Shown here in pieces: positions 1 through 64,000 of a stretch of 64,000 nt of DNA. Both the position numbers and the translations under genes were made by a program. This stretch comes from Agelas oroides (Eukaryota; Porifera; Demospongiae; Agelasida; Agelasidae). A model generated the notes under the pieces. The model made no database searches. It was not told the origin of the DNA and saw only the letters and a program-made list of their open reading frames with translations. Position 1 is the first letter of the stretch. Every line of letters begins with the position of its first letter. The DNA lies in the NCBI GenBank assembly GCA_949130485.1, contig OX422184.1:11911996-11975995 (forward strand), given 5' to 3'.

Positions 1-960
1 GGTGGTATAATTTTCAACCGGTAGGAATATTTTGCCAAGGAAATATAGTAAGGTAAAACAGGGCTATCCGAACAATAGCTAATTTAAACACTGGCAAAAT
101 TCCGATACTGGCAGTTAGTTTTAGGATATCAAAGCTGGAAGTTGCTGCATGTGTAGCAGGCCAGCTGACCTACATTGACAATAATTTTCACTGGATTAGC
201 TCAGCTTGTCAAAATATCTCTGCTTCACCCTTTATCCGTTGTCTGCTTGACCAACAGCTAACATCCATAACTCTACATTTAACCTTTGGAGATCACGTAC
301 TTACAGTTTGAGGACTTGCACTATTAGTAGCAATCCTTGTAGCTCCTTGTCGGTCCGGAGGGCGAGCCACAACACACTGGCGGGTGCCAGCATTGGTTGG
401 CACAACCACGAGGTCTCGCACTGTTTCGGGAATTACCTGTATCCCAACCCGTGTTCCAGCAACAAACACGGGTTGTCCAGGTTGAGTACTCAGTCTAATG
501 GAACCAGGAACAAAGCCAGTCGCCGTTTTAGAGAAGCCTTGTGTACGTATCACACATGCGCGTGATCATGACATGGCAGTGCTGCCGGTTGTGCATGGTG
601 AGACATATAAAAGCATATACACGTATAATTATACCGATTAACCTAGTAGGTTGGCATCTCAACAAAAGCTATAGTTAAATCTGTTTGAATTTGGATTTTT
701 GCTTTCGGATAGCTATGTAGCAAATCTTACACTGCATAATTGTATAAATCATGCTCATACAAATAAGATGCTAGGTTGTTTATCTGCCTCTAGTTTCTCG
801 CTGTACATCCCTTTGAGGCATGTTCTGTTTGCAACTTTTTGTAATAGATTTGCTTGCAAACACTAGTACACAATTCTGTATACTTACCTTTACTTTTCAT
901 GTGACAGCACCAAATTTCCAGAGCAAGCTTAGAAGACCTACCAAAATTTATGCTAATATA
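1..960. other. No gene recognised
   Basis: I see no domain, splice-consistent exon chain or element terminus here. Short open frames on both strands around 293-565 overlap each other and carry no recognisable motif. Confidence 0.5.
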
Positions 961-962
961 TA

Positions 963-1110
963 ATTATCACCATAGTACGAAGCTATACCGGAAAATATCA
1001 CGAGTTTGTTGCAGTCTGTATTGTTACGAGTGCGCAGCACGAGTAACAATGCCAACGGCAACAAACGAGTGATGTTTTTTTCCGGTATAGCTTGGTACTA
1101 TGGTGATAAT
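963..1110. repeat. Palindromic miniature element
   Basis: Arms at about 963-1012 and 1057-1110 are near-perfect reverse complements, both containing CACCATAGTAC and CTATACCGG. The short spacer is itself partly self-complementary around TTGTTACGAG and GAGTAACAA. Such a 150-bp foldback fits a MITE; no coding capacity is visible. Confidence 0.7.
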
Positions 1111-1158
1111 GATTTTATCATACGAACCTTCGATTTCATTGCACGTTCAGACGCAGCG

Positions 1159-1275
1159 CACGTGACTTGTACTACCTGATACGGATTCTCGCGTGACTTG
1201 TAGTACCTGATACGGATTCTCGCGTGACTTGTAGTACTGATACGGATTGTCGCGTGACTTGTAGTAAAAAATACG
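1159..1275. repeat. Tandem repeat, ~30-bp unit
   Basis: The phrase GTGACTTGTAGTACCTGATA followed by CGGATTCTCGC occurs about four times in a row, with small differences and one shortened copy. It lies directly beside the palindrome at 963-1110. Confidence 0.75.
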
Positions 1276-2890
1276 GCTTTTTATAAACTGCGTGCAGCTG
1301 CAAGGCTTCCCCATTGACTCCCATACATTAGCGTGAGTTAGACGTATGATAATTCAGTTTACCGAGCCTGTGGATTTGTCAAAAGTCTGCATAGATCTGT
1401 CTGCATGCATGATAAAGCAAGAGACTTGCTAGCCACGGTAAGAACGTGTGCAAATGTACATTGCAACACCATCCCACAAAGCTTTGCTAAATAGACTGGT
1501 GGAAGTCAGCAAGACGCATAAGCTTTTTTACCATGAGTTGCCAGGAGTTACTTATTCAGCAGAACATGAAAAAGTTGCTGCAGATGCCTCTTGCAAGTGT
1601 TCGGATAGGGAAGGCATGTGATGGTAACACTAATATCTGACTGTTGTGGAGTATACATAGAAGGCTTAGTAGCATTTTGACAAACAACTTCTCGATGTGC
1701 TTTGGGGTAAAGGCTATACTATCCCACTTCACGAACAGTTCCACCAACCTCAAACATCCTAGTACAGGGTGAACAAGGCTGTGCATGTGAATCAGAGCGA
1801 AACCTCTGACGTGCTTGAATGTACTCAAGTATAGACATTTGAGAGAAGTTGAAATGTAAGCACCATTGGATACTTGCTTTGGACAACGCTCATTAGCTAA
1901 TCTATTAACTTCTTGGGTGTACATAGTAATCAAATCTGCAACAGGCCTCCCCAGTACCAGTGACACCTGGGGAGGCTTCAGCAAAAATGCTGAGTGACAG
2001 TGGTAGATGACTGGGCAGTTGAGGGTGGTGAGAAAGAAAGTGAGTGGGTTCCACGCAGTTGTGGGTCTGACGAGTCCAATTCTTCCTGATCACTAGAAGA
2101 ACCCACAGACTGTAGAATCAGAGTGGGAAGCAGGAGACAGGGGAAGAGGTGTACTCGAATGTGACGACAGAGTGGAGTTTGAAGCTGACGATTTCCTCTT
2201 GTACCATGCAGATTGCATTTGCTCATTAATTGCAGCTATTCTGCTCAAATGAACTGCCTCAGTGGTCTTTGGTCACTTGATTTTAGAAGCATCCTCCCTA
2301 TCACACAAGTCTTTGCAATAAAAGCAGGATTGTTGCCGTATGTACTCTTCACTTAGGTTTTTGCATCTAGATTCCACAATGATGTTATCCTATATAGCAG
2401 ATAATCACGATTGTGTTCAATCACTGCAGACCACAACTATGCTAATCATTTTTCTCACACTCAACCTGGTACTGCAGTATTGCAGTAAAATTTCACTATT
2501 TTTACCAATTGTTTTGTGAATTTCACCCAAACACAGTCTCAGCTATGACTGGCCACATACCTATATTGATTGTCGTACTGGTTAGTCAAAAATGATTGTG
2601 TTTATGTGCACCTGTTGTCTTCTGAACATAACAGTTAAGTTTTCCCAGTATTTACATTCAGCTATAACCAAGTTGTAAAGATAAGGACCAGGTAGCATCT
2701 AGCTAAAACCTATCCAAGAATCAGTGAGGACAGCTTTGTCCTTTCCAGACCTTCAGGTAAGGTGTGTATGTGATTGAATGTAGTCAAAATAACCTTGACA
2801 TTTAAGTGTATGATATTATACATAGCTGAGACCATGGGGTTGGTGCTTGTGCTGTCACTCTAGAGCTTAAAAACATACCTTTCATACCTT
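1276..2890. other. No recognised gene; weak minus-strand open frames
   Basis: A 142-codon frame on the minus strand (1556-1984) and overlapping shorter ones upstream to 2226 show serine/threonine-rich translation but no motif I can name, and frames break repeatedly. Possibly a decayed element gene; I do not call it. Confidence 0.3.
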
Positions 2891-2904
2891 TGTTAGATTA
2901 CACG

Positions 2905-2917
2905 TGTACACACACAC

Positions 2918-2957
<40 letters not shown>
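2905..2957. repeat. (CA)n microsatellite
   Basis: Pure CA dinucleotide run with a few interruptions at the left side. Confidence 0.9.
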
Positions 2958-2958
<1 letters not shown>

Positions 2959-3362
2959 CAGCCATACTATAGCTGTTTTCAAGAACTGATCCAGATCTGG
3001 TAATAGCATGCTATTCAGGAAGATGAAAGAAAAGAGTAAGCTTCCTTTGTGAGCAGATAATGGACTTGAGGGGGGAATACGATGACTATGCCAGTGATCA
3101 TCAACATGTGTGGTAAGATTACCTCTGTCTTTACTTTCTCTTTCTCTCTCGCAAATGTACACTTCTCACTGTCCCCTCTGCTTCCCTTGTCCGCACTAAA
3201 TCGAGTAACACAAGTTTAACAGAATGTAACTTGTGCTCCAAGCACTTTACCCCCATTACATCATAATGGTAAAGCATCCATTGTGTGTACGTGGTGCACA
3301 CATAAAAGTGAGTATATGAGTGAGAGCTAACTCTGATACATGCAAAATTTGTGACCCTCTCA

Positions 3363-3870
3363 AGGTAAAGACTGATGAAGAGAGAGATGCATCAGCACTG
3401 ATGCAGCTACGTGGTGAGTGGGACCAGCATCTGGTTCGAGCTTAAGGAGGTTATAACCAAATGAAAGAGGATACTGCAGTGTTGAAGTCAGACCCCAATG
3501 TGGATGTATTGACATTCGATTTGCAGCAATCACTGCCCACCCCAGTTCTGTCAACAAATGTGGTTTTCTATAAGCGCCAGCTGTGGACATACAACCTCAG
3601 AGTGCACAACTGCAGAACTGGAGTTGGATACATGCAGCTTTGGTATGAAGGCATTGCCTCTAGAGGATCACATGAAGTTGGCTCGTGTTCTGAAGTATAT
3701 CAAGACCACAAATCCGACTCGTGTGGTGGGCAAAATTGAAATATGTATCTCCTGTGTTTGTGGCTTCACATTGTTAGTAGCGATGAGTATTCGTACATGA
3801 CTATCGCTAAAGTTTATGGTCGTGGGTCATTCCTATCTACCCAATGATAGAGATTTCGGAAGTGCAAATA
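3363..3870 (+). pseudogene. Decayed transposon protein (DUF7869-like module)
   Basis: The plus strand carries conceptual pieces typical of a family of large transposon-encoded proteins common in invertebrate genomes: KEDTAVLKSDPNVDVLTFDL, then NVVFYKRQLWTYN, then SDSCGGQN, and further downstream GHSYLPNDRDFGS. The pieces lie in at least three frames with a stop at about 3443 and another just after SDSCGGQN, so the gene is broken. The aspartates in VLTFDL and SDSCGGQN sit where a nuclease fold would keep acidic residues; that is inference. The remainder of the family's gene is missing here. A fragment resembling the N-terminal part of the same kind of protein is at 60049-60354. Confidence 0.6.
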
Positions 3871-6296
3871 CTCACAAAGTTGGGTTAGACCACTATGGTT
3901 CTGAGCCCTTCTTATGATGCTTCTTGACGTTACATCTTACTGTAGTCTCGCGAAAGAGTGCCCACTCACAAAAGAGCCCCCACCATCTACGTTTGGCCCA
4001 ATTTCCTGTATAGAATTTCCTGTATAGGGTCAAAGTTTACTTGAGTGAGCGCACACCCTGGAGCGTGCTTCCCGTAGAGTTTGAGAAGCACAGTCTCAAG
4101 CGCTATGTACAAGGCATCTTTGCGTAGATGGACATAGTTAATGTGGTGCGCAGTGCAAGCTATACCATGCTCACTGTGCCATTCAGAGTGATTTGTGCCA
4201 TCGTTGCACGTTATTGTTTGTCCAATTCTTTGCTTTGAGGGCATTGACCCGCTGTAAACATGACATGGGCGCACGTTCGCGCTTAAATGCGAAACACTCG
4301 AAAGAGCGCCAACTCCCCTCTCTGGCAGACTTGTAAGGTGCTCCACCATGGGCGGTCTTTTGTGAGATTATGGTTTACATACCTGTTGTGCTTGGCAACA
4401 ACTTCACATCTTATACATAATCCAGGGGATCTGTGCACAGTGGTAGGGAATGGTCAGGCACGACCAGCATTTAGTACTAACTGACGTGGCAAGATCACAG
4501 CGACATCATGCTTGCTTCAGTAGCCACCATGTGCTACTGTGAGAAGTTCAGGGTGACACTGAATCAGTTGTAGTTTATAGACAGCAGGTGAAGTATGACT
4601 GAGTTTAAGTGGGTGAAGCAGTGAAAGATGATCTTCTTGACTTCCCCTTTCTCCACAGAAATTCCACCATCATGAGCAGACAATGGAGAACACTGAGGAG
4701 AACCTGAAGTAGCACGAAGAAGCCCTGACGACGAAGTCCGAGAAGAAACTTCGTAACCCCCCTCCCTCCACCCACTACTACTAGTACCAAACCTAAGTCT
4801 AAACCCAGCTACATACAGACTGATGCATGATTATCAGGGTTCTCCCTAGAAAATTTTGAGTGGTGGTAAAACAGGTGTGAGATCATGCAACATCATCTAG
4901 AGGGTCTTAAATCCTGTGAGACATGTTAGATATGTGAGAGTCTGACCTGCAGGACTACCAAATCGTTTGGCTCTCACTTGCAGTTATACTTGAGTTTTAG
5001 GAGAGAAAAGACCATATCAGAAGGAGAGCAGGAAGCTCTCATCTACATACATCCTGGAAATACAGGTGCTGTTGACCAGACAGAAGTGTGGAAGGTGCTT
5101 GAGCTCTGAGCAATCGAGGTCATAACCATTATGGGCTGCAATATACTGGACTTCCACTGCCTGAGAATACAAAACAGGAAGTTGCAGTTATGATCTGCGA
5201 AAAGCTGCTAAGAAAATACCTGAGTTTCGAACTGAAGCTCTGGATTTGGTTGCTCCAGTCAAAATTTGGCTCAGTCAGGTGTTTGAACGTCTTCAGTTGA
5301 AAGACAAGAGCACTGAAATGGGTGTAGCTGCCACTCAGCCTGATATAGATAGCCTGTGGCAATCACCAACTGCTATGGCTAGAATTAGGCTATGAATTTG
5401 CAACATCCAAAGGGAGCAGTAGCCAAGGAAAACACCCTGAAAACTCTAGTACACATATCTACAAATTCGCTTCGCTGGCATTTTGTGTATCATTTTATCA
5501 TTCCGTCATCGAGCTTCACTCGAATGTTGTTGATGTTGCTCTTGGTAAGGAAGTGCCTTCTGGATAATGCTTGATTGAATTAGGACTGTTGGGTACTCTT
5601 AAGTAGGAAGCCAGGTCAGAAGCTTTTGCATGGGAATACCCCAAGAGAGGTATAATACTAGAAGGCAAGTGATACTTCCAGATCACCTTAAATGCAGCTA
5701 AGGATTTTGTGTTGCTATGTTTGCATACGTATGTTGTGGCTGCAGCAAAAGTTCTTCAGTCTGTAAATCCTGTGAATTCAGTTTCAGACCTTGCCAGTGC
5801 TTTTGCTGTCAACTTTGTATGCTTGCCACAAGCTACCTCATCACAAACACCAGGTACCGTATAGCAGAAAATTTGCGCTAGTGCACATTTTCGCGGAAAA
5901 CCGTCCGGACTCTTCAGAAGAAATTTTCGCGGTTTTTATTTTTGCGGAACGCTCTGACCACACCCCTACCGGTTGATGCGACATCTTCGGACTGTCTCTT
6001 ACGGTTTCGTTGGTATTTTGTACAGTAGCAGGCTCTACGAATTTTTTTCGCACGAAAATTTATAACACAAAAATTTGCAACACAAATTATTTCTGATTTA
6101 CAGTATTGAAGTAAACATTCACTGCCTCTTTAGCGTAATTTGGGTGGTTTGAGGACAAGATAACCAACATAAACTTCCAGTAATGAACAATCTGCTCACC
6201 ATCTCCCATTTTAACTGCATCATGAAAGCCGTGCAATTGCAGCCTGTCACAAATTGAACTGCAAAGAATAATCAGAAGCGGATGGGCAACGAACAT
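3871..6296. other. No recognised gene
   Basis: Several open frames of 60-120 codons occur on both strands with no recognisable domain. A short stretch at 5858-5935 (TACCGTATAGCAGAAAATTT, then TTTCGCGG motifs) resembles the right end of the MITE at 45430-45776. Confidence 0.4.
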
Positions 6297-6330
6297 TTAA
6301 CCCTCTGAACGCGGTAACCATATATATATG
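6297..6330. repeat. piggyBac-like terminus, TTAA plus CCCTCTGAACGCGG
   Basis: TTAA followed by CCCTCTGAACGCGG resembles ends of piggyBac-type elements, which target TTAA. A similar inverted end, GAGGGTTAA, is at 10938-10950, and solo TTAACCCTTTGAACGCGG at about 29677. No piggyBac transposase is visible, so these may be unrelated solo ends. Confidence 0.35.
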
Positions 6331-6893
6331 GTCACATTACACTTCCCGTCGTCGCGGCGACCATATATATACGCTCACGACAAGTTCGTGCGCTTTCCGC
6401 GCAAAGCTAAGAAGCTTAACGAGATTTGAGGGTAGGCCCCTCCATGGTAAGTGCTAATGAGGCTAGGCCACACCTTTGGATTGACATCATCGTCTGGAAA
6501 GACAGGAAGAGGCGGTACTTATTCACGGGTGATCGTCAATGAGCTGAGGACTGCCAAACACGAAGCTTTTTCTCGCCCACAAGGAGAAGGCGTTCTCCAT
6601 ATTTTACTTCAGGTAGGAGAAATACCTTCAAATAACTTGTAAATTGGCTGATTTTGTCGCGGCTGTGGGTATCAGTGAGAAAATCGGTACCGTTTCCAGT
6701 CGCTCGAAGCTACGATGCATAGTCATCACAAAATGGCTTCAAACAAGTAGAAATAGCTTACTAGGCACTTATCAGCCATTTAGATAAACTAGTCCAACCT
6801 ATTTACACCCTATCTACACAAATCAAGCCGTTGGTGCAGCGAAAGACTTGTTAGCACGCTTTGTCACTTTGTACCCGGTCTGTGATAAAGCTT

Positions 6894-7865
6894 GGGGCTT
6901 CCGGGAAGGTATAAAACCCGGAATGGAACGGAACGGAACGGAACCGGAAGTACTTGATGAACAATACGGACGTGGATGCCGGATATGCGATGGAAAATTG
7001 GGGTGTAATATGTCAGCTCATCAATGTACGCAGACAGTATAGAGCCACAGCAGACAGTAGCTCTATACAGCAGACAGTGGCTCTATACAGCAGACAATAT
7101 AGAGCCACACCAAGCGTATGAAACATTCTAGCCGTCTACCTGGTATCTTCGACTGGTGTCGCCGACCCTTCGCTTACAAGACAATATAGAGCCACACCAA
7201 GCGTATGAAACATTCTAGCCGTCTACCTGGTATCTTCGACTGGTGTCGCCAACCCTTCGCTTACAAGCGAGGGGTCAGCGATGTCACTACCATCTCTGGG
7301 CTCAGCCGTGGGGAGTGGAGTTACCTGTGGCTCACCCTGGAACAGGAAGGGAATGGTATCGCGTTTTGTATTCTCCACAAATACGAAACAAGCATCACCA
7401 GAGAGAGTCCGCTGGCATGTCCAACATTCAGCGAGCTCAGTAGGACAGTTGTTGGCTCAGCCATGAGATGTATTACCGGTATATCTATAGCTTACTTTAC
7501 TAGTAGCTAAGATGTTTCATTTGCTTACTTAGCTTTGTACTAGAGCTTGTTTCAATAGTACAGAATGTGAGACCCGTTTCCTGTTCCACTGAGCAACTCG
7601 TATTAAAGCTAACATGACCCATTACTGAGCCCATAGTTGGCTGTATCCTACCTCAGAAGTTTCATACGCTTTACGTGGCTCTCTGCTGGTGCTTGTCCCA
7701 TCCTTGTAGCTGTTACAGAACGCAAGATCAGAGTCCATACACAAAGACGAACAGTTCTAATTAACGCTAATTTCTGACCACGTGTCCAGCGCGCCATGAC
7801 TGTATTGTGCATCAATTACTTCCGGTTCCGTTCCGGGTTTTTATACCTTCCCGGGGCTTCCCCTA
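6894..7865. repeat. Inverted-repeat (foldback) element
   Basis: The left arm (about 6894-6970) contains GGAAGGTATAAAACCCGGAA and GGAACCGGAAGTA; the right arm (about 7807-7864) is its reverse complement (TACTTCCGGTTCC, GGGTTTTTATACCTTCC). Further inside, GAGCCACACCAAGCGTATGAA at 7105 pairs with TTCATACGCTTTACGTGGCTC at 7651. The interior has a 101-codon plus-strand frame (7205-7510) that I do not recognise. Confidence 0.55.
7093..7266. repeat. Direct tandem duplication, 87-bp unit x2
   Basis: The unit starting GACAATATAGAGCCACACC occurs at 7093-7179 and again immediately at 7180-7266 with almost no differences (GCCGACCC versus GCCAACCC), so the duplication is recent. Confidence 0.9.
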
Positions 7866-10015
7866 CTACTACAAGTGGGTTGGTCCAGAAGCCCTCAAGG
7901 GGTGGAGCATAGTGAGAGATAACAGCCCAGGCGGTTGTCGATCTCCTCGATCGAGAAAACGACTTAGAGTAACTACTAATAAATCTCGCGATTGGCACAA
8001 TTCCAGAAGCTGCAGCACGTTCCTACGCGACGTTATAAAATCCTGTGTCCCATCCGCGTTCTTGCGGACCTATCTAGTCCAGAGTGGCTATCTATGATAC
8101 AATGTACCACATTTGTACTGCAGGTTGAAGCATTACAATGTTATCATTTGCATTATCATTTTTCAGCTACTACATGTAGGGACACAAAATTTTTTGCAGT
8201 ACATACGATCTTCAGACCTTGTCCTGCTAGAAAATATCTTCAGAATCCAGATGCAAGATGGTTACAGGAAATGGCAGCACTATCAGTGTAGAAATTTGAT
8301 TCATACACAAATTCCAAGGGAAGGCTGTTTCCCAGACATGTATTTAGAGGGACCCACTGATTTTCGGACACATTTCGCCACAAAGAGACCCAACAGAGGT
8401 AAGAACCATAGAATAGGTTCGCTACCCAAAATTCAAGTCAAAGCAATCTTTAGATTTGGGTGGGCTAAGGGCCAATACACAAAAGCATGGAGGCAAATAC
8501 TGTGCAAATGTTGATACATCCAGAAAAATCAACTAGCTACTGTAAGTTCGAAATTTGATTGTGTCTGAGAAATATCTCTCCGCCTAGTACTGTAGTCTCT
8601 GGTATTGAAAACTATCATGAGTGCTATTGTACCTTGTTCGCATGGATAAGCTACTGAAAGTGTGCACACATAAATACTAACCTTGCCACCACAAACAACA
8701 TCAATGGATTCCTCAGAAACCGTAATGGCTTTCACTGTTGAACAGAAGTATCATCTCAAATTACACCCTATGGATCATGCAATGATGGTGAAAAGAAAGG
8801 CAACCAGTTGTATTAGCATAATCCATCACCAACAGTTTAGTGATGCATATTCTACATTCCAACCCCCATTAATTGTGTCCACCGCTAACTCTGAGCAACC
8901 CAGCGGCAAATATGCTCTAGCTACCCTTCTTCTTATTAAAGCTCACCATACATAAATGTGCCAACTCCTAGTTGAAAGCACACAGTTAAACTTTAGGACC
9001 CTAGAAACCTTTAAAAATCATTATAAACACATAGAAGCATACCTGCACTGATGAAGTTTATAAATGGATGGCAGAAAACGGCCATAAACACCAACTGCTC
9101 AATGTTCGCCATGATGCACTTCCGGCGTCAATTTGGCATTACGTCAATGTAAGTAAAATTCCGGAAGTCTGCATGTTGGCGATCTGACTGTGTTATAGTC
9201 CCTGTGGAGTAAACTTGGAACACTGGTTCATCATAGTGGATGTCAGTGGACTGATACACACAGCGATGCTTCCAGATGAACCTAGCAGTGAAAATACAAC
9301 AATCTAATACATGAGGATTAGCTACTCTCCAGCATGTCCATAACAGAAATGGTGTGAAAGCATAGCTTGTCAAACTAATATGGCAAAACTACATAATAAT
9401 ATAATACATGGCTGACTTTCCATAACCCATTTTCAAGCACAATAACACATGGCTTTTAGTTGCTTTCCTTCAGCTTTGCAAATCCAAGTTCACACAGGGG
9501 GTTGGACTGTCCAAATGTAAAAGAAAGACAGCCTTTGGTCAGGTCGTTAAGGCAGCCCCCCAAATGTATTACTCGTGACACGGAAGTATGCGAAAGAACT
9601 GCAACAATTCATGAACATATTGCCATAGTTCACAAGCACTCTTTCCTCTTTCATGCATCATCTCTTGTCAGACAGCCATCGTATATAAAGACTCACCTCA
9701 CAGTCACCGGTTATCTCCTGAGGAAGACTCATCCCACAGTCGAAATATTGAGAATTATTTAAGACTCTCGGCTGTCTACTGTTAAGTGTCTACCGCAAAC
9801 GCAGACCACCCGCAGCAACGATGCACATGCCAGCTACTTTGTGGAAGCGCTCTGCTTCCTAGCCCCTCATCACTGAAGCTCGCCAGCCTACCGCTAGTGT
9901 CGGGAGCATCTTTCCACCTCGCATACTATGCTCGGCAACCCCTCCCCAATGCAATTGTCTGCCAAACTCTATTGTCATTAAAATCCTTTAGCTTCTTCAC
10001 TTCCACTATTCAACA
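7866..10015. other. No recognised gene
   Basis: Open frames here (for example 8113-8514, 8683-8955, 9460-9762 on the plus strand) lack motifs and overlap others. I see no element termini. Confidence 0.4.
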
Positions 10016-10105
10016 AACCGGAGTACCTACACTGGAGTAGGCCAGAGAGTAGAACGTGTAAACCGGAGTACCTACACTGGAGTAGGCCAGAGAGTAGAAC
10101 GTGTA
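10016..10105. repeat. Direct tandem duplication, 45-bp unit x2
   Basis: AACCGGAGTACCTACACTGG and the following 25 bases occur twice head to tail (10016-10060 and 10061-10105) with no visible difference. Confidence 0.95.
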
Positions 10106-11101
10106 GTCCAGGACAACACTTATGGAGAGACTTTGTTGTATTACGAGTGTGTTGCCGAGAGTGGTGCTACCACTGGAGGTTCCACTTAAGGTGTCAGTGC
10201 TCTTCATGGACACCTCAGAAGCCAGCAAAGTATTTGTGCAATGTGTGATGCCCTTAGCTATTGCATCAACAGTGCCGAGTCTCACTTCAGTCTCATTTGG
10301 AGGTCCTTCTGTAGAAGATTAGTTGGAGAGGGTAATATGTATTGGATACACCCGGATATAACTATAAGGTAATACTATGGAACATACCAGTACACAAAAC
10401 AAGCACACAAGAATATGTTCAAGTAGTTCCACAGCATCACCTTATCAGGCCGTCCATTGTACTTGCTACCTCAGTAACTAAACCATTATTGTACATGTTA
10501 TACATACTGGTATACGTGAAATTAAAACCTAACTTACATGTATAGATGAAACTCAGAAGTCATCACTACGCTCATACGAAGGACTTCAGAATGGATTTTT
10601 GACCAGACTGTTGACCCTCATGCTGAAGCTGCAATTCAGAATTTTTGGACAGCCTTAGCAAGCAGACTTGTGACCTTAACCACACCCACTCATTAACGAG
10701 CATGCAGTAGTCAGCACTGTCGGTTTAAACATCCTTGATTAATCAAGTAGTAAATAGATTGTAGTTTATTGTAAAGTGTTACCATGGCAACATGCTAATA
10801 TTCCCAAGTCAGGAAATGCCCAAGAGCCTGTCAAACACTCGCTCAGACGCCAAGCAGCCTTCCCTGCCAGAAATGAACCCCCTACAAGGTGAGAGTAGTA
10901 GGCACGCACGTGCATATATATGTGCTAATCGTGCCCAGAGGGTTAAAACCCTGAATTTTTTCACTTGAGACTAGTTTCAGCCTACACATGCCTTTAACGC
11001 ACCATATCTCCACTCAAAATTTTTTGGCAGCGCTTATCAAAATTCACAATCACTCACACATTAGTACCGTCCCTTCCTGTCTCTTCCGCGTAGTGATGTG
11101 A

Positions 11102-11494
11102 GTGGAAAGGTGTGGCCTAAACTTATTACTACTCAATAGGCAGGGATTTACTCCGCATTCGTTTCTGGCTTTAAAACTCTGTTCCGTTTTGGAGTCAGGG
11201 CTTGGACGGAATAGGAAGAAGAAAACGCAAAGGTCTGTTGGAAGGCCTTCTAAGAGAAAGCCAACTGGTAACTTACAGTCTGTTGATCCTCTAAACCACT
11301 CCTCTGAACATTCCTTGACTTTATCTGATGGTGAACAGCAGTGCAGTGGCTCAGACCCTCAATGTACGTGTGACAGTGATGCAGTGCATCATTCTTCAAC
11401 ACCATCTAGTGAGAGTAATGTTGCATCTTCATCCTTATCTCATCACCAGACTTGGTCACAGTCACTGAAAGGGTCCATGACAAGTCACTTCTAA
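11102..11494 (+). pseudogene. Open frame upstream of P-like transposase remnant
   Basis: An uninterrupted 130-codon plus-strand frame with a basic stretch (RNRKKKTQRSVGRPSKRKP) followed by a Ser/His/Asp-rich tail. The composition looks like a nuclear-targeting linker of a transposase. It lies 550 bp upstream of the P-like exon at 12048-12443 on the same strand, so it may be an earlier exon of that gene. No THAP zinc finger is visible. The assignment is by position only; the first codon is not supported by any particular signal. Confidence 0.3.
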
Positions 11495-12047
11495 TTATGA
11501 CACAATGTGTTATTACCAATTACTGTTTGGATGAACATGGCTGGTCTACTAGACAAATGTATCATCGGTCCAGGGCACCCAGACGCACTTGAGACACATG
11601 AAGGATTCACATTTTCGCTGCTTTAGCATGTGGGAAATAATATCTAGCTAGTATATGTTTATATGCTGCATATTTTTGCAATTGACCACTGCTCTAATTG
11701 AAGTGTACTTGTTACACGGGGGTTCATTTGGAAATGTTTCAGGGGGGAGATGGGGGAGGAGCATGAGCAAACCGTACCTAAATAGGGGTGGCAAGGAATT
11801 TCAGGTGTATTGAGGCATTTGGGGATTGACGGCGTGACGGGCATAAAGACTTTTGTTTCACCCATCAATGATATATCCTCCTGAGAGAATTTCGATAAGA
11901 CACTTGCTTCCACAAACTAACAACTCACATGTCGAAACCCTAATTGTCTAAGCATACTGTTCTCCATTCAGGGTAACTGGTGAAAAATCATCCACTCTTG
12001 CAACAACGTTCTTCCTATCCCGTGACATAAGTTTCCCTTTGATTCAG

Positions 12048-12443
12048 CCATCCGGATGAACTGAAGTCTAAACGTTATACCCAACTAAGAAGTAGACTTG
12101 ATGCAAAGTCGAAGGAAGTGAAGCGACTAAGGGAAAAGATTGCTGCTCTCACAGAGAAGAATCATGTTATTTTAGATTCCACTCCGCAATCCGATTTTAA
12201 CACAATTATGACTGAAATGACAAAGTTCATGATGAAAACCCAAAGGGCTCATTTAAGCGAGTGTTCTGGGATCAACAACTAGAAGCCACCAAAAAAGATA
12301 GGAGGCAAATCAGGTGGCATCCTGCCATTATTAAATGGTGCTTACATCTGAAACTAATTTCCTCAGGAGCATATCATGCTTTACGTAGCACAGGTGTTAT
12401 CACCCTGCTGTCAGAAAGAACATTAAGAGATTATACCCATTGG
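12048..12443 (+). pseudogene. Decayed P-element-like transposase exon
   Basis: After a possible acceptor (TTTGATTCAG) the plus strand encodes a coiled-coil-like stretch (YTQLRSRLDAKSKEVKRLRE) and then, one frame over from about 12250, VFWDQQLEATKKDRRQIRWH followed by PAIIKWCLHLK and LLSERTLRDYTHW. The order FW-Q, RWHP-II-WCL and RTLRDYTH is characteristic of the P-element/THAP9-type transposase N-terminal region. The piece ends at TGG followed by a GTATGT donor (12444), so it looks like one exon. One frameshift and absence of the catalytic domain make it a pseudogene. THAP9-like domesticated genes share these motifs, but decay argues for a dead transposon copy. Confidence 0.6.
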
Positions 12444-13880
12444 GTATGTGCTGGTATGGGCGTTACCAGAAATTAATACTGTACTAGCGGACATGACACG
12501 GACTTCCTTGGTTGACGGAATAACTCCATTTTGTTTTACGTGTGCCAATAATATACGGTTAGTTTGCGGAAAATGCAAAGAGACACTAATTTTGAGAGTA
12601 AATTCTACCTCAGCGAAGCAAGCACGCCAGTCGCCACTCTCCAGGGTTTTACCGCGCTCTGCATAACCACGGCTCTGCAGACGTCCTGGGTGTTGGGCTT
12701 GGCCATCGCAACCGCGAACATGGCAAGCTCCGAGTGAGCGCCGATCGTGAGCTCCCAGAAGGTTGCTCTATGAGGTGGAGCGTCTTGTGGCCAAGAGAAG
12801 GAAGGTAATTAACCACTGTAGTCTTTATGTGTGCCTTTGAATTCAGTGGTGGAGATTATAAAGCCATAAGCACGTTGACGTGCAAGCACTAGCTATACAT
12901 GTATAATTATAGATAGCTAGCCTGAGGGTAGCCAGTCTCTAACATTTCTGTGCTGTAGGAACTGATGAGTGCTTAGTCCTCTGGAGTGACTACCCCAAAT
13001 GGTAGTCACTTATATGTAGACTGTTGAACTAGGATCACGATTTTTGATCAGTGGAAATTGTGCTTGATCGGTTGATCGTTCCCTTCCGAAGCTCTTGATG
13101 GCTTGATTTACAGTGGTTCAAAGGACAAAATGGCAACCATGCCTCCCTAGTGTCATTGATCTGTTGTTGGTCACAACAAAGCTTCAACAGGTGACATATA
13201 AGTGACCACCTCTTGCTACCCAAAAGAATCACCCACATGGGAAGCATTAATTTTGTGAACGGCTGCTACTCCATTAAAACCAATACATGTTATTGGCATG
13301 GCTATAGCCTCCACCAGAAGCATGACAGTGCGATACTATAGAACAATGATCTTATCATTGGGCAGCTGTTTTGGTGTGACAATGAATTGTATTATATCTT
13401 TTACAGTGCTTTTGAAGCTCCCTGCCCAGCCTATCGTCTGGTATATATAGCAGATAGTATCAGCGATTCCATTGCTGAAGTACATCGAAGTCTGCTGAAC
13501 TGATGCTAATAAGCCTTCGCTGAGATGATTTGTTGGCAAGATGCTAACATCTCTATAACAATTTATCAATATTGAATTAGCAAACATTATTATGAATCTT
13601 TTTTATGGTGAAGATTACACATGAAGCACCTTATTATAATAGCACACGCTTGTCTGCCTGAGCTCACTCATCACAAGATTACAAGTATACATATATATTG
13701 CCATAGCAACATGCAGACAGGTATGGACAAAGCTCTAGTAGTATACACACATGTATGAGTCTTTTTAGTACTGTTTTGGCCTTGTTGGGCCTTATCAGCA
13801 GAGTACAACACAATAGAACCACAAACTTAAAAATCAGTGATTTGCTGCTGCGTAACCCTGTACAGTACTGTTTTCTTGCA
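12444..13880. other. No recognised gene
   Basis: Short open frames only; no motif, element terminus or tandem array noted. Confidence 0.4.
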
Positions 13881-13899
13881 ACCCTACAGGCATGTTTTG

Positions 13900-14345
13900 T
13901 GCATGCATGTGTGTGTGTGTACTGCATGTGTGTGTGTGTGTGTCTGTGTGTGCGTGTGTGTAGGTGTGCGCTTGCATGTGTGTGCTCTATGTGGGTGTGC
14001 ACTTGCATGTGTGTGCGTGTGTGTGTTCACTGTGTGTGTGCATGTGTGCTCTGTGTGGGTGTGCACTTGCATGTGTGTGCACTGTGTGTACTCTGTGTGT
14101 GTGTGTGTGGGTGTGCTCTATGTGGGTGTGCACTTGCATGTGTGTGCGTGTGTGTGTTCACTGTGTGTGTGCATGTGTGCTCTGTGTGGGTGTGCACTTG
14201 CATGTGTGTGCACTGTGTGTACTCTGTGTGTGTGTGTGTGGGTGTACGCTTGCATGTGTGCATGTGCATTGTGTATGTGTGTGTGCATGTGTGCTCTGTG
14301 TGAGTGTGCGCTTGCATGTGTGTATATATGTGTGTACATGACCAA
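13900..14345. repeat. TG-rich compound minisatellite
   Basis: A 440-bp TG-dominated block with higher-order repetition: a unit containing GCTCTGTGTGGGTGTGCACT is seen several times, and about 14000-14110 reappears at 14130-14240. All frames stay open because of composition, giving Cys/Val/Met-rich or His/Thr-rich translations that should not be taken as proteins. Confidence 0.9.
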
Positions 14346-14420
14346 GTGTGGGTGTGTTTGTGCATGCATGAGAGAGAGGTAGAGGGACGATTACGTAAAG
14401 CACATACTTTCAAGTGTGTG

Positions 14421-14462
14421 TAGCCTCATTCCCAGGTGCCAACGGGCCTGGCAACGAGGCTA
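14421..14462. mobile_element. 42-bp mini-element with RecQ-element termini
   Basis: TAGCCTCATTCCCAGG at the left and CCTGGCAACGAGGCTA at the right form an inverted repeat with only about ten bases between. The ends match those of the transposon at 17736-23344. No convincing 9-bp target duplication flanks it. Confidence 0.7.
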
Positions 14463-14476
14463 GGTGAGTGTACACA

Positions 14477-14954
14477 TACAGTGGAACCTCGCTTAATGAA
14501 CACCCCTCAATAGCAGACATCTACTATATGACAGACATTTACAAAAATTCCAACTGTCCCTCCATTCACTTTGCAACCCCTGAGTAACGGACATCCCACT
14601 ACTCCATATAATGGACACTTTTCACACTCCTAGCTGTACGCAAACAATACTTAATGACCCTGAATAAGCAAACACTCATTGACCTTTCTGCAAGATTTCC
14701 ACCATCGCTGCTGAAGTTAAAACTTGACATTAGATTAGCGCTGTTACTCATAGTACTAGCCTTTGGTTAGCCTTCCATGCTAGCGTACAGTGAGGGAAAG
14801 CTCTGAAAACATGACCACACTGTGTTCAACAGCCCGATTATGAATTACCACGCCTACTGGGAATGTACCATAAGCCCCTGAGTTAGGGAGACATTGCTAT
14901 AAGGGACAAAATGTTAACTCCCAATGGTGTCCACCTTGGAGGGGTTCCATTGTA
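14477..14954. mobile_element. Tigger/pogo-like MITE
   Basis: TA followed by CAGTGGAACCTCG at the left and GGTTCCATTG followed by TA at the right give short terminal inverted repeats and a TA target site, as in Tc1/mariner-pogo non-autonomous elements. The interior has no transposase. Confidence 0.7.
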
Positions 14955-16289
14955 CACATATATTCAGTGCCATCACTTGCCTTGGTGCCGATCTCCCCTG
15001 TCTAGATCTGCCATCTCCTCCAACAAAGGCTGTGGTGCAACCCACAATGCAATTGGATGTGAGCACACTTCCCCAACAGCATCTCACTCTTTCCTGAGGC
15101 AACCTGGCTTCTCAACCTGCCAGCATGGCAGGCTAGATTGTCAGCCACCTGGCAACAATCTGGTCGAATAGCTACAGCCTTGTCAGCTATGCTGTTATTG
15201 AGCAGTGGGATATAATCCCTCGACTTTGAACACCGAAACAGGAGCTGGTTAGGCACACTCAAGCTTGAAGATAACTTCATCAGCTTGGAAATCTTGTACA
15301 TGAATCATGTAAGGTACAGCTTTGCATGCAAAAGGCTGAGACTTCTACAGCCTCTAGTGAGCCTGCCAAGCAGAAAAGGAGCCAAAGTCGACCTGATAAT
15401 TGCATACATCCTAGAGAGAACATAGAAGTTGCGGTAAAGGGGAGGGAGCTGACTCTCAGGACCACTAGCAACTCTAGCCTGCCGGCAAGCCAGGAGAAAC
15501 ACAGGACTGCACTTTTCACTGCCGTGTTCACATATTTCTATGACGTAATTTGTCTGTCAGGACCAAAATTTGGGCCAACTTTGACGGCTCGGCGAAATAT
15601 CGTCGCTCGAAATGACTTGAGCTTTACTTCTGTCTTCTGCTCGCAGAAACACGCAGCTCTCGGTTTCAGTGATATCCCTTCTGAAATTCGGACATACCTA
15701 CTTTATAATCAGCACTAAAACAAAGGTATAGAGAAAATACTAATGGTCAGAATAACGATGACAAAGTTAAGAAGCCTATACTCGGCAGCCATTCAGTTAC
15801 CGTAAACTATTGCAATATCCTCCCGTACTTCCGCGTTACGAATAATAAAGTTAAGCCAGCCTGAATCGTTGAGTGGGCAGTGATTAACCGGATTAATGGA
15901 TGTTTGAATCGCTAGCTCCATATTATGTTTCCACTTGCACGTGTTGAGCTTCATTAGGGGAAATGCCTTTTTAATTTTTCTAATGCCTACCCACCTCCCC
16001 ATGTCCCCACCCTTTCTGCTTATGCAGAACCTAAGCCCAGCGCGCAGAGACACTGTTTTCTGCGCAGTGCACACTATGATGTTATCAAAAGTGTACTAGA
16101 GGGTTTTACCTTGTATATCACGATTATGTGAATGATGGCAACAAACTTTCAACACAATAATAGGCGACAAAAGACAGGCAGTTGTACAAAAACTGAGGAG
16201 TGACAGAGAAATTTTTTGCCATGTGCTAAGGGTGAAAGGTTGATGAAATAAGGTCAAAGTTTACCACACCACTCCCAGTGTCTCACGAC
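14955..16289. other. No recognised gene
   Basis: Overlapping frames of 62-130 codons on both strands (for example 15326-15718 plus) carry no motif I can name. Confidence 0.4.
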
Positions 16290-17735
16290 ACGCATGAAGA
16301 GAGGTATTCAGGCCATTGAACTCGCCACCCAGAGCGGGTGACTCTACAAGGTGCAGATGTTGTCTTGGGTCCGGCCTGTTGACTGTTCCTCTTTGTAGGG
16401 CAGGGTGGCATTCAGACAGCACAGTAGAAGGATACATCTTCTACAGCAGTAGAGATGGTGTATGGTACAACACTACGTCTACCTGGAGGATTTTTCGCTG
16501 CTTACCCTACACTCTCTCTGATTGACCCCTCTGACTACGTATCCCAGCTCAAGGCCCACATGCAGCTTATACGTCCACCACCAAGGAACACAAGTGGTAG
16601 AGCATCCAAACATGAAGAGGGGTTGTGTTGGGCCTTCAGAGCAGCCTTCAGCTCACAATGGAATCGCTCAACCATGCCGTTGAACTGGGGATGGTAGGCA
16701 GTTGTACGAGCTCATTTTGATCCCAGTAGAGTCATCACTGTATGCCAATACTTCGATCCGTTACGATCGTGGAGGGGACACTGAAGCCAGCAATCCAGCC
16801 ACTGAGAAAGGCTTTAGCAACAGCCTCTGCAGTTATAGCAGTGAGGGGAATGGCTTCTGGCCACCTTGTGAACTGGTCAACGCAAGTCAGCAGATAGGTG
16901 AATCCTAGTAGGTCAATGTGGATGGAGTCGAATCTAGCATCGGGTGTTGGGAAGGGGGAGAGTGGAGTTGTTGAATGTCATTGAATCTTGGAACGCTGGC
17001 ACTGGAGGCAGCACGTATCCATCTGCGCACATCAGTGTTGATACCTGGCCACATGTACCAGTCAGTGATGAGCCTCTATGTTGCTCGAATCCCTGGATGA
17101 GAGAGTCCATGTAAGGAATCAAACATGGTGCGTCACTACTGAAGTGGGACGAGAGGGCACTGGGAGCCTGTAGATATATCACAGAGGAGGGTGTCACTCG
17201 ATGTGTAGCTGGGAGGACAAGGCACTGGATGAAGGACGTATGATCCCAAGCTGCAGCATGTGCTCAAACACTTGCTTGGCCACACTGAGATGTTCCGGTG
17301 CAATGTTATCTTTTCCCACTCCTCTCATAGCCCGTCTATTTGCCCCAAGGACACTAGGAACCCTTACCTCAACCTGTTGTCGGGCTCTCACTAAAGTCTG
17401 TTCTCCAGACAACTCTGTCATGCATGACGTCACTCACCACATCGAGACCACAGGCCCTCCAGTCTCGGCTCGCCCCAGACGCCTCACCTTGGATATATAG
17501 GTGAGTAGCTGCATCAACCAGTTTGTGTTGCAATCAGGGGGAGAAGGAGGTATGGTGCTCACTTTGGACTCTGTGTCCACCAGAAAGTGTGTCCCTGTGT
17601 GAGTGTCACTTACGTAAAAAAGGCGACAGATTTGGGCTGGGAGCACCTGTTCACCACTAGTGTCCGGCCTGGGAGTTTCCCCAGCTGCAAGGGTCCGTGC
17701 ACATCTTGGCCGCCTCACCAAATTTAGTGTGGTAC
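16290..17735 (-). pseudogene. Gypsy retrotransposon pol remnant, rearranged
   Basis: Read on the minus strand from right to left: a retropepsin-like stretch (RLFYVSDTHTGTHFLVDTES, about 17640-17570), the lead-in to reverse transcriptase (FEHMLQLGIIRPSSSALSS, about 17275-17205), an integrase zinc-binding region (GIRATQRLITDWYMWPGI, about 17090-17030), the integrase core (DARFDSIHIDLLG, then ARTTAYHPQFNGMVERFHCE, to about 16640) and a C-terminal TRSGWRVQWPEY near 16320. Reverse transcriptase and RNase H are missing between 17194 and about 17150. Two internal modules are on the opposite strand: HHIETTGPPVSARPRRLT at about 17430-17490 and VYGTTLRLPGGFF with YVSQLKAHMQLIRPP at about 16455-16620. 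Stops and frameshifts are frequent, so this copy is dead. Its gag part continues at 23354 beyond the inserted DNA transposon. Confidence 0.85.
17727..17735. repeat. Target-site duplication, left copy (GTGTGGTAC)
   Basis: The nine bases GTGTGGTAC immediately precede the left terminal inverted repeat and recur at 23345-23353 immediately after the right one. Flanking TA could extend the match to 11 bp on one reading, but nine keeps the two termini symmetrical. Confidence 0.9.
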
Positions 17736-17806
17736 TAGCCTCGTACCCAGGCCGCTCAAAAAATTAAATAAAACAGCCTGGTATCCACTGTTTGCGCACG
17801 TGCGGC
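17736..17806 (+). repeat. Left terminal inverted repeat
   Basis: 71 bp, starting TAGCCTCGTACCCAGGCCGC and ending GCGCACGTGCGGC. It aligns with the reverse complement of 23273-23344 with only a handful of differences in the A-rich middle. The repeat is itself a potential hairpin: TACCCAGGC near the outer edge is complementary to GCCTGGTA about 35 bp further in. Confidence 0.95.
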
Positions 17807-17935
17807 GGTTACGGTACACTTCCGTAAAATTGTACGGTTTTTATGTAGCCATTCACGTGACCATATCCGGACAAAGAATGCAATGTAGTATACGTACCCA
17901 CGTCTTATTATGTTTACTCGCGTTCGATCGCCGAC

Positions 17936-20900
17936 ATGCCTATTCTTTGTAGACTCTGTCTTTGCGAATTCGCTTCCAAGCGAGCCGTCGCTCTCTTCAG
18001 CGAAGTGGGGCTGCAGCAGAACTGGCCTTCTCATCTGCGCGAGCTGCTTCGCGTGCCTGTTTCCATTGAAGATGGACTATCCCAACATATCTGTCGCTCC
18101 TGTTCGGGTAAAGTGGAGACGGTCGAGCGCAAGCTTCAGGCCCTACAGCAGCAAGCTCGGGAGAGCATTGAAAAGATCATGCAGGCTTCTAGCAGAAAGT
18201 GTACCAAGGACACCAGTAGCGAGACAGGCGTTTCTCCATCCACCGCTAAAGCCCGTCCTCCAGCTAAGCGCATGTACTCAACAGGGGCAAGGCAGCTGTT
18301 TCCTTCAGTGAGCGAAGAAAGTTCGGGTAAGAAATGAATACAAGACAACAATGAAGTTGATTAAAAGCTGTTAGAGTACAAGTTTGCAATTATTCTCTTC
18401 TCTTTAGCTCTTTGTTGTCCACTGGTTGAACTTGATCTCAACTGTTCAGCTGCAACACAAGCTCCAACTACATGTAAGAGAAAAAGATCATACTTACTGT
18501 GTGTTAAACAAAGATCATACAGTTTCCTTTCCAACTGCAGCTACTTGTACTGTGAATGAGTCTGTGGCAGCACCCCGAAAATCAGTTACGGTATTTGTTA
18601 AATATACGCCAGTCACAGGCAGTCTTCCACTAACTTATTATATACACTACTGCATCCGCTTTTTTTTCCAGATGACAGTGGAAACACCATCTAGATCTGC
18701 CCCATTCCACACGCAGCTTGATGCTAGCCTCACCCAAGTGGGACGGGCCTTGGCTGGAGGTAACCTGCAGGCAATAGCAAAGGCAGTGTTCACCAGTGAT
18801 GGGTTGAGAAAGCAGTTATTGCAAAAATTCACAGATGCCCTAAACAATGAGGTCACTGAGTTGTGCAAAAAGCGTGCCAACCCACCATCTTTGTTCCGTC
18901 GAATTCCCATTGAAAAGGTATCAGACTTCAGGTGGTGTGACTGCATCGCTGAACTGAAGTTGAAGGCCCCAATCCTTCTGGAGGTGGTATCAGCACTAGT
19001 AAGCTGCAATGACAGCCGTAACAAACAGAAGCGTGGGGATGTTCACAACCCTGGGATCTGCATGGCAATCGCTATACTCCTGAAAGAAAGGAACAGAGAG
19101 ATGTGTGGGATTCAAACCCTGGTCTCACTGGTTTTGTTCACTTCACGTGTACAAAAGCAGGTACATGTACATACAAATGTAATATTGCCTGCAATATTAA
19201 TGATAACTTGCACATTTTTCCTAATTGTCAAATAGGTTTACACTCGACTCAACCATGTAAATGCCTCAATCAGTTACACTGCCACTATTCAAGCAGTTGA
19301 CGCAATCAGCAAGCAGCACAAACTGCCAGTCAACATGTGGGTCAGAGAGGGTGTGGAGTTCAAGTTTGTTGGTGACAATGTTGATAAAAAGAGGGGCGTA
19401 CGTGACATCAGGACAGACTGTCATGGGGAGATGAAGCACATGTTCAGCATACTTGCAGTCCGAAGCCGTGTACCTTCTCATCTTGCACACTCTGGTCCGG
19501 AATTAGATCTAGCTGACCTTTCCCCCTCCATGGTTCTCCCAACTGCCCGGGACATACAAGAGATACAAAACAGTCTTGTCATCCTTGTGAGCCGTATTCT
19601 TTGTTGCTACATGAAGTGCCTCTCATCTTTCTCAAGTCTTGTGCCTGGTCACATTCCTCATGAACACTCCAAGGAAATGGCTTGCAAGTCTGAGGTTGCA
19701 GTTCTTGATGTCCTGTCAAAGAACGAGGCTACACACAGTGACATGCTGGACATAATGAAGACACTACAAGGCTACCGTGGAGAGGAGTTTCCCAATGACA
19801 AGAAGGTTGTCTCAGGAGGAGATCAACTGACGTGTGAAAGGGAGGCTAATGCTCGACGTCATATGTTGGATGGTAACACTCCTCGTGAGCGTCTTGCACT
19901 TTTGGAGCCAGTTTGTGAAGACTGGCATGCTCTCATGTGTTTCCTTTGTGTAAGTTTTTGCGTGATTTCAAAGTGGTAGTTAACACAAATGCAGCAAGAC
20001 AAACTTACAAATCATTCTTACCCAATAAATATGCATTTGCTTTACCTTGAATTTTACACACTAACATACAGGTTATCTGGAAAACACTGTATAGCACAAG
20101 TTCCAGGGACCATGGCATACTTGGGCACTTTTGTAGTCTGCTTGGACGGCTGCCACGTGCGAAAGATCCTAAAAAGGATTTTGATGCCTGCCTTGATGCC
20201 TTGTTTACAGTTTTGAAAGGTCACTTTGTTGCAGCTGCCTGTTGTGAAATGGGCATCACTTCTCCCAATGATACTCCAGAGGCATTAATTGCAGTGCAAA
20301 GTGGTTCACCTGCACGACAAAAGCAGTACATATATGGCATAGCTAAGGCAGTAGTTGCAAAGTGTTCATTGGTTGGAGAGGCTATTCTTCTTCAAAAGAT
20401 ACCAAAAGGTGATGATCAAATAAACAACTATGCCCGTGTGTTGTGTTATCTTGGATCTCTAGCACTTGAATTTAGTGATGCATGGACAGAGGGAGATGGG
20501 GAGCGAATATGTCGCTGTTGGAGAGTGTTTCTCTTGCACTTTCGCATGAATGGAAATACAAAATATGCATGGGAAGCTCTTCGTCTACAACTACAGTTGC
20601 TGTCACTTCCCCCTCAGTTGAGCATGCAGATAAAGTGGAATCGCTGTGTGAATACACATGGAGGGTTGGGACGAAACATCCCTTGTGATCTCCACAATGA
20701 GCATATCAACAAGCTGTTCAAGGAAATCATAACAAACATGGGTGCGAACCTGACAGACGAAGCCATGCGACGAGCAGCACGATCTGTCACAACACTTCGT
20801 CAAATGCGAGACAATTTTGACAAACTGTCAGGAGTCCCTGTGGGAACAAGTGCTCATAGCACTCGACCAGATGACAGTGATGTTCTTCGTGTTGCCTCAG

Positions 20901-21190
20901 TTGTAATGAGGGATGACATATTAAGCAAAAAGTCAGGACGCTCACACTCAAGATTCCAGAAGATCTCAGCAAATCCTTTGTCAAAGTTGAAGAAAGAGAA
21001 ACTGCTAGACTGGATAAAGAGAAAAGTGAAGGAAACAGTTAAGTACAGGGAGCCACAAGGGGAGGGGAATTTGTCTGACTCAGATGCAAGTGATGGTGAT
21101 GAAGAAAGAGATAATGACGATGAACAGTTGAGTAATGACCAACAACCTTCTAGTGATGACCATTCAGATGATGAACTATCAGAACCATGA
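17936..21190 (+). CDS. DUF6589-type putative transposase with ZAD-like zinc module, 942 aa, six exons
   Basis: Proposed exons: 17936-18326, 18408-18473, 18541-18590, 18672-19160, 19236-19949, 20072-21190. All introns are GT-AG and 67-122 bp, and the joined frame has no stop (942 codons plus TGA). Residues 5-56 form a ZAD-like module with CRLC near the start and CRSC at 53-56, followed by a probable helix rich in Glu/Lys/Gln. The core has FKFVGDNVDKKRG (Asp379), then GGDQLTCEREANARR (Asp528) and CEDWHALMCFLC (Asp561), the order seen in DUF6589 proteins, plausibly acidic catalytic residues. Near residue 759 comes NTHGGLGRNIPCDLHNEHIN, the hallmark C-terminal block of that family. The last 40 residues are strongly acidic. 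The likely role is DNA binding and strand cleavage at the element's termini, in the nucleus; the catalytic role is inferred from family and context. The start at MPILCRLC is chosen because it places the first cysteine pair at the N-terminus. The gene appears intact. Confidence 0.88.
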
Positions 21191-21279
21191 CTATTTCCTA
21201 GATCTGTGTGATGGTATGTTATTAGATGTGTGATTGTATGTTATTAACTTACCGAGGTTTTTGAGGTCCACACTGCCAA

Positions 21280-21285
21280 TTTATT
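21280..21285 (-). terminator. Poly(A) signal AATAAA of the helicase gene
   Basis: AATAAA on the minus strand about 180 bp beyond the helicase stop codon. It lies inside the short region shared with the 3' end of the convergent gene, so the two transcripts probably overlap. Confidence 0.55.
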
Positions 21286-21457
21286 TTTTAACAAAATATA
21301 ATAGTTGATTAATACAGTTGCGTGACTCTCTTTCCCATGCTACCTCTGCAGTGCTTGTACATACTTTGCCACTAAACCTCGTTTTATCAGCACTGTATTC
21401 TTCATGGGGAGAATAGTCTAGCAGCTGCAATAACCAAGCATTTGCATTGAAGTTTCA

Positions 21458-21463
21458 ATTAAA
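21458..21463 (+). terminator. Possible poly(A) signal ATTAAA of the DUF6589 gene
   Basis: ATTAAA variant signal 268 bp after the stop codon, at the edge of the helicase coding region on the other strand. No canonical AATAAA on the plus strand was seen in the intergenic stretch. Confidence 0.35.
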
Positions 21464-21465
21464 GA

Positions 21466-23161
21466 TTAATCAGATTTAGCAACAACAGAGGCAGCACAAA
21501 CATCACAACACAACAAAGGATCACGGCAAGGAAGAGTCTTAATTAACATCGGATCAAAGTAACGTAACAACTGCACTCTACGACACTCTGCTGTATTCTC
21601 CGCATAACGTCTGACAGTGGCAAGCTCTGCATTTGCAGCAACACTTTGGTCCTTTCGCAAGGGAACATCGGATGGTCTCCATAACACAACTGACTTTGCT
21701 TGCTCTCCACTTCGTCCACCACGTCCGCTCTCCTGGAAATAATCTTCAATACATGTGGGTGCTCCGTAGTGCCAAATGGTGTTAACACCAACCAAGTTCA
21801 CACCCATGCCAAGGGCAACAGTTGCGAAAACAACACGAACAGTTCCATGAGCATCTTGCAAGCTCGCATGAATAACTTTCTTGTTATGGTCTGGTGTATT
21901 GGCATGGTACATGCCAAACAGTCTATTGTCACTAATCTGTTCTGTACCAGGTGGATAGTAGCTCTCCGTACCCAGTGTATACAAGAAATGAGCATACAAG
22001 TAAGCAACAGTATTTAGTGACCTACAAAACACTATCACCCGATTAGCTTTGTTGCGCTCAACTCGTAGTGACTCCACAATAGGTTGGAGATCGTCGTCAA
22101 TTGTTGAGCGTTGTCGAACCTCATAATAAATGTTTGGACGATCAGGTGAAATACAAACCATTTTGCAGCCTTTCATGTCTAATTTGTCTATCACATCATC
22201 CCGGATAGTTGGAGTCACAGTCGCTGTCGCAGCCAGAATGGGGATACCAGGAGGCACCAAGGCTCGTATTTCATGGAGTCGTCCGTACGTTGGCCTAAAC
22301 TTCAGACTCCTGTACGAACAACAGAAATGCAGGTAAAATCTACATCTCTCAACACAAATCAGCAGCATAACAACAAACTGCAGTGAAACTTACCACTTTG
22401 AGACACAGTGCGCCTCATCAACTGCAACAGCTGCAACTCGTTCAGACAACGGAGGATTTGGGAGTACTGCTCTTCATTTCTCAACTCCAACAATGGCTTC
22501 TGGTGCACTGAACAACAAGCTGAACTTGATGGCACGAAGTTCACTCACTGTAGCCTGCAGGTAGGTTTAGGCAAGCGTACTGAAATTATGATTGCGAGTC
22601 ACGAGAGCAATAGAATTTTAGTAGGAGTGTTTGCATAATTTACTCCGGATAACTGTACAATGTAGTTGTAGGAAACTGCCAACAATTCGTTCCCAGGCTT
22701 TTCCCTCTCCATTTTTGCATATTGTAAGCGATCAAAACCTGGACGGTGGGAAAGCCTGGGAACGGCGGTACGTTCAACTATGAATAGGTAAGCAACACTA
22801 CCTGCAAGTCAGTGCTAACACCAGGGTGGCCACTGACAATAGCTGCCATCACACCGCGTTCCCTCAGGCTGGTAAAAATGTTCACCATCAGTGACACCAA
22901 CGGCGAGATGACTAAAACAACGCTGTAACTCCCCTCTCCGCTCCCAACGTTGCCTCGCTTGTGGTCCAATACAAAAGGTAGCACCTCGTAACACACCGAC
23001 TTACCGAAGCCGGTGGGGAGCCACAAGAAAACGTCTTTCTCTTCGTATATGTAACGTACAGCCTCCAATTGTTGGGGCTTGAGAGTTAACTCCGGCCTTC
23101 CGATTCGCGAAAGTCCGTATGAAATAGAATCTTCAAACGCTTTCTCACTCGCTGCCATCAT
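21466..23161 (-). pseudogene. RecQ-family DNA helicase with one in-frame TGA
   Basis: Three exons on the minus strand: 23161-22802, 22554-22394, 22309-21466 (GT-AG introns of 247 and 84 bp), 454 codons before the final stop. An upstream in-frame ATG at 23209 would add 16 residues; I prefer the MMAASEK start. Helicase motifs in order: LKPQQLEAV (motif 0), LPTGFGKS (Walker A, residues 48-55), VISPLVSLM (Ia), DEAHCVSKW (II), FRPTYGRL, ATATVT (III), VIVFCRSLN (IV), ATVALGMGVNL (V), QESGRGGRSG (VI), then CRRVQLLRYF and CCDVC of a RecQ zinc-binding region. No RQC or HRDC domain follows. A TGA at 22476-22474 interrupts exon 2 (GVEK-stop-RAVL), where RecQ relatives would plausibly have Trp (TGG). Everything else is intact, so either one recent mutation inactivated this copy or the base is wrong. 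The partner gene converges on it. The role would be 3'-5' unwinding during transposition or repair of the donor gap. Confidence 0.9.
22688..22764. repeat. Hairpin related to the element termini inside helicase intron 1
   Basis: CGTTCCCAGGCTTTTCCC pairs with GGGAAAGCCTGGGAACG about 40 bp further on. The core matches the element family's terminal motif but lacks the outer TAGCCT. It lies wholly within intron 1 of the helicase. Confidence 0.7.
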
Positions 23162-23248
23162 ACTGCCATATTCGACGATACGGAAATGAAACGGGCGTAT
23201 ACGAAACAATTATACGAACGCATTTACAAACAAACGCGGATTAAACCG

Positions 23249-23271
23249 GATCCCCAGGTTTTTCTGGGGAT
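23249..23271. repeat. Short hairpin beside right TIR
   Basis: ATCCCCAG and CTGGGGAT separated by six bases form a perfect stem immediately inside the right terminal repeat and just upstream of the helicase gene. Confidence 0.7.
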
Positions 23272-23272
23272 G

Positions 23273-23344
23273 GCCGCACGTGCGCAAACAGTGGATACCA
23301 GGCCGTTTTTTTTTCATTTTTCGAGCGGCCTGGGTACGAGGCTA
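23273..23344 (-). repeat. Right terminal inverted repeat
   Basis: 72 bp, the reverse complement of 17736-17806 apart from changes in the A/T-rich middle; ends CGAGGCTA. Confidence 0.95.
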
Positions 23345-23353
23345 GTGTGGTAC
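23345..23353. repeat. Target-site duplication, right copy (GTGTGGTAC)
   Basis: Identical to 17727-17735 and directly abuts the right terminal inverted repeat. Confidence 0.9.
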
Positions 23354-23725
23354 CAGCAGATCAAGTTCTTGGGTGGCTTTGTCGGGGCTGGACTAGTAGC
23401 ACGGTGGGGTTTGGAAACCTTCGATGGTGAGATTGGGTGGTCAGGGATGCGACAAGGTCAGCTAGACATGCTACCTCTTCTCGGGGCTGCTTGACTTCGG
23501 AGTTGTTTGTGTGGTCAGAACGGGTGTCAGAGACTGGTGTGAGTGTGGCTACCTCCATCACCTTGTCTGCCATGTCTGCAGGCTTGTCCAGGTCCATAGA
23601 CGATTCAGCAGAGGCCAGGACCACCTTGACGTTGACAGGGAGCCTCTGGAGGAAAAGCTCCTCGCTAATGAATTGTTGCAGGAGTTTCCTCTGCTCTGAG
23701 ACAGCAGATAGCTTAACCCTTGATA
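23354..23725 (-). pseudogene. Gypsy gag remnant (other half of the interrupted element)
   Basis: Minus-strand translation gives ELFLQRLPVNVKVVLAS and DKPADMADKVMEVATL, typical of metazoan Gypsy gag C-terminal regions, then (after a frameshift) LICWYH, the first half of a CX2HX9CX3C zinc knuckle whose second half (KFGEAAKMCTDPC) lies at about 17680-17726 across the inserted transposon. A stretch before ELFLQRLP seems deleted. The remnant ends near TTAACCCTTGATATGCGG at 23716. Confidence 0.8.
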
Positions 23726-24210
23726 TGCGGAAGTAGTTATTAATTACGGTTTATTAGTGCGGAAGTTATTCAATATTAGCGTTATTAAATAGAGATTAAT
23801 GAAGTTAATCTGAGTTAACATAAGGAAGTGGACTACGCATGCGCACTTTAGTTACAGCTAATCATACACATGAAGCAGCTGTAGAACCAAGAGTACCAGC
23901 GGTAGCCAGTGCGACTTGTAATCGATCGGAGAGCGATGTCGTCAGCAGAGGAGCCAGCAGGCGGTGACGTAGAAGTCCGAACTCCCTTTACGGAGGAGCA
24001 AGTAGAGTTCTTGGGTTCGCTGGTAGAGAGGTCGGTGTCGAGAGCGCTCAAGTCACGGGAGAATACAGACCCTCTGCCGTCCACTGACCCGGCCGGAGCC
24101 GACCGAAGAGGTGAGCATGACCTATTACCTGTCAGATGCTAGAGCACGCTACGGCCGAAGCAGGGCACCTGAGCGGGGTTGCAGGCACTTCTGTCGGGGA
24201 CCAGACCTGG
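23726..24210. other. Short unidentified open frame, no element assigned
   Basis: A plus-strand frame from 23936 begins MSSAEEPAGGDVEVRTPFTE and continues to 24142. It resembles the start of a retroelement or transposon protein in composition, but I cannot name it. Confidence 0.25.
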
Positions 24211-25930
24211 TCAGGAGTGGGGGGGATTTGATCCATTTGGGACAATCAAAAAAATCAGGAGGAGCTTTTTGTGATAGAGTGACAGGAAATGCCTATAAAT
24301 TGATTCCCAGGTTTCAAGAAAAACGTGATGAGTACGTTTGAAATTTGAACCAATAGAATTGGGTTGGTAACCACTGGCCTTAGCTAAGTCGCTCAAACCT
24401 GCATCAAAGTATACCTTAAGTAATACTTCCTGATAATGTTTAAGGAAATGCCAATCACCAGGTATGGGAATCATCCATGATAAGTCATTTCCAAACTCTG
24501 CATAGATGTCACTAATTACATTTACCAGTGTCTCTTTGCTATCACATCTTTGATCTAGCACTTTGAAGTAAACAACATTAGAGCACTCTGGTGACTCCAA
24601 TACATCTACAGAAAGTAGCTAACAGAACCAGCAGTGAACTGCGTCGCTGATGTGGTTGCTGATGTGGTGGTCGCTATGTGGTATTGTGTGCTCTCCTGAT
24701 GTAGATACTAATGAAGCGAATTGATCAAGCAGATTTCTGCATGTGGCTTGTTCCATTCCAGTTCGCATGCATCTCATTCTTTTTGGAACAGGTGAACGCT
24801 TGCTAGGACTACATCATTTGCTAAGAGGAGAACGTGATGAGTGAAGACGTTTAGAGAGCCGTATTTCCGTAGTTGCAGAAGCAGGACTATGTAGTTCACG
24901 TTGTAAACAGGTTTCACTGCTTGTAGTTGTCTCGGCTTATGCTCCTTTTAACCCTGTACTGTACATAGCGAGCATGTGTGTCAGCACTAGTACAGATGTC
25001 TAAGCAATTTAATAGCTTAATGAGTCTGCTTGAGCCTCCACAAGTCTCAATAGCATCCGTCAGGAAAGTGTGCAAGGGAAATGAGCACTGACTGTTTGTG
25101 GTGTATAGCAAAACACATACACAAACAAAGCACCTGACTTTCCGAATATTTGATATGTCTGCACCCTTTATGGGTTGTGTTAACGTGCATAATGCTTTCC
25201 AAACATCTGGGTCAAGAATGCGTGATCACTCAAGCTGATATCAGTGTCCTGGGCATAAACGATGGACTGAGTTGATTGATCGCAAGTCAACTTGGCGAGC
25301 AATGCTACTACTGCAATCTCTAACTCCAATGACAAGAACACTATACAGTCTGTGACTGTGGTTGGAATGTTTGCCTTAGTTCCCATGGTAATGTTGATAT
25401 CTTCAATGCTGTGAGGTTGATATATATATCATACTGTCAATACAAGCATGGATGTTGGAGTTAAGAACAAGACAGCACTCTGACAATTTTTGTTGAAACT
25501 CAATGTTTTCTGCCACAGGAATCTCATCCCTGCAATCAGATGGGTGGTTCTGACTTTGTGCGCCAGGCACACATTGAGAGCATGGACAAGGTCACCACCA
25601 TGGTGATACAGGACTGTACCATACTTCTTGACACAACAACGGTATGCCATGTGGTGGTTAAGGAAGGATGAAAGCTGGCTTCGGAGACAGTTAGAAGTTA
25701 CCATGCCTCTAACATCTAAACGATCACATGCAATATCACGTAATTGGATGATGTGCAGTATTTTGTCATAGGTATGTGACCTTTGTTGCCTAGTTTGCTC
25801 AAGTCATCTCTACATGGCCTGCATATGCAAGAGTCAGGGAGGATGTCAAGAGATGGTTCACTCCGTCTGAGACACTCAAGTAGTGCTGCATCTTTCCACG
25901 ATTTAGGATGGAAATACTTAGACTGATTGC
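24211..25930 (-). pseudogene. Decayed transposon protein with Cys-rich N-terminus and PGDWH motif
   Basis: Read on the minus strand: around 25930-25750 FHPKSWKDAALLECLRRSEP then ILPDSCICRPCRDDLSKLG (a CxCxxC zinc-type cluster); around 25640-25540 YHHGGDLVHALNVCLAHK; around 25100-24930 FPLHTFLTDAIETCGGSSRL and LDICTSADTHARYVQYRV; around 24480-24330 MIPIPGDWHFLKHYQEVLLK then YFDAGLSDLAKASGY and SNFKRTHHVFLETWE. Long open stretches in several frames separated by stops show a single multi-domain protein in decay. The layout recalls DUF6589-like transposon proteins (N-terminal cysteines, GD/DWH block) but is not the same subfamily as the intact gene at 17936. No termini or target duplications were identified. 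Confidence 0.6.
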
Positions 25931-26803
25931 CTTGTTTGCACGGTAAGGTTCCCAGCGTTTAATACTGCTCTAGAGGTAGTTATTTACACACATGCAAATT
26001 CTAATACATTTACAAAATTCACCCTGTGCTAAAATGGGCATGTTACTTTTAACAAGCACAGGTACAATAGTACTATAGCTTCGGTTCCAGGCACTCTACT
26101 TTTACAAGCACCTAGCAATGGGGCTAGGACAATGGCTACCATGTAAATCATACATACTGTTCACAGCTTAGTACACTTGCAAAAAAACAATAACTTTAGT
26201 ACTTCCGGTTGAAAATGTTTCTTGCGGTTAACTCTGCGTTTTCTTGTTCACAATATATCTTGCGATATCTTGTGAAGCAATAATATTACAGCTTGAGTTC
26301 TGGTGGATTACTAGTACAATGGTTGAACATTAAAGCATGCAAAGAACTGAGTTGTTCTGCAGTACCGCCTGTACAGCAGAGAATGCTCAACATCGGTGCA
26401 TCTGGTAAAAAAATTAAAATCGGCCGTTTGCGCCTGCTGGCAATTTGACTGTAACTCATTAGCCAAAACAAACATCATTTTCATCATCAGAGTCATCCAT
26501 CCCCATAGACTGCTCTTGAAAGAAACAAACTTTGAACATCTACCATAATATGCACTGATACCATTGCTGTGAACTGTTGTGCTCCTAGCACAGGACTGAT
26601 TTAGATCCCCAGAAAATTTAAAACTGGATGAGGTGTTGTATGTACTTGATCTTTAAATGATGTTGCGCGGTGCCACCCTCTCCATTGAATGTTGTTATAA
26701 AAAGTGGGTACGGTACCATTTGACTTCGGAAAGCCATATCTTGGGGTAAAATATAGGTAACCCAGGCAATATGCATATTGTTCAATTGCTCTAAGGCTGC
26801 TCT
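25931..26803. other. No recognised gene
   Basis: Only short frames; nothing I can support. Confidence 0.4.
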
Positions 26804-27827
26804 TTAAGGTGGCACGGTCGTCCCTCGGCGGAGGTTAACGAAAACATAAACTTGGGTTACAGTCAGGACCAGGGTTACTCCTAGTTTCAGGGTTAGGGTT
26901 TGGTTTAGGGCAATCTTGCTTTGCCTAATTTTAAAAAGGGTTTTAGTAGCTCATTAATATATTCATGAACCCAAAATTGCCACTCGATGGACGCATCTAC
27001 ACGCTCACTGTAGGTAGCGTCCCAACCACCAATGTATCTCAAATCAATCTATGTCAGCTTTTGTTCAAAGCTACTCTCAAAGTCAGGCTAGACTCATGTT
27101 TGTCACTACTCTTGGAATGGACAACTTTGACTGCACCAAAATGAATGCACATTTCGAAAAATTCACAGCTTGTCTACGGGAGGGGCTCATTCACGAGTGG
27201 AAGCAAGCATTACTAGCCCCACCTCTCCCCCTTATGTCGCTAAACAACTCACGGCTCTGTTCCACACACAGCCACCGTTCAGCTCCCTTGTCTGTCAGAC
27301 TGTAGCACAAACGATAAATTGCGTATTCTAGTTAAAGCCCAGCCCAGCACTTGAAGCACCTGGCCACGGTCACCAACTAGACTAGGCATACGGCCGCAAG
27401 ACCTGGGCCTACTCAACAAATACAGTCTTGGCCACTGTGGCCTTTCTGCTGCTTCTAGACACAAGCTTGCTTTCACAAGCAGGCATCACGCACTACTCAC
27501 AGCTACTGACACTACAGCACTCTACTAAACTCCTTCTCTTTTTTTTTTTATTTTTATTTTTATTTTTTAAGTCGATCTAAGCTTATCTTCAAAGTTCCGA
27601 GCACCACATGAAGGGTGCCGCCAGGCCACATCTTAACTAACTTAATTATAAACTGATTATTGGATGGCAATGCCGACAGGAAATGGGGAAAATCCCCAAT
27701 TTTACGGACCATGAACGGTTTGACCCAAAACGGACTGTGCGCTAAAATTTTAACAAGACAAAGAAGACTATCAACTTGGATTCCAGGTTTGTTGACCTTG
27801 AAAATACAGGGTACTGTGCCACCTTAA
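26804..27827. mobile_element. TTAA-flanked element with GGTGGCAC termini (Kolobok-like)
   Basis: TTAA followed by GGTGGCACGGTC at the left and GTACTGTGCCACC followed by TTAA at the right give inverted termini and a TTAA target duplication, as in Kolobok or piggyBac-type elements. The interior (1.0 kb) has no transposase; the plus frame at 27051-27305 is unrecognised. An A/T-rich run is at 27538-27570. Confidence 0.65.
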
Positions 27828-30685
27828 GCCTGTATTAATAACTTTTTTGCAATTGCGAAATTTTGTTTTTTCTTTGGACACGCTACATGTAGTGAATTTG
27901 GGTGGATGAAATTGTGTAGCTAGTTTGTGTGCATGCATGTGGATTGAGAGAGTATTCTGAGCGTGGCAACAGATTTAGTAAGTCCAGAATTGCTGAGTAA
28001 GCATGCTCCCACCGCACTATACAATCACATTGCAGTATTTTGTCACATGACACATTACGTCACTGTTTGAGTTGCAATAGGGCATCTTTTCCGAGACTGC
28101 AGGAGCTGTAGAACTAAGTCATCATGGTGTGCAATATTCTGTGAATGTATTGCCTTGACTATAGATGTTTCTGATCAGTGCAAGGAACTGTGGTTGCAAT
28201 TAAAGGCAACTTTACCTCAGGAACCTCTGTCACTTGATCCTAGTGACCGAACTCAGATTGGTATGACATTGTGGCCTGTTTGGCTATGATACTGCATACT
28301 GATTATTTCTGCATGCATGGTATGTAATAATCTTTCAAACCTACAGATCAGATACCTACTATCATTGAGGTGTCATTGCATTCGTGCATTTATTCATCAA
28401 TGGAGTTCACTAAAGCAGTTACTGAATCAGCTAGTGTTGTGCAGTACGTTTAACTCTTTGGTAAGCTGCACTTTCAGTGCTGAAAACGGACTTTCAGAGT
28501 CAAGCATTAAGCATTTTAATGCAATCCATTGCCTTCCACATTGTTGTAGAGCATGTACACATAAGTTCATGTATAAAAATTGCAAGTCAATGTTTATGGT
28601 TTCAATCACTGACAGGTAATCTTTGCTTTGAAATCTATGTGTATACTGCAGATCGGAGTGCTCTAGATAGACCTTTTATATGGCAAACACAGGAATTTTC
28701 CAAGTTCTTGCAAGCTGAATGATGGATGTGTGCAAATGCATAATTTTAATTCACTGCTTCACCCTTTATCCGAGTGGTAAGCAGACCAAAATGTTCAGGC
28801 TCAAATCCCATCATTGTTGCACACATCATGAGATCAAGCCATACAGTGTGAAGGACATTGCTCGGCATGGTTTCATTGCAGCCCTGTTGAAAAAGTAGGA
28901 TCTGGCCCACTTGAAAGTGTCTAAACCCTATATTTTTTAACAAGGCCACAGGGTGTGTGCACGAACAATTTGTTCTCGGGGCAACATTAGTTATTATTCA
29001 CATGTGAGCACACCACCTTGCAAGGTTGCTCACAGGCATGCACTGTGACATCCCACACAGCTGAATTCTGAAGTCTCTGCAGTTCTGATGGAACAGTGCA
29101 TGGCCAGCTCACTCGTTACAGAGTATATGGTGTGTAATGTTTGAGTAGTTCCTCATCAATGCCATCCAAAGCGTAATGCTTTTACAGCAGAACGTTCGCA
29201 CCTCCCAGCTTCAGGCTTCCAATAATCAGTTAGCTGATAGGCATCATGCCCTATCTGTTTGTAGGATAGCCCTAGTCGACGTAACTGTATCAACTCAGAT
29301 AGCGTAATAATTGGCTTATCATGTTCGGAACTGAGAGGTACTACTCCTCTGCGGTTTGCTCGAAGTGGTTCACCAGCATTTAGTGCAGGTTGCAGGGAGG
29401 CTGGATAACTTTTCAGATTACTTGTACCAGTTTTTGGAAGTTGTCCACTTCCTGTAACATGAAGCAACACATAACTGAATGTGCAACTATGGCCACTAGG
29501 ACAGTCCACATCATTGCATACACGATTAATCTTCCCTGAGTACAATGCTCTTACCATGCACATGGAAAAAGGTTTATAAAATCGCTATCACATGAAGTTA
29601 ATTCATTTCCCAGTTTGAGGTTCATTGCATTCCAGTCAATTTTGCATATAATCGTTTGAGACACCATTTTCTGGATTAACCCTTTGAACGCGGAAGGAAT
29701 TTTATTCAGAACCAGAAACAGGAAATCAACCTTGTTTGGCCTCAATCTCAAACACAGGGCCACCTGTCACAACAACGTTCTAGAACAGTGAACATTGGTG
29801 TTACCTGCTCAGTGTGCTGTGCAGAATTAGCACCATTACCAGAAATGTCTTGTTGAGGGGGGGGGGGGGGCCTGAACTGGCAGTGGCAATGTGTTCCTAC
29901 AAGATAAGAAGTTCAGTGTTTTAGTAAATATTCCAAGAATGCTATCAATACAGGCTCCTGGCACCAGATTGCACACTTACACACACACACACACACACAA
30001 CATGCATAGTGTACAGGTCCGGTTTAATTGGGTGCTTGTAAACACAATGCGGTTGTTCTAATCTAAAACAGTGCCTATATATTCATGGTGTCATTGCCCA
30101 GGAGACTGCTGAGGCTATGGTTATGTAATGTGAGATGCCTATTATGTGCCCATTTAGCAAGCATCTTGTTCACAGCCACTTAATTATCAATGAAACACAG
30201 CTGGTAACTGCAACAGATTTGTTGCAGCCAAGCTCAAGAGTAGTCCTACTTAATTTCACAGGCCAGACTCTGCCGTCCCGTCTTAATACCGTTCCGTCTT
30301 GTCCTAGTGCCATCTTGTCTTGTCCTAGGGCCACCCCGTCTAGTTCCAATGCTGTCAGTGAGAGTCCTGCCTGTGAGACTCAGCATGTAGTGAATACTTT
30401 GCTTTGTTTTCACTTTTGCAGATAGCAGCAAGTTGCATCATGTGGTGTCATGATATGTTCTTCGGATGAACATTCCCCTGCATAAAATCTGCAGAGTCAC
30501 ACATGTAGTGCACATTAACGCTATACATAGTGACAGATGTTGCATTTAGCTGATTTTCTATCCCCAGGTTTGGGTTGTGTAATTAAATTTTATCACACTT
30601 TGGCTAAACTAATCGTTACCCATTTTGTGCTTCTTTTTTGATCCGAGTGGATTGCAGTGATTCCGAATAATTATCAGAACTCTGC
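27828..30685. other. No recognised gene; weak candidates
   Basis: On the minus strand 29563-29156 is a 135-codon frame including ITLSELIQLRRLGLSYKQIG, reminiscent of a small helix-turn-helix, but unsupported otherwise. On the plus strand near 28170-28260 VSDQCKELWLQLKATLPQEP reads like coding sequence without a known domain. Poly-G (29857-29870) and (CA)n (29982-29999) runs are present. Confidence 0.35.
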
Positions 30686-30734
30686 ACAATGAATAAGAGC
30701 CATCAATGCGTCATCACGCAACCTAAACGCTCCC

Positions 30735-30915
30735 CACTGTCTAGAGCGTCTTCTCTCTACAGTGTTCTCTATACGCGTCTTCCACGCTGCAGTGCGCGTT
30801 GGCGTCTATCTGGCTCCCAACTGTCTAGAACGTCTCTCTGCGGCATTCCCTACATGTCTTCCACGCTGCAGTGCGCATTGGCGTCCATCTGCATGGGTCC
30901 AAACTGTCTAGAGCA
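30735..30915. repeat. Tandem duplication, ~90-bp unit
   Basis: CTGTCTAGAGCGTCTTCTC through GTCTTCCACGCTGCAGTGCG is followed by a diverged second copy (CTGTCTAGAACGTCTCTCT, GTCTTCCACGCTGCAGTGCG) and the beginning of a third (CTGTCTAGAGC). Confidence 0.75.
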
Positions 30916-31258
30916 TTATTCGGGTTGTTAGCTATCTGGTTCTTGCTGTCGTCTGCTTAGTAATGAGCCCCACCCTGAGTGAGGTTACAATTGCATTGCA
31001 CATGCACGCGCGGAGGTAGCCGTACACGGTGCCGCTATACATACCCGGGGGCCAGGGTGCACTAAGTTCACAACATCTGGTGCCCATGATGCAATTGCAA
31101 TTACATCACCACAGAAGAATGACCTTTGTACCGAAGAGCTACGAGATGGAGAATTTGGTAAGTCACTGGACAAGGTCAGTCTGTCTACCACTTTAGAAAA
31201 GCTAGATTTTTCAGGTAGAGAAAGGGGACTCTGGAGCTGACTCTCCGGAATAAACTTT

Positions 31259-31881
31259 TACCCTGGGAGGCTGTAATATAGTCTTGGATGAAGTCCGGCA
31301 TGCTGACATCAACTTGGTATGCTTTATGATGATACATAGCTATTAAAAATCTGGAATGACACAAGTGGAACTACAGGTGATTCTGATAAGTTGTGCAACA
31401 CTATTGAAGTTCACCTCCACACAAGTGATGTGGAAGACCTCCTCCTAACCCACACACAGACACTCACACACACTAACATGAGCAGCTGTGTTGACGGGAT
31501 TTGCTAAGTCACACAAATTAAGAACTCCGATTTTGAACTGTCAGACATAGCCAGCAGACCCTCCTTATAAAACAGCTGCAAAAAGAATGAAAACCAATTT
31601 ATTTAGATTAGTTCATGTGTGGGAGAAAGACGGAAGATGAGGAGCACTCGCAGTTATTTTGTTAGAACCATGCAAAAAACTAGTTCTAAACAGCTTGGAT
31701 CAACTGTGGCATTGGATCTTTGCTATGTAAAAGTGATGTATCTGAGATATTGCCTTCATCCTCGTATAAAAACTGCTGACAAAGCAGCTGCTCATGGTTT
31801 CATATTTGCTTCACAAGAACTGTGACATGCTTATGTCAGCATGCCGGACTTCATCCAAAACTATAACGGCCTCCCAGGGTA
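31259..31881. mobile_element. TIR element of 623 bp, TA target
   Basis: About 50-bp terminal inverted repeats: TACCCTGGGAGGCTGT at the left and the complement of TACCCTGGGAGGCCGT at the right, both continuing through GGATGAAGTCCGGCATGCTG. TA lies at both outer edges. A 68-codon plus frame (31619-31825) inside is unrecognised, so this is probably non-autonomous. Confidence 0.8.
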
Positions 31882-31993
31882 ATACTTGATTACTCAGCAC
31901 GTGAGTAAGATGGTTCGATGGAGAGCTCTTCCTGAAGGCATTCCGGCTCACGTGAGGTAACATAACTAAATTTACAGTTATTAGTCTCTGGAA

Positions 31994-32017
31994 GCCAGAC
32001 TCTCGCGAGAATCTGGC
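31994..32017. repeat. Near-perfect palindrome
   Basis: GCCAGACTCTCGCGAGAATC followed by TGGC: a 24-bp palindrome with one mismatched pair. A related GAGTCTGGCCCGCGAGACTA is at 59167, suggesting a recurring element end. Confidence 0.7.
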
Positions 32018-32166
32018 TAATCGACACTTAACATTTGGCGTGTCAGGAAATTACGGCCATGTTGATGCCACCATTGTGTACTGTACCATGTCTGCTCTCT
32101 AAGTCAGCATCATAATGAGTCCCTTCCCTTGCTTACCCATTTAGCTATAGGTGGGTGGTATAAATG

Positions 32167-32252
32167 GGCGGTGCTTGGGAAGTATCTGGTATACTCACAC
32201 GAGTATGCTCCAAAGGTTGCCCTTAAGGGCAACCACCCAAGAATCCGCCCAT
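32167..32252. repeat. Compound hairpin with 20-bp perfect palindrome
   Basis: GGTTGCCCTTAAGGGCAACC (32215-32234) is a perfect palindrome, and the flanks GGGCGGTGCTTGGG and CCCAAGAATCCGCCC extend it as an outer stem. No gene is nearby on either side. Confidence 0.8.
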
Positions 32253-32369
32253 TGCTAATAATAACTTGAGTCACATATACCTATAACAGTAATACAGTAA
32301 CGAACAGTGTGGATGTGTACATGCCCTCATTATTGGACTAGACGTGCCGAAAGTGAAGTCCACCCTATA

Positions 32370-32705
32370 ACCATTCAATGCTATGGGCAGCATCTTGCAC
32401 CTGCTTTTTTGGATTTTTGAGATCTGGAGAAGCCACAGTACGTACCATCACTCAATTCCTATGATCCACACACTCACCTATCTCACTAGGGGACGTAAAC
32501 ATAGACTCAGCCGTATCACCAAGATCCATTCGCCTGCTTATCAAGGCATCAAAAACAGACCCATTTCGAGTTGGATTTTATGTCTATATGGGCAAAACGG
32601 AATGTCTCCTGCCCAGTCGCACAACTGCTGCTACAGCAGGCATTGAAGATTCCTTTATAAAAAGCCTTGGACGATGGCAAAGTACCGCATATTTATCATA
32701 TGTCA
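32370..32705 (+). pseudogene. Tyrosine recombinase catalytic half, inverted relative to its element
   Basis: Plus-strand translation gives MLWAASCTCFFGFLRSGEAT (box I, catalytic Arg), then SKTDPFRVGFYVYMGKTECL and, near the end, TAATAGIEDSFIKSLGRWQS followed by TAYLSYVK, with the final tyrosine region. The N-terminal half of the same enzyme is on the minus strand directly adjacent, so this module appears inverted in place. The HxxR histidine region looks deleted between CLLPSRT and TAATAG. Confidence 0.75.
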
Positions 32706-33100
32706 AAAGGTTGTTTATTCCATTGACTGTGCAAATTTCTCAGCACTGCTGGGGTGATAGGGAGGCGAGTTCTTGTCTTGTTACCTGTTGACTTGGATTC
32801 AACTCCTTTGATGCCTCTAAGGACATATTGAAGTATGCACATTTCATTCATTGAGGGATCTTTACCTCTGTGGCAGCTCAAGGGGTGGCACACAAGTATA
32901 TTTATCAGCACTACGCTTCTTCCAAATTTCCCAGTTTGGCAACAAATTGACATAGAAGTTGTTCTGTCACAGGGAATGGAGTCACATTCTGGGCAAGACA
33001 GAAATTGTAATAGCGTTTGACCGCTGATTGATAAGACTGTAATGTGGTAGGGGCTAAGGCATTGCGAAGAAAGAACCGAACCAGTTGGTGCACCCGCAGG
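32706..33100 (-). pseudogene. Tyrosine recombinase N-terminal (core-binding) half
   Basis: Minus-strand pieces LVRFFLRNALAPTTLQSYQS and AVKRYYNFC match the SAM-like DNA-binding domain of phage-type integrases in DIRS elements; after a frameshift, LQYVLRGIKGVES and NKTRTRLPITPAVLRNLH lead up to the catalytic domain, which then switches strand at about 32700. Confidence 0.75.
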
Positions 33101-33239
33101 AGTTCCAGTCTGGTATTTGTTTGAAGCTTTCAACCAGAACTGGTGGTAAGTAGCTGGGGGTCTTTGCTGCTCTGGGGACCTGGGTAAAAAATAATGGTAG
33201 GTTATTTCTAGATAGCGCATCCGCGGCTGTGTTTTCCTT

Positions 33240-33500
33240 TCAAGGGGTGTGGCATGCAATTAGGTCAAAATCGAATCTTGCACTAATGAAGAAAAGACAT
33301 CTAAGCATATGGCTCAGCAGAAGGTCTTTTGGGTTGAAATTATTTATTACCCAGACCGTGGTTTGGTTATCGGATTGGCAACAGACTGTGCAACCCTGCC
33401 AGTTGACTCCCCATGTAGCACAAGCAAGCAGTATCGGTAACAACTCCTTCACTGCGCATCGCGATTTATGCGGATTAAGTAGTGTGGCTTATAATGGTGC
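33240..33500 (-). pseudogene. DIRS RNase H domain
   Basis: KELLPILLACATWGVNWQGC, then CCQSDNQTTVWVIN and LLLSHMLRCLFF match the RNase H of DIRS elements (Glu of KEL-PI, Asp of SDN). It follows the reverse transcriptase on the same strand. Confidence 0.75.
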
Positions 33501-33619
33501 GTGACTGCCAGTAGGTTGTAGAGACCCGCAGGAAGATCCGTCCCGGACGGACTACTTTGCTGGCATGCTGCATGAGACCGACTAAGGATTCAAGCTCTTT
33601 TCGCGAGCCTACCTTTTTA

Positions 33620-34445
33620 CTTCACCAGTCACGTAGCAGTTGTAGGAGTCGTTGAAGTTTGTTTGGTGGTAGGCGTAATTCCATGGCACTCGAATCGATC
33701 TCAATGCCCAGCACTGTCAAACATGGTGCCGGGCCTTCTCTCTTTTCTTCGGCTAAAACCATGCCGAGTTGCTCGCAAGTTGCTACTAATGTGCGATAAA
33801 TGTGGAGGCATTGCGGGGAGTCAGGAGGGCCCACCAGCACAAAATCGTCAATGTAGTGGTATACATGTTCAATACCTCTTGCCGTGCTATCCATTCCAGT
33901 GCGTCGGCGATGGCTGAAAATATTAGGGGAGCCGATCGTAAACCGAAAGGTAGTGTGGTATCGGCGTAGTATGATCCCTGCCAGCACATGCCGAGTAGTG
34001 GCCTATCTTCGGGGTGTACCGGTACCTGTCTATATGCGCTTTTAACGTCACATTGTGCAATGTCGTCTACGGACACGTATGATAAGGAGCAGTTGTTCGA
34101 GTCAATGTCATCATTCACGCTGGTCCCTTGCGGATGTGAGAGGTCTAGAATGAGGCGCCACTTTCCTGGGTTGTTGCACTTCGGTATTACTCCGAACCTG
34201 CTTATATGCAAATTTACCATGATTGGGTCGAATGGTAGCTTGATTACCCTGTTTGCTTCACATTCAGCTCTGAGATACTCACCGACAACCTCTGGATGTT
34301 CGTACGCAGAGATAATATTCTGTTTTGCAGAGGTGCATGGTCGTGCTTTTACGTAGTTGAAGCCTATGCGGAAGCCTCTCGTGATTCCTTCCGTTATGTA
34401 TTCTGCAAACTCCCTATCTGGGTGAGTTTGGAGCGCCTCTCACCA
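33620..34445 (-). pseudogene. DIRS reverse transcriptase
   Basis: Minus-strand reading: REFAEYITEGITRGFRIGFN, then HISRFGVIPKCNNPGKWRLI, LDLSHPQGTSVNDDID, CDVKSAYRQVPVHPEDRPLL (first catalytic Asp region), TLPFGLRSAPLIFSAIADAL, and after a frameshift HVYHYIDDFVLVGPP (the YxDD box, as YIDD) and LTVLGIEIDSSAMELRLPP. Motif order is complete, with one frameshift before the YIDD box. Confidence 0.88.
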
Positions 34446-34449
34446 ATCT

Positions 34450-34965
34450 TGGTGGTGTAGGGGTGTTGTGATATTGCATAAAATGCTTGGAAGTGGTGCT
34501 GTATTGTGTGGCTTGCATGCTGCTAGAGCTGGCTACATGCACGTAAGGAAGTGGCCCAGAAACAGGGCTCATCATGGTAGCAACTGGTGGCTATATGCTG
34601 AATCCGTGCTGCATGCGTGTCCCACCATACACTTGATTCTTAGCTCCTGCCTGAATGACTGCAAATCGCATAATTATGTATTTTGTTTTGTGCGGTTGCA
34701 TAACAGTCGCACTGCTAAGAGGCTACACCCTTTTCATGAAGTAGATTTCAAAATCATGATTGTTTTGTCAAATACCAGTTTGAATGGCAGTATGATCACC
34801 TCTAACAGGAATGCACGAAATATTGTCACATCTGCTTGTTGGCAGATGGAGGATGAATATTGACCTACTACTTTATATGCATTTGCAGTCCTGGTCTATG
34901 CAGCCTGGCTAATAAAGGGGGTTATGTTATATGTCAAACAGTAGAAGGAACCTCCCAGTCATCTT
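34450..34965. other. Unassigned stretch between DIRS gag and RT
   Basis: A 131-codon plus-strand frame (34468-34863) lies here, opposite to the element. I recognise nothing in it; it may be a secondary insertion. Confidence 0.35.
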
Positions 34966-34999
34966 GAATTAGCTAAGGGGTTCTAATGTGATACAAGGG

Positions 35000-35590
35000 C
35001 TCAGGAGTAGTAATGAGATGAGGGGTAACTTGTGATGCAGTAACTTGGTATTATGTTTCCGCTTGTTTGCAAAGTTGCAAAGTTTAGGTAGGGTTTCCTC
35101 CCAAAGATGATCCTGCTTGGGTGGTGCCACGTGAGCAGCTTTTTGCCGGATGTCTACCTCCACAGATACCGCAGCTGTGCCGGTACTTGCACTTGTCTTT
35201 GAAGAAGCAGATACCTTTTGCATTAAATTCTGCACATATATCAGCAGGCCACACCTTTCGCCTTTTGTCGCCCCATGTGGAGCTAATGTTTGCTTTGCCT
35301 GCCTCCGATAGAGGTTGTTTACGGAGCTTTAGAGAACAGGACACTGCTGTAGGGAACTGCTGTCGCAGATGTTGCAAACCTACAACTCTCTGGCTCTACC
35401 TGTGAAGAACCTGGTGTAAAGATCTGTATCAAGCTTTGCACATTTGCGATTACCAGATGCTGCTGCGTTCACACGGTAGTGTGTTTCATAGGCACGCCAG
35501 TAGAGACCATCATATTGCTGACTTGCTTTGATAATGGTGAGCTGATACGCTAAAAGATCCAATGTGGCTTCTGGATACTTGGTGGACATT
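35000..35590 (-). pseudogene. DIRS gag-like protein with CCCH-type zinc cluster
   Basis: YPEATLDLLAYQLTIIKASQ and YWRAYETHYRVNAA lead, after a frame change near 35400, to CAEFNAKGICFFKDKCKYRH, a C-x-C-x-C-x-H cluster, followed by CGICGGRHPAKSC. This is typical of the first protein of DIRS elements. It lies upstream of the reverse transcriptase on the same strand. Confidence 0.7.
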
Positions 35591-35994
35591 GCAGCTACAT
35601 AGACCGTGAAGGCTTGTAACTATTCTCTCCTATTAGGTGCAATCCAGAAATGTATTGGAAAGATGCTGACCAGGATAGATTTTGTAGAATAAGTCTGTAT
35701 CCCGTGCATGTATTAACAATTCCAACCCACAGCAGTGTTCTTTATGGATTCACGATGCTGGTGATACCAAATTTGTGCGATAACAGTTGTTCCTTTCCAC
35801 CGATCATGTGTAAGATGTTGGCTGTATTGAGTATAGGATTAGTGGGGGCGTGTCCCACCTAGCAGTAAAAATTACCAAATTACTTGAATTATGCGCGCTG
35901 GAGAGAAAATTCCAATGCAGAGCGTCATTGCGCTATGCTTGAGGATTCTAAAAATGCCCACTTTGTCAGGTCTATCTCACCCTCCGTGTCCGCC

Positions 35995-36152
35995 AATTGT
36001 GTAAGCAGCCAGAGAAGTATGAGGCAATGAAGAATGCCTTGGGTGATGTCATTGATCAAGTCGAACGTTTGAAATCTGTGACAGTGAATGGACAAAAGTA
36101 CAATGTCAAATTTTACCTTGGAGGAGACTGGAAATTGCTGGCAATGGCTACA
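35995..36152 (+). pseudogene. Solo exon of a transposon protein
   Basis: The plus strand reads QPEKYEAMKNALGDVIDQVE, then SVTVNGQKYNVKFYLGGDWK and LLAMATG, ending at a GTAAACC donor. The pattern 'I-v-V-G--Y-V-F-LGGD-K-L' is familiar from transposon-encoded proteins in sponges and cnidarians where a CxWC block follows; here only this exon is seen. Family unresolved. Confidence 0.5.
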
Positions 36153-36977
36153 GGTAAACCAAGAATTACCATAAACTAATAATTCACCCAAGCTGTTCAT
36201 CCCGCCCACCCCCCCCCATCACCCTCCCCCCCCACCCACCCACCCATCACCCCCCATCCCCTAAATTGTCTAGTTGCATAAATTCAAATCTTTGAGCTAC
36301 AAGTAGCACTGAAAGCTTGATACTGTTAATAACCAGAATAGATACCTGAAACTTTTGTAATATGCAGGGATAGAAAATTACGTTCAAAAATAGCTTGTTA
36401 AAACCATGTGTAACTTTTTTGCTGCCTCGTCCGAAAAGGAAATACCAAAGTTCTTGCTCTTCCATTGGCCTTGCCTACGAGCCCATACCATGCTGCAGCA
36501 GATGTATAATATTTCATTTGCTAAATCCCAGGTAGAAGACTGTTTGGAGTTGCATTTAAAGTATGTTGATTATCAAACATCAGCCCACCTATCCTGCAAT
36601 TCTAATGTCTGCTGGACCTCTGGGTGCGCAACAAGAGTGCAATGTCTCTTAAGTGTCCGAGCATGAATTAGTCCCTCTACAGTACCTCTGCAACTGCTTA
36701 TTGAGTCGCTCTCGCATTCGTGCGCAGCGCTTTAAGTGATTGATATACCATCCGTTTCTGTATAATTGCTTCTGGTGTACCAGAATCTAGTAGTGCCAGT
36801 TGCAAATGAGCTATGGTTTGTGAGGTTTCCACTGATGTTGGCCTCACTGGACTCTGTGTGGCAGCAATTGGAACCACTTGGTTATTAGAGCCATGTTCGT
36901 AGTATTTTTACCTATCCGGATTTGTAAAACTAAGACTCAAACTCCTGGACTCCTCTTTTTCCATTGAGGTAAAAAAC

Positions 36978-37043
36978 TAGCCTCATTCCCAGGCACCCCC
37001 TCATGTGCGAACGAAAAGTTGAAAGGAAAGGCGAGAGCCTGGT
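36978..37043. mobile_element. Solo terminus of the RecQ-element family
   Basis: TAGCCTCATTCCCAGGCACC begins a hairpin closed by GAGAGCCTGG about 50 bp on, the same terminal architecture as 38901 and 44978. I found no partner end, so it is a solo or truncated copy. Confidence 0.6.
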
Positions 37044-38900
37044 AAAATTTATCGTGAGAAACATCATAGGTAGAGAGAACTTAAATACATGTGGGCGAAT
37101 CATGCAAAATTACTCGCTTACCTGACAGACTGACCCTTTCAAGGCGCTATTAAATGCCAAGGCAGCCCTTTCCTAAGCTTTGCTCAAGCCTTCTCTGTGC
37201 TTATTGTTCAAAAAACTGCCAGAACAAGCTCCTATAGGGAAGCAATGGCCGACTTGCATGATGTCACGTACGAGGGCTGGGGTAAAACTTCAACGGCGTG
37301 CCATAGAGAATGTATGGGGATTTTGTTGCATGCATTGACCACAGCAGAATGTTCTATCACCTGAATAGTTTCTAGGTGCTTCAGACGTTGCGCAACGTTT
37401 CGGCTAGCATGCAAAGCTATGGACGGCACTCAAAGAGTCCCAATTATAATCATTACAACTGCCCTTGCAGTTACCTAAAGTTAGAGTCAGCCTCAGCGAT
37501 AACTTACCTTGGTTGAATAGATCCTGTAGAAGGTACAGAACCCGCTGCCCCGCCCACATATACTTGCTCCCCATGATTTAGCCATGGTTCAGCCACACTT
37601 TGCCATGCCGTATTTTTGAGATAGGATAAGACTAAAATTGTACGTACAGAACAACGGTTTAACACTGATTGTGCAAGTTAGCTGTGCTCTTTCTTGGACA
37701 GAACAGCTCTTCGAGGATTGTCTCTTGGATCTGCATGGTCGCCTTAGTCGGTATCTAAGGAGAACATCAATTTTTGGCCCTGTGAAAGTGTACAGAGGGG
37801 AAGAGAGTCTACTCTCTGGTTACTCTCTCCAAGAAAAAGCTGCATACCCACATGAAGTACAACAGCATCCCAGCAGCTGCAACTTATTAAATTCAATGTT
37901 GAACCTTGGTAAAATCTCTATCAGCACATCAAGCTTCTAAAATGAAAGCGGCTAGCCAATCATCAAGGATAGTAGTGGGACAAACTCTCTCCAAAGGAGT
38001 CACAACGTAGCTCTGTTATCAAGGATGAGGTGATCTCATGCTGCATCCTGGTGAAGTTACACCGCACAAGGTACTTCATATACTGCCCCCCTTCTCAACC
38101 TGCCTGTCTCTTCTTCACTCTCTCTGTTTCAGAGCATTCCCTGACTTGAACACTGTGTTGACGTACATCTTGGATGTATGCTAGGAAGAGTAGTTTGGGG
38201 TCTGTTGTGTTCGTCTCTGTGGGACTCTGTTGGTGTTGGTGCCCATTCAGAATTCTGTTGATCACGGGTTTGGGTTAGCCATTTGCTTGGAATAGTTTGT
38301 CTAGGTGAGTGAGTTCGTTGTTTTTGGTTGAAAGGTCGCAGATATTGTTGGCACTGTCTCTTTGGCCTTTGATTACTCCTGGGGGAACAATGGTATTGTG
38401 CTGCCAGTGGCAAACGTGCCAGGATGCCGTACAGATTGAAGGTTGCCGTAAAGGGTGGACTTTGTCTTTGATCTGATGCAGCAGTGCAGTGACAAATGAA
38501 CTGTAGCAACTGCTGGGCAAAACCTAGTCTCATCTGCAGACCAAATTTTTTGTGCATGTCCTGTGCCATGGCCTTGTGAAAATTAAAAAATATGATCTAG
38601 ACACTTCCACTGAAAAGAACTTTTTGAGTCACTTCAAGCTTTTTTTGGTAAGTATTTACTATCAAGTAAAGCCATAGATAGTAAAGTGCCAGTCTACAAT
38701 ATCTGTGGTAAAGCTCTGTTGGGGATTTAGTGGGCAATCACAGGGTTGGCTAGGTCTGGCTTGTGAGACTAGTAATTCGGTACAGTAAATTGAATTGTGG
38801 TCTCCCAGGCCAGATGCGACCACCTGTGTTTGCTCACTAAGTTGCCGACAGTATTAAAGGAATACAAGAATAAAAACATTATCATGTCACTACTCTTCTT
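37044..38900. other. No recognised gene
   Basis: Open frames around 37638-37940 (plus) and 38129-38569 (minus) carry no recognisable motif. Confidence 0.4.
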
Positions 38901-39902
38901 TAGCCTCGTTCCCAGGCTCTCCCCTCGCCCCGACGAAAATAAAAACGGAGGGGGAGAGCCTGGGACCAATTCGCACGTGATATCGCGGCACGTAGACGTC
39001 ACAGCAATAATTACAAAAGTCGTGACTGTGATGGACTGCTTATTATTATGATTTATATTGCTTATCATTATGATTTATAGTTCCATAGGGTTTTCCATAT
39101 TTGGTTATTTCTGTAACACTTCTTTTGCTGTATAAGATAGGGCAGGTGCACGTTTGCTACAAATACTGTGGGTTCCTGTGTTTGTGTATCACCTTTAGGT
39201 TATGTCTTTTGGTTCAATATATAATATTTACATTCTGGTTTTCCTGTTAGGTCAGTTGTGCAATCCTTTTGGTTATAGATCATTTTGATACTGTAACTAC
39301 TTAAAGCTCTGGAAGTTCAATTGTGTGTGTGTTCAGTTGAGTTCGATTTTGTTTGCTGCTAAGTTTGATTATCTCTCGGCTGTCGCGCAGACTCGGCCCA
39401 CTCTATCACAGTGACGCAATTATGCAGCCACGTGATTGGCTGACTCGAACAGCTACGATATAACTACTGAAACAAGTGAGCTGTGACTGCGTCGGTGAGA
39501 CCTCGACACGGGTCAAACAGCAACGACGGCGGAGAAGTACCCAATACGTAGGAAAAACTGCCTATTTTCTGTTACCATGTTCCGCTTTAAAAAAAAGGGC
39601 TACGAGGCTATGAAGAAAGACTTTAGTTGGCTAGCGCTACACTCTGGCATACAAAATAAACTCACAACCACATTTTAAAGCTCCAACATAGCTACACAAC
39701 AATAAATGAGTTGTAGTAACAAACTCCTGAGCTGAGAGTACTTCGCAGCTCCTTCACGGTCTTCATGTGAGTGACGTTTCAGGTTATTTAATGGTTAGTG
39801 CAAAGTCGTTGTGCCGCGATATCACGTGCGAATCGGTCCCAGGCTCTCCCCCTCCGTTTTTATTTTTTGTCGGGACGAGGGGAGAGCCTGGGAACGAGGC
39901 TA
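38901..39902. mobile_element. 1,002-bp non-autonomous relative of the RecQ element
   Basis: Terminal inverted repeats of about 90 bp start TAGCCTCGTTCCCAGGCTCT and each contain a subterminal hairpin closed by GAGAGCCTGGGACC; the inner TIR parts include ATATCGCGGCAC and its complement. Flanks ACTCTTCTT (left) and ACTGTTCTT (right) form a 9-bp target duplication with one mismatch. No coding capacity is visible. Termini and duplication length match the element at 17736-23344, which suggests mobilisation by the same transposase. Confidence 0.85.
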
Positions 39903-40506
39903 ACTGTTCTTATATCTACAAGAAAATATAAAACATTAAAAATGTATATCATGTCTCCAGTGGATGCGAAGGTGAATACTGCAAGTTACTAGTGAAACAG
40001 ACTTCCTGGCGTTTCACATCCACCTACGATATATATTATCTACTAGTGTAAATGTAGAACATTGTTGGGCAAGCCTGAGCAAGATAAGTAATACTTAGCC
40101 AGTCTTATAACCAGGTTTGAGTACTACTGGTACCAGCTTGTGCCTGTTTTGCTCTATGATGCTTCCTTTTGGTATGGGCATGCTGGGTGAGGGGGCTACA
40201 GGTATTACCCCTGTTACATGCTGCAGCACTATTACTATTACTACTACACAGAAAAAAAAACTGGTGTGCTATTTGGGTAAAACTGGTTCTGCTGTGCTGC
40301 ATAACATATTAGCACATGCAAGTACTAATTTCCCTATTAGCACCCTGTCATAACAGCGGTTTGACACACCACATGTGCTAGTTCCTCATCATCAAAACTG
40401 TATGACACACTACATGTGCTAGTTCCTCATCACCAAAACTGTATGACACACCACGTGTGCTAGTTTCTCATCATGATCAGCACACTAACACAACAACTGC
40501 ATAACT

Positions 40507-42364
40507 AACAATTTCAGGTCAGCTAATACTTGACCAAACTATACAAAATGGGTATCAAACAGTTCCATTTGGTGTGTACAATCATAATCAGTCACATATT
40601 ATACCAATATTTCCATTGCATGACAAGCATCAGAGTATGATCATATACACAAACTATCACAAGTGTGTCCCACAAAGTAACCAATATGTACAAGTGGTAA
40701 AATCACAACCGTACCTAGACTCTTTTTGAACCACTCATACCAAAATGAAAACAAACATCAGATTGTACACATCGAATGGAACTGTTTGATACCCATTTGG
40801 TATAGTTTGGTCAAGTATTAGCTGTTTCGGGCCTGAAATTGTTAGTTACAAGTAACCGATATGTACAAGTGGTAAAATCACAACCGTACCTAGATTCTTT
40901 TCGAACTACTCATACCAAAATGAAAACAAACATCAGATTATGAATGTACACATCAAATGGAACTGTTTGATACCCATTTTGTATAGTTTGGTCAAGTATT
41001 TGCTGCTTCAGGGATGATATTGTTAGTTACAACTAACCGATACGTTGGTAAAACCACAACCGTACCCAGACTATTTTCAGAACACCTACTCCAAAATGAA
41101 AACAATATGAATGTACACACCAAATAGAACTGTTTGATACCCATTTGGTATAGTTTGGTCAGGTATTAGCTGTTTCGGGCCTGAAATTGTTAGTTACAAG
41201 TAACCGATATGTACAAGTGGTAAAATCACAACCGTACCTAGACTCTTTTTGAACTACTCATACCAAAATGAAGACAAACATCAGATTATGAATGTACACA
41301 TCAAATGGAACTGTTTGACACCCATTTTGTATACTTTGGTCAAGTATTAGCTGCTTCAGGGATGATATTGTTAGTTACAAGTAACCGATTAATGTACAAG
41401 TGGTAAAATCACAACCCCGTACCTAGACTCTTTTTGAACTACTCATACCAAAATGAAGACAAACATCAGATTATGAATGTACACATCAAATGGAACTGTT
41501 TGACACCCATTTTGTATACTTTGGTCAAGTATTAGCTGCTTCAGGGATGATATTGTTAGTTACAAGTAACCGATTAATGTACAAGTGGTAAAATCACAAC
41601 CGTACCTAGACTCTTTTTGAACTACTCATACCAAAATGAAAACAAACATCAGATTATGAATGTACACATCAAATGGAACTGTTTGATACCCATTTTGTAT
41701 AGTTTGGTCAAGTATTTGCTGCTTCTGGGATGATATTGTTAGTTACAACTAACCGATACGTTGGTAAAACCACAACCGTACCCAGACTATTTTCAGAACA
41801 CCTACTCCAAAACGAAAACAAACATCAGATTATGAATGTACACACCAAATGAAACTGTTTGATACCCATTTGGTATAGTTTGGTCAAGTATTAGCTGTTT
41901 CGGGCCTGAAATTGTTAGTTACAAGTAACCGATATGTACAAGTGGTAAAATCACAACCGTACCTAGACTCTTTTTGAACTACTCATACCAAAATGAAGAC
42001 AAACATCAGATTATGAATGTACACATCAAATGGAACTGTTTGACACCCATTTTGTATACTTTGGTCAAGTATTAGCTGTTTCAGGGATGATATTGTTAGT
42101 TACAAGTAACCGATTAATGTACAAGTGGTAAAATCACAACCGTACCTAGACTCTTTTTGAACTACTCCTACCATAGTTTTGAATGATGCCACAGCAAGTG
42201 CAACAGCTGTCTCTTCCAACAAAACCTTTCCATTGGGCAATTCCATTTTGTGTTTGCCCCTTGACACATCTCTTCATTGAGTAGCTTTTGGGAATTTCGG
42301 ACAGTGACTCCTGCAGTTACTTGTCACTAACAATTTCAGGCCCGAAACAGCTAATACTTGACCA
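40507..42364. repeat. ~180-bp satellite array, about nine units, with inverted border fragments
   Basis: The marker GTAACCGATATGTACAAGTG recurs near 40674, 40850, 41030, 41199, 41377, 41561, 41744, 41925 and 42105 (spacing 169-184 bp). Each unit also contains ACAAACATCAGATTATGAAT and GAACTGTTTGATACCCATTT. Three variants can be told apart (GATATGTACAAGTGG; GATACGTTGG; GATTAATGTACAAG), in the order a a b a c c b a c. Inverted fragments of the unit lie at both borders (about 40507-40590 and 42327-42364). Confidence 0.92.
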
Positions 42365-42880
42365 TGATGGAGCCAAGGCTTGCAGGCTTTGGTTCGCAAG
42401 GACAAACTTCGCCTGTATCATGCACCTTATAAGGGTTCTGAGTTTCATAAACAAGTAAGAAAATGGGTAGCTGCACAAAGTTTGCTGCTGTGGATAAGAA
42501 ACATTCCACATTGGCCTTCCGAGTTTTACCCACAGCACACATCAGCACACTTCGTGTTCTATGCCACTCAATGTATTGATTGAGGCTATAATTAACACCT
42601 TTTCTCCATGCGCTGTAGCTGCATCTGGTTTAACAGGTCAGCTTAGTGCACTGTGACAGTTTTCTGTGGGGCTTAAAGCAAGTTAGGATGTTCACGATTG
42701 ATAACACCCTCCGTATTGATTCTGAGGTATTACTAATGTATGGTAGCTGCAACAGCTGCAACAGTGCGCTCGCCAAAGCTGTTCAAATGGCTTGCACATT
42801 CAGGCCGTGGTTCAACGCCATTTTCCACTAGTACAACACACATGCGAAAGGGTCTTGACACGTGACTAAATGAGTCTCCC
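42365..42880. other. No recognised gene
   Basis: Short frames only between the satellite and the minisatellite. Confidence 0.4.
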
Positions 42881-42884
42881 ATTT

Positions 42885-43262
42885 ATAAATGCGCGTCCTC
42901 ATATATAAATGGGACGGATGTTCACATGGCGTGTGCTTATCACGTGATATGGCGAGCGGCTGCAAGTTTAGTAAATGGTATCCTCATTTATAAATGGAAG
43001 CCTTCATTTATTTAAATGGGAGCCCTCGTTTATAAATGGGAGCCTCATTTATAAATGGGAGCCTTCATTTATTCAAATGGGAACCTTCATTTATAAATGG
43101 GAGCCTTCATTTATTTCAATGGGAGCCCTCATTTATAAATGGTAGCCTCCTTTATAAATGGGAGCCTTCATTTATTTAAATGTTAGCCTCATTTATAAAT
43201 GGGAGCCTTCATTTGTTTAAATGGGAGCCCTCATTTATAAATGCACCCCATCATTTATAAAA
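42885..43262. repeat. Minisatellite of CATTTATAAATGGGAGCC units
   Basis: About 19 copies of a roughly 20-bp unit, CATTTATAAATGGGAGCCT, alternating with a version in which TTTAAA or TTCAAA replaces TATAAA, giving a ~42-bp higher-order period. Each unit contains the short palindrome ATTTATAAAT. Confidence 0.9.
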
Positions 43263-43369
43263 TTAATGAAGACATTTTGCTTAGTTTTGGTACAAACAGC
43301 ATCCCATAATAATTATTCAGTTGTAGTGGTTGACATTGGAACTACTGTAATCCTTAGTCATGTAGTTGG

Positions 43370-43880
43370 TCAGCACTTTCTCTCGAGCTTCCAGGTGCAA
43401 TTGATCATTTCGCCTGGTAATCAGAATGTCGTCAATAACACTGTCACACCAGGCAGTCCTTGGAGAAGTATCTCCCACTTCTGGTTGTTGCTGGGAATGG
43501 ACCCTCCCTGTGGGGCAGAAACTGGGTGAACGAGATTTGATTGGATTGGGGCTGTATCAAGCACATTCAAAACGGATCACAGTTACTCCCGACAAAGTAT
43601 GCTGAGTTATTTGGAGTATCTTCTCCATAGTCTGCTGAAAGATCATGGAAGCAGAGGCAATCCTGAATGGCAATCGGTTATACTGATACAAACCGTTGTG
43701 GGTATTGATGGGTCCCTAAGCTGAATGGGACACTAGTACGTATGATAACGAAGTCACCGTCAACCCCGTTCTCCAGGTGGATCAGTACCCTGTGCCGAAA
43801 GCAGAGGACCTTTTTACCAATGTGTCAGTAAAGCTTTACTCAAGTTTCCAGTACTAGCTCCAAGCAGATGTGGAAGTACG
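43370..43880. pseudogene. Scrambled Gypsy reverse transcriptase pieces
   Basis: On the plus strand at about 43740-43880: VTVNPVLQVDQYPVPKAEDL, the first part of a Gypsy RT. On the minus strand at about 43705-43600: HNGLYQYNRLPFRIASASMI followed by FQQTMEKIL, and at about 43445-43400 VIDDILITRRNDQLHLE, the catalytic DD box region. So the later RT segments are on the opposite strand and upstream of the earlier one. Further pol pieces follow on the plus strand from 44345. Confidence 0.75.
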
Positions 43881-44340
43881 GACTAAGGAAGGTATCCATA
43901 GCCTAAAGACTTCCAGTCAATAGCCTACGGTGGTTAAGGAGTTAATCCAATTATAGTTGCAATTAGTGTAACATTAGGTGTTCTGCATTTGTAACGGAGA
44001 TCGTGTGATAGTTTCAGTGCTACACCACCCCTGTGGACTAGTTCAAGTTCTTTGAGTGGTGAGTGCAATACCCAGTGATGAATAATGACTTCCATGTGAG
44101 TGTAGTCCACATACAGTACAGGTGATGCTGACTGCATTTAACACCAGCTGAGTGCAGATTGCATGAACACTGCAGTTCCATGCTGAATATACAGAGTATA
44201 CACAAGACATGCATAAACCTGTGTATTAGATCTATGCAATTAGCATTTTCCCAGTAAGATTGCTACTCCTGAGCTGTTTAGCAACAACAATTTATCAAAC
44301 AATGAACAATGGAGCCTAGCTGGCTTCCCATCTAACATTT
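43881..44340. other. No recognised gene
   Basis: Nothing recognisable between the two Gypsy pieces. Confidence 0.35.
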
Positions 44341-44344
44341 GGGT

Positions 44345-44977
44345 AGTGGGGTACATGTAAACTGACCAACGGTGAGAAGAACTATCCTCAAATGGAACGG
44401 GAGGCTTTGTCACTGGTGTATGCAATCAATGCTGATGGCTTGTCTCAGCTACCAGTACAAAGTGGAAAGCCAGAATGTCAGTACGGAGGGAGATTGTTTG
44501 ATGTGGGGGAATCGCATAGTTATCCCTCAGAAACTGCGCAGACGTATAGTGGAGGAATTGTATCGGGGGCACCCAGGATGGCTCATATGAATCAGTAGCA
44601 CGTAGCTACTTATGGTGGCCAGGACTTGATAAAGAGCTGGAGGAGTGTGTGCAGAACTGTCTCTCGCCAAACAGCACCACTTCACCCGTGGGTGTGGCCG
44701 AGTAAACCGTGGAAGAGACATTTGGATTTTGCAAGTCCGTTCATGGGGAGAATGTACCTCATCGCCAAGTGAGCTCTTCATGGGACGTACATTACGTACC
44801 CGATTGGATCTCCTCAGACCAACTTGTGACAGAGTGGTAGATGGGAGACAAGCACAGCAGAAAACCGACCACAACAGACGGGCTTGGTCAAGAGAACTGC
44901 ACGTTGGTCAGCAAGTGATGGCTCGAAATCTGAGACAAGGTGTGCCATGGGTGGCAAGAGTGATAATAGAGAGACTC
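44345..44977 (+). pseudogene. Gypsy RNase H-integrase remnant with internal deletions
   Basis: Plus strand: LTNGEKNYPQMEREALSLVY (start of RNase H) jumps at about 44430 to ADGLSQLP (its end), so the RNase H core is deleted. Then LMWGNRIVIPQKLRRRIVEE, LYRGHPG, ARSYLWWPGLDKELEECVQN (integrase zinc region), VWPSKPWKRHLDFASPFMGR (start of the core); at about 44755 it jumps to the integrase C-terminal side (ELFMGRTLRTRLDLLRPTCD, LHVGQQVMARNLRQGVPWVA). The integrase core is therefore missing. The remnant is cut off at 44977 by the element that starts there. Confidence 0.85.
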
Positions 44978-45426
44978 TAGCCTCGTTCCCAGGCCTCCCC
45001 CGTTTTCGTTCTTCGGTTTGCGTTCAATATAATACACGGAGGCAGAAGAGCGCGAGAAACGGGGAAGGCCTGGGAACACTTATCACGGGAATGACGTCAG
45101 GTGGACGCGAGGTGGACGTAGGGAGGGCGGTGCCCGACTACAAGTACGGGCGTAATAAACCTGAGAGCGAGTTTCTTACCGGTCAAGCGGAGTACTCGCG
45201 ATCTTGTGAACGTCTGGAGTCTTGCCTGGCGATAGAGCGCTCGATGATGAAGTCTAGTACGTTATTTCTGAATGCAGACCCCTCCCCCCTACGTCCACCT
45301 CGCATCCACTGACGTCATTCACGTGATAAGTGTTCCCAGGCCTTCCCCGTTTTTCGCGCTCTTTCGCCTCCATGTATTGAACGCAAACCGAAGAATGAAA
45401 ACGGGGGAGGCCTGGGAACGAGGCTA
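44978..45426. mobile_element. 449-bp non-autonomous relative of the RecQ element
   Basis: Terminal inverted repeats of about 130 bp starting TAGCCTCGTTCCCAGGCCTC, each a hairpin closed by GAAGGCCTGGGAACACTTAT, with the inner parts containing CGTGATAAGTGTTCCCAGG. It interrupts the Gypsy integrase C-terminus. Flanks GAGAGACTC and GTTATATAC do not match, so no 9-bp duplication is left. No coding capacity. Confidence 0.85.
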
Positions 45427-45429
45427 GTT

Positions 45430-45776
45430 ATATACCGTAATTATTCGACTACGTTTTTACGAATGGTAGTTTTTGAAGATTTCATTGAAACAATCGCGAA
45501 TTGACTGTCTAAAGCATGCGCACGCCACACGCAATGTAGTATGGGCGTGGCATACAAGCAATTACGCACTCACACCGTTGTCCGCACTCGATCTTGCAGC
45601 TGTCAGCAAAGCAATGCCTACTTCGAGAGCGTCCCTTGTGGATTCAGCATGTTCATTGACGCTCTTGCATGTGAAAACTGTAGATTACGTGTAAAAATTT
45701 TTCGTTCAAATAATTTCGCAAACGGTTGAAAATTCGCGAAAGTAAAGACCCGCGAAAATTTAGCGCTAATATACGG
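45430..45776. mobile_element. Possible MITE with TATACCGTA ends
   Basis: TATACCGTAATTATTCG at the left and GCGCTAATATACGGTA at the right; the interior is rich in TTTCGCG-type motifs (AAATTCGCGAAAG, CCCGCGAAAATTTAGCGC). A similar end is near 5858. It directly abuts the element ending at 45426. Confidence 0.45.
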
Positions 45777-46525
45777 TAGCTGGTTTTTCCTGAAAAATTT
45801 CTCAACGTGATATAGCTGGTTGCAACTGTACTCAAACTGCACGTAGCAATCTCTATCGTGCCCTACGGCAATAGTTAGAACTTACTCAAACCTCGGGGGT
45901 ATGTCCCAGTAGTTATTTGTACTGGGGATAGACTAAGTTCACCCGGTTTGAAACGGTTATGTCATCTTATTAAATATTCATAAGAGGCTACAGAAGCAAA
46001 TATGTTCGTTCACATTTTGTAAGACCAGAGAAAAAAAAAAGCATCTCTGTTAGAAAAGGGAGTGGATGGAGAGGCCTTTCTTCGCTTATGGCAAAGTGCC
46101 TTACTTAGCTCCCTGTATTTCATTGATGCCTTTTGGGGAGAGGGATAGTGAAGTTTAGAGTGCATTTTATAGCTACTGTTGACATTAGAGTTTCTGTGTA
46201 GAGTCATCTGCCAGAACTATGATTTCTACTGCATGCTATATTACTTTATAGACATTGTGTGTATGTAGGTACACTGATGGAACGTCCAATCGCAACTCAG
46301 GTCTGTGGTCCTTAACAACCCCATTCATGGATAGTACGAGGTCAAATAGCTCCTGTTCAACCTCTTGTCACTGTTCTTGAGCTCTGCGGTAAACTGGCCC
46401 TTTACAGACAGTTCCTGGTTGCTGGGGCCTCATAAGGTCTTCTCAGGAATTTTCTTTCAGTGGCTTCTCAGCTGGCTTCTGCATTCTCCTATTTTTAACC
46501 ACTGTTATCCATTCTTCGTGTTCAT
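45777..46525. other. No recognised gene
   Basis: Short frames only. Confidence 0.4.
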
Positions 46526-46528
46526 ACC

Positions 46529-46605
46529 CAGAATGTCAACTCTCAAAATATCAACTCCCAAAATATCAAGTTCCCTGATTGTCAATTCCCAAAATGTCAA
46601 CTCCT
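46529..46605. repeat. 16-17 bp tandem repeat (TGTCAACTCCCAAAATA)
   Basis: Five to six diverged copies of TGTCAACTC-CAAAATA, followed by an A/T-rich tail. Confidence 0.75.
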
Positions 46606-47960
46606 TAAAATTTTAATATTTTGAAAATGAAAGGAGTGCAGGGAAGTGGAAAAGTCACCCACCTGGCACACTGACCAGAAACTCTTGTACTATATTTCAC
46701 TTACATTGTCCCCAGTGACCCCCACCCCCCCCCCCCCCCCCCCAAGAGGATGTCAACCACAAAAAATGCTATGTCTACAGAAGTTGGCTGCATGGAGAAG
46801 CAGTGTGTGGGGATGCAAGGAGTGCGTATGTCTCCACTGAATTCTGCTCACTATAAGCTTCAAATCCATGCAAGTTTCAGGAGTATTGGGTTACAAATGA
46901 GGTAATTCTCGTTATGAGAAATTACAGCCAGAAACTATACGGCCTGATTGAGCATGGGATGTCCAGTTGGGGAGCGAGCACCAACACTGCTAATACCTTT
47001 GCTCTGTTGCACCACCATTAAAAAGGACACTATCTGTTCTCAAGAGTCACTTACCAAAGAGAACTGACTCCATGCTCCTTGAGACCAGGAACATTTACAA
47101 GTAGATGGCTTTGAATAGCACCCAAACTAACACCTGGGGTAGATGCTATACTTTCTCTGCGACAAACGTGTGCTGCGTAGCCATGACTCTTAATGAACTC
47201 AGATGCACACCCCACAACGGTAGGGAACTTCCATGTGTAGTAGCTACTGGATTTCACACACTGAACTAGGCATACTGTACGATTTCTGTTGAGACAATCG
47301 CCTTCGAAGCCCATTTAGTATCAATGGCCTGTTTTGTGACCTGTTAGTAGAGCAATTTTCTGGACAGCTCTAGAGGCAAAGTGCTCAACCCCAAGCGTGT
47401 GTGGTAGTTTAACCACACCAACTTCTTCAAACGCATGAGCAACCTTCTTTGTCGCTTCAGTAATACTTGCTTCCAGTTCTACAGCAAGTTAACATTCCTC
47501 TGACAGCAACAGCCTGTACTGTTACATGTGCCATAGTGTTTGACAAATGTGGGGAGAACATCTTCTGTCAAGATGCTCTCAGCTTCGCCAGGGCACAAAT
47601 GATTCATGAATTCAAGCAGGGACGGACTACACTGAATGCAAGAGGATGAACTACTATTTCAGGATTGTTACAGTGGTACCTGCATTATAGTCACATTGGG
47701 AGGGGGTGACTGCATAAACAAAAAGAGAATGACAATGAAATGAACTCGATTCCATATACGTTACTTCTTCGTTACAGCTGTTGCCAACAGCAGACCACAC
47801 TTACCTTCTTCGAACAAGGAACTAGGTTCTTGCCCAGTGTCCAGAATACGTGTTTCTGTCAAAAACGGAAAAAAAGATACACAATCAAGTGTTCTTCACC
47901 CATCCACTTACAAGAAGAAGACAAAATGCTCCCAACCTAAGGCAGCATTCAAGTGCAACT
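46606..47960. other. No recognised gene; poly-C run
   Basis: A poly-C run lies at about 46725-46743. Open frames are short and unrecognised. Confidence 0.4.
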
Positions 47961-47969
47961 CAGTAGCTG

Positions 47970-48172
47970 GTGTCTGCGGTGCCTGTGGTGTCTCTGGTGC
48001 CTGTGGTGTCTCTGGTGCCTGTGGTGTCTCTGGTGCCTGTGGTGTCCCTGGTGCCTGTGGTGTCCCTGGTGACTGTTGTGTCTCTGGTGCCTGTGGTGTC
48101 TCTGGTGCCTGTGGTGTCTCTGGTGCCTGTGGTGTCTCTGGTGCCTGTGGTGTCTGGTGCCTGTGGTGTCTC
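47970..48172. repeat. 18-bp minisatellite (GGTGTCTCTGGTGCCTGT)
   Basis: About eleven near-identical 18-bp units with single-base variants (CCCTGGTG, GACTGTTG). Frames on both strands stay open through it because the unit length is a multiple of three, which produces misleading repeat 'proteins' (VSGACG or ETPQAP); nothing else supports a gene. Confidence 0.9.
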
Positions 48173-50105
48173 AGCACTTTCTAAGCCTGTGCATGCAGCC
48201 AGGGTGAGAATTAGCCCACTCGGTCCCAACCATGGTGCTTTGACAGCCAAGCCTAGCAGCCACCATGTGCATGTGAACCCACCCACCTCCCCCTGTCCCA
48301 CCCTTTCTGCTGACACAGCATAGACATGGCATAGTACTCACACACAGTCACCCCTCACGCACAATCACATCTAACACTGGGCATTTTCCCGCTTCCTCAA
48401 GCACATCTCCAGCTTCAAGTAGGGGGGGGGGGGGCTGTGCACCCACAGTTCACCCCCAGCCCCCCTTTGAAAATATACGGCCTCTTTTGTGAAGTACTGT
48501 CATTATTCTACTAGAATGGTAGATCCAATCTAACGGAACAAATTGAATTCTTGCGATTTTTGTCAATTAAATTCAATTCTTGCAATTTCTGTCCATCCAA
48601 TTATGTGGAAGGTAGCTGCACTGATTGTTTTCGAGTGAATCCAATTTAGCAGAAGAGCCTGTAGTAGCAGACACCACAAAGCATTCTTAGCAAAGAAGCC
48701 TCTGTGTGAGGCTAGTACTTTTCTTTGAAAATGTACTTCCATTACAGCAGTAGATCTAATCCAGCAGAAGAGATTGGGTTCCTGGAAGTTTTTGTGAATC
48801 TAATCTAGTGGAAGCCAGATTTGAACGTATTTAATTTCCTACTGTTCTATTAGATAAATTCCAAGTTGTCCTTCAAATGGATGCAAATTGACTTTACTAA
48901 GCCTTAGCCCCATTTGCAACAAGCTCACCTATGCTAGAAACCCTGAGCCAAAACAAGATTTTAGGGAACAGGCATATCTACAGCTATTTGAAGGTGCAAC
49001 TTAGCTTCATACCCAGGTCATTCATAGAAAAAAATAGCCTAGACTAGATACTCAATGAGTGTAGTGGGTTAAGACAGGAAGAGCACCAGTTGATGTTAGA
49101 AACACCTTCCATTCTGTGCATAAGCCAATAGAAACAAAAGCAGCTTCAATGTTCACCTTGTACATAGTTGATCTACTAAACTATTTGGGTATGCAAACCA
49201 GTAGCTAAGTTGCTCTTAGTGAATATAAATACTTCCAGACTAATTGAACATCAATGCTGCAACCGCTATTTGCAATACTTAATAAGGGAGGGGCTTAATC
49301 AGAAGCATACCAACTCAAAATATCATGACTGTTAGATCATTAATTGCATTCCTGAGCTAATTAGGTGCACAAATGCTTTTATGGAGGGTCACTTCAAACT
49401 ACGAAATCTATTTGCAATGCTGCCACTTTCGTGAATTAGTGAGGTCCCCTTCTTCAGAAGGCATGGTGCTCAGGGCAGTTAAGGACTGGGAACTTTATTG
49501 CCCGCTCACGCCACTTATCAAAACTGTCATGAGATTATTCACAGCTGCAAGTAATTATTCACAGTTGTGGTTATGTTAGCATCCGAGTAACTTACCACGA
49601 CGATGAGGTCAGCATAGAAGATACCCATTTTTGGAATCAGCCACATTGAATACCGATAAACGTCATCTGCCATAACAGAAGTAAAGAAACATCAGCATGT
49701 GTTTATTCTGCTGAGAACTGGGAAGTGCATGTATGACTAACAAATGATGCACTTGAACAACAAAACCCAATGAAAATATACATCAACACCCATGGTAAGT
49801 GGGACATGTCTTTGCTGCTGAAAAGGAATTTTAGCCTCAAAACGGACTGTACTTCAACATTTAACTTGACACCCTAGTGTACACAGGTGCTGACACACTA
49901 GAGGAAGCTAGCCCACACTCAAGCAGGGTGATCACTCATCCTTTAGGTGCCAGCAACTGTTGGTCACTACAAGAGGTTAGCCTATCCAAATGCAGCATGG
50001 TTTTGATTCTCTCATCAGCATGTGTATGTGTATACATGCATGTATGTATGTATGTATACAGTGATTACCAATTGCATGCTGCTATAATTATATCATCCCT
50101 GAAAC
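48173..50105. other. No recognised gene; poly-G run
   Basis: A poly-G run is at 48421-48434. Around 48520-48830 a loose repetition of AATCTAGCAGAAG-like phrases occurs. No coding signal I can support. Confidence 0.35.
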
Positions 50106-50109
50106 AAAT

Positions 50110-50265
50110 TAAACTGGAAAGAGGGATGTCAAACACTTCCATTAAATGTGTACATTCATAATCTGATGTTTTTTTCCCTTTCAGAGTAAGTGATCTGAAA
50201 ATAGTCTAGGTACGGTTGTGATTACCACTTATAATGTAATAAACACTCATACCACTCATATGTGA
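50110..50265 (-). repeat. Diverged, inverted monomer of the ~180-bp satellite
   Basis: The reverse complement contains ACCGTACCTAGACTATTTTC, AACATCAGATTATGAATGTA and a GAAGTGTTTGACATCCC variant, the same order as in the array at 40.5-42.2 kb, about 8 kb away. It shows that the satellite unit also exists as a dispersed single copy. Confidence 0.75.
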
Positions 50266-50626
50266 TGTCTAACATACCAATCTTTTTTTGGTCTGCAGAC
50301 CACTGCTGTTTCCTTGTCCGTAACTGAACCTGAGTATTTCGGCATCTATGAAGCAGAGACTCAGCCGTTCCCGGGCTACCACTTCCCGCATTGGTTGACA
50401 AGGCTCTTCAAACATACATATACAAGAATATAAAAACATTAAAAATGTAAAAAGATGTAGGGATGGCATGCCAAAAAGTATGCAAACAAGGTAGGGATGA
50501 TGCATGCAAGCAAAGGTCAACATATTGGCAAAGCCCCATCCCTACATCTTTTTCACACTGCAGTCAGGGGGCCTTCCTAAAACGTAGCATAAGTACACCC
50601 CAACCTTTACTGGCAGTTCATGGCTG

Positions 50627-50683
50627 TAGCCTCGTTCTCAGGCAACTTCCCAGCTCCTCCCACATGACCTGGGAATGAGGCTA
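50627..50683. mobile_element. 57-bp mini-element with RecQ-element termini
   Basis: TAGCCTCGTTCTCAGG at the left and CCTGGGAATGAGGCTA at the right, about 25 bp apart; no target duplication seen. Confidence 0.7.
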
Positions 50684-50724
50684 GTATGATCCAGCATTAT
50701 GTAAGTGTTGTAAAAGCGTGGTTT

Positions 50725-50778
50725 TAGCCTCATCCCAAGGCCACCTTCCTCCTCCCACCTGGCCTAGGAACGAGGCTA
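50725..50778. mobile_element. 54-bp mini-element with RecQ-element termini
   Basis: TAGCCTCATCCCAAGG at the left and CCTAGGAACGAGGCTA at the right. It lies 41 bp from the previous mini-element and shares its CTTCC-CTCCTCCCAC middle, so the two may be related by duplication. Confidence 0.7.
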
Positions 50779-51541
50779 ATATTATTTGCAGCTGTATAGG
50801 TATGTTTGCCTCATAGGTAGCTATAAGATAGCTACCAAGTAGCTTTACTGCCAAGATACTACTTGTAGTGACAGTAGCACCCTTGTTACATGCCTCTGAT
50901 ACAACCCAGACACTGAGCTTGAGTGGGCTGCAGACTGATTAGTGTGCAAAAATCAAGTACTCATGCACAGCATTAATAACTGCATGGATGGGTGCAGATT
51001 CAGCTCTAAAACATGCATGCTGTCTAACTGCAGTGTGAAAAAGATGTAGGGATGGGGCTTTGCCAATATGTTGACCTTTGCTTGCATGCATCATCCCTAC
51101 CTTGTTTGCATACTTTTTGGCATGCCATCCCTACATCTTTTTACATTTTTAATGTTTTTATATTCTTGTTTCTTTCCTTTTTCACTCAGTTACAGTTAGA
51201 CCTAAGCATCATGAAGAATATTTCTTTCAAGTGTAACCACAGCCTTAGAACTTGAAACAGCATTGACAGATTAGTAGTGGTTTCAAGCATGTAATATGCC
51301 AGTTGGAATCCGATGTAGAGCCAACCACTCTCCACCAGATTTTTAGCCCGCTTTGTGAAGCAGATTTCCTACTGAGCTGATCACGACAACTGACCAGCAA
51401 ATCTGTGACCATCCCAGCTTTACTAAAGTTATGAGTATCTTTTAGTGTAGCTATAAGTAAGCAACTGAATGCAGCTCCTTACCTACTTGGTGTCCATGAA
51501 CCTTTCCGACCCCGTGCTTACTGGCAAACGCGTGTGCACTA

Positions 51542-51590
51542 ATCTCGTTCCTAGACCAATGACCGTGGTCTTTGGTCTGGGAACGAAACT
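51542..51590. repeat. Hairpin with related termini
   Basis: TCGTTCCTAGACCA pairs with TGGTCTGGGAACGA across about 15 bp; the outer part resembles, but does not match, the TAGCCTCGTTCCCAGG family. Confidence 0.6.
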
Positions 51591-52518
51591 ACGTTTGCGC
51601 ATGCGTACAACATTAGAAAATGGCGTCCTACGCAACGGATAGCAGCTGGGCAGTGCTGTGAGCAGCTTGTGAAAGTTGAACTGGAGCTACGGAGAAGCTA
51701 GGGATCAGGAGCACTTCGCGCTGAGGTATGGATCATTTTTGTGCTACAACCACGGTGAGTAGTTAAGCCATTCTGAAGATATTTTGGTTGACGAAAGAAA
51801 CAAAGAATAACAAAAATGGCACTTTCGCTACCGCACACTTTTGGGTTTAGCTGTTTTCCGCGTGGCTTTTGGCCACTTATATGAGTCTTGCTGATCACAA
51901 TGGCACTCAAAGAGGAAGCCTGGGCGCTTAAATAAGCTTTTAGCGTGTTTGTGGTGAAGTTATACGGCTTTTGCTTAAGTATTGCATATATTGTGTGTCG
52001 GCGCCATCCCTACATAGAGAGTCTACCGACTCTCTGATACTTGAGATCTGCTACATCTATGTCAGCACAGCCTCAATTGGTAATAAAAAGCCTCTTTAGG
52101 CAATAATTACATACGATCACATAATTATGATCTTGTACTGAAACATAGGGAAAGAGCATGCACACCACCCAAACTTTCCCCCCTGACCTTGATGTGCATG
52201 TCAACCAACAAGGTTACGTGCAATGAAAGTTGGTGTGTACATTGTCGACTTGTCACGTGCACACTAGATTGGGTGGAGACTGGATGTGGCCTAGTGAGTA
52301 CTGGAGTCGGAGCATTTGTTGGGCATATACAGGGGTCACTGCCTTGGGGAGTGGCCAAATATTGTACAGATGTGAGATGCTAGTGTGGTGAAAGTTTGCT
52401 CATCCTAACTCTAATGAAGGCTCATAACGAGAACCATAAATACACTGACCTGACAAGTTCCATTCCCAAAGTGTATAAGGTTATGTCCTTACTACACACC
52501 TAAGCATACAAAACCAAT
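51591..52518. other. No recognised gene
   Basis: Short frames only; CATCCCTACAT at 52005 recalls the ends of the MITE at 50.4 kb. Confidence 0.4.
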
Positions 52519-53306
52519 TACCGTAGTGTCCCGTTAATATGCCCCCCATTTTGTACAGTACATCCCGCCTAAAGTGGGGGGGGGGGGGGGGGGGGGGGGG
52601 GGGCTTATATTCGAGGATGCAATTAGTCTCGACTATAAGCCCCCCCCAAAAGATTTTACGCAAGTGCTATGTATGCAATTAGGACACTTCCAACTAACTA
52701 TGGCGACGACTTTCAGGATCGAGAGTACTGTTCGCGGACATCACGTTTACAAAGCTGCGTGGTCTCCCTACATCGGAGAAGAGCTGCCAGTTCAACGCGA
52801 GGTCAATAACATTCACGACGACTTCGCTGTAGCTGTCCTCAAGAACGGCAACACTGTCGGTCATGTACCACGGGAAATTTCCAGAGTCTGCTGGTATTTC
52901 TTGCACAAGAGTGGCAGCAAGATGACTTGCATCGTCAATGGTGACAGAAGACGTTCTGAAGTTGATGGGAAAGGACTTGTGGTTCCGTGCGTGTACATCT
53001 TCAGAGGGAAACAAAAACACCTTGACAGACTGATAAACCTGTTTGCTAAACTAGCAGCTTAAAACTTGGAACATCTAACCGGCTTTTCTAAAAGCCACAA
53101 AACTTACAAAAGATTCACCGACTACTATAGTCTTACTGAACGCACTTGCAACGTACAGTAAGCACGTGTAGTTTTGATGTTCCAGAAGACGCTCACCGGG
53201 GGACGTTATAACGAGTCAAACTACCCTGTGCAGGAACTTTGGCGGAAAAGAGGGGGGGGGGGGCGGCATATTTTCGAAGGGGGCGTATTAGCGGGACACT
53301 ACGGTA
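52519..53306. mobile_element. 788-bp TIR element carrying a HIRAN-domain gene
   Basis: TA plus CCGTAGTGTCCCGTTAATAT at the left and the complement of CCGTAGTGTCCCGCTAATAC plus TA at the right, with GCCCCC continuing both arms, give about 26-bp terminal inverted repeats and a TA target site. Long G runs (52577-52611 and 53253-53264) sit just inside both ends, and a second inverted motif (GGGCTTATATTCGAG and CTATAAGCCCCCCC) flanks the left run. The only gene is the HIRAN-domain frame at 52700-53062. No transposase is present, so movement would need one in trans. A second, decayed member is at 54187-54752. Confidence 0.85.
52700..53062 (+). CDS. Stand-alone HIRAN-domain protein, 120 aa, inside a TIR element
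   Basis: A single intact exon. The translation starts MATTFRIESTVRGHHVYKAA and contains the HIRAN pattern: a first strand ending in V-G-HVY, then IGEELPVQREVNNIHDDFAV (residues 25-44, the conserved E-L---RE-NN--D--AV block), then KNGNTVGHVPREIS (the conserved VGH-P--I block), and a C-terminal CVYIFRGKQKHLDRLINLF. HIRAN domains in HLTF/Rad5 proteins bind 3'-hydroxyl ends of single-stranded DNA; here the domain is nearly the whole protein with no SNF2 or RING part. Upstream, the frame stays open through the poly-G tract, so ATG at 52700 is chosen as the first plausible start. Promoter elements were not recognised. The function within the element is unknown; binding of DNA ends is an inference from the family. 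Confidence 0.8.
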   Translation: MATTFRIESTVRGHHVYKAAWSPYIGEELPVQREVNNIHDDFAVAVLKNGNTVGHVPREISRVCWYFLHKSGSKMTCIVNGDRRRSEVDGKGLVVPCVYIFRGKQKHLDRLINLFAKLAA

Positions 53307-54186
53307 CTACATACATTTTGATGCACACACACACGACTTCGATATGTGGTTGAGAAGAGACCCTTGTCTGTGCATACAAAAGCAAGTACACAAACAATTC
53401 TTGGCATGTAAACAAAGGCTTGAATTAAGGGTAAAAGCTCCGACTGCGATACCTAATAAACCACACCCACTGTCCACCCAACTTGGTATGAATGCCAAGT
53501 GACAAGCTGGCTAACCATTTACCAAGTTTGGTCATGCTAAGTCTAACTGAGGCCAGTAACGAGCATTGCAAACACACCCACCTAACAGAAGATATCGATA
53601 TGTGCTCCAGTTTCAGCAAACAACTATACAGCAAGAATTGCTATGTACAGTTGAGGCATAAACTTAAACACAAGGAAGGAGTTTATATGCCTGCATACAC
53701 TAGTAATATTTGATCGATCATGCAGTTTTCCTGTCATCTCTCCAGACCTTCAACTGAGTGAAGTCTATCTTTGTCTTCAACTACTCTCGCTGCACATGGT
53801 AGTTTCTCGGGGAAGAAGAGTTTGCGATAGTCTTTGAACTTAACCTCCATTGAATTGCAGAAGGTCAAAAGGGAGTTGCGCCATTCATCAAACTTAGTGT
53901 CACATCTTGACTCATCACTCTTCTGTATATATTAAGTTGATAGAATGGACTTGATAGATGCCAAGTTAGGCCTATTCGAGGTGGTTTTAGTTCCCTGAGT
54001 TGGAAAAAGCAAAGGCGATTTAGCATTCAGTAGGGTGTAAACTAGATTTTCCACTCCAGTCTGACTTGCAAAGACTGCTTGGCTCCCTATGCCCAACACC
54101 TTATAACTGAGGACAGTACGAAGATAGCAGCTTGCCAAAAATAAAACTGAACTAGTAAATCTGGATTTATTTTATGTCATGCATAT
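53307..54186. other. No recognised gene between the two HIRAN elements
   Basis: Short frames only on both strands. Confidence 0.4.
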
Positions 54187-54299
54187 TACCGTAGTGTCCC
54201 GCAAATACTTAGCCTTAGTACAAAGCGCAGTGGGGGCTTATACGCGGGATGCGACATTTTCTCTCGCGATTACGCCCTCCTTTCCGGTGCCCCGCCCAC

Positions 54300-54362
54300 A
54301 ACTTCGTGTCCAAAGAGAACGCATTTGACGACTTTGCAGTTGCCATCTGGAATGATGTTATT
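54300..54362 (+). pseudogene. HIRAN gene fragment
   Basis: The plus strand gives LRVQRE and, after a one-base frame change, NAFDDFAVAIWNDVI, which aligns with VQREVNNIHDDFAVAVLKNG of the intact copy at 52700. Both ends of the gene are missing or unrecognisable. Confidence 0.65.
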
Positions 54363-54372
54363 TATACATGTA

Positions 54373-54590
54373 GCAGTCCCATGTAGAAATCGAAGGTTAT
54401 TCCGTCTTGTATTTCGATCGCATTACTGTGTTTGAAGCGCCGTATCGCTGAACTTCCGTTAAGGGCGGGGCTCATACGTGCTTCGTAGACGCAGAACATC
54501 TAATGAATCTACGAAGCGCATATGAGCACACAGCGATGTGATCGAAATACGCGACGGAATAACCTTCGATTTCTACACGGGACTGCCTCA
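54373..54590. repeat. Internal inverted duplication in the second HIRAN element
   Basis: AGAAATCGAAGGTTATTCCG and ATTTCGATCGCAT on the left arm reappear as the reverse complement (ATGTGATCGAAAT, CGGAATAACCTTCGATTTCT) on the right. The loop contains a further inverted pair, GCTTCGTAGA and TCTACGAAGC. Confidence 0.85.
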
Positions 54591-55052
54591 CATAGTTGTC
54601 AGTAAATTTTGGTAATAGCGATATATGGTTGGGGGGGGGGGGGGGGGGGGGGGGCTTATGCGTGGGATAAAAATACCTCTGCAAGACTTTGTGCTAAAAA
54701 TGCAGGGGGGGCTTATGCGCGAGGGGGGGCCTATTTGCGGGACACTACGGTATATACACGGGAAAAAATATCCATAACCCAACCTTGGGATAACAGTGGG
54801 TCAGACAGAGTAGATCCCCATTATTCCCTGTCGCTGACAGTGGGAATTATGCCATAGACCCATGTATGGGTTTCCATTCCGGACATGGGAATTACCACTA
54901 ACCCACATACCTAAAGTGGGATTCTGAGAAACCAACAATGGTATTATTAAACCCATTCATGTGATTCTGTGTTGACATGATGGGAAGATCCATTCCCATT
55001 AATGGGAATCAAGGGTTCCCAATGTGGGATTCCGTAACTTGAAAGTGGGAAT

Positions 55053-55680
55053 GTGGGTTATTGCAAACCCATGGATGGGAAGATCCACGGAATCCCACAT
55101 TGGGAATGGGGGTCAACTACCACATATGTATCTGATACAAACACACATCTTTTCCGAATTAGGAGAAACCGAGTACAGGTAGCTGTGACACGGGAGTGGC
55201 CTGGCAATGGTGCTCCAATCCTGAGGGGTAGTAAAGAGCACAGGACCAGGCTTGAACACCTTGTGCAAACACTGACCGTGGATTGCACCTACAACATCCC
55301 ATCCATTCCCAATGTCTTCTTCGGCCCAAGTGCAATCAGAGTCCACGCTTTGGTTGTCCTTAACAAGCGCAGGAGGCAAATTCATTCGGGACATGATTAT
55401 GAAAGTGTGAGTACACATCATGCACTTAGCATTCTTATGTCAATAATTTTGCGTGCATCACTATTAATAGCCTCTCCCAAAAAGACTTAAACAAGATGAG
55501 GATGCAAAGGAGCAGGAGCAGGAGGAGGAACAGCAGGAGGAGGAACAGCAGGAGAAGCAGGAGGAGGAACAGCAGAAGAAGCAGGAGGAGGACGAGGAGG
55601 AGCAGAAGGAGCAGGAGAAGCAGGAGCAGAAAAAGCAGGAGCATGATAAACAAAACCCAGATCACAATGGTACGTTGCAA
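55053..55680 (+). CDS. Unrecognised candidate gene of the 1.9-kb element
   Basis: A 145-codon plus-strand frame (55053-55490) reads through VAVTREWPGNGAPILRGSKE, then TVDCTYNIPSIPNVFFGPSA and VHALVVLNKRRRQIHSGHDY. After a possible donor (GAAAGTGTGAGTAC at about 55404) and acceptor (AACAAG near 55495) a second open stretch to about 55670 is rich in Glu/Gln/Lys (KEQEQEEEQQEEEQQ), encoded by a GAGGAGCAG-type repeat that also opens other frames. No known domain. The position inside a TIR element suggests an element-encoded protein; the exon model is tentative. Confidence 0.3.
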
Positions 55681-56207
55681 GCACCATTAGTGATTGCAAA
55701 ATTCCTGACAACTTTCATAGATTACGAACAAGATAAGATTTGTCTTGTATCCTCTTCCCATAGATTTGAGTGTGAAGAGTGCAGAGGTGGTGGTGATGAC
55801 TGCATTTCAACAACATCATATTAAAGATGTTAGCCGAGCCAACTTTTTGGTGCAATGAAAGTCCTGTGCTCTCCAGAGGTGAAGAGGAAGTACAGGGCAG
55901 CAGACAACCCCCCCCCAACCTTCTGCCAGTGGCCAAAGCATTTATATCACAAGGGATCGTTGCTGTCTCCACGAATGCAGACATGGGTAAACTTGTCCCC
56001 AGTGTTGCCCAAAAAGTTGGAACCTTTTAGTCACGTACCAGTTCAATCATAAGTACAAGTGAGTTTTGTAGTGAAATAAACACATCATACTCACATTAGT
56101 GGGTCCTATGCATGGTTACATGTACTTGTACATGTGAGAAACTGATACTGCATAAGAATGTATTGCAGTGTGTTGTGAATTTAGGTGCACCCCCATTCAA
56201 ACTAATA

Positions 56208-56520
56208 TGGGTTGAGAGACATACCCACTAATGGCACAGTGGGTACACAACCATTCCCACTTTCAAGCTATTTCGGGTTGAGAGACATACCCACTAATGG
56301 CACAGTGGGTGCACAACCATTCCCACTTTCAAGGTAGTATGGGTTGAGGGACATACCCAATAATGGCATAGTGGGTACGCAACCATTCCCACTTTTCAGC
56401 TAATACAGGTTGAGAGACATACCCACTAACGGCACAGTGGGTACGCAACCATTCCCACTTTCAAGGTAGTATGAATTGAGAGACATATACCCACTAATGG
56501 AACAGTGGGAAAATTATTTT
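56208..56520. repeat. 66-bp minisatellite, about five units
   Basis: GGTTGAGAGACATACCCACT begins each unit, at about 56210, 56276, 56342, 56408 and 56474, with CACAGTGGGTACACAACCAT in the middle. The array ends at a T run near 56518. Confidence 0.92.
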
Positions 56521-56677
56521 TTTTCCGTGGAACAGTGGGAATACGAACTTGGGTATAGTGGTAAACCCATAAATGGAGATTGCTCCACATTCCCATAGTT
56601 GGGAATCAACATCGGGAATGGCTTTGGACCCAATGTAATTCACATCCTTGGGAACTGAACATTTTCCCCTGTGTATA

Positions 56678-57465
56678 GCACTCACCTATGATGTTACATG
56701 ATCTTTTTTATCATGCATGTAAGTCACCCCCTAGTTGTGGATTTAGGCAAGTCTATCATGACCAGTAGCATACTATACTCCCGTCGATTCTCATGAACTG
56801 GATTCTGTCTACATCACATTCATCTGGATGGATGGAAGGAGTGTGTGAATCTGAATATGTTGAAAATTTTGAGTTTCTCAGAATCAGGAAGTGTGCGAAC
56901 TTTCAGTTGTTGGTCTGTCCAATGTATAATCCTTTATTGATATACAACACCATATCTAATTAATGCCCATTACACTAACTTTAGCTTTTCAGTTATAGCT
57001 AGCTACATAGCTACCCATATCTACCAAAGGTGATTAATATTACATGGTAATGATCGACTTATTTGGTAATCAGAATTGTCAAGTAGGCTGTGGGATCCTG
57101 CACAGCAGTAACATGATCTCCAGCAGCAAGATAGCAGGGCATGAAAAGACAAAATTTTACCACGCAGTTAAATTGCTCGAAGGTGTAGAAATCGATTGAC
57201 ATATAGTTTGAGGGCAGTTTATTGCATCACCTGTTCGCCAATTTCCCTTGTGAAGTTGGACGATGAGGATTCTAGTAGTTGTTTTCACAACTCTTTTGTC
57301 AGCCGGCAAGCAAGGCATAGTTAGAGATATAGTCCATCCTATAACAGGAAGCGGATATGTCACATACATTCTCCCTATACGCAGAAAGGTGCAAGTAGGT
57401 GTGAGTAGGTGATAATAATGCAAAATTTCCTCAAACTTCTTCATATGTTTATATATTAAATTTGT
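56678..57465. other. No recognised gene
   Basis: Short frames only. Confidence 0.4.
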
Positions 57466-57467
57466 AG

Positions 57468-57728
57468 ATGGCCATTGGGGCCTCCACTACATGCAAGCAT
57501 GCAACAGCACAGCCTGGTAAATTATCTTCTCTTGCTACTAGGAGTAGAGGAGAGGGGAAGATGGCAGACGCTCGCAATTTAACTAGCTCACCATACGTTT
57601 GTATTGAAGCACTGTCAGAGCTTTCAAGGACGATCACGGAAGCCATGTATGCTAATGGAAGCCCTACATCTTCATGCGACCAAGCGCTGCGTGCGGGTGA
57701 TTCTCTTGCGGTCACGGAAGCCATGTAA
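57468..57728 (+). CDS. Open frame running into the 87-bp repeat (uncertain)
   Basis: 86 codons. Within it MADARNLTSSPYVCIEALSE at about 57562 precedes a partial 29-residue unit (ITEAMYANG, CDQALRAGDSLAVTEAM) before TAA. The unit length is a multiple of three and the same frame is open in the copy at 59196. It could be a repeat-containing peptide or simply an open repeat; no domain recognised. Confidence 0.2.
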   Translation: MAIGASTTCKHATAQPGKLSSLATRSRGEGKMADARNLTSSPYVCIEALSELSRTITEAMYANGSPTSSCDQALRAGDSLAVTEAM

Positions 57729-57880
57729 GCGAATGCGATATTGGAAGCCCTACACACTTCGTGCGACCAAGCGCGGCGCGCGGGTGACAGTCGTACGATA
57801 ATAATAATAATAATAATAATTACATGATTTCGCCCAGTTGTACCGTCTATGTGGGGCTCGCTCAGCCTCGCCCCAATAAC
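57630..57880. repeat. Copy 1 of a dispersed repeat with an 87-bp tandem unit
   Basis: Two 87-bp-type units (GGTCACGGAAGCCATGTA, GCCCTACACACTTCGTGCGA, GCGCGCGGGTGA), the first shortened, then GTCGTACGATAATAATAAT and a tail reading CGCCCAGTTGTACCGTCTAT and GGGGCTCGCTCAGCCTCGCC. The same order is seen at 59222-59480. Confidence 0.85.
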
Positions 57881-58068
57881 AGGGACAAATCTGCCAACAG
57901 CATAAACTGTCAATGTGAACTGTCAACAGAGCAGTGTCAACACAGCGAAACCAAACATGCAGCCATGAAATTCAAACCAAAACAAGTTTTAGATTTATGT
58001 AGGATGCTCTTTCAGCCTGTAAATGGGACACCACCGTACAACTTGCCAGCAGTGACTCTCTCCCAATC

Positions 58069-58362
58069 TTGAAGATGATCTCCTTTATAAGATGTCGCTT
58101 AGAAACTCCATCACCAGTACCGTATTTCTTGGACAAGGCACCTTTGGTGGCAAAGGTTGCGCAAGAAGTTGGATGGGAGGTGGTGTGGGATGCAGCTCTC
58201 AGTAGAGGAGGACGATCAATTAGGAGATTGAAGCTATTTGTGAAGGCCCTTTGTCTCCATTGCACAGATGACCCCTTGGCATGCTCATACGTTGATGGCC
58301 ACCTGTCTGGAGAGACCCTGAGACAGTTAGAGCTTTCAAACTTCCAAACTCTCTTTCAGTAG
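58069..58362 (+). CDS. Unrecognised open frame, 97 codons
   Basis: Starts MKMISFIRCRLETPSPVPYF and includes LDKAPLVAKVAQEVGWEVVW and FVKALCLHCTDDPLACSYVD. Amino-acid use looks protein-like, but I know no matching domain and no upstream exon was found. It may be an exon of an element gene. Confidence 0.25.
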   Translation: MKMISFIRCRLETPSPVPYFLDKAPLVAKVAQEVGWEVVWDAALSRGGRSIRRLKLFVKALCLHCTDDPLACSYVDGHLSGETLRQLELSNFQTLFQ

Positions 58363-59075
58363 TGTGGATTGTATCTGTTTTTCACCTGTTGAACTTTGAA
58401 CATGCGTGCCCTTTCGCACTTCTTGTTGAGGTGTCGAAGTTGGCGTGGTGTTTAGTAAGAAGTAAAGTTGCTGTTTACTGTGCCTCATCCGAGTGTATAA
58501 ATGACAAAGGCAGTGTTGTACATTATTCACACAGGAATGCATGACCTTGTAATTGAAACTCTTCAATTCTTGGCCAACCCACATCTAGTTTTCTGCTTAG
58601 GGATGAGAAACAATGAATTGATTTGGAAGAGGCTAACATGCAATTTTTTTGTGTACACAATCACCGTTATGGTTTATCAATTTTTGTTGTAAACAACATG
58701 ACATTACACTAAAAATGATATAAAAGTGATGACATAATATTTCCTGTTTACATGAGAGCTTACATTGGAGTTTCTGTCAACCAAATGGGCTTCAAATGGT
58801 GTATGGTGGTAGTTTTTTTTACACATTGCCAGTGGGTTAGTGGATATTGGTTGGTTCAGTTTTCCATTAGGGCTGTGTCATTGCTATGACATGGGTTGAA
58901 GTTGCAAGGCCTATTAAAGGTCACATGAATCATTCCATTTTCTCTGAGAGTTTCTACTCCAGGTTGCTGAACGTCGTGCTGGCTAGAAGAGTCTATATTT
59001 GCATCATCATTGTCTCTGGCAGATTGTGTAGTGGAGACAACTGTGGCAAATGCTTCCCATTCTTGCTTACCTGGG
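58363..59075. other. No recognised gene
   Basis: Short frames only. Confidence 0.4.
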
Positions 59076-59128
59076 TAGCCTCGTTTCCAGGCTCCCTTCT
59101 TAGTGGGGAGAGCCTGGGAACGAGGCTA
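59076..59128. mobile_element. 53-bp mini-element with RecQ-element termini
   Basis: TAGCCTCGTTTCCAGGCTCC at the left and GAGAGCCTGGGAACGAGGCT plus A at the right. ACCTGGG flanks both sides (59069-59075 and 59130-59136), a possible imperfect target duplication. Confidence 0.75.
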
Positions 59129-59221
59129 CACCTGGGTACAGTTCACTGAAATCACACAGCACGTGAGAGTCTGGCCCGCGAGACTAACCTGACGGATGGC
59201 GTCCTTTTCCTCCTTGACGTC

Positions 59222-59480
59222 GGCTTCTCTTGCGGTCACGGAAGCCATGTATGCTAATACGATATTGGAAGCCCTACATACTTCGTGCGACCAAGCGCAG
59301 CGCGCGGGTGATTCTCTTACGGTCAAGGAAGCCATGTACGCGAATGCGATATTGGAATCCCTACATACTTCGTGCGACCATGCGCGGCGCGCGGGTGATG
59401 GTCGTACGATAATAGAATAATAATATATGAAATCGCCCAGTTGTATCGTCTATGTGGGGCTCACTCAGACTCGCCCCAAT
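59222..59480. repeat. Copy 2 of the dispersed repeat with an 87-bp tandem unit
   Basis: Two full 87-bp units (59222-59308, 59309-59395), then GTCGTACGATAATAGAATAA and the same tail as copy 1 (CGCCCAGTTGTATCGTCTAT). The frame is open on the plus strand from 59196 to 59420 with two 29-residue repeats (VTEAMYANTILEALHTSCDQ and a sister). Confidence 0.85.
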
Positions 59481-60048
59481 TAAGTACAGCAAATTGTCTA
59501 TATAGCCACAAACAGTCGGCAAACTGAAGGCCATTAGAGTAAGCTAGCAATCATCGGACGACAGGTATATTCGGACACTCAAACGCGGAGGGAAAACTGC
59601 GTAAACATTCGGCGGTACCGCAAGGCTGTAGCGGAGGTACGCGGTACCTGGTGTACCAAAAATGACGCCCGCTCATTGTTTCCTGTTGGCGATAGAAGCG
59701 ATAAAATGGCCGTCCGAAAAACATCAACATTCGGAGAAGTGTATCTATTTTCAGACATTTGTTTGTGCGTTCTCTGAAGCTGCTTTTGGAGAGATTTTAG
59801 CATCGATACGATGCCCAAAGACCTCCCCAATTCGCAATATATTTTCGTAGCGGTAGCTGCTTTGAACACTCGGGCGCAGCTGAACATGGACCAGTCCGAT
59901 TCGATCAATAATCAGACGGTGAATTCGTCGTTTCTTGCCAACAGCAAATTATTGCACTATGACCCTTCCGTCATCTGTGCTAGTCGCGTGGTTGGCAGGT
60001 GCTTAGTCGCGTGACTGCAGACCAATTTACATGTGTCATCAGTAGAAA
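59481..60048. other. No recognised gene
   Basis: Short frames only; GGTATATTCGGACA and similar motifs near 59560-59760 may be remnants of a small element. Confidence 0.35.
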
Positions 60049-60354
60049 TTGGCTGTACATGCTGCACTGGGAGATTTGCCTGGTCTTCATTCTCCAGAAC
60101 TTTCAGCGGGCCCAAGTAGAGCTGAATTTAACTTATTGTATTCTTCAGAGGTGGGAGAGACTGCGGAGGTAGCTGGAGACCACGAAGGGTCTCAAAGAGG
60201 CTGGAAAAGAGTGAGAAATACTGAAAATTGGAAGTGTAAGCATCTGAAGAAGCCAGGGCTCAGGAAGAATGCCCCTCATTTAGATATTTCTAGTCTGTCT
60301 GGATGTTGTAAGGATTGCTTAAAATGCTTCTCAAAGTCATCTAGTAAAAATTAG
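60049..60354 (+). pseudogene. N-terminal fragment of a transposon protein (same type as 3363-3870)
   Basis: The plus frame of 101 codons has GSQRGWKRVRNTENWKCKHL, then KKPGLRKNAPHLD and CCKDCLKCF. The arrangement 'KR-R---NWK---K--R--G--Y/H' followed by clustered cysteines is found near the start of the transposon proteins that carry the FDL/SDSCGGQN module. Only this piece is present and the frame ends at TAG. The attribution rests on pattern recall, so moderate at best. Confidence 0.4.
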
Positions 60355-60629
60355 AAGTGACTTCAACTTTATTATGAACAGCAAAACATCTAGTTGAGTG
60401 GGTTATTTGCTGTCGCGAGACTAAAAAGACGAGTGGACATGAGCGTAAAATCTAACCCCACCATAGGCAGACCACCTGCATGTTTTGATTGCCTTCGTGG
60501 TGAGAAGGGAGTGGGTGTGAAGGTATGTCTGAAAAGCACCCATTTGAGCCATAAATGCCCAACCCATTTAAGTCATAAATGATGCCCTGCCCATTTAAGC
60601 CATAAATGCCCCGCCCATTTAAGCCATAA

Positions 60630-61157
60630 ATGCCCCATCCCCATATCACATCGTGTTTTAAACTTCACACTTTATATATGTGTGGAAATGTTCACATCAT
60701 GAACATCGATGTGCCAGCGGTGTTGGTGCTCCCCCACACGACAACTTCTGAACATGCAGGTACAGATAAAGTCTGTCAGCCTTGCCAAATGGGGAACCCA
60801 CAGAATCCTTCAATGGCACACCCTAGACTTAAACAGCATAACATTAAGCACCAGGCTAGACCTTCTCACTGTGCATGTAGGAATATCTCCAATAATAATT
60901 TCTTGTCCCAAACCCCATTCCCATTTTCCAAAGTTAACCATAGGATAGCCCCTCAGTTTGAGATAATTGAGCCGGAGGCTCAGGTGGTGGATAGTGAGAG
61001 TATCCACTCAGGCAATGTGCTTGGTACAGTCAACCCACCCAGGCCCGCAACCCCGTCCGCAGGGGATCTCCACTTAGCTACCACAGTGTATTCAATTGCG
61101 AGAGGAAGGACAGCTGTAGTCAAAAGACCCCGTCTCCACATATATACACGTGAATAA
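60630..61157 (+). CDS. Unrecognised 175-codon frame in the left arm
   Basis: Reads through TDKVCQPCQMGNPQNPSMAH, then NFLSQTPFPFSKVNHRIAPQ and TVNPPRPATPSAGDLHLATT. No domain recognised. The diverged copy in the right arm does not keep the frame throughout, which argues against a conserved protein, though the left copy alone may be coding. Confidence 0.25.
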   Translation: MPHPHITSCFKLHTLYMCGNVHIMNIDVPAVLVLPHTTTSEHAGTDKVCQPCQMGNPQNPSMAHPRLKQHNIKHQARPSHCACRNISNNNFLSQTPFPFSKVNHRIAPQFEIIEPEAQVVDSESIHSGNVLGTVNPPRPATPSAGDLHLATTVYSIARGRTAVVKRPRLHIYTRE

Positions 61158-61744
61158 AGTATAAAGCCCGTATCCTAACACAGCCCCTGACCCAACCCGT
61201 AGAGAAACCTACAGCATGCACATAGAGTGGTTCCAGTATCTGAGCTTACTGTTGCAACTTAGTCACAAGTGAGCCTTCCAAAAAACATCTTTACAACCAA
61301 CTCAACCAGCTGTGAGTGAGCCTCACAGCAGTATGTCAAGTGTAAGAGAGCCTGACACTCGTTAATCTGAGTGAGCCCCAGACCCATACTGTCATTGTAA
61401 GTGAAGTACTCACCCACTTTCCAAACTCTGGCTATCGAGTGATGGCTCCGCTCTCTGGCATGTTGATGGCGATCATAAGCTCATCAGGTACGTTTTTGTA
61501 GGTGACAATCTGCAAATGATGTAACTGCCAGTTGTGTGCCACTATGTTGGAAGGGGAGTGAACTGGGAAATTGTATTATGGGGTTGTTCTATGACATGTG
61601 ACATGACTCTTTTAGAAACCTTCTGTACTGCCACTATAAATTGATCAAGTCCAACTGTGGTCTCACAGAACCACTCTTCAACCATATACACTTCCCCTAT
61701 GCCCTCTTCCCCCTCCCTCCTCTTACAAATTAAAATAAGCATTT

Positions 61745-61875
61745 GTAGGGATGGATAACCTCATTCTGATCTGAGCTGCTTCATTCTAGTCACCTCATTC
61801 TAATCCAGTATGATGATCTCATATTGAAATGGGTTCCACCATTCCAATATCTGCCACTCCATTCTGAACCGGTTT
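61745..61875. repeat. Loose CATTCTAATC-type repeat (inverse of 62275-62415)
   Basis: CTCATTCTGATC, TTCATTCTAGTC, CTCATTCTAATCC and CCATTCTGAACC follow each other, the reverse complement of the better array at 62275. Confidence 0.6.
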
Positions 61876-62274
61876 ATAATCTAAAAATACACAATTTTGG
61901 CACTGTTTACACACCATAATTTAGTGTTGCATTTGGAACGTAGCTTTGTTTGAGTTTGTCCAGAGGTACCTAAATACCGTATTTCTTTGAGTAGATGGTG
62001 CCCTCGAATAGCCGCACAATCAGGAGCTCTGGGCGAAATAAACACCGCCCTCGAATAGTACCCGCGGCTACTATATGCGGCACACGCACAAGTACGTGAA
62101 GAATTTCTGACGATGAGCTAGGGCTGTTTGTGTTGCCAGACTCGTTTCCACAGTTGACAGCAGGACTGAGAGACTGCGCTTACTACTAACAGCGTCGTGT
62201 CAGTCCATACTAAAAATATCTATTTATCTTTTCCACAATGTACAAGTGAGGGGTGGATTTCCTTCAGAATGTGG

Positions 62275-62415
62275 TGATGCAAATCGGAGTGAGGTAGCTC
62301 AGATCAGAATGAGGTGGTCCAGATTAGAATGAGGAAGCCCAGATTAGAATGAGGTGCCCCAGATTAGAATGTGGTGGCCCAGATTAGAATGAAGTGGCCC
62401 AGATTAGAATGCAGC
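62275..62415. repeat. 21-bp minisatellite (GGCCCAGATTAGAATGAGGT)
   Basis: Six to seven copies of CCAGATTAGAATGAGGTG with small changes, inside the spacer of the long inverted repeat. Confidence 0.85.
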
Positions 62416-63471
62416 AGTTTTAAACCAAGACACATTTTAGTAGCTATGGAGAGGAAAGAGAGTACATTATGAAGCTGGAATTACCAAAGAGAGGATCACA
62501 GTTGAAGTTACACTGAAGGAAACTGCTGCACAGGACCCAAAGCAAAGAAAAGAGCTCAAGACATTCATGACAAGCTAATGGCTGAACTCAGTGTGGGATG
62601 TGGTCGGTGGGCTTTAAACGGGAGTGTGCTTCTCCTAGTAATGGCATACTTATCCTAGTAACGGCATCTTTACACTAGTTATGGCGTGAGCTTTGCTATA
62701 GTAACAGTACGTACCACCTAGAGGTCTAGTCGGGTCTGTAAGGCTGAGCTATGGCTAGGGGGGCACATTCTCCATGTAGCGTTCCTTACAATACATCATC
62801 GTTACGTCACGTACTGTTGCTGTTCTTACGCTATGAACGTCACAGCTACCGTTAACGTGCAAGACAACAAAAAAAAAGGAAAAATCCCATTCCCTGGCCC
62901 TAGCCCTAACCATTCGGCTATGAGGCACTGCTGACGACTCTGGTGCACCACACTGCCTTTAACGCACCAACCAACATTACAGTATAATATTACTAAGTTT
63001 TTGGAAGGCTCACTTGGGACTAAGTTGCAACAGTAAGCTCAGATACTGGAGCCTCTCTATGTGCATGCTGTAGGTTTCTCTATGGGCTGGGTCAGGGGCT
63101 GTGTTAGGATAAGTGCTTTATACAATCATGTGTATTATGTGGTAGCTAAGTGGTGATCCTGCGGACGGGGTTGCGGGCTTGGGTGGGTTGACTGTACAGC
63201 ACATTACCTGTGCAGATACTCTCACTATCCACCACCTCAGCCTCCAGTTCAATTATCTCTTCACCAAGGGGCTTTCCTATGGTTGACTTTGGAAACTGGG
63301 AATGGGGCTGGGGCAAGGAATTATTATTGGAGAGATATTCCTACATGCACAGTGGGAAGTCTAGCCTGGTGCTTGTTATGTTTAGGTCCAGGGCATGCCT
63401 AAGGTCGCATACACGAAGTGTGAAGCATAATGGGATATGGGGATGGGGCATTTATGGCCCTTTCCAGCCAA

Positions 63472-63489
63472 TGACGCCGTACGGCGTCA
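63472..63489. repeat. 18-bp perfect palindrome next to a CCCTTTCCAGCC end
   Basis: TGACGCCGTACGGCGTCA is a perfect palindrome, ten bases after the long inverted repeat ends. CCCTTTCCAGCCAATGACGC resembles a piggyBac-type terminus, but no TTAA precedes it. Confidence 0.6.
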
Positions 63490-64000
63490 TGGGCACACAA
63501 GGTCGTTTTTCAGTCTTCTCGTTCACGTTAGCGGTGTAGTACGAACTTCCTGCGTTAGTAACTGTATTGATTACACCCACCGGAAGCTAATATCGCGTAG
63601 TTCAATTGAAAATTAACTACTTCCGGACCGGAAGTTAACCTAGCGTAGCGTACATTTTATCGCACGGGCGACGTTGACGTGTAAGTCACGACCGATCCCG
63701 AATAGTATACAAGCCACAAAGATGCAATAAAAAGCTACGCGAAGCTAAAGGAAAGGGGATTCGCTTTTTTCACAGCGGTTCATGTGGTCACGTGCGCACT
63801 TACCAAGTTTAACCCGGTATGTAACACTGCACTGGCGGCAAGTTCCAACAGATCCGGTGTGCTCGCTGACTGTTAAGTTGACCACCAGGTATGTATTGAT
63901 GGACAGACTAGAAATCATTCTCTTACATGTGGAACGTAAATAGCATCAATGACACTATAACATGTAATGCAAACATTCGTCTGGGCATACAATTGATTAA
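63490..64000. other. No recognised gene to the window end
   Basis: Nothing I can support. Confidence 0.4.

Follow-up and report, generated by a model that had tools for sequence, protein, structure and literature searches.

A probable AcademH-type transposon carrying DUF6589 and RecQ helicase genes in the sponge Agelas oroides

Here we describe a 5,609 bp transposon from the sponge Agelas oroides that is bounded by terminal inverted repeats (TIRs) and holds two convergent multi-exon genes, one encoding a protein with the Pfam domain DUF6589 and the other a RecQ helicase. The element occupies positions 17736-23344 of the window, the 64,000-nucleotide stretch of contig OX422184.1 that was analysed, and is a real, nearly complete transposon in a slightly decayed copy. 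We consider it very probably (about 0.85) one copy of a cut-and-paste DNA transposon of the AcademH type. That Academ elements can carry a helicase has already been published; the present element is a good specimen and not a new class.

Ends, target site and surroundings of the element

The two TIR arms align with 93.1 % identity over 72 columns (blastn), with one 1-nt gap in their local alignment, which confirms the 71/72-bp repeats of a preliminary description made from the sequence alone. The perfect 9-bp flanking duplication given there was also recovered (Table 1). By comparison, random pairs of 9-mers drawn from the window agreed at 8 or more of 9 positions in 32 of 200,000 draws. The maximal direct repeat around the element is 11 bp (TAGTGTGGTAC) because the terminal TA recurs by chance in the flank. 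The bases directly outside the element ends are also inverted (C/G) and, since they are complementary, the longest symmetric reading of the duplication is 9 bp. Judged on one copy, the true duplication of the 5,609-bp copy might be 7 or 5 bp; the 8/9 flanking repeat of the element at 38901-39902, which has the same outer ends, supports a length of 9 bp. When the empty site was rebuilt by joining two 150-nt flanks with the duplication retained once, a frame on the minus strand crossed the junction, reading NLICWYHTKFGEAAKMCTDPCSWGN. That the joined flanks can be read through on this strand shows the insertion to be a true and clean one.

Table 1 Features of the element and of related structures in the window
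Feature	Positions	Strand	Remarks
Left copy of target-site duplication	17727-17735	+	9 bp, GTGTGGTAC; 9/9 identical to 23345-23353
Left TIR	17736-17806	+	71 nt; begins TAGCCTCGTACCCAGGCC; inverted internal GCCTGG
Right TIR	23273-23344	-	72 nt
Right copy of target-site duplication	23345-23353	+	9 bp, GTGTGGTAC
DUF6589 gene, probable transposase	17936-21190	+	942 aa; exons 17936-18326, 18408-18473, 18541-18590, 18672-19160, 19236-19949, 20072-21190
RecQ helicase gene	21466-23161	-	exons 23161-22802, 22554-22394, 22309-21466 (stop codon included)
Inverted pair of end motif	22685-22767		2 mismatches each to 14-nt pattern; helicase intron 1
Shorter element, presumably non-autonomous	38901-39902		same outer ends; TIR 91/92 nt; flanks ACTCTTCTT / ACTGTTCTT, 8/9
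Shorter foldback element, presumably non-autonomous	44978-45426		same outer ends; without 9-bp duplication (4/9)

Decayed gag/protease-like frames flank the element on the minus strand, at 17434-17735 (reading LFYVSDTHTGTHFLVDTESKVS) and 23354-24138. Read by eye, these flanks look like the gag and protease of a decayed LTR retroelement; Pfam gave no family for the frames at 17434-17763 (which extends 28 nt inside the element) and 23848-24138, and a weak unrelated match (E 0.089) for 23364-23750. Further on, at about 24211-25958 of the minus strand, lie broken frames with a PGDWH motif. Among them the 135-aa piece IPIPGDWHFLKHYQEVLLKVYFDAG matches DUF6589 at E 0.091 (Pfam), six other pieces gave no DUF6589 match, and one fossil piece had no relatives in viral contigs. 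This region may be the fossil of a second DUF6589 lineage adjoining the element. Another decayed retroelement, with weak RVT_1 matches below the cut-off (1.7e-5 and 0.0033), lies at 33625-34439 (minus strand). Pfam searches of 20 other ORFs of the window returned DUF6589 once, at the E of 0.091, a weak reverse transcriptase twice, and nothing or weak unrelated matches for the rest; no Rfam family or tRNA was identified in the window.

The DUF6589 and helicase genes

As described earlier, the two genes converge and fill the interior, leaving gaps of 129 nt and 111 nt to the TIRs. Splice sites of both were picked by eye, without a transcript, and follow GT..AG in the DUF6589 gene. Once its six exons are joined, the plus-strand gene reads through 942 codons to a stop with no internal stop, as previously claimed. 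Pfam places DUF6589 at residues 428-832 of the 942-aa protein (4.5e-54), and the acidic motifs that had been listed with this block start at residues 378 (GDN), 526 (GGDQ) and 560 (EDWH). A ZAD N-terminus had been proposed as well: a zf-AD-like match does cover residues 4-64 (2e-5) but at 25.2 bits falls short of the Pfam cut-off of 28. No other transposase family was found by Pfam in this protein, which we infer to be the transposase of the element.

Comparison of the DUF6589 protein with solved structures returned two chance-level matches only (E 0.69 and 0.84), and single-sequence AlphaFold models of exon 5 and exon 6 alone had a mean pLDDT of 38.6 and 43.0, too low to speak for or against an RNase H fold. 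A tblastn search of the window revealed no second copy of the gene, and a single copy carrying both genes was observed. The protein of exons 5 and 6 had no relatives in viral contigs or prokaryote genome contigs, collections that say little for a eukaryotic element, and the DUF6589 profile had no match in the viral contig that contains an end-motif match or in 14 control genomes, an uninformative outcome as nothing matched anywhere. Directly past the DUF6589 stop (21190-21460), the plus strand contains neither AATAAA nor ATTAAA; an AATAAA is located at 21285 on the minus strand, beyond the helicase stop.

The RecQ identity of the minus-strand gene, originally read from its motifs, is borne out by Pfam matches to DEAD (2.1e-17), Helicase_C (6e-13) and RecQ_Zn_bind (1.2e-8) and, among solved structures, by a closest match to human WRN (7.6e-47, residues 26-447 aligned). 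Exon 2 contains one in-frame TGA (22476-22474), so the helicase gene of this copy is broken. The earlier view of a near-intact two-gene transposon stands for the ends, the duplication and the DUF6589 frame but was too generous for the helicase gene. Neither of the two joined proteins matched XPG in Pfam at E up to 1. The inverted pair of the end motif in helicase intron 1 is perhaps an old tiny copy; it has no flanking duplication longer than 4 bp.

Relation to AcademH and other helicase-bearing transposons

AcademH elements have TIRs, as does the Agelas element (71/72 nt, 93 %), and the nuclease of AcademX is XPG. Membership in AcademH, whose defining feature is homology of the transposase, is probable on the grounds of the architecture, the duplication length and the helicase. 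According to PMC10045372 (2023), AcademH produces duplications of 9 or 10 bp and AcademX of 3 or 4 bp, a difference that this paper suggests is related to the presence of a helicase versus a nuclease. The Agelas element is like AcademH in both its accessory helicase and its duplication. AcademX, by description the same superfamily, has the shorter duplication and a nuclease instead of a helicase (same paper), whereas the Agelas element combines a 9-bp duplication and a helicase with no nuclease match in its two joined proteins; a literature search found nothing that pairs Academ with an XPG nuclease. The DEAD and Helicase_C domains are a further likeness, AcademH being among their listed sources in PMC10799480. 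AcademH was described by Kojima (2020, Mob DNA 11:15), in a paper whose title places it in animals and fungi, and 'RecQ Helicase in Academ' had been cited by 2013 (PMC3627910). Curated Academ elements of bivalves, their lineage not being stated, average 5,565 bp (PMC10294476) versus 5,609 bp for the Agelas element. The Agelas copy differs from AcademH in the stop codon within its helicase. Subtelomeric RecQ genes are treated in PMC4522978.

The likeness to an Academ lineage with an accessory helicase, recognised in the preliminary description, thus agrees with published AcademH. The same description considered a duplication of 9 bp at odds with Academ, for which it gave 3-4 bp, and suggested that the element may therefore belong to a distinct or poorly described group. 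According to PMC10045372 AcademH makes 9 or 10 bp; the objection is overturned, and with it the novelty argument fails, since the duplication points to AcademH.

Could a DUF6589 transposase have been paired independently with a RecQ helicase in a distinct, undescribed superfamily? The searched literature, a set that leaves the primary AcademH paper outside, yielded no link between DUF6589 and Academ. However, that papers do not use the word DUF6589 is a matter of nomenclature and cannot serve to judge homology, and both the helicase and the 9-bp duplication match AcademH as described in PMC10045372, which makes a separate superfamily quite unlikely. It is very improbable that the interval consists of two unrelated genes or fragments caught between copies of a short repeat. 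The end motif is indeed common in the window, with 13 further matches at up to 3 mismatches, but the arms match over 71/72 nt, the duplication is perfect, the flanks join readably and the interior is filled by genes to within 129 nt and 111 nt of the TIRs.

The literature also offers Kolobok, which duplicates TTAA and some members of which carry a RecQ helicase (PMC9587614); in Kolobok-1_CCri this accessory helicase is on the complementary strand, as in the Agelas element. A KolobokH-like element, with a Kolobok transposase and a RecQ helicase, is nevertheless hardly credible here: the duplication is GTGTGGTAC and not TTAA, Pfam shows no other transposase family for the DUF6589 protein, and KolobokH is said, in PMC9587614, to be known only from fungi. 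We retain AcademH as the most probable affiliation of the element.

Shared ends, shorter elements and a proposed mechanism

An 18-nt end of the element, allowing up to 3 mismatches, has 15 matches in the window, where 0.02 would be expected. Besides the element's own two there are 13, of which 10 can be grouped into five inverted pairs; the match at 14445 has a partner in a looser scan. Lone looser copies of the motif, with 3 mismatches each and partnerless in the 18-nt scan, were observed at 36978 and 49002 (plus strand). Two structures, presumably non-autonomous, are too short for the DUF6589 and helicase genes (38901-39902 and 44978-45426) and have in common with the main element both TAGCCTCGTNCCCAGGC on the outside and, further in, an inverted GCCTGG. 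At all six ends of these three longer elements, CACG comes after the inner GCCTGG, within 25 nt, a pattern that occurs by chance in 14 of 5,000 shuffled ends and 23 of 5,000 random window stretches but that was defined after viewing the alignment and on paired, non-independent ends, leaving three hindsight observations. The ends look like a bipartite recognition signal, predicted from their motifs to be common to the autonomous element and its shorter kin. Beyond these motifs the elements are dissimilar. At E 1e-3 (blastn) the main element matched only its own ends in the window, so that the case for kinship with the shorter ones depends on short motifs at the ends.

For the six other end-sharing structures, in-register comparison of the flanks gave an 8/9 duplication once and 4, 3, 4, 3 and 0 of 9 for the others. 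Four of the structures are near-palindromes of 42-57 bp consisting of nearly only two ends (14421-14462, 50627-50683, 50725-50778 and 59076-59128). None has an in-register 9-bp duplication; at 59076-59128 a 9-bp repeat, ACCTGGGTA, appears only if the ends are shifted, and 50627-50778 read as one unit shows no duplication longer than 4 bp. We propose that the four are deletion derivatives or excision remnants. Five other inverted-repeat structures, selected among the 25 longest pairs out of 54, are found at 50422-51169, 61159-63123, 60960-63259, 54373-54586 and 40808-42364; no exact duplication of at least 5 bp lies 6 bp or less from the ends of their arms, but their true ends may lie further out. 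Among viral contigs, the end motif matched once in one contig, phage-like by ORF reading, and a 14-mer of the end matched 55 stretches once each, which we take as chance.

Single-strand folding was assessed on six ends, with lengths chosen by the analyst. Hairpins are supported for the four ends of the two shorter elements (z -3.3, -4.1, -6.8 and -4.9). Hairpin ends as a helicase substrate are not supported for the main element, whose ends gave z of -0.56 and -1.06, with 49 and 33 of 200 shuffles folding equally well.

In the mechanism that we propose, the ZAD-like N-terminus of the DUF6589 protein would bind the element ends or dimerise, and the DUF6589 core would cut and join through D379 (GDN) and D528 (GGDQ), with a third catalytic acid perhaps in the EGDGER block (residues 710-715). 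If the target were cut with a stagger of 9 bp, a duplication of that length would follow. The RecQ helicase would act as an accessory, opening the ends or the target or helping to repair the donor gap, and the end-sharing shorter elements would be mobilised in trans by the DUF6589 transposase or a relative. In a more tentative and unlikely reading, the element represents a subgroup of AcademH characterised by the ZAD-like N-terminus and by two-part ends, in which TAGCCTCGTNCCCAGGC lies outside and an inverted GCCTGG, then CACG, further in; one transposase would move several non-autonomous families via these ends, and the RecQ helicase would act on foldback ends.

The Agelas element is useful as a specimen for the question of why certain transposons come with a RecQ helicase. 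Its main value, our analysis suggests, is as a hint at the function of DUF6589: a Pfam family described only as of unknown function may act as a transposase, given that one member is encoded between mapped ends flanked by a target-site duplication.
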